From positions 1 to 36,186 of the forward strand of contig JAQXAR010000001.1 in assembly GCA_029252805.1 (NCBI GenBank): a stretch of 36,186 nt of DNA, given 5' to 3'. Under the pieces are notes generated by a model, which made no database searches, had not been told where the DNA came from, and saw only the letters and a program-made list of their open reading frames with translations. The number at the start of each line of letters is the position of its first letter. Position 1 is the stretch's first letter. The translations under genes and the position numbers were made by a program. Source of the stretch: Rickettsiales bacterium. GTDB lineage: Bacteria > Pseudomonadota > Alphaproteobacteria > Rickettsiales > JALZUV01. This document shows, in pieces, positions 1 through 36,186 of this stretch.

Positions 1-2090
<2,090 letters not shown>

Positions 2091-2206
2091 TTTTATTATG
2101 GTTGCTCTTTGGCAACCGTAACGACAACTTGAATTACAACGTATACAGAGCAAAAATTGTTCTATATATCGTTAAATTATCAAGCAAATTTTTAGCAACA
2201 TCAACT

Positions 2207-2257
2207 CATGCGTTTTTTAAATGCCACTCGGGATAACGATTGAGTGGCACCCGCATG
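2207..2257 (-). promoter_or_regulatory. Nested hairpin in the 23S rRNA leader
   Basis: Within the ~330-nt leader between the promoter and the 23S 5' end lies a two-level inverted repeat. CATGCG (2207-2212) pairs with CGCATG (2252-2257), and inside it TGCCACTC (2222-2229) pairs perfectly with GAGTGGCA (2242-2249). It could be a processing stem or an rRNA antitermination/leader structure; the role is inferred only from its position. The rest of 2091-2423 is AT-rich and shows no tRNA or coding sequence. Confidence 0.5.
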
Positions 2258-2423
2258 TGTTGTTGTAATATTCTATTTATAGTTCGCTTTGTATTCTATC
2301 AGCCGCAGCCTCAAGATATAAACCGAACATGAATATTACTATGTCAGAATAACCTATAAACAATTTCAAATAACATTCCGTTCAGCGCTTCGTTTCTAGT
2401 GTTTCCCCGCTGAAGGGAGGCTG

Positions 2424-2452
2424 GTTATAGCCGCGACTTTTCTAACCGTCAA
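2424..2452 (-). promoter_or_regulatory. Sigma-70 promoter of the stand-alone 23S rRNA gene
   Basis: On the minus strand a -35 box TTGACG (2447-2452) and a -10 box TATAAC (2424-2429) are separated by exactly 17 bp. Transcription would start near 2417 and run through the leader into 23S. Box quality and spacing are what is expected of an rRNA promoter. Its presence directly upstream of 23S shows that the gene is transcribed on its own rather than from a 16S operon. Confidence 0.8.
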
Positions 2453-2723
2453 CGGCTAAAGTGAATTTTTTTCATCTTTTTTTCGTTGTTCCCATTTTAT
2501 GCCTATTTTCCAGCCATTTGCTGTGCACTTAAATCTCATGAGCATGCAGGCTGACATCTCTTTTCCACAGTAAAGCACCTCTTTTGCCCCCTCCAGACCC
2601 CCAGATTCACTAAAGTTTACACAAATTATCACAGTGATAAGCGCCTTCTTATCCCCATTTTGTATCTGCTTGTGGATGAATTGGGGGTTTTTGGGTCGAT
2701 TTTTTAAAGCCCCCCCCCTAAAA

Positions 2724-2760
2724 CGCAAAAAAAGGGTAAGAAACAACTTTCCTACCCTTT
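2724..2760 (-). terminator. Rho-independent terminator after the small membrane protein gene
   Basis: A 13-bp stem (2731-2743 with 2748-2760, one G-U pair) and a 4-nt loop are followed on the minus strand by a run of T. It starts 10 bp after the stop codon of the gene at 2771. Between it and the 23S promoter (2453-2723) I see no credible gene; there is a run of nine C at 2710-2718. Confidence 0.8.
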
Positions 2761-2770
2761 TACCAAATCG

Positions 2771-3169
2771 TCAGCGATTGCAATCATACCCCTTCGCTGC
2801 GAGCTCAGCCTCGCACCACTCGCACAGCCAATCTTTTTCTCGCCAAGCATCGCTTATCTCCCTTTGAGAAGGGTTGTTTCCAAGAACGACTTCTATTCTT
2901 TTAACAAACTCCTCTACCGCTTTCTTGCAATCTGCAGGGCGCGGTCGAAAGATGGGCGCATCAGGCTCAAATTGAGTTTCTGGTGCGGGTAGCGGTTTTT
3001 TTATCCTTGCCACCAGGCTCTCAGATTGAGTGCCTGGAAAGGAAATGACTGCAATTCCTACAAGACTAAAGACGGCGCATACTATCAACAACACAGATTT
3101 GAATGTTGATTTTGTTTTTTTGCCTTTTGTTGTAACTTGTAGTTTGATTTCTTTGACTTGTTTTACCAT
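2771..3169 (-). CDS. Small single-pass membrane protein, unknown function
   Basis: The reading frame encodes about 132 aa from the ATG at 3169. It has a lysine-rich N-terminus, one hydrophobic segment (about residues 25-45, FKSVLLIVCAVFSLVGIAV), then a proline-rich stretch and a C-terminal part with four Cys (DCKK, WLCEWCEAEL, YDCNR) that could form disulfides outside the membrane. A longer start at 3253 would add 28 residues; neither start has a good ribosome binding site, so the N-terminus is uncertain. A strong terminator right after the stop supports a real gene. I do not recognise a family. A C-terminal domain with paired cysteines suggests an exported domain, but this is inference. Confidence 0.6.
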   Translation of the reverse strand: MVKQVKEIKLQVTTKGKKTKSTFKSVLLIVCAVFSLVGIAVISFPGTQSESLVARIKKPLPAPETQFEPDAPIFRPRPADCKKAVEEFVKRIEVVLGNNPSQREISDAWREKDWLCEWCEAELAAKGYDCNR

Positions 3170-3253
3170 GATGAATGTTGATTTTGTCTGCCTTCTGGGC
3201 AGGGGAATGAGAAAAATTTCTCGACCCAGAAAGAAACAAAAAATAATCGTCAA

Positions 3254-3618
3254 ATCATTTAGTCTTCTGGGGATCTTTTGCAGCTATCATCAGTAGATAC
3301 AGAGCTCTTCTTCTAAAATATTAAAGGAACAGGTGTAACCGACCGGCTCAAGCGCTTTTACGGGAGTTATTTTAAAGTAAAAGGGGCAAAAAATCAGTAG
3401 ATTATAACAAATCGAGACGCTTAAGCCTAATGACAATCTCGTGACAAACGACAAAGACCTTCGCATTTAGGGTTTTAGCACTGTCGGGCATTCTCACTGT
3501 GACTGAAAATCCCCTTCAACTTTAACGCTTTGTTCATCATTGCCTGCCACGTTGATGGATATTGGCATGAGAATCGCATCGTGTCATAACTGAAGTTTAA
3601 GAAAGAGGAATTGCGTCG
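3254..3618. other. Intergenic region upstream of motA
   Basis: These 365 bp lie between two divergent genes. They contain no credible ORF or RNA gene. The only notable elements are a weak sigma-54-like site (listed separately) and the motA ribosome binding site GAGGA at about 3605. Confidence 0.5.
3563..3578 (+). promoter_or_regulatory. Possible sigma-54 promoter for motA-motB
   Basis: TGGCATGAGAATCGCA resembles the sigma-54 consensus TGGCACG-N4-TTGCA. The invariant GG and GC dinucleotides are present at the correct 10-nt spacing, with two mismatches in less conserved positions. It lies about 40 bp before the motA start. Sigma-54 drives many flagellar genes in alphaproteobacteria, but the match may be accidental. 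Confidence 0.3.
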
Positions 3619-4476
3619 ATGCTATTTATTATTGGATTTATTACCGTTTGTGCCTGCGTCATGGGCGGTTATATGGCGCATGGCGGGAATCCCGCTATCT
3701 TATGGCAGCCGACTGAGGTCTTAATCATTTGTGGGGCCGCCGCTGGTTCATTCATGATTTCCAACCCGCCAAAGGTTCTGAAGCAATCTATGGCGGCGTT
3801 AAAATACCTCATGAAAGGCTCGCCTTTTAAAAAGCAAGATTATGTCGACCTCCTCTGCCTACAATATGTCGTATTCAAACTCATTAAGAGCAAGGGCATG
3901 CTTGAGATTGAGTCTCATATTGAAGCACCTAAAGATTCAAACCTCTTTTCGCAATATCCTAATTTCGTGAAAAACCACCATGCAATGCACTTTTTCTGCG
4001 ACTATTTGCGGATCATGACCATGGGCGTGGAAGATCAATATCAAATTGAAGACCTAATGGATGCGGATTTAGAGGCTGCTCATCACGAACATCATGTTGT
4101 CGCTCATGCATGGGTTAACTTAGGTGACGCCTTCCCCGCGCTCGGTATTGTCGCCGCAGTACTGGGTGTTATTATTACGATGGGTAGTATCAGTGAGCCG
4201 CCCGAGATTCTTGGTAAGTTGATTGGTGCGGCACTCGTAGGGACCTTCCTTGGTATTTTGATCGCTTACGGTTTCGTGAGTCCTATTGGTAGTTTCCTCG
4301 GTAAATATTTCGATGATGAACACCAATATCTCATGTGTATGCGGGCCGGCATCTTATCGCATTTAAAAGGCAACGCCCCAGCAGTAACGGTCGAATTTGC
4401 ACGTAATGGAATCCCCCCTGCGGAACGCCCAGACTTTAAAACAGTTGAGGATGCTTGCTCAGCAGCAACTGCATAG
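3619..4476 (+). CDS. motA: Flagellar motor stator protein MotA
   Basis: MotA is the multi-spanning subunit of the proton-driven stator that turns the flagellum; it works with MotB in the inner membrane. The 285-residue length is normal. The N-terminus MLFIIGFITVCACVMGGYMA is the first membrane span and is followed by a second span (LIICGAAAGSFMI) with the typical short periplasmic loop. A long cytoplasmic loop precedes two further spans: ALGIVAAVLGVIITMG, and LIGAALVGTFLGILIAYGFV, which carries the conserved proline-glycine region. The start is supported by a GAGGA site 10 bp upstream. motB follows after 12 bp, so the two are surely co-transcribed. No other flagellar genes are in the window. 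Confidence 0.95.
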   Translation: MLFIIGFITVCACVMGGYMAHGGNPAILWQPTEVLIICGAAAGSFMISNPPKVLKQSMAALKYLMKGSPFKKQDYVDLLCLQYVVFKLIKSKGMLEIESHIEAPKDSNLFSQYPNFVKNHHAMHFFCDYLRIMTMGVEDQYQIEDLMDADLEAAHHEHHVVAHAWVNLGDAFPALGIVAAVLGVIITMGSISEPPEILGKLIGAALVGTFLGILIAYGFVSPIGSFLGKYFDDEHQYLMCMRAGILSHLKGNAPAVTVEFARNGIPPAERPDFKTVEDACSAATA

Positions 4477-4488
4477 CGAGGGCACATT

Positions 4489-5541
4489 ATGGCTAACAAG
4501 AGCGATCAACCCATCATCATCATCAAGAAGATCAAGAAGGTCAGTGGTGGCCACCACGGGGGTGCGTGGAAAGTCGCCTATGCCGATTTCGTAACCGCAA
4601 TGATGGCATTTTTCCTATTATTATGGCTACTCGCGGCCGCCTCTGAAGAACAGAAACAAGGCCTGCAAGAATATTTCACCCCGACCATTGGCTTAAAAGA
4701 TTCACAAGGCATCGGCTTTGATGGCGGGGACTCCTCCACCTCTGAAGATGGCACTTCTAAAACCGATACATCCCAAGTTAATCTCGTGCTTAAACAACCG
4801 GATGCGGGCGAAATCACGAATGATGATAAAGAGTCTGCCGTCGATGGCGATGAAGAAAGCCTGATGTTTGACGATGCGAAAAAGGAAATCGCGCAAGCCG
4901 TAGAGTCAGACCCTAGCTTAAGTGACTTTAGCGAAAATATCATGATGGAGCAAAGTCCAGAGGGCCTCAAGATTGAGCTGCGCGATTCAGATAAATACAC
5001 GATGTTTAAACCTGGCAGCACCGAGCTTAGCGATGCTGGCAAAAAACTCCTCACAAGCATGACGCCGATTATCCGTAAACTGCCGAACCATATCTCGCTT
5101 AGCGGCCATACGGATGCGCTCGCTTATTCCGGCAAAAATAAGAAATACTCAAACTGGGAACTTTCGACAGACCGGGCCTTATCAGCGCGTCGCTTCTTGG
5201 AAAGTAATGCGCTGACCGCCGAGCGCGTCAAAAAGATCGTCGGCTATTCTTCCAGTAATCTGGTTTTACCGGATAATCCAACCTCATCGGTTAACCGCCG
5301 TATTGAGATCATCCTGCTGCGTGGCTCACATCTTTCACTATTACCTCAAGCACAAACCGCTCCTCGTTCGCTTCTTACCGTGCCAAATGCCAGCAATACA
5401 TTGAAAAAACGTCAACAGAGAATCCGTGAAGAAGAGGCATCCACTTCGCTATTATCTGCACCGGACTCTTCCCTCTCCACGGCGCCGCAAGCAACTGCCC
5501 CCATTCAGGCTGAGCCAATTAAGGCTGAACCACAATACTAA
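4489..5541 (+). CDS. motB: Flagellar motor stator protein MotB
   Basis: MotB pairs with MotA and anchors the stator to peptidoglycan. A basic N-terminus is followed by one membrane span (about residues 34-50) that begins with Asp33 in YADFVTAMMAF, the proton-carrying aspartate of the family. After a variable acidic linker the OmpA-type peptidoglycan-binding domain runs from about residue 150 to 285, with the motifs SGHTDA, NWELSTDRA and SSVNRRIEI. A C-terminal extension of about 65 residues rich in Ala, Pro, Gln and Ser follows and is longer than in enterobacterial MotB. A proton rather than sodium motor is inferred from overall similarity, not proven. Confidence 0.95.
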   Translation: MANKSDQPIIIIKKIKKVSGGHHGGAWKVAYADFVTAMMAFFLLLWLLAAASEEQKQGLQEYFTPTIGLKDSQGIGFDGGDSSTSEDGTSKTDTSQVNLVLKQPDAGEITNDDKESAVDGDEESLMFDDAKKEIAQAVESDPSLSDFSENIMMEQSPEGLKIELRDSDKYTMFKPGSTELSDAGKKLLTSMTPIIRKLPNHISLSGHTDALAYSGKNKKYSNWELSTDRALSARRFLESNALTAERVKKIVGYSSSNLVLPDNPTSSVNRRIEIILLRGSHLSLLPQAQTAPRSLLTVPNASNTLKKRQQRIREEEASTSLLSAPDSSLSTAPQATAPIQAEPIKAEPQY

Positions 5542-5587
5542 AACCCTTCTTTTGCCAAAAGCATATTTAAGGTGTAAATAGGGTTTC

Positions 5588-5947
5588 ATGACGATGAACG
5601 ATCTTACATTACAAACAGAGCACCCGCCTACCGAACAGCCTGGCGAGGGCGATACGGATGTGTTGGAAGCCAAGCCGAAGCAAAAGCTTCAGCGCCCCTC
5701 TTTCTATAAGGTGGTGTTGTTAAATGATGATTTCACCCCCATGGACTTTGTGGTGAAGGTCTTGGAAAGCATCTATCATAAATCCACTGAAGAAGCGGCG
5801 AGTATCATGATGCAGGTGCATCAAAAAGGCGCGGGTTTATGCGGTGTATTCACGCGTGATGTCGCAGAAACCAAGGTTGATCAAACCCTCTACCTCGCTC
5901 GCCAAAATGACCATCCGCTGCAATGCGTTATGGAAAAAGACGCTTAA
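5588..5947 (+). CDS. clpS: ATP-dependent Clp protease adaptor ClpS
   Basis: ClpS recognises proteins with destabilising N-terminal residues and delivers them to ClpA-ClpP. After a disordered N-terminal tail of about 37 residues the domain shows the substrate pocket: LNDDFTPMDF (Asn46, Asp47, Asp48, Thr50, Met52) and MMQVHQKG (Met75, His78). These match the pocket residues of E. coli ClpS, so it should bind N-degrons. The 119-residue length is normal. An alternative ATG lies two codons in (MNDL). clpA follows on the same strand after 109 bp, the usual arrangement. clpP is not in the window. Confidence 0.95.
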   Translation: MTMNDLTLQTEHPPTEQPGEGDTDVLEAKPKQKLQRPSFYKVVLLNDDFTPMDFVVKVLESIYHKSTEEAASIMMQVHQKGAGLCGVFTRDVAETKVDQTLYLARQNDHPLQCVMEKDA

Positions 5948-6056
5948 CTGCCCTTTAAAAATTTCAGTTTTTTTGCATCCTAACCCTTTCTTAAGCTTCT
6001 GCTAACGTCATGTTAAGAGTTTGTCGGTAAAGTAAGGGTATAAACAAGAGGACATT

Positions 6057-8396
6057 ATGCTTTCTAAAAATCTGGAACAAACACTCCACCGCACACTCGG
6101 CCTAGCAAAAGACTATGGCCATGAATATGCCACATTGGAGCATCTATTACTGGGACTAACACAGGATACAGACGCCTCGCCCATTTTACGTGGCTGCGGC
6201 GTGAATCTTGGCGACCTACAAGATGCATTGGTTGATTTCATTGAAAATGACCTAAGCGCCCTTGCGATAGAGAGTATTGACGAAGCAAAACCTACCGCTG
6301 GGTTTCAACGTGTTATCCATCGTGCAGCCATTCATGTGCAATCGGCCGGTAAAAGCGAGGTCACGGGCGCGAATGTGCTCGTTGCCCTCTTCTCAGAACG
6401 CGAAAGCCACGCCGTATTCTTCTTGCAAGAACAAGATATTAACCGCCTCGATGTAGTGAACTATATCAGCCATGGTATCGTTAAATATGGCGATTTCATG
6501 CGTGTTGGCACGCCTGCCAAACAAGATAAAACCGAAAACACAGACCGCGAAGAAGAAACCGCAGGTGAATTCGGCGCGAACGCACAAGGCGGCTCCAAAG
6601 ATGGCAAAGAAGCCATCGCGCAATATACCGTTGATCTAAATAAGAAGGCACTCTCGGGCAAAACCGATATCCTCATTGGTCGCGAAAAAGAAGTGGAGCG
6701 CACGATTCAAGTGCTTTGCCGCCGCAGCAAAAATAACCCACTCTATGTAGGTGAAGCCGGCGTCGGTAAAACCGCCATTGCAGAAGGCCTCGCCCTGCGT
6801 ATCACACGCGGTGAAGTGCCTGATGTGTTGAAAAATGCCGTAATCTTCTCACTGGACATGGGCTCACTCCTTGCCGGAACACGCTATCGCGGTGACTTTG
6901 AAGAACGTATGAAAGCCGTCATTACCGAAATTGAAAAACTTCCGGGTGCGGTTCTGTTTATTGACGAAATCCACACGATTATGGGTGCAGGCTCCACTTC
7001 TGGTGGCGCACTCGATGCTTGTAACTTGCTGAAACCAGCCTTGGCTCGCGGATCCATTAAGTGCGTTGGTTCAACCACTTACAAAGAATACCGCAACCAT
7101 GTCGAAAAAGATCACGCGCTAGCACGTCGTTTCCAGAAAATCGATGTGGCTGAGCCAAATATCGAAGATAGCATCAAGATCCTACGTGGCTTGAAACCTT
7201 ATTATGAAGAGCACCATAAGGTAAAATTCACAACTGCGGCAATCAAAGCGTCTGTGGAACTTTCTTCACGCTATATCCATGACCGCCACTTACCCGATAA
7301 AGCGATCGACGTGATGGATGAAGCGGGGGCAGCACAAATGCTCTTGCCAGAAGGCCAGCGTCGCAAAACGATCGGTCTACGCCAGATCGAAGATATCGTC
7401 GCAAAAATCGCGAAGATGCCGAGTAAGTCTTTATCTTCAGACGACACAGAACAACTCAAAAATATCGAACAAAACCTCAGACTTACCGTGTTCGGCCAGA
7501 ATGACGCGATCGAACAACTCGCTTCTGCCGTGAAAATGTCGCGTGCGGGCTTACGTGAACCTGAGAAACCTATCGGCAACTACCTCTTCACCGGCCCGAC
7601 CGGTGTGGGTAAAACCGAAGTTGCCTTGCAACTTTCCAAAGCGATGGGCATGGAACTAACCCGTATCGACATGTCAGAATATATGGAAAAACATGCGATC
7701 TCTCGCCTTATCGGCGCCCCTCCAGGCTATGTCGGGTATGAACAAGGCGGCGTTTTAACCGATGCGGTCGATAAAAACCCCTATTGCGTCATCCTTCTCG
7801 ATGAAATCGAAAAAGCGCATCAGGATGTTTACAATATCCTGCTGCAAGTGATGGATTACGGTAAACTCACCGATAATAACGGCAAAACCGTCGATTTCCG
7901 CAATGCGATCATCATTATGACCAGTAATGCCGGGGCGGCAGATATGGAACGCGCCCCAATTGGCTTTAACCGTGAAGCACGAACCGGTGAAGATACCGAA
8001 GCGGTCAACCGCCTCTTCACACCGGAATTCCGTAACCGTTTGGATGCGATCGTGCCCTTCACTCACCTCGATAGCGAAGTGGTGAGCCATGTCGTCGATA
8101 AATTCATCGCCAAACTTGAAGGTCAGCTGCAAGAGCGTAACGTACAGATTATCCTTTCTGACGATGCCCGCGACTGGTTATCTGAAAAAGGCTATGACCG
8201 CAAGAACGGCGCTCGCCCGCTATCTCGCCTCATTACCGAGAAAATCAAGAAACCATTGGCAGATGAAGTGTTATTCGGCAAGTTGACCAAAGGCGGTACG
8301 GTAACCGTGGTATTGAAGAAAGACGAACTCACCTTCGATTTCGACAAGCCCGAACCCAAAAAGCGCAAACCCCGCAAAGTAGAAGCGGACGCTTAG
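6057..8396 (+). CDS. clpA: ATP-dependent Clp protease ATP-binding subunit ClpA
   Basis: ClpA is the AAA+ unfoldase that feeds substrates into ClpP. The N-domain (about residues 1-150, beginning [17 protein letters not shown]) is where ClpS docks. The first AAA+ module has Walker A GEAGVGKT near residue 232 and Walker B VLFIDEIH near 302. The second has GPTGVGKT near 513 and [11 protein letters not shown] near 579. The 779-residue length is slightly above E. coli ClpA, mainly through a charged linker after the N-domain and a lysine-rich C-terminus. A good site AAGAGGA precedes the ATG. The stop codon overlaps that of the small convergent gene at 8393 by two bases. Confidence 0.96.
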
Positions 8397-8584
8397 GAAT
8401 TCACCTGTCGTAGCCAGTCTGGTCCGTTATAGATAAAGTCAGGCGGGGCGATATGGGCTTTGCGATCGGTTGATAAGGCCCAGCTGATGGGCTGATTATC
8501 GAAATGAATCCAAATATAGATGGGGCGCTGTTCGCGTTTATATTCGCGACCAACCGCTTGTATCAAGGTTTCTAATGGCATCAT
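8393..8584 (-). CDS. Small protein of 63 aa, unknown function
   Basis: The frame is short but supported by a ribosome binding site AGGAG (8591-8595) six bases before the ATG at 8584; a second ATG follows immediately. The product is rich in aromatic residues (YIWIHFDNQPISWAL, PPDFIYNGPDWLRQV), shows no signal peptide or membrane span, and looks like a compact cytoplasmic protein. I do not recognise the family. It ends on the clpA stop codon in convergent orientation. Upstream lies a structured RNA segment ending in a terminator-like hairpin only 8 bp before the Shine-Dalgarno sequence, so expression may be controlled by attenuation or read-through. Confidence 0.6.
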   Translation of the reverse strand: MMPLETLIQAVGREYKREQRPIYIWIHFDNQPISWALSTDRKAHIAPPDFIYNGPDWLRQVNS

Positions 8585-8602
8585 ACGACGCTCCTACGCT
8601 CG

Positions 8603-8639
8603 TTTAAACAAAGCGGCACCCGTGTTTCCACGAGTGCCG
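8603..8639 (-). terminator. Hairpin terminator between the structured RNA and the small gene
   Basis: The arms CGGCAC (8614-8619) and GTGCCG (8634-8639), then CGTG (8621-8624) and CACG (8629-8632), form a 10-bp stem with one mismatch and a 4-nt loop. On the minus strand it is followed by CTTTGTTTAAA. The T run is interrupted, so termination may be partial. Confidence 0.55.
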
Positions 8640-8798
8640 GGGTGTTCAAAAATCACGCGAACATGACCGCAACGCCTTCGGCGTGAGCCTATTTTATAAC
8701 GTCGCCACCCCGACCCAGTCGAGATGAACGTTTGAAACGATAGCGTTCACTATCGGTCCGCGAGAGGTTTTGAAGCCCCGGGCCAGCGAACTAGCTTG
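8603..8798 (-). ncRNA. Candidate structured RNA or riboswitch-like leader
   Basis: Between divergent genes lies a GC-rich, highly structured stretch. On the minus strand it has a promoter (8804-8832), several hairpins and a terminator hairpin. The arms CGATAG/CTATCG (8738-8743, 8750-8755) close a six-base loop that is perfectly complementary to TGAACG at 8725-8730, the pattern of an H-type pseudoknot. CGGGGTG near 8710 can pair with CACCCCG at about 8637-8645. ACGCC-GAA-GGCGT forms a further hairpin near 8680. It does not match the signatures I know for tmRNA, RNase P RNA, SRP RNA or 6S RNA. It is either a small RNA of about 195 nt or a cis-acting leader of the downstream 63-aa gene. Confidence 0.45.
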
Positions 8799-8803
8799 GC
8801 GAC

Positions 8804-8832
8804 AGAATAACAAAAGCCATAAAGGTTGTCAC
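8804..8832 (-). promoter_or_regulatory. Promoter of the structured RNA
   Basis: On the minus strand there is a -35 box GTGACA (8827-8832; 5 of 6 to consensus), a 17-bp spacer and a -10 box TATTCT (8804-8809; 4 of 6). Transcription would start near 8797. GGCGAC at 8798-8803 is repeated inverted at 8701-8706. Confidence 0.5.
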
Positions 8833-8878
8833 CCCACCGAATAATTCTCCTCACCTTCACACAATCTTTAAATTCATC

Positions 8879-8887
8879 TGATATGCT
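8879..8887 (+). promoter_or_regulatory. Extended -10 promoter of the protease gene, leaderless candidate
   Basis: TGATATGCT is an extended -10 element (TG at 8879-8880, hexamer 8882-8887). A start seven bases downstream would fall on the ATG at 8894, and there is no Shine-Dalgarno sequence, so the mRNA could be leaderless. No good -35 box is seen. Confidence 0.35.
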
Positions 8888-8893
8888 AATGCT

Positions 8894-9601
8894 ATGAATG
8901 AAATGAAAATGACTCTTTTAGTCGCTGGGCTCCTCCTATGCCCCCTCGCCCCTGCTAACGCAGAATATGTGAAGTCGGGCACAGGGTTTTTTATTAGCAA
9001 GGCCGGGCATATTATTACAAATGAACATGTGGTGAAGGGCTGCGATACGGTACGTATCCGTGGAGCCGTCGCCCCAACCGAGGCAAAAGTGATCAAGATT
9101 GATGCGGATATTGATCTCGCGCTCTTAAAAACAACAACTATCCCACCACGCGTCGCGCCGATTCGCGAAAAGGGGATTCCAATTCGCAAGGGCGAAAAGC
9201 TACTCGTGATTGGCTATCCGGAAAAACACGGGCAGACCGGCATTTACAAGGTCAGCCACTCTAAAGTGAAAGATACCATCGACCCGATGGGCGGCGATAA
9301 ATGGGTGCAATTTGAAGATTCGGCACGCCATGGCAATAGCGGCGGCCCTTTATTGGATAAAAGCGGCAATGTTATCGGCGTGGTCATGGGAAAAGCCCAA
9401 CTAACACGCACCAACCTCATTAGCGGACGGGTTGAGAATGTGGGCAGTAGCGATCTCGCGATCAGCCTACCGCATTTATGGAATTTTTTAGAGGGTGAGA
9501 ATGTCTATACCGTCACCATGCATTCAGCCCTACAGCATGGCCAAGGCTATTTAGAACGCATGGCCTCTGAGATGATCGTCAATATTCACTGCGTGGAGTG
9601 A
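8894..9601 (+). CDS. Secreted trypsin-like serine protease (DegP/HtrA-like fold, no PDZ)
   Basis: A signal peptide (hydrophobic core LLVAGLLLCPLAP, cleavage probable after Ala23 in ANA) leads to a chymotrypsin-fold protease acting in the periplasm or outside. The catalytic triad is visible as His45 (TNEHVV), Asp74 (DIDLALL) and Ser149 (GNSGGPLL). The 235-residue protein stops soon after the protease domain, so the PDZ domains of DegP are missing. The start is one of three closely spaced in-frame ATGs (8894, 8903, 8909); none has a clear ribosome site. Its stop codon directly abuts that of the convergent gene at 9602. The substrate is unknown. Confidence 0.88.
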   Translation: MNEMKMTLLVAGLLLCPLAPANAEYVKSGTGFFISKAGHIITNEHVVKGCDTVRIRGAVAPTEAKVIKIDADIDLALLKTTTIPPRVAPIREKGIPIRKGEKLLVIGYPEKHGQTGIYKVSHSKVKDTIDPMGGDKWVQFEDSARHGNSGGPLLDKSGNVIGVVMGKAQLTRTNLISGRVENVGSSDLAISLPHLWNFLEGENVYTVTMHSALQHGQGYLERMASEMIVNIHCVE

Positions 9602-11332
9602 TTAAACGGTACGCTCAGTGGGACTATCTTTTCGAGTGGCAGGGTCGTGTTCAGCTGCATGATTACCGGATTTTCCTACACCGCCTCCGTCTAAAATAGC
9701 ACGGACTTGATCTTCGGCACTCACGACCGCGTCTCTGCCCTGCGTTTTGGCACGGTTCTTTTCACGCATTTGACGCATGATTTTATCGGTAAATTTCTCT
9801 TTAGGCTTTACCTCGGGATTACCGCCATCAAGATCTGGCTGAACCTGTACCCCAGCATATTGCGCTTGGTTTAATAAATCGCCGCCTATTAGATTAGAGG
9901 GGACCGTACCGCTTTTTCGAAGCATATGATCCAGCTTCGACGGCACATCTACATTGGTGTACCCCTTAGGATATTTCGCATAAAACTCTTCCTCCGATAT
10001 GATACGAATAGGGCCCCCGCCATACTTAAAAAGCGTACCATCAAAACTTTTTTCATTTACTTGCGTCGTAAATTTTCGCCAGTCATCTTGCTTGAAGAAT
10101 TCACCAACCGCGCCAGCACTTTCATCAACCGTCGTTCGGCCAGCATGTTCCGCTGCCGCATCTATGGTCTTTCTACGTGTTAGAACGTCGATAAGCGCCT
10201 GCCCCCAACCTCGTGCAATTTCTGTCCCATTTACATGCTGATTTCGGCCACCCTGTTCATTTCTTGTATAGTTCGTGGTTCTTCCGTTGCTAACTTTCAG
10301 GCTTGATATGAACCGAGACCCCTCCACCGCAGTTAAAGTGTAGGTACCGTTTTCATTAACAGCTCTCACCACCTCTGTTACCGGTCCGTCAAACTCAAAA
10401 ATATTGATATCCATAACCGGCTCAAACGCCTTACCATGGCTATTTTGCTCAACAAGCCATGAGGTCACTTTTCTATTTGGTTTTTTAAATAGACCGCCGC
10501 CTTTATTAAAATCTACAGTCTCATTACCCTTAATGCGCCTGCCGTCAAAATCGGCAGGGTCTGGCTGTGGTGGCGCTGGTGGCGCAGCTGCGCTCGTGCC
10601 TGTTACTCCTCCCGGCGCACCTGTTACTACCGGCGCAACGGGTTGGGATGCCCGTGCCTCAAAGCTTTCAAGCTGTGCAAACGAGGGGCCGCCAGATTGT
10701 CCGGCTTTTGCTAACCATCCGACAAGATCGTTGCTACCCGTAGAATCGTGAGCCGCGTTAAGCTTCGCACATACTCCCATAGGAACGTCCGTCCACGCAG
10801 GATCTTTTATAAGCCAATGCCTTTTATCAACAGCGGGGATCCCTTTCGAAGCGAGGTCTTCCGCCACTTTAATCAATGCTTGCAGTTCAGGACTTATATC
10901 ACTCAAGCTGCCGCTAGCGGGTGTTGGAGTAGGCGCAGGCGGAGGCGGAGCGGCGACAATAGTTTTGATTTCACGGCGTTTTTCGGCAGCGGCCGCAACA
11001 TCAGCTTTGTCAGCGTTAGAGATCCCTGCAATCAGCAGTTTGCCCGTCGTCTTTCCTAACTCTATATCTTTTAATTGGCTGGGCGTGAAAAGAACCGCAG
11101 CAACTTGGGCTTGGTAGGGTCCCAAGTTTGCAGGATCAACCCCGTCAGACCTCATCTTCTCCATAAGATCTTCCATTACTTGATCGGCAAGTTTTGAGTC
11201 GTAGTGTTTGAGGATCATATATTCTGCACAAAGATGCTGGATCGATCCTTCTCCATATTCATTCGCTACCGGCTGCGCTATGTTCGTTACAGCTACTGCC
11301 GCCATTATTACTGTCTCAATTCCTACCATCAC
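9602..11332 (-). CDS. Large protein of unknown function with proline-rich linkers
   Basis: This 576-residue protein matches no family I recognise. A weakly hydrophobic N-terminus (MMVGIETVIMAAVAVTNIA) could be an export signal but lacks basic residues. A helical domain (about 25-125) is followed by a proline-rich linker (APPPPAPTPTPA), a second globular part, another linker (APPAPPQPDP, about residue 250), and a larger C-terminal region with a beta-rich section around residues 270-370 and a charged, lysine-rich tail. The start is supported by AGAAGG about 7 bp upstream and by a strong promoter with a DnaA box. The neighbour upstream encodes a VirB2-like pilin, but a terminator separates them. 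A secreted effector or surface role is possible, but this is only a guess. Confidence 0.7.
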   Translation of the reverse strand: MMVGIETVIMAAVAVTNIAQPVANEYGEGSIQHLCAEYMILKHYDSKLADQVMEDLMEKMRSDGVDPANLGPYQAQVAAVLFTPSQLKDIELGKTTGKLLIAGISNADKADVAAAAEKRREIKTIVAAPPPPAPTPTPASGSLSDISPELQALIKVAEDLASKGIPAVDKRHWLIKDPAWTDVPMGVCAKLNAAHDSTGSNDLVGWLAKAGQSGGPSFAQLESFEARASQPVAPVVTGAPGGVTGTSAAAPPAPPQPDPADFDGRRIKGNETVDFNKGGGLFKKPNRKVTSWLVEQNSHGKAFEPVMDINIFEFDGPVTEVVRAVNENGTYTLTAVEGSRFISSLKVSNGRTTNYTRNEQGGRNQHVNGTEIARGWGQALIDVLTRRKTIDAAAEHAGRTTVDESAGAVGEFFKQDDWRKFTTQVNEKSFDGTLFKYGGGPIRIISEEEFYAKYPKGYTNVDVPSKLDHMLRKSGTVPSNLIGGDLLNQAQYAGVQVQPDLDGGNPEVKPKEKFTDKIMRQMREKNRAKTQGRDAVVSAEDQVRAILDGGGVGKSGNHAAEHDPATRKDSPTERTV

Positions 11333-11369
11333 ATACCTTCTCGCATCATAAATAACTTTCTATTCCTAA

Positions 11370-11389
11370 ATTATACCAGCTGTGGATAA
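11370..11389 (-). promoter_or_regulatory. Extended -10 promoter with adjacent DnaA box
   Basis: On the minus strand TGGTATAAT is a perfect extended -10 element (hexamer 11370-11375, TG at 11377-11378). Directly upstream, inside the -10/-35 spacer, lies a perfect DnaA box TTATCCACA (complement of 11381-11389). The start would be near 11363, about 30 nt before the ATG of the 576-aa gene. DnaA binding here would be expected to repress or time transcription. Confidence 0.6.
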
Positions 11390-11474
11390 GTAAAGTGTTA
11401 AGCTTTTATGACAATCTTTTTGATCGTCGTGGCGCACAACAGGAGCGTGATAGCGGTCACTGGGACCCAACCCA

Positions 11475-11504
11475 ACAAAAAAGCCCGCCGGTAAGGGCGG
11501 GCTT
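11475..11504 (-). terminator. Rho-independent terminator of the VirB2-like gene
   Basis: AAGCCCGCC (11481-11489) pairs perfectly with GGCGGGCTT (11496-11504) around a 6-nt loop. On the minus strand the hairpin is followed by six T. It lies 25 bp after the stop codon at 11529. Confidence 0.9.
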
Positions 11505-11528
11505 TCCTGTTTTGGTTTGAGTGTTTTT

Positions 11529-11921
11529 TTAGTTAACACCCGTAATTTTGTAACTGCCTGTTGCACAGCCACCAGTAGAACCAATTGAGGCTTTATCAGC
11601 ACCCAATGCATCTACGAGTGTGGTTGCACCAAAGACGAGCGCAATACCGAGCGCTACGATCAAGGCCATACCCCATGAGATCTTACCCATGAGTGCACCA
11701 ATACCGATAATGATCAAAGCGATCGTCGCGATCCCTTTACCGACGGCACCGGTGAAGAAACTAACAATGTTACAAAGAACATTATCAAGCGCTGTGCCCT
11801 TACCCATATCGGTCGCCAATGCTTCCAATGGTAACATGGCAAAAACTGCCACTGCAGCAATTGCAAGCGTACCACGCCACATTAGCTCAACTGTTTCGTT
11901 TGTTTGTGTATTTGAGTTCAT
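11529..11921 (-). CDS. VirB2/TrbC-family pilin-like protein
   Basis: The 130-residue product has the layout of VirB2/TrbC conjugative pilins. There is a long signal peptide (hydrophobic core LAIAAVAVFAMLPLEALA, cleavage after about residue 36) and two hydrophobic helices, IATIALIIIGIGALMG and MALIVALGIALVFGA, separated by a short basic turn KISWG. Two cysteines (NVLCNIV and GGCATG) remain in the mature part. VirB2 is processed in the inner membrane and polymerises into the pilus of type IV secretion systems. GAGGAG seven bases before the ATG supports the start, and a strong terminator follows. No virB3, virB4 or other secretion gene is adjacent, so it is either one of several scattered virB2 copies or a lone relative with another role. 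Confidence 0.8.
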   Translation of the reverse strand: MNSNTQTNETVELMWRGTLAIAAVAVFAMLPLEALATDMGKGTALDNVLCNIVSFFTGAVGKGIATIALIIIGIGALMGKISWGMALIVALGIALVFGATTLVDALGADKASIGSTGGCATGSYKITGVN

Positions 11922-12115
11922 TTTTTACTCCTCGCATCCTTATAATAATAAATTGCTTTAACATTTTAGGTTTAGCACAGCAATGTGACAGCCTCGTGAC
12001 AAAACACTAAATTGGGTGCATTTGTCTAAAAATTGTCATTTTACCGTTTGTATCCACCTAACCTAATGCTAAAAGCATAATAAATCGTTAATACTAAACT
12101 AAGATGGAGAATAAC

Positions 12116-12589
12116 ATGTCTGCAGCGACGGCTAAAATCGAATCCCTCGGAATTACTATTCCCGAAGCTAAAAGCGCGCCCGGCGCGGCTTATGTGCCAT
12201 ATACAGAACATAATGGCATGGTCACCATTTCTGGCCAGTTACCAATGCAAAATGGCGAATTGCAGTTTGTGGGTAAACTTGGCAAAGACTTTTCGATCGA
12301 AGAAGGTCAGGAATGCGCACGTATTTGCGGGCTAAACATCCTATCTCAATTGCGCGCGGCCTGTGGTGGGGACCTTAATAAGGTGAAGAAAACCCTCCGC
12401 CTTGGTATCTTTGTACATTCTACTGAAGATTTCACCGATGCTCCTGCCGTTGCAAATGGCGTCTCGAACCTCTTTAAAGAGATCTTTGGTGACGAAGTCG
12501 GTGCCCACGCACGCTTTGCTGTCAATACAGCGCAACTTCCTTTTGGCGTCGCCGTTGAAGTGGACGGCACCTTCATTATTGAGAACTAA
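12116..12589 (+). CDS. RidA/YjgF/UK114-family protein
   Basis: RidA-family enzymes hydrolyse reactive enamine/imine intermediates, best known from pyridoxal-phosphate enzymes of amino-acid metabolism. The 157-residue protein has the family core: YTEHNGMVTISGQLPM near the N-terminus and HARFAVNTAQLPFGVAVEVD near the C-terminus, where the arginine corresponds to the substrate-binding Arg. It is longer than classical RidA (about 130 aa) and resembles the longer YjgF-like subgroup. I chose ATG 12116 because GGAG (12106-12109) lies six bases before it; the in-frame ATG at 12104 has no such site. It stands alone and ends at a bidirectional terminator. Confidence 0.88.
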   Translation: MSAATAKIESLGITIPEAKSAPGAAYVPYTEHNGMVTISGQLPMQNGELQFVGKLGKDFSIEEGQECARICGLNILSQLRAACGGDLNKVKKTLRLGIFVHSTEDFTDAPAVANGVSNLFKEIFGDEVGAHARFAVNTAQLPFGVAVEVDGTFIIEN

Positions 12590-12613
12590 AACAAACCGAT
12601 ATTCAAAAACACT

Positions 12614-12641
12614 AAAAACCCTCGTTAACATGGGGGTTTTT
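12614..12641. terminator. Bidirectional terminator between ridA-like and speE-like genes
   Basis: AAAAACCC (12614-12621) pairs with GGGTTTTT (12634-12641). T runs follow on both strands, so the hairpin can serve both convergent genes, which end at 12589 and 12644. Confidence 0.75.
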
Positions 12642-12643
12642 AT

Positions 12644-14068
12644 TTACCTATCCAACGAATAACTATTGAGATTATCCGTATAAATCATCTGATCCTCATG
12701 AAATTCAGTACGGTGGTGATAAATATACAGAATATTATCTAACTCCATTTTCCCTTCCTTCCATGTATCTATCGGATTCATAAGTTGAACGGTGAAATAC
12801 GGAAAGACTCGGCGAAATGTATTATTGTAACGCACGGTGAAAAGATCTTCAAAAGCGGGCGAGCTAATCACATTACTCATCAAAACACCGTTATCTTTCA
12901 GATGCTTCTTCGCTTCCGATAAAAACTCATAGGTCACCACTTCAGCCGGCACCGTACGAATGTTCGTATAAGCATCCAAAATGATAGCATCATATGTCTG
13001 ATCGTCACGCACCAAAAATGCACGCGCTGACATGGGTGCAAAACTCTTATTCTTGCCTAGAGGTTTCGGCAATAAATGCTTCTCAGCCGTCTCTTTGAGC
13101 GAGGCGTCAATATCGACATAAGTATATTCGTTGAAATCATCATCCACACCCAAAGTAAAACCGCCCGCACCGATAACGAGGATTTTCTTCGGTATCCCGG
13201 CCTTAATTGCAGGAGCCGCAATGGTTTCTTCAATAAAGCTTATATATCCGAATCGGTTATCAGGATTTTCTGCGTAAATTGACGACATAGAGCGATTAAT
13301 CTCCATGACCACTCGCTCATTTTTTGGATCAGAATGAATTTTCACAATACTATATTGATTATTCTCAACCACCCCCAACTTCGCCAGCAACGCGTCGTTA
13401 TTCAGCAAAAATACGAACCCAAACATGAAGAGCGCGATCACATTATCAAAATCTTTCCAACGGCGCGTCAACATAAAGACAATCAGCACTAAAAGCCCAA
13501 TCGTAAAGACCAGCGTATAGTGCACGCCGATCGTCATCATCAATACAATGGTCGAAAAGACAGAGCCCGCAAAACTACCCATCGTCGAGAAGAACAACAT
13601 CTTACCGGTAATGGCGCTCAAATGCTCGCGAGAGAAGTAATTGCTAAGCAGCGGGATTGTTTGAGCCAGTAAAAAGACAGGATAGACAAGGAAAATAAAA
13701 CAGAATATCGCGGTTTGCGGAATATGATGGATGATACCCAAACCATTCAATAACCCAAAGAACAGCTCTTGGCATAGATAAGAAAGACCAAATGCGAGCG
13801 GAATCATCGCACTGAGCAAATTTTTCAGCAAAATCTTGCGAATAGAGACCACTTTCCCTTTACGCTTGCGTTGCTCTGCCTGAAAGCGCTGTCCGCCAGC
13901 ATGATATCCAACCGCCAGCGGCAGTAAAACAGCACTAATCACGATCGCAATCACTTCCGTACCACTGCCGACAAAAGGCACGAGGGTACGAATGGCGATT
14001 AGCTCACAAGCAAGAACAACATAGCCTTCCAGCAATATCGTCAAAAATAGCAACTGATTTTTATTCAT
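12644..14068 (-). CDS. Membrane-anchored spermidine-synthase-like protein
   Basis: The N-terminal half (about residues 1-225) holds seven or so hydrophobic spans. The C-terminal half has a Rossmann methyltransferase-like fold as in spermidine synthases, with the nucleotide motif ILVIGAGGFTLG near residue 300, the acidic strand end YVDIDA and YDAIILDAYT. The usual polyamine synthase signature DSSDP is replaced by LDAYTN, so aminopropyl transfer cannot be assumed. Such fused proteins are common in proteobacteria and are usually uncharacterised. ATG 14068 is preferred over a TTG directly before it. The upstream gene stops 3 bp earlier, so the two are translationally coupled. Confidence 0.8.
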   Translation of the reverse strand: MNKNQLLFLTILLEGYVVLACELIAIRTLVPFVGSGTEVIAIVISAVLLPLAVGYHAGGQRFQAEQRKRKGKVVSIRKILLKNLLSAMIPLAFGLSYLCQELFFGLLNGLGIIHHIPQTAIFCFIFLVYPVFLLAQTIPLLSNYFSREHLSAITGKMLFFSTMGSFAGSVFSTIVLMMTIGVHYTLVFTIGLLVLIVFMLTRRWKDFDNVIALFMFGFVFLLNNDALLAKLGVVENNQYSIVKIHSDPKNERVVMEINRSMSSIYAENPDNRFGYISFIEETIAAPAIKAGIPKKILVIGAGGFTLGVDDDFNEYTYVDIDASLKETAEKHLLPKPLGKNKSFAPMSARAFLVRDDQTYDAIILDAYTNIRTVPAEVVTYEFLSEAKKHLKDNGVLMSNVISSPAFEDLFTVRYNNTFRRVFPYFTVQLMNPIDTWKEGKMELDNILYIYHHRTEFHEDQMIYTDNLNSYSLDR

Positions 14069-14071
14069 CAA

Positions 14072-14719
14072 TTAAGCCGCTTCGGAGAGCGCTTTCGTAT
14101 AATCAGCTTGCGTACATGCGCGGATTTCAGCTTCACTCACGCCTTCTGCCAATTCGACCAAGCGCAGTTTGCCATCCACAACATCAAATACGCCCATATC
14201 GGTGATGATCATATCCACCACCTGAGTGCCCGTCAGCGGCAGATTGCATTCTTTCACCAATTTCGGCGAACCGTCTTTGGCATTGTGATCCATCAACACA
14301 ACAATTTTTTTCACACCGGCGACCAAATCCATCGCGCCACCCATGCCTTTGACCATCTTGCCCGGAATCATCCAATTAGCGAGATCGCCATTTTGCGCGA
14401 CCTCCAATGCACCTAAGATAGTCAAATCAATATGACCGCCGCGAATCATCGCAAAAGATTCCGCAGAATCAAAATAGACCGATTCCGGTAATTCTGAAAT
14501 CGTTTGCTTACCGGCATTGATCAAATCCGCATCCACTTGATCTGAATAGGGAAAAGGCCCCATACCCAGCATACCATTTTCTGAATGCAACGTGACACTA
14601 ATGCCGTGCGGGATGTAATTGGCAACCAAAGTCGGCATACCAATCCCTAGATTTACATAAAAACCATCGCGCAATTCTTCGGCTGCGCGCTGTGCCATTT
14701 GTTCACGTGTCCAAGCCAT
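14072..14719 (-). CDS. scoB: 3-oxoacid CoA-transferase subunit B
   Basis: The B subunit of succinyl-CoA:3-ketoacid CoA-transferase carries the catalytic glutamate that forms the enzyme-CoA thioester. This is Glu47 in [12 protein letters not shown]. The sequence starts [29 protein letters not shown], as usual for the family, and includes [14 protein letters not shown] and [14 protein letters not shown]. The 215-residue length is complete. The A subunit, normally encoded directly upstream, is absent: the upstream neighbour is a divergent gene starting 4 bp away. The partner must be encoded elsewhere. The pathway (ketone body or acetoacetate use, linked to polyhydroxybutyrate) follows from the family, not from the context. 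Confidence 0.92.
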
Positions 14720-14722
14720 GCT

Positions 14723-15106
14723 ATGAGTTTAGCTGTTATGAGTTTGACTGACAATGAGAAAGCGACACGCCGGCGCGAGAATAAGCAGATGCGCCTAGAG
14801 TCTTTGCGCAAACGCTACTGGCAAGCCACCGGTGAGGATCTGCCGGAGATAGCGACTCAGCGCGGATGGGAGGTTCAGGAAACCGAAGCTTTCCAGCGCA
14901 TTATCCTCGATCATGTATGCAAATGCGTGTGGTATGATAAACTCAAAGAACCGGCAATTATGAATATGTCCGAGGCACAATTGCGCAAAGCCGTCTATCT
15001 CGCGCAAGATATGGTAACCGGCGCCCGCCCCCTAGAGCCACTGAATGAACAAAGCCTGCAATGGCGTGCCGAGCGGAAATCCGGGACTTGGAAAGGGAAA
15101 AGGTAA
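14723..15106 (+). CDS. Conserved-looking hypothetical protein, about 127 aa
   Basis: The product is hydrophilic, with a strongly basic helical N-terminus ([23 protein letters not shown]) and later motifs [19 protein letters not shown] and [17 protein letters not shown]. It has no signal or membrane span and looks like a small cytoplasmic, helical, possibly nucleic-acid-binding protein. I do not recognise a family. Two tandem start candidates, 14723 and 14738, lie in an imperfect 15-bp direct repeat ([10 protein letters not shown]); neither has a clear ribosome site. The start lies back to back with scoB, so its promoter must lie inside scoB. Confidence 0.65.
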
Positions 15107-15269
15107 TGATCAACCTGAATTTATTTGCACGTCCATTTATCAACATCACGCCCAGTCGTGCAATGGATACTGAAACAAGCTCAGCATGACATACCCCACT
15201 ATCCCAAGGATAGGCGAACAAGGCGAGCCCGCCAGATTTCTGGCGTAAGCCTGCCTGGCGCATGAACGC

Positions 15270-15302
15270 CATATAAGTTTGACTCTTTGGCAAACTTATA
15301 TG
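15270..15302 (+). promoter_or_regulatory. Perfect 12-bp hairpin just before ribH
   Basis: CATATAAGTTTG (15270-15281) and CAAACTTATATG (15291-15302) form a perfect stem with a 9-nt loop that ends 10 bases before the ribH ATG. A second palindrome, CGCCAGA-TT-TCTGGCG, lies at 15230-15245. The sequence does not contain FMN riboswitch motifs. It could modulate ribH translation or serve as a protein binding site. Confidence 0.5.
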
Positions 15303-15312
15303 AAAAGAACCC

Positions 15313-15732
15313 ATGGCAAAATTTTTGATTGTAAGCGGCAATTTTTACCGCGATTTGGCAGATGAACTTCTCAAAGGCGCAAAAGCGGCTTTGGAAACAT
15401 CTGGACATGAAGCTGAAGCGGTGGAAGTGCCCGGCGCGTTAGAGATACCGCAAGCCATTCGCTATGGCATCGAAAGCGGCAACTATGCGGGCTATATCGC
15501 ACTTGGTACCGTCATTCGCGGCGAAACCGCGCATTATGATGTGGTCGCTGGCGAAAGCAGCCGCGCCCTTATGGACATGGCACTAGAACATCAAGCGCCT
15601 ATGGGCAACGGCATCCTCACCGTTGAAACTCGCGACCAAGCCTGGACCCGCGCCAATATACATGAAAAAAATAAAGGCGCCGATGCCGCAAATGCTGCCA
15701 TCAGCCTTTATGAGTTAAAATCCAAAATCTAA
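15313..15732 (+). CDS. ribH: 6,7-dimethyl-8-ribityllumazine synthase
   Basis: RibH condenses 5-amino-6-ribitylaminouracil with 3,4-dihydroxybutanone phosphate, the penultimate step of riboflavin synthesis. The 139 residues contain the family motifs in order: SGNFYRDLADELLKGA (binding loop with Phe11), EVPGALEIP (39-46), GTVIRGETAHYD (65-76, proton-transfer His74), and GNGILTVET (98-106) with the usual N-x-G-A/D ending KNKGADAANAA. The ribosome site is weak (GAAAAGAA). It stands alone: nusB and the other rib genes that often accompany it are absent from the window. It probably forms the usual pentamers or larger shells. Confidence 0.95.
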   Translation: MAKFLIVSGNFYRDLADELLKGAKAALETSGHEAEAVEVPGALEIPQAIRYGIESGNYAGYIALGTVIRGETAHYDVVAGESSRALMDMALEHQAPMGNGILTVETRDQAWTRANIHEKNKGADAANAAISLYELKSKI

Positions 15733-16041
15733 CTATCGCTTAATCAAAACTTTTTGCAGTAACTCGCCGCATTCGCTGTAGCGGCGGATTTCTTTTGAGG
15801 TGGTGACATGCCATTCGCCAGAATTAAACGCAATTTTAGCACCGGAAGGACGTGGCAGCGTCACCTCTGGGCAGTCACTTATATTTACCGTGACGGCGCG
15901 AGTGGGGCTCTGCGTAATGGCTACCGCACTCTCGCTTGCACGCTTCGCCACGACGGCTCCGACCCATAAAAAGCCGCCAATTAACATAATTCCAACAGAT
16001 ATAACTGTTACTTTCAATACCTTAGGTGCACCGTCAGACAT
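15733..16041 (-). CDS. Single-pass membrane protein, about 102 aa, unknown
   Basis: From the ATG at 16041 (GAGAG five bases upstream) the product has a short cytoplasmic tail, one membrane helix (KVTVISVGIMLIGGFLWVGAVV, about residues 8-30) and a small C-terminal domain ending in a beta-rich section (AKIAFNSGEWHV, EIRRYSECGELLQKVLI). A 27-residue longer start at 16122 is possible but lacks a ribosome site and would crowd the divergent mipZ. The layout is reminiscent of a small alphaproteobacterial DUF6476-type protein, but I cannot confirm this. It directly abuts the convergent ribH stop. Confidence 0.6.
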   Translation of the reverse strand: MSDGAPKVLKVTVISVGIMLIGGFLWVGAVVAKRASESAVAITQSPTRAVTVNISDCPEVTLPRPSGAKIAFNSGEWHVTTSKEIRRYSECGELLQKVLIKR

Positions 16042-16136
16042 TTTTTCTCTCAATTGCTTTACTCGTTGAGCAAAATAGCGTAACTTTCGGCTCTGTCTAA
16101 TAATAAAAAAACATACAGACAAATAGACGAGGGAAC

Positions 16137-17213
16137 ATGCAACTATTTAGCTCCAAAAAGGCGACCGAAACGGAAGCCAAAGCCGCACCTGGCCCAGCAT
16201 TAAACAAAAAACGCGCTCATGTAATTGTGACGGGCAATGAAAAAGGTGGTTCAGGTAAAACGACCACTACCATGCACCTGATTGTGGCATTATTGCGCCT
16301 CGGCTTTAAAGTGGGAACGATCGATATCGATTCTCGCCAACGCACCCTCTCGCGCTATATGGAAAATCGCAAACACACCATCCGCAAACAAGATGTGACG
16401 CTGCCTGAATCTAGCCATTTGGTGATTCAGAAAAGCCCATTCAACATTGTGGATGACGCGCAATCAGACGAAAATGAACGCTTCACGGATGGCATTAGCC
16501 GTTTGATGGAAGAGAATGACTTTGTCGTGATCGACAGCCCGGGTAACGATACCTACCTTTCACGCCTCGCGCATTCTTATGCCGATACTGTGATTACACC
16601 GATCAATGATAGCTTCGTTGATCTGGATGTTTTGGCAACCGTTGATGGCGCCACGATGCGTGTGATTCGCCCGTCTATCTATTCTGAAATGGTGTGGGAA
16701 CAAAAGCTCTGCCGCGCAAAACGCGATGGTGGCAGCATTGAATGGATCGTTATGCGTAACCGCCTCACGACCATTGATGCACGCAATAAACGCTACATGA
16801 ATCAGGTTCTAACCGAGCTTTCACGCCGTATCGGTTTCCGTGTAGCACCGGGCTTTAGTGAACGTGTCATTTACCGTGAGCTATTCCTGCAAGGCCTAAC
16901 GGTGCTCGATATCATGGATGTGAGCAACAATGTGAATGTCTCTATGTCGCATATTACGGCACGACAGGAAGTGCGTGATTTGCTCAAGACTCTCAAAATC
17001 GAGAAGATCGATGACCGTATCAGCGAGCTTCGCACCAAGCCTGAGAAGAAAGACGCGAAAAAGCCAGCCACTGCCAAGAAAACCGCTAAAAAGTCAGCCA
17101 ATGACGATGCGACAAAAACCAAGGCAGCAGCCAAGAAGTCGGCAGCGAAACCCACTGAAAAACTTAGTCCTGCTACATTCAAGCAGGAAAAAGAAGTTGC
17201 GGCCGCCTCTTAG
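16137..17213 (+). CDS. mipZ: MipZ-like division-plane positioning ATPase
   Basis: MipZ is the ParA/MinD-type ATPase that forms a polar gradient and inhibits FtsZ, so that alphaproteobacteria divide at midcell. The sequence follows Caulobacter MipZ along most of its length: the deviant Walker A KGGSGKTT (36-43), DIDSRQRTLSRYMENR, VVIDSPGNDTYLSRLAHSYAD, TPINDSFVDLDVL, WIVMRNRL, GFRVAPGFSERVIYRELF and ARQEVRDLL. GAGGGAA precedes the ATG. About 60 residues at the C-terminus, rich in Lys and Ala (for example AKKPATAKKTAKKSA), are absent from Caulobacter MipZ and resemble a histone-H1-like, DNA-binding tail. The gene stands alone; parAB are not in the window. Confidence 0.93.
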   Translation: MQLFSSKKATETEAKAAPGPALNKKRAHVIVTGNEKGGSGKTTTTMHLIVALLRLGFKVGTIDIDSRQRTLSRYMENRKHTIRKQDVTLPESSHLVIQKSPFNIVDDAQSDENERFTDGISRLMEENDFVVIDSPGNDTYLSRLAHSYADTVITPINDSFVDLDVLATVDGATMRVIRPSIYSEMVWEQKLCRAKRDGGSIEWIVMRNRLTTIDARNKRYMNQVLTELSRRIGFRVAPGFSERVIYRELFLQGLTVLDIMDVSNNVNVSMSHITARQEVRDLLKTLKIEKIDDRISELRTKPEKKDAKKPATAKKTAKKSANDDATKTKAAAKKSAAKPTEKLSPATFKQEKEVAAAS

Positions 17214-17302
17214 GCTCATTCTCACCTAATTCGCTTGCCTTCGCTTTAACGAGCGCTAGGGTAATTGTATCTTTAAACTACTAATGGATGAGGCCTTCGC
17301 TC

Positions 17303-18817
17303 ATGAAAATTTCTTTTGCTCAAATTTCACGTTTCAAACCCGCTGCTAAAACCGCTCGTGGAGCTCTTGTTCTACTCGTTCCAGAAGGCCGCACTTTACC
17401 AAAGTGGGTCAATGATATTGACCGCGACGCTTACGGTAAGATCAAAAAATCTATCGCAAGCAGCCGCTTTGAAGCGAAAAAGAAACAAATTCTTACGATC
17501 CTCGCCCCGGAAGGCCTACAGTATGAGCAGCTCATCCTTATCGGCACCGGTAAAGGAAAAGAGCTCGGCAGCGCGTGTCTGGAACAAATTGGCGGCGCGC
17601 TTATTGGCGAGTTAAACCAGCTTGGCATTAAACAAGCCAACGCCCTCTGCCCTGAAATAAAAGGCTGCAAGCTATCCCAAGCAGAGGCAGCGACGCATCT
17701 TGCAATCGGTTTTAAACTAAAATCATACCGTTTTGATAAGTATAAAACCAAACTCAAACCTGCTGATAAGCCCAGCCTAACAAGTATAACCATCGCGACC
17801 AATGATTCACGCGAAGCAGAAATCGCTTACGGCATCCAAGATAAGGTGCTTGATGGCACGTTTTTCACTCGCGATCTCGTCAATGAGCCGGGCAATGTCA
17901 TCGAACCGGAAAGCTATGCGAAGCTTATCGAAAAAACGCTCGCTCCTTTAGGCGTAAAGATCGAAGTTCTTGGCGAGAAAGAAATGACTAAGTTAGGCTG
18001 TGGGTCTTTACTAAGCGTTGGCCAAGGCTCACGAAAAGAATCTAAAATGGTCATCATGAAGTGGGACGGCGGCAAGAAAAAAGACCAGCCGATCGCTTTT
18101 GTCGGTAAAGGCGTGACCTTCGATACCGGCGGCATCAGCATCAAGCCTTCCAACGGTATGGAAGAAATGAAAATGGATATGGGCGGCTCCGGCACCGTAG
18201 TCGGCCTCATGATGGCACTTGCCAAACGTAAGGCCAAAGCCAATGTGGTCGGCGTGGTTGGCCTAGTTGAGAATATGCCAGATGGCAATGCAAGTCGTCC
18301 GGGTGATGTGGTGACCTCGCTTTCAGGTAAAACCATTGAGATCCTCAACACCGATGCGGAAGGCCGTCTCGTGCTCGCTGATTGCCTCTGGTACACCCAA
18401 GATAAATATAAACCCCAATTCATGGTGAATCTGGCGACACTTACAGGTGCCATTCTGGTTGCACTCGGCGAAACAACCGGCGGACTCTTTTCGAACAACG
18501 ATAAGCTCTCACAGCACTTGTTAGAGGCATCTGAGGCAACAAATGAAAAACTATGGCGCCTCCCAATGGGTCCTGAATATGACGAGTTAATCAACTCACC
18601 AATTGCTGACATGCAAAATATCAGCTCCGGTCGCTGGGGTGGCTCTATCACTGCAGCGCAGTTCTTAGAGCGTTTTGTGAATGATCTGCCTTGGGCACAT
18701 TTGGATATTGCTGGCGTTGCAACGGCGAGCAAGAATTTCGATACCTGCCCCAAAGGCGCCACCGGTTTCGGCGTTCGCCTGCTCAATGATATGATTACGA
18801 AACATTACGAGAAGTAA
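17303..18817 (+). CDS. pepA: Leucyl aminopeptidase (M17)
   Basis: PepA removes N-terminal residues from peptides with two metal ions and works as a cytoplasmic hexamer. The M17 signature NTDAEGRLVLAD is at about residue 350. The other metal and catalytic blocks, VGKGVTFDTGGISIKP and MKMDMGGSGTVVG, are also present. The N-terminal domain is more divergent, as usual. The ATG at 17303 is preferred because GGATGAGG (17286-17293) is well placed before it; an in-frame ATG at 17288 lies inside that site. The length of 504 aa equals E. coli PepA. The last 23 bp overlap the end of the convergent acyltransferase gene. Confidence 0.95.
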   Translation: MKISFAQISRFKPAAKTARGALVLLVPEGRTLPKWVNDIDRDAYGKIKKSIASSRFEAKKKQILTILAPEGLQYEQLILIGTGKGKELGSACLEQIGGALIGELNQLGIKQANALCPEIKGCKLSQAEAATHLAIGFKLKSYRFDKYKTKLKPADKPSLTSITIATNDSREAEIAYGIQDKVLDGTFFTRDLVNEPGNVIEPESYAKLIEKTLAPLGVKIEVLGEKEMTKLGCGSLLSVGQGSRKESKMVIMKWDGGKKKDQPIAFVGKGVTFDTGGISIKPSNGMEEMKMDMGGSGTVVGLMMALAKRKAKANVVGVVGLVENMPDGNASRPGDVVTSLSGKTIEILNTDAEGRLVLADCLWYTQDKYKPQFMVNLATLTGAILVALGETTGGLFSNNDKLSQHLLEASEATNEKLWRLPMGPEYDELINSPIADMQNISSGRWGGSITAAQFLERFVNDLPWAHLDIAGVATASKNFDTCPKGATGFGVRLLNDMITKHYEK

Positions 18818-19934
18818 GGCTTCTCGCTTTACTCCATTTAATCATTGGCTTTTCTAGCAAGTGCCAGCTCATGGCTGAGAGCACTAACACGCATGGTATA
18901 ATCACCCACAGTGATAGGGCTAGGTTAGCCTCTAGGTAAGGCTTTAGCAGTAATATGACCGTCAGATGCCACAGGTAAATACCGTAAGAAATATCGCCTA
19001 AATAAGAAAATGCGCGATAGAGTAAGTTGGGTTTTGGCAACGGCGGCAACCAGATGAAGAACGCCAGTAGCAGCGTAAAAGCCAACGCGATCAGGCTTCG
19101 CCAGAAGATCACCATTGTCGGATTATGCCAATAGCCCGCATCCATCCAGTAGGTTTGAAACGCCACAATCATCACCGCCACTAATACCGCTAATAATACG
19201 AGTCCTTGCTGGCGCATCGTGCCCGGCCATTTCTCTAATGGGTAGTGATGCAGCAAGAGTGCTAACGCCGCACCGGCCGCAAATTCATCAAGCATCATAG
19301 GCATTTGCACCATGACACCAAAAAGCTGACTGCCCGATAGGCCGAATTTCTCTGCCACGACCCATGCGATACCGCGCAAGCTCCACGCCGCAACGACCCC
19401 GGCGAGAAATAGGCTCACAGCCTTTCTCCTCACCCACCAAGGCGACGTGATAAGCGCAAAGAGATAGAAATGCACCTCAATACCCACAGACCAATTAATG
19501 CCATTAATCGAACCAAATGTGTGCGGTAAAAACGGATGGGTGAAGGTAAAATGCGTCAACCAATGCACCCAGACATAGGAATTAAACAGAGTCGGTTGTA
19601 CGGCGATGGCATAAACCAGCAATGTAACCAGATAGAGCGGCACAATCCGACCTGCTCTGCGCCAAAGAAATTCGCGTGCTAAGGGCTTAAACTGCGTATG
19701 TCGGGTATGTAGTTGAATGAGCGACCAGGCAATAACAAAGCCACTAATCACGAAGAACAGATCGACCGACATCCAACCGACTTTGAACCAAACTAGACCG
19801 TAACCTATAGGAAACGTCTCCCAGCTATAATGTTCAATCACATGGTAAACCAGCACCGAAAGCGCCGCAAAAGCCCGCAGTAAATTTACATGCGGGAAAT
19901 ACGTTCTAGCAACGGCTGAAGATTCGAGACTCAT
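18795..19934 (-). CDS. Acyltransferase family 3 (OafA/YrhL type) membrane protein
   Basis: These integral membrane enzymes transfer acyl groups, mostly acetyl, onto surface sugars such as O-antigen, peptidoglycan or exopolysaccharide. The first helix NLLRAFAALSVLVYHV carries the family's Arg20 and His31, and the second has GWMSVDLFFVISGFVI; about ten hydrophobic spans follow. The INGINWSVGIEVHFY segment is also typical. The 379-residue protein has no SGNH extension. The sugar acceptor cannot be told from the sequence. No glycosyltransferases are adjacent. Confidence 0.88.
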   Translation of the reverse strand: MSLESSAVARTYFPHVNLLRAFAALSVLVYHVIEHYSWETFPIGYGLVWFKVGWMSVDLFFVISGFVIAWSLIQLHTRHTQFKPLAREFLWRRAGRIVPLYLVTLLVYAIAVQPTLFNSYVWVHWLTHFTFTHPFLPHTFGSINGINWSVGIEVHFYLFALITSPWWVRRKAVSLFLAGVVAAWSLRGIAWVVAEKFGLSGSQLFGVMVQMPMMLDEFAAGAALALLLHHYPLEKWPGTMRQQGLVLLAVLVAVMIVAFQTYWMDAGYWHNPTMVIFWRSLIALAFTLLLAFFIWLPPLPKPNLLYRAFSYLGDISYGIYLWHLTVILLLKPYLEANLALSLWVIIPCVLVLSAMSWHLLEKPMIKWSKARSLTSRNVS

Positions 19935-19973
19935 AAGAGTCAGCTATCAGGAAATAGAGGAAATAGCAAAATG

Positions 19974-20453
19974 CTATCGGGTATTTTGATCTTGACCGAC
20001 TTCTTGCATCACTTTTTGCTCTTGGAGTTGCTCAGTTTTGCTTAAACCTTCACGAGACACGATTTCTTTTTGACTTGAAGAGGACGCTCTTTCTGCATGG
20101 GTGCCTGTCTCTAGCGCATTTCCTTGCGAGGCAACCGTATCGACCCATTTATTGTGAACACGGGTTTTTTCCCATTGGTAAATGGCTCCAAGTACGGCGC
20201 CTGAAACAATTGACACAAAAGGAAATTTCTCAAGTTTCTCAAAGGCCTCTTCGGAAGGGAGCTTCTCCTTCTTAACCGCGTCATACAACATCTTTCCACC
20301 TTGGATACCCTTGCCTGGAATGGCAAAGCCCACAGCTCCAAGAGCAGCGCCTTTTAAAATCTGCAATGCCATGCTGCGTGGCTTTAGCTTCGTCGCATCA
20401 GCAAAAAGGCCGCTATCGCTTCTAACTTGTACCTGTGTTTTATTACCAAACAT
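19974..20453 (-). CDS. Hypothetical protein with two hydrophobic segments, 159 aa
   Basis: A ribosome site GAGGAG seven bases before the ATG supports this gene. The N-terminal third is basic, then a glycine/alanine-rich hydrophobic segment (ILKGAALGAVGFAIPGKGIQGG) and a second (FVSIVSGAVLGAIYQW) could associate with a membrane. The last 60 residues are hydrophilic and rich in Gln, Glu and Ser, probably disordered or coiled coil. I do not recognise it. It lies 20 bp from the 3' side of no obvious partner; metY ends upstream on the same strand, 60 bp away. Confidence 0.65.
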   Translation of the reverse strand: MFGNKTQVQVRSDSGLFADATKLKPRSMALQILKGAALGAVGFAIPGKGIQGGKMLYDAVKKEKLPSEEAFEKLEKFPFVSIVSGAVLGAIYQWEKTRVHNKWVDTVASQGNALETGTHAERASSSSQKEIVSREGLSKTEQLQEQKVMQEVGQDQNTR

Positions 20454-20513
20454 AATCTTCTCCTCGTATCCTTAAGCACAGAATATCAGACGAATGTTAC
20501 CGTTTGATGAAGG

Positions 20514-21830
20514 TCAGGCAGATTTCTTCAAACCACTACCAATGGCATCGAAGCCGCGCTGCAGATCTGCGATAAGATCGCCCGCATCTTCCAAACCAAC
20601 CGAGATACGCATGGTACCGTCCGTAATGCCCGCAACGACGCGATGCTCGGGTGAGAGCTGGCTGTGGGTGGTGCTTGCAGGGTGAATGAGCAGACTGCGT
20701 GAATCACCAAGGTTCGCGACAAAGGTAAAGAGCTTCAAGCCCTCAATAAACTCAGCCGATTCGGCCATGCCTCCTTTAATATCAAACGTAAAGAGCGATG
20801 AGGGGCCCTTCGGCGTGTATTTCTTCGCAAGCTCGTGATACGGGCTATCAGGCAAGCCTGCATAGGTCACTGAATCAACTTGATCATGTGCAGATAGCCA
20901 CTCAGACACTATCTGCGCATTCTCACAATGGCGATCCATACGCAAATGCAAGGTTTCTAAACCATTCAACGTTAACCAGGCATTCATCGGTTGCTGAGAG
21001 GCGCCAATATCGCGCAGGCCAACGCCTTTTGCGTGAACAAATAACGCCATTTTGCCAAATGTCTCAAAGAATTTCATACCGTGATATGCGTCGCAGCCTT
21101 CGGTCAAAGCAGGGAAACGATCATCTTTGCCCCAATCGAAATTACCCCCATCCACCAACGCTCCGCCCAAAGCAGAGCCATTACCGGTCAGGTATTTCGT
21201 CGTCGAGTACGTCACGACATTTGCACCCCATTCAAACGGACGTAGCAAGTAAGGCGTCGCGAGCGTGTTATCCACAATAAGCGGTATATGATGGCGCTCG
21301 GCAACCCGTGCCACTTTCTCAATATCGACCACCACGCCGCCCGGATTTGCCAAAGCTTCAATGAAGATAGCACGCGTATTTTCCTGAATCGCCGCTTCAA
21401 AATTATCGACATCATCTGGATTAACCAGCGTTGACTGCCAATTAAAATGCTTCGGGAAGGTATTTGTAAGCTGGCTGGTTGAACCACCGTAAAGACGCTT
21501 TGAACCGACAATATGATCACCCGGCAAGACCATTGGCAGGAAGGCAAGCATCTGCGCGGCATGGCCTGAAGCCGCCGCAATGGCACCTACACCGCCATCA
21601 AGCGCGGCAAGGCGAGCCTCTAACGCATCGGTCGTTGGGTTAGTTAAGCGACTGTAAACTTGGCCAAACTCGCGCAAATTAAAGCGGTCTGATGCGGATT
21701 GTGCATCCGGAAATTCAAACGAAACACTTTGGTAAATCGGTGTTTGCGGGGAGCCAAAAGCAGAATCAGTATCGTTACCGCCGTGAATGGCTTTGGTCGC
21801 AAATTTCATATCGTCAGTCGCTTTTCCCAT
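20514..21830 (-). CDS. metY: O-acetylhomoserine aminocarboxypropyltransferase (sulfhydrylase)
   Basis: A Cys/Met-metabolism pyridoxal-phosphate enzyme that makes homocysteine from O-acetylhomoserine and sulfide. The PLP lysine is Lys212 in TYSTTKYLTGNGSALGG, and Asp188 in LIVDNTLATPYLL holds the cofactor ring. TPIYQSVSFEF, YSRLTNPTTDALE and HPASTTHSQL are typical motifs. The length (438 aa) and the insertion after the PLP lysine fit MetY better than the shorter MetB/MetZ. AAGGAG eight bases before ATG 21830 fixes the start; longer frames have no ribosome site. A promoter lies 26-54 bp upstream. I see no SAM-II riboswitch in the short leader. O-succinylhomoserine use cannot be excluded. Confidence 0.92.
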   Translation of the reverse strand: MGKATDDMKFATKAIHGGNDTDSAFGSPQTPIYQSVSFEFPDAQSASDRFNLREFGQVYSRLTNPTTDALEARLAALDGGVGAIAAASGHAAQMLAFLPMVLPGDHIVGSKRLYGGSTSQLTNTFPKHFNWQSTLVNPDDVDNFEAAIQENTRAIFIEALANPGGVVVDIEKVARVAERHHIPLIVDNTLATPYLLRPFEWGANVVTYSTTKYLTGNGSALGGALVDGGNFDWGKDDRFPALTEGCDAYHGMKFFETFGKMALFVHAKGVGLRDIGASQQPMNAWLTLNGLETLHLRMDRHCENAQIVSEWLSAHDQVDSVTYAGLPDSPYHELAKKYTPKGPSSLFTFDIKGGMAESAEFIEGLKLFTFVANLGDSRSLLIHPASTTHSQLSPEHRVVAGITDGTMRISVGLEDAGDLIADLQRGFDAIGSGLKKSA

Positions 21831-21855
21831 GAAGGATCTCCTTAATTTTGCAAGG

Positions 21856-21884
21856 ATAATGCAGGCTTCAGCACGCAAAAGCAA
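21856..21884 (-). promoter_or_regulatory. Probable metY promoter
   Basis: On the minus strand TTGCTT (21879-21884) and CATTAT (21856-21861) are separated by 17 bp; the start would be near 21849, with a leader of about 20 nt holding the AAGGAG ribosome site. Confidence 0.4.
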
Positions 21885-21933
21885 TAAATTCGATAATTTC
21901 TTTTACCGAACGTTTCGTTTAGAAAGGTGGATT

Positions 21934-22359
21934 ATGGAAGAAATGCTCTCAGATGTCCTCGCCTCCTATTTGTTCATGGCGATAATGTTAACGATTATCG
22001 TCATCAGCTATTACCGCATGGGCGGCGGACGGTTTGATCATGGCACAGAAGAAGAGAACTCAAGCGCCTATGATAGCTTCCAAAAAGGCAAATGGTACAG
22101 GACCAATTCCTCGGCCCAATACGACCCGATGAACTCTAGCGGTTCTTCCGGAAACTTAGATCCGAAGCTCGCCGAATCATTACAGGTTTTGGGACTCAAG
22201 CACCCCTCAAGCTTAAAGAAAATCAAGAAACGGTACTATAAATTAGCAAAGAAAGATCATCCTGATAACAATCAAGGTTGTCAAGAATCGACCCTTCGTT
22301 TCAAGAAAGTGAGCGTCGCCTACGATTTTTTAGAGAAAAATTATAACCCTGAACACTGA
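21934..22359 (+). CDS. Membrane-anchored J-domain protein
   Basis: From ATG 21934 (AAAGGTGG site just upstream) the 141-residue protein has one N-terminal membrane helix (about residues 9-27, LASYLFMAIMLTIIVISYY), a flexible Ser/Asn-rich linker, and a C-terminal J-domain (about 82-137). The J-domain shows KKIKKRYYKLAKKDHPDNN with an intact HPD triad at 109-111, so it should stimulate a DnaK-type Hsp70. Such DnaJ-like membrane proteins recruit the chaperone to the inner membrane; the client is unknown. A longer frame from 21787 would overlap metY and has no ribosome site. Confidence 0.85.
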   Translation: MEEMLSDVLASYLFMAIMLTIIVISYYRMGGGRFDHGTEEENSSAYDSFQKGKWYRTNSSAQYDPMNSSGSSGNLDPKLAESLQVLGLKHPSSLKKIKKRYYKLAKKDHPDNNQGCQESTLRFKKVSVAYDFLEKNYNPEH

Positions 22360-22443
22360 ACATGTGCGAAAGAGCTGCATTGGTCATGGTTGTATCTCTC
22401 ACTATTTTGCGCTATAAATGCTGGCTCTAAGTAAGGATACGTC

Positions 22444-24249
22444 ATGACTGCACAGAAAAAAACGAAAAACGAGACTACCGACATCGCTTCAGGTGAGGCA
22501 GAAAATACCCAGAAAATGACCGGCGCAGAGATCGTCATCAAGTCGGTGATTGACTGCGGCGCGGATACGATTTTTGGCTATCCAGGCGGTGCAGTATTGC
22601 CACTTTATGATGCAATCTTTCAACAGAATCATTTGCGCCACATTCTGGTACGCCACGAACAAGCAGCGACTCATGCAGCGGAGGGCTACGCGCGCTCAAC
22701 CGGTAAAGCCGGCGTAGTACTCGTTACCTCTGGCCCTGGCGCAACCAATGCCATTACCGGCCTAACCGACGCAATGCTTGATTCTATCCCGATGGTTTGC
22801 ATTACGGGACAGGTACCAAGCCATTTGATCGGTTCAGATGCATTCCAAGAAGCCGATACAACCGGTATCACACGTGCTTGCACCAAGTATAATTACCTCG
22901 TGCAAAACATCGAAGATTTACCCGCCATCGTACATGAAGCTTTCCATGTCGCTACGACCGGGCGCCCCGGGCCTGTCGTGATTGACGTGCCCAAAGATAT
23001 CCTCAACGAGCTGGGTGAGTATGACCATAGCCATGAATTCCGCCGCGAGCGCTATAACCCCAAAACCGTTGGCAATGCCAGCCGCATTAATGAAGCGATA
23101 GATCTTATTGCAACCGCGAAAAAGCCGCTTTTTTATGTCGGCGGCGGGTTGATCAATTCAGGTCTGGATGCGTGCGAAGAACTGCAACTTTTCGTGAAAG
23201 AAACCGGCTTCCCAATTACACTTACCTTTATGGGTTTGGGCGCCTATCCGGGCACAGATAAACAATTTTTAGCGATGCCGGGTATGCATGGGTCGCTCGA
23301 AGCAAATATGGCGATGCATGACTGCGATGTCATGATCGGGATCGGCGTACGCTTTGATGACCGCGTAACGGGCAAGCTGGACGGCTTCGCACCGAATTCG
23401 AAAAAGATTCAGGTCGATATTGATGCCTCTTCTATCAACAAAAACGTAGAAGTCGATATTCCGATTGTTGGTGATGCAGGCACGGTGATTCGTCAAATGC
23501 GCAAAGCGTGGCGAGAAAGAGGGCTGAAGCCTAACTCCGCTGATTTAAATAGCTGGTGGAAAGAGATTGAGCTCTGGCGTGCACGCAAAAGCTTCGCCTA
23601 TGAACAAGGCGAGGAAATCATCAAACCACAATATGCGTTGCAGCGCCTCTATACGCTCGCAAAAGACCGGTCACCCTATTATACCACCGATGTTGGCCAA
23701 CACCAAATGTGGGCCGCGCAATATCTGAAATTCGACCAACCGTATAAATGGATGAGCAGTGGCGGCCTCGGCACGATGGGCTACGGCCTACCTGCCGCCA
23801 TGGGCGTGCAAGTCGCACATCCAGACTCACTCACTATCTGCGTGACGGGTGAGGCCAGTTTTATGATGAATATTCAGGAACTCGCCACCGTAGCGCAATA
23901 TCGTTTACCGGTGAAGATTCTCATCATCAATAACCGCTATATGGGCATGGTGCGCCAGTGGCAGGAAATGTTCCATGGCGACCGCCACTCGGAAAGCTAT
24001 ATGGAGTCACTGCCTGATTTCCAGAAACTGGCCGAAGCATATGGGATCGCCTCGCTCGAATGCGATGATCCGAGCAAAGTCGATGAAACCATCGAGAAGA
24101 TGCTAAGCATCGATGGCCCTGTGTTAGTGGATATGCGCGTAGATCAGACCGAAAATGTCTATCCAATGATCCCTGCCGGTGCCGCTCATAATCAACTCCT
24201 GCTCGGCCCAGATGAGCCGTGGGGCGAGTTGGATAAAAGCCAAGTTTAA
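22444..24249 (+). CDS. ilvB: Acetolactate synthase large (catalytic) subunit
   Basis: Catalyses the first common step of branched-chain amino-acid synthesis, joining two pyruvates or pyruvate with 2-oxobutyrate, using thiamine diphosphate and FAD. Glu72 in [15 protein letters not shown] activates the cofactor. The ThDP-binding motif reads GEASFMMN (Gly469-Glu470-Ala471) instead of GDG; GEA is the form I associate with alphaproteobacterial enzymes. [15 protein letters not shown] completes it. The 601-residue length is normal, with a 25-residue N-terminal extension. TAAGGA precedes the ATG. The regulatory subunit gene ilvN, which usually follows directly, is not here, and ilvC is absent as well. 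Confidence 0.95.
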
Positions 24250-24385
24250 GCTTCTGAGCTTCGCAACTATCGACTAAAGAGAAACAGGCCTAAGTTTATT
24301 GACTTATTTTCTGACTCTTTGAGCCTGATTCATTGCGCTCGCGTCTTATTTTGTCTAACGATAAAAGAAAAAGACTGGGGACATC

Positions 24386-25216
24386 ATGCGTATTCTTTAC
24401 GCGCTTAGCCTGCTGGTACTGCTCTGTTCTTGCGCTACCACGGCTAATTTAGAAGAGTTACGCCGCGTAACACCAAGCGGCACGCCCTATGCTATTGCCC
24501 TCACCCAGCATTATCTCGCATTTAGTGAGAAAGAAGCCAAGAATCATGATTGGACCGATTCCAGCTATTTCGCTGAGAAAGGCTTGATGGCCGGTTATGG
24601 TCAGACCGTGACCGCAGAAGAAATCACCAGCTGGAACATTGACCAGGATCTAAAACCCGAACTTGCTGCCGCGCGCGAAAAACTACTCAGCATGACCGAT
24701 GCAAAAACGCGGGAGCAGTTCCCTAAGGAAGCTGCCGAAGCCACTTTCGCCTTTGATTGCTGGTTAGAAGAACTGGAAGAGGGCTGGAATAAATATGCCA
24801 TATCGCATTGCCAGAACCGCTTTGATAAGGCCTTAAATGATCTAGAATTCGCAAAATTGGAAATTGTGGAAAAAGAGCGTATCGCTAACACCGCCTATCT
24901 CGTCTATTTCGGATATAATTTAAGCCAGTTTGACCAAGCCTCTAAACAGGTCGTCACGCAAGTCATTGCCGATGTAGTGTTAAGCGAACCTACAGAGATT
25001 CTCATTCATGGTCATACAGATAGTAAAGGTGGTGAGAATTACAACATGAATCTCTCGGAGAAACGGGCTCTCAGCGTATTAGAGGCACTCATCGCAGGCG
25101 GTATTCCGCCTGAACTTCTCAAATATTTTGCCTTCGGCGAAACGGATCCAGCCGTTGATAAAGGCGAAAATGCGGCCGAGCGTAAAAACCGGCGTGTTGA
25201 GATTTTCTTAGGATAG
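24386..25216 (+). CDS. OmpA-family lipoprotein
   Basis: A lipoprotein signal (MRILYALSLLVLLCSC, lipobox LLCSC with probable lipidated Cys16 or Cys14) leads to a helical region of about 150 residues and a C-terminal OmpA peptidoglycan-binding domain. The domain shows ILIHGHTDSKGGENYNMNLS, EKRAL, FGETDP and the final NRRVEIFLG. It probably links outer membrane and cell wall, like Pal, but the long N-terminal helical part sets it apart. GGGGA lies seven bases before the ATG. The next gene begins 3 bp after its stop, so they form an operon with the CobD-like gene. Confidence 0.87.
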   Translation: MRILYALSLLVLLCSCATTANLEELRRVTPSGTPYAIALTQHYLAFSEKEAKNHDWTDSSYFAEKGLMAGYGQTVTAEEITSWNIDQDLKPELAAAREKLLSMTDAKTREQFPKEAAEATFAFDCWLEELEEGWNKYAISHCQNRFDKALNDLEFAKLEIVEKERIANTAYLVYFGYNLSQFDQASKQVVTQVIADVVLSEPTEILIHGHTDSKGGENYNMNLSEKRALSVLEALIAGGIPPELLKYFAFGETDPAVDKGENAAERKNRRVEIFLG

Positions 25217-25219
25217 AGC

Positions 25220-26107
25220 ATGCTACACAGCGATTATAGTTTTGCCTCCCTCTGCCTTATCGCCGCGCTAGCGCTCTTCTTTGCGCTTCTACTGCGTATC
25301 ACAGACGGAAAATTGCGCCTCCTTCGTGCTATTCCCTCGCCGCTCGCCGCTTGGCGTCGTATCTGCGCCAGCTTTGTACAGAAACTCAACCGCCAAGAAC
25401 GCTCTAGCGGTGCACTGCGTACACGGGGGCGCATCTTGCTTTTTACCCTGCTCAGTTTTGCCTTTCTGTTTGGAATGCTCATGGAAAAGATATTGGTTGA
25501 ACTGCACAATGATTATCTGGAAACAATCCTGCTCGCACTCATCTTCCTCGCCCTCCCCAACGCGCCGGTACCTAAAAAGAAAGAGGCAGCTACCACCTTC
25601 CGCACTGGAATTGAATCAGGAGGAGTTACTCTCCTACAGCATGTCTTAGCTCCTTTAACAGGCTGGCTTTTATTGGGATGGCCCGGTATCTTCATGATGA
25701 TCACTCTGCTAGGAGTGCGAAAGGCTGTCATGAATATTCAAACTGGCTTTGGTTATTCCATTCGCCGCACCACAAAACTCCTACTCTTTCCGGCAGGTTT
25801 GTTGGGCATCGGCATTATCAGCCTCGCCTCCTTCTTCACCAGCAAAGGCAAACCGCTTGCCGCAATGCGCTTAGGGTTTGAGAAAATGCTAACCCCACAC
25901 ATAGCAGTGATGGCCACGATCTCCGAAGCACTACACTTAAGCCTTGGCGGACCCAGCAGCTATTACCTTGACCTATTCGGCAGAGAGTGGCTCGGTAACG
26001 GCATCGCACGCTTGCAAGAACCGGACATGAAACGCTGGACCTGGCTCCTCACCATCAGTCACTGCAGCCTGATAGTGCTACTAACCACCTTAGCACTCTT
26101 GCTGTAA
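25220..26107 (+). CDS. CobD/CbiB-like membrane protein
   Basis: CobD/CbiB attaches aminopropanol to the corrin ring in the inner membrane. This 295-residue protein shows degenerate versions of the family landmarks in order: an early WRRICASFVQKLNRQERSSG region, the RTGIESGGVTLLQHVLAPL block (family IESVAENxxDGVVAPL), VMNIQTGFGYSIRR in place of NTLDSMIGY, and a well-kept C-terminus SLGGPSSYYLDLFGREWLGNG. It has four to five membrane spans. Because key family residues (AEN, DGVVAP) are changed and no other cobalamin gene is near, its activity may differ. It sits between an OmpA lipoprotein and ExoD, an envelope context. Confidence 0.65.
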   Translation: MLHSDYSFASLCLIAALALFFALLLRITDGKLRLLRAIPSPLAAWRRICASFVQKLNRQERSSGALRTRGRILLFTLLSFAFLFGMLMEKILVELHNDYLETILLALIFLALPNAPVPKKKEAATTFRTGIESGGVTLLQHVLAPLTGWLLLGWPGIFMMITLLGVRKAVMNIQTGFGYSIRRTTKLLLFPAGLLGIGIISLASFFTSKGKPLAAMRLGFEKMLTPHIAVMATISEALHLSLGGPSSYYLDLFGREWLGNGIARLQEPDMKRWTWLLTISHCSLIVLLTTLALLL

Positions 26108-26133
26108 CCTCGAAAGATCGCTACTACTCCATC

Positions 26134-26790
26134 ATGTCCGAAGACCCGAATCCATTTGAAAGCACGAATACTTCCGAGCCTGTCTCGCAGACGCTAGAGA
26201 AAATGGCCGACCATTACCGTAATTCGAATCGCGTTACGGTCAGTCAATTACTGCATGGGCTGCGTCATCGTGGATTTGCCGTACTGATGTTAGTGCTCGT
26301 GCTGCCTAACTGTGTGCCAGTGCCTATCCCACCGGGCGGCTCCACCCTTTTCTCGATTCCCTTATTTTTCATTGCCGTGCAGATGCTCTGGGGTAAGAAT
26401 ACTCCCTGGATGCCTCGATGGTTACGCGGCAAGTCCTTAGAACAAACTACGATCGATAAGGTAGTACGCATCGCCGCCCCACGCCTAAGATGGGTAGAGA
26501 AATTTTTGCACCCACGTTTTAGCTTTACCAATAGCAAAACGGGCGAACGCATCGTTGGTTTTTTATGGCTTATTTTCGCCATTTCTATTGCTGTACCGCT
26601 GCCTATGACCAATTTCTTACCCGGTCTTGGGACACTCGTTATGGCACTTGGCATGCTCGGACGTGACGGAGTTATCGTCAGTATCGGTGCCATTATTGGC
26701 TTTATCGGGGTCACTTTCACGACCTTACTGCTAATGCTCGGCGTAGAAGCCATCACCGCTCTTTTCCCCTTTTTATCCAGCAGCCTTTAA
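26134..26790 (+). CDS. ExoD-family exopolysaccharide synthesis protein
   Basis: ExoD proteins are inner membrane proteins first linked to exopolysaccharide production in rhizobia; the molecular function is not known. The 218-residue product has the typical start of the family domain (VTVSQLLHGLRHRGFAVLMLVLVLPNCVPVPIPPGGSTLFSIPL) as seen in its first third, WMPRWLR, and the later IAVPLPMTNFLPGLGTLVMALGMLGRDG segment; four membrane spans are visible. It follows the CobD-like gene after 26 bp on the same strand. No clear ribosome site precedes the ATG. Confidence 0.88.
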   Translation: MSEDPNPFESTNTSEPVSQTLEKMADHYRNSNRVTVSQLLHGLRHRGFAVLMLVLVLPNCVPVPIPPGGSTLFSIPLFFIAVQMLWGKNTPWMPRWLRGKSLEQTTIDKVVRIAAPRLRWVEKFLHPRFSFTNSKTGERIVGFLWLIFAISIAVPLPMTNFLPGLGTLVMALGMLGRDGVIVSIGAIIGFIGVTFTTLLLMLGVEAITALFPFLSSSL

Positions 26791-26820
26791 GAAGCCCAGA
26801 AAACAGAGGGGTAGGAAACC

Positions 26821-26852
26821 TTCTCCACAAGCACAGACAAAATTGTGGATAA
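26821..26852. promoter_or_regulatory. Two inverted DnaA-box-like sites
   Basis: TTCTCCACA (26821-26829, one mismatch) and TGTGGATAA (26844-26852, a perfect box on the other strand) face each other 14 bp apart. An AT-rich stretch with an inverted repeat (CTCTA...TAGAG, 26886-26905) follows. They lie in a gap between convergent genes, where no promoter is needed, so a role in replication or DnaA titration is possible. Confidence 0.45.
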
Positions 26853-27010
26853 ACAGAAATCCAACCTTGAAGAATTAACTCAGTTCTCTACAAACATATA
26901 TAGAGTTTCGATGCACCCAAAAACGCAACATATTGCGGTAAGGGACTAAGAAACCGACAAAATGAGAGCAAAATCTAAAACGTATCCTGCAACTTGCTTG
27001 AACTGCTTTA

Positions 27011-27041
27011 AAGCCCGCTTTTTTTCTTAAAAAGCGGGCTT
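27011..27041. terminator. Perfect 13-bp hairpin, terminator-like
   Basis: AAGCCCGCTTTTT (27011-27023) pairs perfectly with AAAAAGCGGGCTT (27029-27041) around a 5-nt loop. Neither strand has a proper U-run after the stem, but the position between convergent genes suggests transcription end or a boundary of a small RNA. Confidence 0.5.
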
Positions 27042-27048
27042 ACTTTAT

Positions 27049-27166
27049 GGGGCGAGGGGCTGCTTTAATTGCGCCCCGGCTGCGCTTGCCTCCTGACCGC
27101 GCTTCCACTATTCAAGTCGAACATAAAGGGAAACCAGTCGGGCGAGCGGGGACAAAATAACGCCCC
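27049..27166. other. GC-rich structured segment, possible small RNA
   Basis: The segment starts GGGGCG (27049-27054) and ends CGCCCC (27161-27166), with a competing CGCCCC at 27072-27077, so two alternative foldings exist. It contrasts with the AT-rich DNA to its left and has no credible reading frame. The terminal pairing and the size of about 118 nt would suit a small RNA. The minus strand carries a partial resemblance to the SRP RNA loop (GGTCAGG...GCAGCC) but lacks the GGAA tetraloop. It begins one base after the mreB stop and could also be the mreB 3' untranslated region. Confidence 0.3.
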
Positions 27167-27167
27167 T

Positions 27168-28253
<1,086 letters not shown>

Positions 28254-28316
28254 GTCATGGATTGCCAGCATGCTAATTTTATGGCATATCAAATCGTAAC
28301 CTAAAGGATTTTTACC

Positions 28317-29165
28317 ATGCGACTAATGACTGCTTTAGCTGTTTCAACGGCCTTAATGATGACGAGCCCCGCTTTTGCCAAAAATTATACGATGCTTAAA
28401 GTGGATGGCGAAGAGATTTCCTATGATGAAGTGCAAGACATTTGGGACGCTTTGTTCCCCGGCGAAGAAGCCGCTCCGCCCATCGATCAATTCGGTGATG
28501 CTATTAAAGGCAATGTGGTGCGCGGGATCGTCAGCGAACGTTTGATGCTCAAAGATGCAGAAGCCGGTAAATTACAAGAACGCCGCGATGTGATGAAAAA
28601 GATCGCCGCCGCTCGCCGTCAAGTTTTAGTGCAGGAACACCTACGTGTGCGCACGGTCAACACGCCAGAAGCAACGATTAAAAAGCGTTATGACGAAATG
28701 GTCAGCAAGATTAAAGGTGGCCAACAGGCGCATGCCAGCCATATTCTGGTAGAAGTAGAAGAGGAAGCCAAAGAGATCAAGACGTTGCTTGATGAGGGCG
28801 CAGACTTCGCTCTTACGGCAAAACGTCGCTCTGTCGATGTTGGAAGTTCTGGCGGCGGCGGTGATCTCGGTTTCTTTAATAAAGAACAAATGGTCAAAGA
28901 ATTCGCAGACGCGGCTTTCACGTTAGAAAAAGACCAAATCTCTGAGCCGGTCAAAAGCTCTTTCGGCTGGCACATCATCAAATTACATGAAAAGCGTGAT
29001 GTTCCGCTGCCGCCTTACGAAGAAGCGCGCCTAACGATTGAGGAACAAATGCGTCAGGAGGCCAATCAGCAATATATCAAAGACCTGCTTAAAGGCGCCG
29101 ATATCGACTATCGTGATGCAAAAGGCAAGACGCTAGAATTTCCGATCGAAATTCAGGAAAAATAA
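28317..29165 (+). CDS. Periplasmic parvulin-type peptidyl-prolyl isomerase
   Basis: A signal peptide (MRLMTALAVSTALMMTSPAFA, cleavage after about residue 21) sends this foldase to the periplasm. A helical SurA-like N-terminal region is followed by the parvulin domain at about residues 137-230: AHASHILVE, RRSVDVGSSGGGGDLGFF, FADAAFTLEKDQISEPVKS and FGWHIIKL. A C-terminal helix ends the 282-residue protein. It most likely assists outer membrane protein folding. AAGGA lies 8 bases before the ATG. Its TAA overlaps the ATG of argJ (TAATG), so the two are translationally coupled although their functions are unrelated. Confidence 0.92.
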   Translation: MRLMTALAVSTALMMTSPAFAKNYTMLKVDGEEISYDEVQDIWDALFPGEEAAPPIDQFGDAIKGNVVRGIVSERLMLKDAEAGKLQERRDVMKKIAAARRQVLVQEHLRVRTVNTPEATIKKRYDEMVSKIKGGQQAHASHILVEVEEEAKEIKTLLDEGADFALTAKRRSVDVGSSGGGGDLGFFNKEQMVKEFADAAFTLEKDQISEPVKSSFGWHIIKLHEKRDVPLPPYEEARLTIEEQMRQEANQQYIKDLLKGADIDYRDAKGKTLEFPIEIQEK

Positions 29166-30382
29166 TGCCCCTCCCTATCTCGCCTTTGGCCCCGAAGAAC
29201 ACTCCCGACCTACCTCCGATCGCAGGGTGTCGCATGGCAGCTGTGGCCAGCGGTATTCGTAAATCAGGCGCGCTTGATTTACTACTCATGGCCTTTGAAG
29301 AAGGCACGCAAGTCGCCGGTGTCTTCACCCAGTCTAAAACCTCAGCAGCCCCGGTATTACGCAGTAAGCAGCATGCTGCAGGCGGTCAAGCACGCGCGCT
29401 TATCGTCAACTCAGGCAATGCGAACGCTTTTACCGGACAACTCGGCGAGATGGCTGTGAACCAAACACTCGCGACCGCCTCTGGGCTACTTGGCTGCGAA
29501 CAGGAAGAGTGCTTTGTCGCCTCCACTGGTGTCATCGGCGAACCACTGCCTTATGAAAATATCATCGGTAACTTACCGGATGCGCACAGCGCACTTAGCC
29601 ATGAGGGCTGGGGAGATGCAGCGAAAGCCATTTGCACCACTGACACTTTCCAGAAACTCGCCACACGAAGCTTCAAGATAGGCTCTGAGACTGTAACACT
29701 CAATGGTATCGCCAAAGGTTCTGGCATGATTGCGCCCGATATGGCGACCATGCTCGGCTTTATCGCAACCGATGCTAAGATAGAGGCTGAAGCCTTACAA
29801 GAACTCCTGCGCGATGGCACGGAAACGAGCTTTAACGCCATCACCGTCGATTCAGACACTTCCACTAGCGACATGGTGCTACTCTTTGCGACCGGTCAAG
29901 GCGCCGAAGTCAAAGGCGATGAGCTAGCGCTTTTCCGCGCTGAACTACATAGCTTAATGCTCGAACTCGCCAAACTCATCGTGCGTGATGGGGAAGGTGC
30001 TAAGAAATTCTTTACCGTAAAGGTGACAGGCGCCGCGAATGACGTTGACGCAAAAATAATCGCGATGGCTATTGCCAATTCACCACTCGTTAAGACCGCC
30101 ATTGCCGGTGAAGACGCCAATTGGGGACGCGTCGTTATGGCGGTCGGGAAATCCGGTGCCGCCGCCGATCGCGATACGCTTAAGATCAGCTTCGGTGAGC
30201 ATTTACTCACGCAAAAAGGGCAACGTCACTCCACCTATGATGAGGCCATTATGTCTGAATATATGAAACAGCCAGAGCTCACCATTAGCGTCGATATCGG
30301 CTTGGGCGAAGGCCAATTCACCGCCTATAGCTGCGATCTGACCAATGGCTATATTGCTATCAACGCAGATTACCGAACTTAG
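29165..30382 (+). CDS. argJ: Bifunctional glutamate N-acetyltransferase / amino-acid acetyltransferase
   Basis: ArgJ recycles the acetyl group in arginine synthesis, transferring it from acetylornithine to glutamate. It cleaves itself into two chains at Ala194-Thr195 in MIAPDMATMLGF, and Thr195 becomes the nucleophile. RALIVNSGNANAFTG, VASTGVIGEPLP, KGSGMIAPDMATML and the C-terminal CDLTNGYIAINADYRT are all in place, and the 405-residue length is complete. Whether it is also active with acetyl-CoA cannot be read from the sequence. It starts inside the stop codon of the parvulin gene. Confidence 0.96.
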   Translation: MPLPISPLAPKNTPDLPPIAGCRMAAVASGIRKSGALDLLLMAFEEGTQVAGVFTQSKTSAAPVLRSKQHAAGGQARALIVNSGNANAFTGQLGEMAVNQTLATASGLLGCEQEECFVASTGVIGEPLPYENIIGNLPDAHSALSHEGWGDAAKAICTTDTFQKLATRSFKIGSETVTLNGIAKGSGMIAPDMATMLGFIATDAKIEAEALQELLRDGTETSFNAITVDSDTSTSDMVLLFATGQGAEVKGDELALFRAELHSLMLELAKLIVRDGEGAKKFFTVKVTGAANDVDAKIIAMAIANSPLVKTAIAGEDANWGRVVMAVGKSGAAADRDTLKISFGEHLLTQKGQRHSTYDEAIMSEYMKQPELTISVDIGLGEGQFTAYSCDLTNGYIAINADYRT

Positions 30383-30418
30383 CTTTACCTAATGGCGGTT
30401 AGTCGTTAGATTTTGCTT

Positions 30419-30910
30419 ATGCAATTCTTGGTCCCCATCTGTGCTCTCTTTTTACTCACCGCTTGTGGTTTTGAACCTGTGCACGGAACCAAAGTGGCAC
30501 AATCAAACCCGCTATTGGAAATGATCAAAGTAGAAGTGCCAAGCAAGGGCCGAACGGCACAGATTTACCGGATTGCGCTAGAGGATGCCCTACATCCCGG
30601 CAATCAATACCCTGAACCGCGCTACCATCTCGTAAGCCAGCTAGAAGAGACCAAGCAGCCAATCATTATTGAACGCGATGCCCAAATTACACGCTATAAT
30701 ATGGTGCTCAAATCAACCTATGAACTGATTGACATTGCAAGTAGCAAAAAACTATTTTCTAAGCACTCACAGCGTATCTCCAGCTATAATGTCTCCGACT
30801 CTGACTTTGCGACCTTCATTGCTGAGCGCGATGCACGCCGCAATGGTATTGAGGCACTGGCTCGCACAACAGCGATGGAGATTGCAACCCGTTTAAAGGC
30901 GATGCAATGA
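30419..30910 (+). CDS. lptE: LPS-assembly lipoprotein LptE
   Basis: LptE plugs the LptD barrel and places lipopolysaccharide in the outer leaflet. The lipoprotein signal MQFLVPICALFLLTACGFEP has the lipobox LTAC with Cys16. The rest is the typical small alpha/beta domain of about 145 residues (VEVPSKGRTAQIYRIALEDAL, then YELIDIASSKKLFSKHS). I start at ATG 30419 rather than the TTG at 30413. The protein itself is weakly conserved, but the four-base ATGA overlap with holA is the standard lptE-holA arrangement and supports the call. The upstream leuS often seen in this cluster is absent. Confidence 0.88.
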   Translation: MQFLVPICALFLLTACGFEPVHGTKVAQSNPLLEMIKVEVPSKGRTAQIYRIALEDALHPGNQYPEPRYHLVSQLEETKQPIIIERDAQITRYNMVLKSTYELIDIASSKKLFSKHSQRISSYNVSDSDFATFIAERDARRNGIEALARTTAMEIATRLKAMQ

Positions 30911-31935
30911 AGATCGCACCGGCACAACAAGAAAGTTTCTTCAAAAACCCCGGCGATTGTCGAGCCTTCCTTTTATATGGGCCCGATGAGGGACAAATTC
31001 GCACCCAAAGCCGGCAGCTCATTGCCCACTTTCTAGGGCAAAAATATGACACACTTGATCTGACAGAGATACCGGCTGATAGCTTATCTGAGGATCCTAC
31101 CCGCCTATCTGACGAGCTTAGTAGCTACACCTTAATGGGCGGTGATAGATTGGTCGTTCTACGCCAAGCCAGCAGCGACAATGCCAAAGTCATTGAAGCG
31201 GCGATATTGAGTGAGCCTAAACCCGTTTGGCCACTTATCGTGCTCGCAGGGGAGTTACGTCCGACCTCAAAGTTACGCAAAATGTTTGAGGCCGAAAAAT
31301 CCCTCGCCGCCCTCGCTTGCTACCGCGATGATGCGCGTAAAGTAACGCAAGTACTGGCTGAGAGCTTAAGAGAGCGCAATATCACCTGCGAACAAGGCGT
31401 CATTCCTATGCTCGCGGGCAGCCTCGGCAATGATCGCGCTATTACCTTACAGGAAATTGAGAAAATTGACCTCTATCTCGGCGAAGAACGGCATCTAAGC
31501 GCCGAGCTTGCACGCAAATTAAGCGGCGATAATAAAGATCACACGCTCGATGAACTTTTCCACGCCGTTTGTGGTGGCAAGGATGGACTAGAAAACACAC
31601 TCACCCGCTGTTTCAACGAAAATATCCAACCCATTGGAATCTACCGCATGCTTTCCTCACACTTGCAAAAACTACTCAGTATCAAAGCGATGATGGGTAA
31701 TGGTATTGCGCAAAAGGCCGCTTTCACGCGCCACGGAGTGTTCTTCAAGCAAGAGCCACTTATTAGCCAACAAATAATGCGCTGGAATGATCCAGCGCTT
31801 CGTAGCGCTATCAGCGCCTTGCTAGAAGCCGAACGTGAAGCAAAACATGGCGCGTTACCGCCCGAAATGACATGCCGTAACCTGATGCATAGGCTTTCAC
31901 GCCATGCAGCAGGCAAGAGCCGCCGCACAGCCTAA
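30907..31935 (+). CDS. holA: DNA polymerase III subunit delta
   Basis: HolA is the clamp-loader subunit that opens the sliding clamp ring. The 342 residues follow the family plan: an N-terminal degenerate AAA+ domain beginning FLLYGPDEGQIR, without a functional P-loop, then VLRQASSDNAK, then LAGSLGNDRAITLQEIEKIDLYL in the lid, and a C-terminal collar domain starting about residue 215 with LDELFHAVCGGKDGLENTL. It overlaps lptE by four bases and is therefore translationally coupled. It ends 40 bp before the convergent msbA-like gene; only a weak inverted repeat lies between. Confidence 0.93.
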   Translation: MKIAPAQQESFFKNPGDCRAFLLYGPDEGQIRTQSRQLIAHFLGQKYDTLDLTEIPADSLSEDPTRLSDELSSYTLMGGDRLVVLRQASSDNAKVIEAAILSEPKPVWPLIVLAGELRPTSKLRKMFEAEKSLAALACYRDDARKVTQVLAESLRERNITCEQGVIPMLAGSLGNDRAITLQEIEKIDLYLGEERHLSAELARKLSGDNKDHTLDELFHAVCGGKDGLENTLTRCFNENIQPIGIYRMLSSHLQKLLSIKAMMGNGIAQKAAFTRHGVFFKQEPLISQQIMRWNDPALRSAISALLEAEREAKHGALPPEMTCRNLMHRLSRHAAGKSRRTA

Positions 31936-31975
31936 TCGTTCATTCAAAACCGAGGCAGTTATCACACATAACCGC

Positions 31976-33718
31976 TTAAGCAGCATAGAGCTGATGGAAA
32001 AGACCCTTCTTAGCCTGTAGCTGCTTATGAGTGCCTGACTCAACAATCTGCCCACCATCCATCACATAAACTTTATCAACATGCGCGATGGTCGAAAGGC
32101 GATGCGCCACAATCACACAGGTGCGCCCCTTCATCAAACGGTCAATGGCCGCCTGAACTAAAGACTCAGACTGCGTGTCCAGCGCACTCGTTGCTTCATC
32201 GAGCAATAAAATTGGCGCATCTTTTAGCAACGCCCGCGCAATAGCTAATCGCTGCCTCTGCCCGCCTGAGAGCTTAACTCCGCGCGGTCCAACTCGCGTT
32301 TCATAGCCTTCTGGCATCGCCATGATAAATTCATGCGCCGCCGCATCTTTGGCCGCTTGCTCAATCGTGGCCTGATCGGCATCGGGCAGGCCGTAAGCGA
32401 TATTTGCACCGACCGTATCATCAAAGAGGACCGTTTCTTGGCTCACGAGTGCAATATGTTTGCGCAAACTGCCTTGGGTGACATCACGAATATCAGTACC
32501 ATCAATGGAGATAGTGCCTGACTGCGGATCATAGAAACGTAATAGCAAGTTCATCAAGGTCGACTTACCGCCGCCTGAAGGCCCCACTAATGCGACAGAA
32601 CTACCGGCTGGAACGGTAATAGAGACTCCTTCAATACCGCTATCATCGGGATATTGGAAACTCACATCTGCAAGCACCAAAGCCCCCTTATCAACACTCA
32701 ACGGCGCCGCATCTGGTTTATCCATCACCGCCGCTGGCATATCAAGCACGGAGAATAAACGGCTCGCGGCCGCCATGCCTTCTTGTAATTGCGTATTCAT
32801 GCCCGCCAGCGTTTTGGCTGGCTTATAGGCCATAATCAGCGCGGTAATGAAACTAAAGAACATGCCGGGTGTGGTCGTTCCATCCATGACTTGCGCCCCA
32901 CCCCAGCCAATAATACCGGCAATCACAAATCCAGTAAAAAGCTCCATCATCGGGGAAGCCGCCGATTGCACCTTTGCCGCCTTAGCATAAAGCTCATAAA
33001 GCGATTCAATCATACCTCCCGCTTTTTCAATCTCGCGATCCTCTTGTGCATAGGCTTTCACCAGGCGCACTCCGGCGAAGGTCTCATCTAACTGACCTGC
33101 AAATTCACTCAAATTCGCTTGAGTTTGGCCCGAAATCTTACGCATGCGCTTACCCAAACACATAATCGGCCAGGCTGTCACGGGGAATATCACCACGGCG
33201 ATAAGCGCTAATTCCCAACTTTGATACAACATCACCGCCACCAAGAAGATAAGGGTCAGCACCTCTTTAATCATGCCCGTAAAGAGCGTCGAAACCGATT
33301 GACGCATAATATAAATATCATTGGTAAAACGCGAAATAAGGCGTCCGGATGATGCTTGAGAGAATAAGCCAATATCAGCATGAATTAAATGACGATAAAG
33401 CTGCTGCTGCATCGTCGCTAATATGCGCTGACCCATTATCTGGAGAATAAGATTCTGCCCATAGGTCGCTAAAGCCTTCACCGTAAAAATGACCAAAACC
33501 GCAATCGGAATAAGCATTAACATCTCGCGCTTCTTATTGAGAAAAATATCGTCCAAAATCGGCTGCATTAACCATGCATTAGCCGCTGTGGTCGCCGCTA
33601 CCAGCACCATCAAAAATCCGGCAAAAACCATCCGCCTCTTAAAAGGCTTCAAATAATCATGGTACAGGCGCTTTAACAGCACCTTTCCATCACGATTCTC
33701 ATATTTCTCAAATGGCAT
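31976..33718 (-). CDS. ABC transporter with fused ATPase, MsbA-like lipid flippase
   Basis: A half-transporter of 580 residues with six membrane spans (about 30-300) and a C-terminal nucleotide-binding domain. Walker A is GPSGGGKST (379-387), signature LSGGQ (483-487), Walker B ILLLDEAT with Glu508, and the switch His539 in VIVAHRLS. The best-known members flip lipid A-core across the inner membrane (MsbA). The family resemblance and the nearby lptE, holA and envelope genes support this, but related exporters with other substrates exist. It follows pmbA after 45 bp on the same strand. No ribosome site is visible before the ATG. Confidence 0.88.
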   Translation of the reverse strand: MPFEKYENRDGKVLLKRLYHDYLKPFKRRMVFAGFLMVLVAATTAANAWLMQPILDDIFLNKKREMLMLIPIAVLVIFTVKALATYGQNLILQIMGQRILATMQQQLYRHLIHADIGLFSQASSGRLISRFTNDIYIMRQSVSTLFTGMIKEVLTLIFLVAVMLYQSWELALIAVVIFPVTAWPIMCLGKRMRKISGQTQANLSEFAGQLDETFAGVRLVKAYAQEDREIEKAGGMIESLYELYAKAAKVQSAASPMMELFTGFVIAGIIGWGGAQVMDGTTTPGMFFSFITALIMAYKPAKTLAGMNTQLQEGMAAASRLFSVLDMPAAVMDKPDAAPLSVDKGALVLADVSFQYPDDSGIEGVSITVPAGSSVALVGPSGGGKSTLMNLLLRFYDPQSGTISIDGTDIRDVTQGSLRKHIALVSQETVLFDDTVGANIAYGLPDADQATIEQAAKDAAAHEFIMAMPEGYETRVGPRGVKLSGGQRQRLAIARALLKDAPILLLDEATSALDTQSESLVQAAIDRLMKGRTCVIVAHRLSTIAHVDKVYVMDGGQIVESGTHKQLQAKKGLFHQLYAA

Positions 33719-33763
33719 GATTGCGCTTTTAACAGATTCCCACCGCTTTGGCGAGTTTTTGGC

Positions 33764-35089
33764 TTAACTGCCCGCCACCATCATTTCATTTATACGCAAA
33801 GTCGGTGTGTTTGTCGCATATTCATAGGTCAAATCATTCGCGGCACTCAGGCCTAAGAACATCTCTGGCAGGGTAGAAGCGATCGTTACTTCAGAAACAG
33901 GGTAAGCTAATTTCCCCTTTTCAATCCAAAAACCAGACGCGCCTTGGCTGTAATCACCTGTCACCAGGTTCACGCCCATGCCAAAGGTTTCCACCACATA
34001 AAAACCATCTTCAATCTCGCCAATTAAAGACTCTGGGCTTAACTCACCTGCTTCTAACGTGACATTCGTACTACTCGGCGAGGTTCCTGAAGATAAGCCC
34101 CGTGCCGCACGACCGTTACTCTGCAATCCTAATTGACGAGCAGAACGACTATCGAGCAGCCAATGATTCAACACACCCTTTTCCACTAAGCTCAGCGCTT
34201 CACTCCGGCACCCCTCTCCATCAAACGGGCGCGAGGCCAATCCATTGGCGCGATGCGGTTCATCCGTGATCGTAATGTTAGGATTAAAAATTTGCTCACC
34301 GATTTTATCTTTCAAGAAAGACGTCCCACGTGCAACCGCCGCACCTGAAATGGCACCGGTGAAGCTGCCGACCAATCCACGGCCAACACGGGGATCAAAT
34401 ATAACCGGAACCTTACAGGTATCCTTTTTAGAAGGGTTTAAACGTTTTAACGCCCGCTCTGCCGCTTCTTGCCCTATTTCACTGCCGCTTTTCAATGACT
34501 TACGATGACGGGCAGTACTATAAGCATAGTCACGCTCCATACCCGTTCCTTCACCCACCAACACACTCGCCGATAGACTAAAAGAGGTTTTTGCATAGGA
34601 GCCATTAAAGCCATCACTGGTCAGTAACGTTATGTCGCAACGGCTATAGCCCGCGCTTCCACCCTCAGAATTTGTGACGCCCTCGACCGCCAAAGCGGTT
34701 TCCTCAGCTTCACGACATTGAGCCAACAGCCATTCCACTTCAGGCTCATTATCATCAACCATATCCAATTCTGGCCATTCTTTCGCAATGGATTGCGGCT
34801 CAGGTAGCCCTGCATAAGGATCTGCCGGTGCCTGCTTTGCAATCGCCACGGCACGTTCCGCAATTTGAAATAAGCTCTCAGTGCGTAAGTCACTCCCGGA
34901 GGCCATCCCTTGCTGCTTGCCCATGAAAACACGTAGGCCAATTCCGCCGGATTCCGCACGCTCTAGCTCTTCCAATTCGCCGAGACGTATCCCTGCACTA
35001 ATACTGGTTGAATTTGCGGCCAGCACGTCGGCGCTCTGGGCGCCTAATTTTTGTGCCATTTCCAATAACTGCTGTGCTTTATCGTTCAT
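33764..35089 (-). CDS. pmbA: TldD/PmbA-family metalloprotease component
   Basis: PmbA (TldE) forms a heterodimeric protease with TldD and acts on peptides such as microcin precursors and the CcdA antitoxin. The 441-residue protein shows the family plan: ERAESGGIGLRVFMGKQQGMASGSDL, VIFDPRVGRGLVGSFTGAISG, FDGEGCRSEALSLVEKG and the C-terminal VNLVTGDYSQGASGFWIEKG. The HExxxH zinc motif is not seen, as expected for the PmbA half; tldD is not in the window. The start is ATG 35089, which overlaps the upstream stop as TGATG; a GTG one codon earlier is less likely. Confidence 0.93.
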   Translation of the reverse strand: MNDKAQQLLEMAQKLGAQSADVLAANSTSISAGIRLGELEELERAESGGIGLRVFMGKQQGMASGSDLRTESLFQIAERAVAIAKQAPADPYAGLPEPQSIAKEWPELDMVDDNEPEVEWLLAQCREAEETALAVEGVTNSEGGSAGYSRCDITLLTSDGFNGSYAKTSFSLSASVLVGEGTGMERDYAYSTARHRKSLKSGSEIGQEAAERALKRLNPSKKDTCKVPVIFDPRVGRGLVGSFTGAISGAAVARGTSFLKDKIGEQIFNPNITITDEPHRANGLASRPFDGEGCRSEALSLVEKGVLNHWLLDSRSARQLGLQSNGRAARGLSSGTSPSSTNVTLEAGELSPESLIGEIEDGFYVVETFGMGVNLVTGDYSQGASGFWIEKGKLAYPVSEVTIASTLPEMFLGLSAANDLTYEYATNTPTLRINEMMVAGS

Positions 35090-35655
35090 CACGTTACCAA
35101 CTCTCTAATTTCTGCTTCAGGCACTTCCAAGTGTCTCGCTAAGTTCTGTAAATAATCCTCAACACTGGCTTCATATTTTAAGAAATATTGCATGAAGAAG
35201 CGTGCAAATGGATTGGGGGTTTTCGAAACTTCGGTGATTTTGATGAAAGTAACCGGCGAGTCCCCTGCCTGTTCTTTCAAACTCGGCGTCTTATCCATCA
35301 AACTCATTTTCCATTTTACATCATAAGATAAATGACTCTCTAGCCACTCTACCTTCAAAACATCTGGTTTTGACTGATACCCTGGTACTAAGATGTAGGA
35401 TTGATTACTTGCTGTACTAATGTGCCACAATGTTTTCTGCGTTTCTGGTGCTGGAACAGCGATCACTTTTTCAATATTTTGATGCCACTCCGCCATTGAA
35501 TCAAACTCTATTATAAGCTTCCAGAGCTTATTCTGGGAAATTGGGAGAGAAATACCACGTATCACGGTATTCTGTATTGGAAGCGACGAACCGGCTCCGT
35601 AAACGCCCAAAACTATTAGAAAAATTGGAAAGAAAATAAGGAAAATAAAACGCAT
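35089..35655 (-). CDS. SRPBCC (START-like) domain protein with N-terminal membrane anchor
   Basis: The product begins with a hydrophobic helix (MRFIFLIFFPIFLIVLGVYGAG) that is either an anchor or an uncleaved signal, followed by about 160 residues of a polyketide-cyclase/START-like fold: ISLPISQNKLWKLIIEFDSMAEWHQNIEKVIAV, then TLWHIST, WKMSLMD and FARFFMQYF. These domains bind hydrophobic ligands in a cavity; the ligand is unknown. ATG 35655 gives a normal anchor at the very N-terminus; a GTG at 35709 would add 18 residues. The stop overlaps the pmbA start, so the two are coupled. Confidence 0.78.
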   Translation of the reverse strand: MRFIFLIFFPIFLIVLGVYGAGSSLPIQNTVIRGISLPISQNKLWKLIIEFDSMAEWHQNIEKVIAVPAPETQKTLWHISTASNQSYILVPGYQSKPDVLKVEWLESHLSYDVKWKMSLMDKTPSLKEQAGDSPVTFIKITEVSKTPNPFARFFMQYFLKYEASVEDYLQNLARHLEVPEAEIRELVT

Positions 35656-35748
35656 GCGGCATTTATACAAAAGCTGACCTGAAATGCTAGCCCGCTTTTT
35701 ACTTGACACAATGCCCTAAGCCCGGCAAATAGTACGCCTTCTTGAAGT

Positions 35749-35824
35749 GGGGGATTAGCTCAGTTGGTAGAGCGCTTGATTTGCATTCAAGAGGTCGCAG
35801 GTTCGACTCCTGTATCCTCCACCA
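35749..35824 (+). tRNA. tRNA-Ala (anticodon TGC)
   Basis: A complete cloverleaf is visible. The acceptor GGGGGAT (35749-35755) pairs with ATCCTCC (35814-35820) and includes the G3-U70 pair that identifies alanine tRNAs. The D arm contains GCTCAGTTGGTAGAGC, the anticodon loop TTTGCAT between CTTGA and TCAAG gives TGC, and the T arm is GCAGGTTCGACTCCTGT. The CCA end is encoded. In most alphaproteobacteria this tRNA lies between 16S and 23S; here it is isolated. Confidence 0.97.
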
Positions 35825-35871
35825 TTTCTTTCAATAGGTTAGGCAGCTATGGCCAGTCTCATGGAAAATTC

Positions 35872-35892
35872 TAGGCACCAAATAGGCACCAA
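35872..35892. repeat. Short tandem direct repeat downstream of tRNA-Ala
   Basis: TAGGCACCAA occurs at 35872-35881 and again at 35883-35892, one base apart, 50 bp after the tRNA. It could be an integrase core or arm site, but no integrase is visible. The rest of 35825-36067 is AT-rich and without genes apart from the tRNA-like fragment. Confidence 0.5.
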
Positions 35893-35929
35893 TGGAAAGC
35901 CTTCACTACTTTAGATTTATACATCATTT

Positions 35930-35980
35930 GATTAACCTCATAACGCAAAGACCGTAGGTTTAAATCCCACCTCCGAAACA
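35930..35980 (+). pseudogene. Decayed 3' half of a tRNA-Met-like gene
   Basis: CCTCATAACGCAAAG resembles an anticodon loop with CAT. GTAGGTTTAAATCCCAC resembles a T arm with a mutated loop (TTTAAAT for TTCAAAT) and one mismatched stem pair, and CTCCGAAACA resembles the 3' acceptor strand and an altered CCA end. No D arm or 5' acceptor strand precedes it, so it cannot be functional. It best resembles the 3' half of an initiator tRNA. Such fragments often mark the attachment site of an old integrated element. Confidence 0.5.
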
Positions 35981-36067
35981 AGTCTAACTGACCGTTCGCA
36001 AAATATGCTAAGGAGAGAAATGTGCAGATTTTGAGTAAATTCTCAAACTCACAATAGTTTAAAAGTA

Positions 36068-36186
36068 GGGGCTGACACCTAACATTTAAATTGTTAGGAG
36101 TTATTGATGTATATAAAGCATTGTAAGTTATCGAGAAATAAGCAGTTAGAGTTGATAAAATATTTCATTGCGGGTTCTACGGCCAG
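36068..36186 (+). mobile_element. Left end of an IS1595/ISXO2-like insertion sequence
   Basis: The element probably begins with GGGGCTGACACC (36068-36079), which looks like the terminal inverted repeat of this group, about 40 bp before the transposase start. The right end lies outside the window, so neither the inverted repeat pair nor the target duplication can be verified here. Confidence 0.55.
36107..36186 (+). CDS. Transposase, IS1595/ISXO2-like, N-terminus only
   Basis: An ATG with AGGAG (36096-36100) six bases upstream opens a frame that continues to the window edge (26 codons). The sequence LSRNKQLELIKYFIAGSTA matches the start of IS1595-family transposases, where a helix-turn-helix region reads like KQxKLIExFVAGxTAR. 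A hairpin covers part of the ribosome site. The DDE catalytic domain is beyond the window, so whether the copy is intact is unknown. Confidence 0.65.
   Translation, partial: MYIKHCKLSRNKQLELIKYFIAGSTA

What the first reader, a model, noticed from the sequence alone, without database searches (positions are those of the whole stretch)
8603..8832. Structured RNA with pseudoknot and terminator ahead of a 63-aa gene
A promoter, a hairpin whose six-base loop is perfectly complementary to a nearby segment (pseudoknot), further stems and a terminator hairpin lie in a row, 8 bp before the ribosome site of a tiny gene. This is the architecture of a riboswitch or attenuator, or of a free small RNA. It does not fit the common bacterial RNAs I can recall, so it may be an undescribed motif.
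Basis: partly seen in the sequence, partly recalled or inferred. Interest (0 to 1): 0.65.

Follow-up and report, generated by a model that had tools for sequence, protein, structure and literature searches.

The report
C4-like pseudoknotted leader RNA
The stretch appears to encode a folded RNA laid out like a phage antisense RNA called C4, present in many slightly different copies in this genome, that ends in a stop-like hairpin just before a tiny gene and so may control whether that gene is read.

Summary
The only Rfam match is RF02221 (sRNA-Xcc1), full length but below threshold (46.4 vs 53 bits, E 3.8e-7). A two-part leader segment pairs with a hairpin loop and the strand beside it, and this address differs between copies (two-sided changes at 6 of 6 loop pairs counted). 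That is the layout annotated for phage P1 C4 antisense RNA. Elsewhere in Pseudomonadota many sRNA-Xcc1-type RNAs repeat the address at the next gene's ribosome site, as C4 does (37 of 74). The window type hardly does (1 of 25 gene-linked copies, window included; 0 of 30 held out); most of its copies carry a hairpin that overlaps the closing stem. Best reading: a C4-like leader acting as transcription attenuator of the gene behind it. Fold and layout are well supported; attenuation is inferred, no transcript was seen. New variant of a known kind. My searches found no paper linking sRNA-Xcc1 to C4.

The parts
8804..8832 (-). sigma-70-like promoter, GTGACA-N17-TATTCT
   Evidence: at chance level as a scan; similar hexamers and equal spacing in L009 and L010 (by eye)
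8768..8774 (-). leader segment a1 (TTCAAAA), pairs with a' 8651-8645
   Evidence: helix 1 (89.5% of cells paired); swap test
8756..8762 (-). leader segment b1 (CGCGGAC), hypervariable, pairs with loop b' 8662-8656 (one pair is G-U; the seventh pair read by eye)
   Evidence: helix 2 (6 of 6 counted pairs with two-sided changes, 96.7% of cells paired)
   Evidence: helices 3 to 5
8725..8730 (-). linker partner of the H1 loop
   Evidence: helix 5
8628..8714 (-). C4/sRNA-Xcc1-like core with stems P1, P2, P3
   Evidence: RF02221, 46.4 bits, E 3.8e-7, model positions 1-87
8706..8714 (-). P1 5' strand
8656..8662 (-). b' in the P3 loop
8645..8651 (-). a', directly before the P1 3' strand
8636..8644 (-). 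P1 3' strand; its last bases are also the foot of the terminator-like hairpin
8606..8639 (-). terminator-like hairpin (11 pairs) and CTTTGTTT
8591..8595 (-). AGGAG, likely ribosome site
   Evidence: sequence
8393..8584 (-). 63-aa ORF of unknown function; a 39-residue paralogous fragment lies elsewhere in the genome
   Evidence: no Pfam, PHROG or NCBIfam match at E 0.001

Best explanation
A C4-type RNA turned into a cis-acting leader. Steps: (1) the leader address a1/b1 pairs with a'/b' of the same RNA, forming a large pseudoknot next to closing stem P1 (covariation shown; transcript not shown). (2) The 3' strand of P1 is shared: its last bases can pair either with the P1 5' strand or with the far arm of the terminator-like hairpin, and the leader's GGGG before a1 could also invade its CCCC (overlap seen in the sequence, switching inferred). 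(3) Which fold wins while the RNA is being made sets how often polymerase runs on into the 63-aa gene (inferred). The short RNA ending at the hairpin may also be a stable product. What tips the balance is unknown; an RNA bearing the same address is the natural candidate. I hold the likeness to C4/sRNA-Xcc1 in layout and working parts at about 0.85; the attenuation mechanism carries the confidence given here.
For: Covariation on 15 copies: 97 cells with two-sided changes against a shuffled mean of 27.6 (0 of 500 shuffles reach it); 90.7% of cells paired against at most 48.4% in slid structures. The address pairing is copy-specific: score of 12 or more in 28 of 31 window-type copies against 4.6% of swapped pairs (misses L017, L027, L090), and in 28 of 30 held-out copies against 3.5%. 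Hairpin of 6 bp or more in 24 of 25 gene-linked copies, its 5' arm beginning inside the P1 3' strand in 23, T-rich tail in 15; held out 29, 27 and 24 of 30. An ORF of at least 40 aa begins 11 to 75 nt after the RF02221 match in 24 of 25 gene-linked copies (none for L036), 23 of them with an SD-like site. The order leader address, core, next gene equals that annotated in phage P1.
Against: No transcript, processing or read-through data. Predicted folds let a 6-bp P1 and a 10-bp hairpin coexist, so the competition may be weak. Of the 24 hairpins 9 lack a T-rich tail. Seven own-genome copies that I class as gene-less have the hairpin without a T-rich tail (0 of 7); the ORF script did list ORFs of 47 to 79 aa behind four of them (L012, L014, L015, L017), which I disregarded because by eye they are short or overlap a second RNA-like domain. 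The window's 63-aa protein has few relatives: besides its own genome (where there is also a 39-residue fragment) one weak match with stops inside, 2 of 55 genomes in all.
Confidence: 0.5

Rival explanations
1. A free, trans-acting C4-like antisense RNA: the hairpin is simply its 3' end, RNase P frees it from the leader, and a'/b' bind the ribosome site of some other mRNA. The small gene behind it is incidental or gets only leak-through.
For: C4 of P1/P7 is described as processed and as acting on a ribosome site (passages of PMC5320573). Six gene-less copies share a promoter-like block. Many relatives outside the order carry a second address copy behind the RNA: 37 of 74 (with the 19 same-order copies of other type 38 of 93 against 3.0% swapped); 28 of 75 against 4.1% and 48 of 66 against 4.2% in pattern-found sets.
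Against: Hardly any such copy behind window-type gene-linked RNAs (1 of 25, L044, against 1.7% swapped; 0 of 30 against 2.0%). In the own genome the target-like pattern of the window gave 4 matches against 2 for the reversed pattern: one is the RNA's own complement, two lie within or opposite coding frames, one lies about 20 nt inside an ORF start. For L012 the two matches that are not the RNA itself lie within or opposite coding frames; for L013 there are none besides itself. Only exact matches were searched, for three of the addresses.
Confidence: 0.27
2. A toxin-antitoxin-like pair: the RNA represses a harmful small protein of 63 aa, as sRNA-Xcc1-type RNAs may do for SymE.
For: 6 of 104 downstream proteins match SymE. 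Of the six loci that I take by eye to be these, three (L069, L099, L115) have the address behind the RNA at score 12 or more and three (L049, L093, L114) do not.
Against: Genes behind window-type copies are diverse (by eye: recombinase, GIY-YIG, zinc-ribbon, RTX-like, lipoprotein-like) and the 63-aa protein matches no family.
Confidence: 0.1
3. A metabolite riboswitch that controls the gene through the terminator.
For: Invariant core positions, pseudoknots and a hairpin overlapping the closing stem.
Against: The genes behind it show no common pathway. The long-range pairing is highly variable, and related cores stand in C4-like contexts.
Confidence: 0.06

Closest known systems
C4 antisense RNA of phages P1/P7 (Rfam RF01695; leader model c4-a1b1 RF03163)
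   Same: Order a1, b1, C4 RNA, next gene; three-stem fold; b' in the P3 loop, a' between P3 and the P1 3' strand; leader complementary to both
   Different: No RF01695 match to the window up to E 10; no a2/b2 copy at the ribosome site; a terminator-like hairpin after the RNA instead; no phage genes noticed beside it (by eye)
sRNA-Xcc1 (Rfam RF02221)
   Same: Full-length match of the 3' domain; most over-threshold relatives tested have the same kind of leader address
   Different: Below the gathering score; the Rfam model is 87 positions long and holds neither the leader nor the hairpin
C4-like Group 1 sRNAs of Acinetobacter baumannii (PMC5320573, passages read)
   Same: Many copies in one genome with variable target loops
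   Different: Those are reported to match the C4 motif; no terminator-leader arrangement is described in the passages I saw
isrK RNA (RF01394)
   Same: Matches the leader of P1 c4, below its gathering score
   Different: No match to the window

Membership tests
sRNA-Xcc1 (RF02221) | reaches the Rfam gathering score of 53 bits | tested here: not met
   46.4 bits, E 3.8e-7; 0 of 19 own-genome matches pass
sRNA-Xcc1 (RF02221) | P1-P2-P3 consensus fold over the whole model | tested here: met
   model positions 1-87; helices 6 to 9
C4 antisense RNA | match to RF01695 | tested here: not met
   no match to 8380-8900 up to E 10
C4 antisense RNA | a'/b' in the P3 loop and before the P1 3' strand, with a1/b1 in the leader | tested here: met
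C4 antisense RNA | second target copy a2/b2 at the next gene's ribosome site | tested here: not met
   window's best block scores 9 and lies inside the ORF; 1 of 25 and 0 of 30 held-out relatives
C4 antisense RNA | 5' end made by RNase P | not testable with these tools
   needs RNA
transcription attenuator | terminator-like hairpin before the gene that shares bases with an alternative stem | tested here: met
transcription attenuator | read-through changes with the RNA fold | not testable with these tools
   needs RNA
riboswitch | genes of one pathway behind it | tested here: not met
riboswitch | binds a ligand | not testable with these tools
   needs RNA

The most novel reading that the evidence does not exclude
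The copies form a set of RNA-addressed switches: each holds its own address pair, and an incoming or foreign RNA bearing that address displaces the leader and flips the terminator, so that one genome carries about 16 sensors for distinct RNAs (for example of related mobile elements), many with their own output gene.
Probability: 0.12. Interest if true: 0.85.

Novelty: new variant of a known kind. Interest (0 to 1): 0.6.

Why it matters
In the passages I saw, sRNA-Xcc1 is discussed as an sRNA linked to virulence, and its relation to the neighbouring symE was left open (PMC12444791, PMC12189769, PMC8780938). The address copies behind many sRNA-Xcc1-type RNAs suggest a simple, testable job: antisense control of the neighbour, like phage C4. 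I did not test the original X. campestris locus or the Xanthomonas symE cassette. The window-type copies show a similar RNA without that target and joined to a terminator-like hairpin, spread in many copies with private addresses: possibly an immunity RNA of phages reused as a gene switch.

Tried and rejected
A first complementarity test by duplex energy did not single out own pairs at the ribosome sites (best guide for its region in 0 of 25 and 2 of 93) and did so only weakly for the leaders (4 of 31 and 15 of 93); the guide window included part of the GC-rich P1 strand. I replaced it by the exact-block score, so the choice of score came after the first had failed; the pattern-found and held-out sets were scored afterwards with the same score. 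The threshold of 12 was chosen after seeing that 8 and 10 are often reached by swapped pairs. The classes (window type, gene-less, same-order HTH/lipoprotein type, others) were drawn by eye from the listings.

IS110 bridge RNA and type III toxin-antitoxin were considered from memory only. No transposase was noticed among the ORFs near ten own copies (by eye), and the 63-aa protein matches no family.

BLAST of the window RNA in plasmids and phages gave no match. Trans targets in the own genome: nothing convincing. Pairing of the SD with the P1 3' strand and a': an excess over swapped pairs in 24 gene-linked copies (mean 6.54 against 5.78; 18 of 5000 permutations reach it), smaller in 16 same-order others (165 of 5000) and in 73 others (5.56 against 5.18; 1 of 5000), but the window itself is ordinary at 5.5.

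Full report
What is there. The finding lies on the minus strand between two genes that I name by eye as clpA (6057-8396, +) and a trypsin-like protease (8894-9601, +); no family search was completed on them. From 5' to 3': promoter-like hexamers 8832-8804, a leader, an 87-nt three-stem core 8714-8628, a terminator-like hairpin 8639-8614 with a T-rich tail, AGGAG, and a 63-aa ORF 8584-8393. The RNA folds better than all 200 shuffles (z -4.39). The consensus scans for promoter and terminator are by themselves at chance; conservation in relatives is what supports these parts.

Known families. At gathering thresholds Rfam finds only an rRNA and a tRNA in the window. With a permissive threshold the only match to 8380-8900 is RF02221, sRNA-Xcc1, over all 87 positions at 46.4 bits against a cut-off of 53.

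Copies. BLAST found 11 places in the own genome including the window, and RF02221 found 19 at E up to 1, none over the cut-off. A model of my own, R1, built from 15 copies, found 16 in the own genome, a match at E up to 1e-5 in 42 of 131 genomes of the order (own included) and none in the one same-genus genome, which is 86% complete; in the class 32 of 289 genomes, own included. RF02221 matched 13 of 55 relatives at E up to 1e-3 and 49 of 397 genomes of the phylum at E up to 1e-4, own included in both. These wide scans use stricter filters, so the counts are lower bounds. The class is Alphaproteobacteria by inference: a same-class genome, G411, has a contig of the same length (2450500) as an Azospirillum cavernae contig.

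The address. In the copies a leader segment in two parts (a1 about TTnnnAA, b1 about seven bases) pairs with the strand before the P1 3' strand (a') and with the P3 loop (b'). On 15 aligned copies the b1:b' helix has two-sided changes at 6 of 6 counted pairs with 96.7% of cells paired; the whole structure has 97 cells with two-sided changes against a shuffled mean of 27.6, with 0 of 500 shuffles reaching it, and 90.7% of cells paired against at most 48.4% when slid. The tool warns that related sequences can beat such shuffles, and the structure was drawn from the window's sequence. In five gene-less copies mean identity is 0.57 in b1 but 0.96 in the 51 nt before P1, a block that overlaps b1 by three bases.

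Swap test. Of 127 loci gathered, 3 were dropped (L015, cut at a contig end; L122 and L128, short flanks). Scoring exact complementary blocks, own leader pairs reach 12 or more in 28 of 31 window-type copies (25 gene-linked and 6 gene-less) against 4.6% of swapped pairs, and in 80 of 93 others against 5.1%. The 93 are 19 same-order copies of another type (16 reach it) and 74 from outside the order (64 reach it). Held out: of 39 loci returned with R1, 9 had been used before; in the other 30 the leader reaches 12 in 28, against 3.5% swapped. Pattern-found sets (two scans that stopped at their limit of 120 stretches each; 223 places with P1, 141 distinct addresses kept): leader 64 of 75 against 8.3% in named genomes, 54 of 66 against 5.3% in viral contigs.

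The C4 link. In the P1 record a1 and b1 lie upstream of the 77-nt c4 RNA, and a2 and b2 behind it before icd. A second copy of the address stands behind many sRNA-Xcc1-type RNAs: 38 of 93 against 3.0% swapped, that is 37 of 74 from outside the order and 1 of 19 (L037) of the other same-order type; 28 of 75 against 4.1% and 48 of 66 against 4.2% in the pattern-found sets. In many of these the b copy lies in or next to the ribosome site (by eye); some, such as two Xanthomonas cases (L176, L187), lie inside the ORF and are likely chance. Of 104 proteins behind the RNAs, Pfam matches include Rha 8, SymE 6, Bro-N 5, P22_AR_N 2 and KilA-N 2; PHROGs lists several antirepressor families and NCBIfam XAC0095 9; counts per family overlap. 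Against common descent: up to E 0.1 no RF01695 match was found in the 20 loci tested, apart from one sub-threshold c4-2 match elsewhere in L059, and RF02221 did not match P1 c4 up to E 10. The likeness is in layout, not in sequence-model scores. For symE, 3 of 6 loci reach score 12 behind the RNA and 3 do not; the leader reaches 12 in L069, L093 and L099 but not in L049, L114 and L115. A word search found only 1 SymE-like gene among the 141 pattern-found places (L261, score 13), so the Xanthomonas symE cassette itself was not tested.

What sets the window type apart. The 25 gene-linked copies have almost no second address (1 of 25 at score 12, L044, against 1.7% swapped), nor do the held-out ones (0 of 30 against 2.0%); of the six gene-less copies one, L017, scores 13. 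A hairpin of at least 6 bp follows P1 in 24 of 25 and 29 of 30; its 5' arm begins inside the P1 3' strand in 23 and 27; a T-rich tail in 15 and 24. The same three counts are 11, 10 and 5 of 19 in the other same-order type and 43, 24 and 5 of 76 in copies from outside the order, so the hairpin as such is not unique to the window type; its regularity and tail are. A run of five or more T lies between leader and core in 49 of these 76, against 4 of 19 and 1 of 25. Of 10 Xanthomonas places listed the leader pairing scores 11 to 16 in all ten, with no second address at the ribosome site that I could see, so the leader-only form may not be confined to this order.

Mechanism. Shown: the pairings, their variation in concert, the shared bases of P1 and hairpin, and the placement before ORFs. 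Inferred: that P1 and hairpin compete during transcription, that the leader pairing tips this, and that the gene is thereby controlled. Predicted folds allow a shortened P1 together with the hairpin, so the competition may be modest.

Literature. Papers were seen as search listings and passages only. Five papers held at least two of the terms sRNA-Xcc1, C4 antisense RNA, c4 RNA, c4-2 and c4-a1b1; two of them hold sRNA-Xcc1: PMC12189769 lists it and C4 as different families, and the Rfam 15 paper names sRNA-Xcc1 and c4-2 as separate entries of one table. sRNA-Xcc1 with antirepressor gave 0 papers, with symE one (PMC12444791). The 2011 paper on sRNA-Xcc1 is not held, so I cannot exclude that it or another unheld paper notes the likeness.

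Noticed in passing
L011, L012 3653-3900, L013, L014, L015, L017, L018: RNA-only copies in gaps between unrelated genes carry a second, weakly sRNA-Xcc1-like domain in tandem (some matched at 20 to 26 bits; otherwise by eye); six share a promoter-like block. What the second domain pairs with is unknown.
   Followed up: partly
L141 1501-1617: A 39-residue fragment 54% identical to the window's 63-aa protein; no such RNA was seen beside it in the 801 bases read.
   Followed up: partly
L020, L021, L043: In some HTH-gene copies a strand directly before P1 is complementary to the SD directly after P1, so the stem itself could hide the ribosome site (by eye).
   Followed up: no
L384 230-312: isrK and c4-a1b1 models both match the leader of phage P1 c4 below their gathering scores (the latter cut by the end of the stretch), which suggests that isrK is a C4-type leader.
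   Followed up: no
L053, L062, L097, L098, L100 and others: Nine of 104 downstream proteins match the XAC0095 family; which loci they are was judged by eye.
   Followed up: no
L426 about 250-560 (minus strand): A further own-genome copy with leader pairing, hairpin with T tract and a GTG-started, lipoprotein-like ORF (by eye); it was not part of any count except the 16.
   Followed up: no
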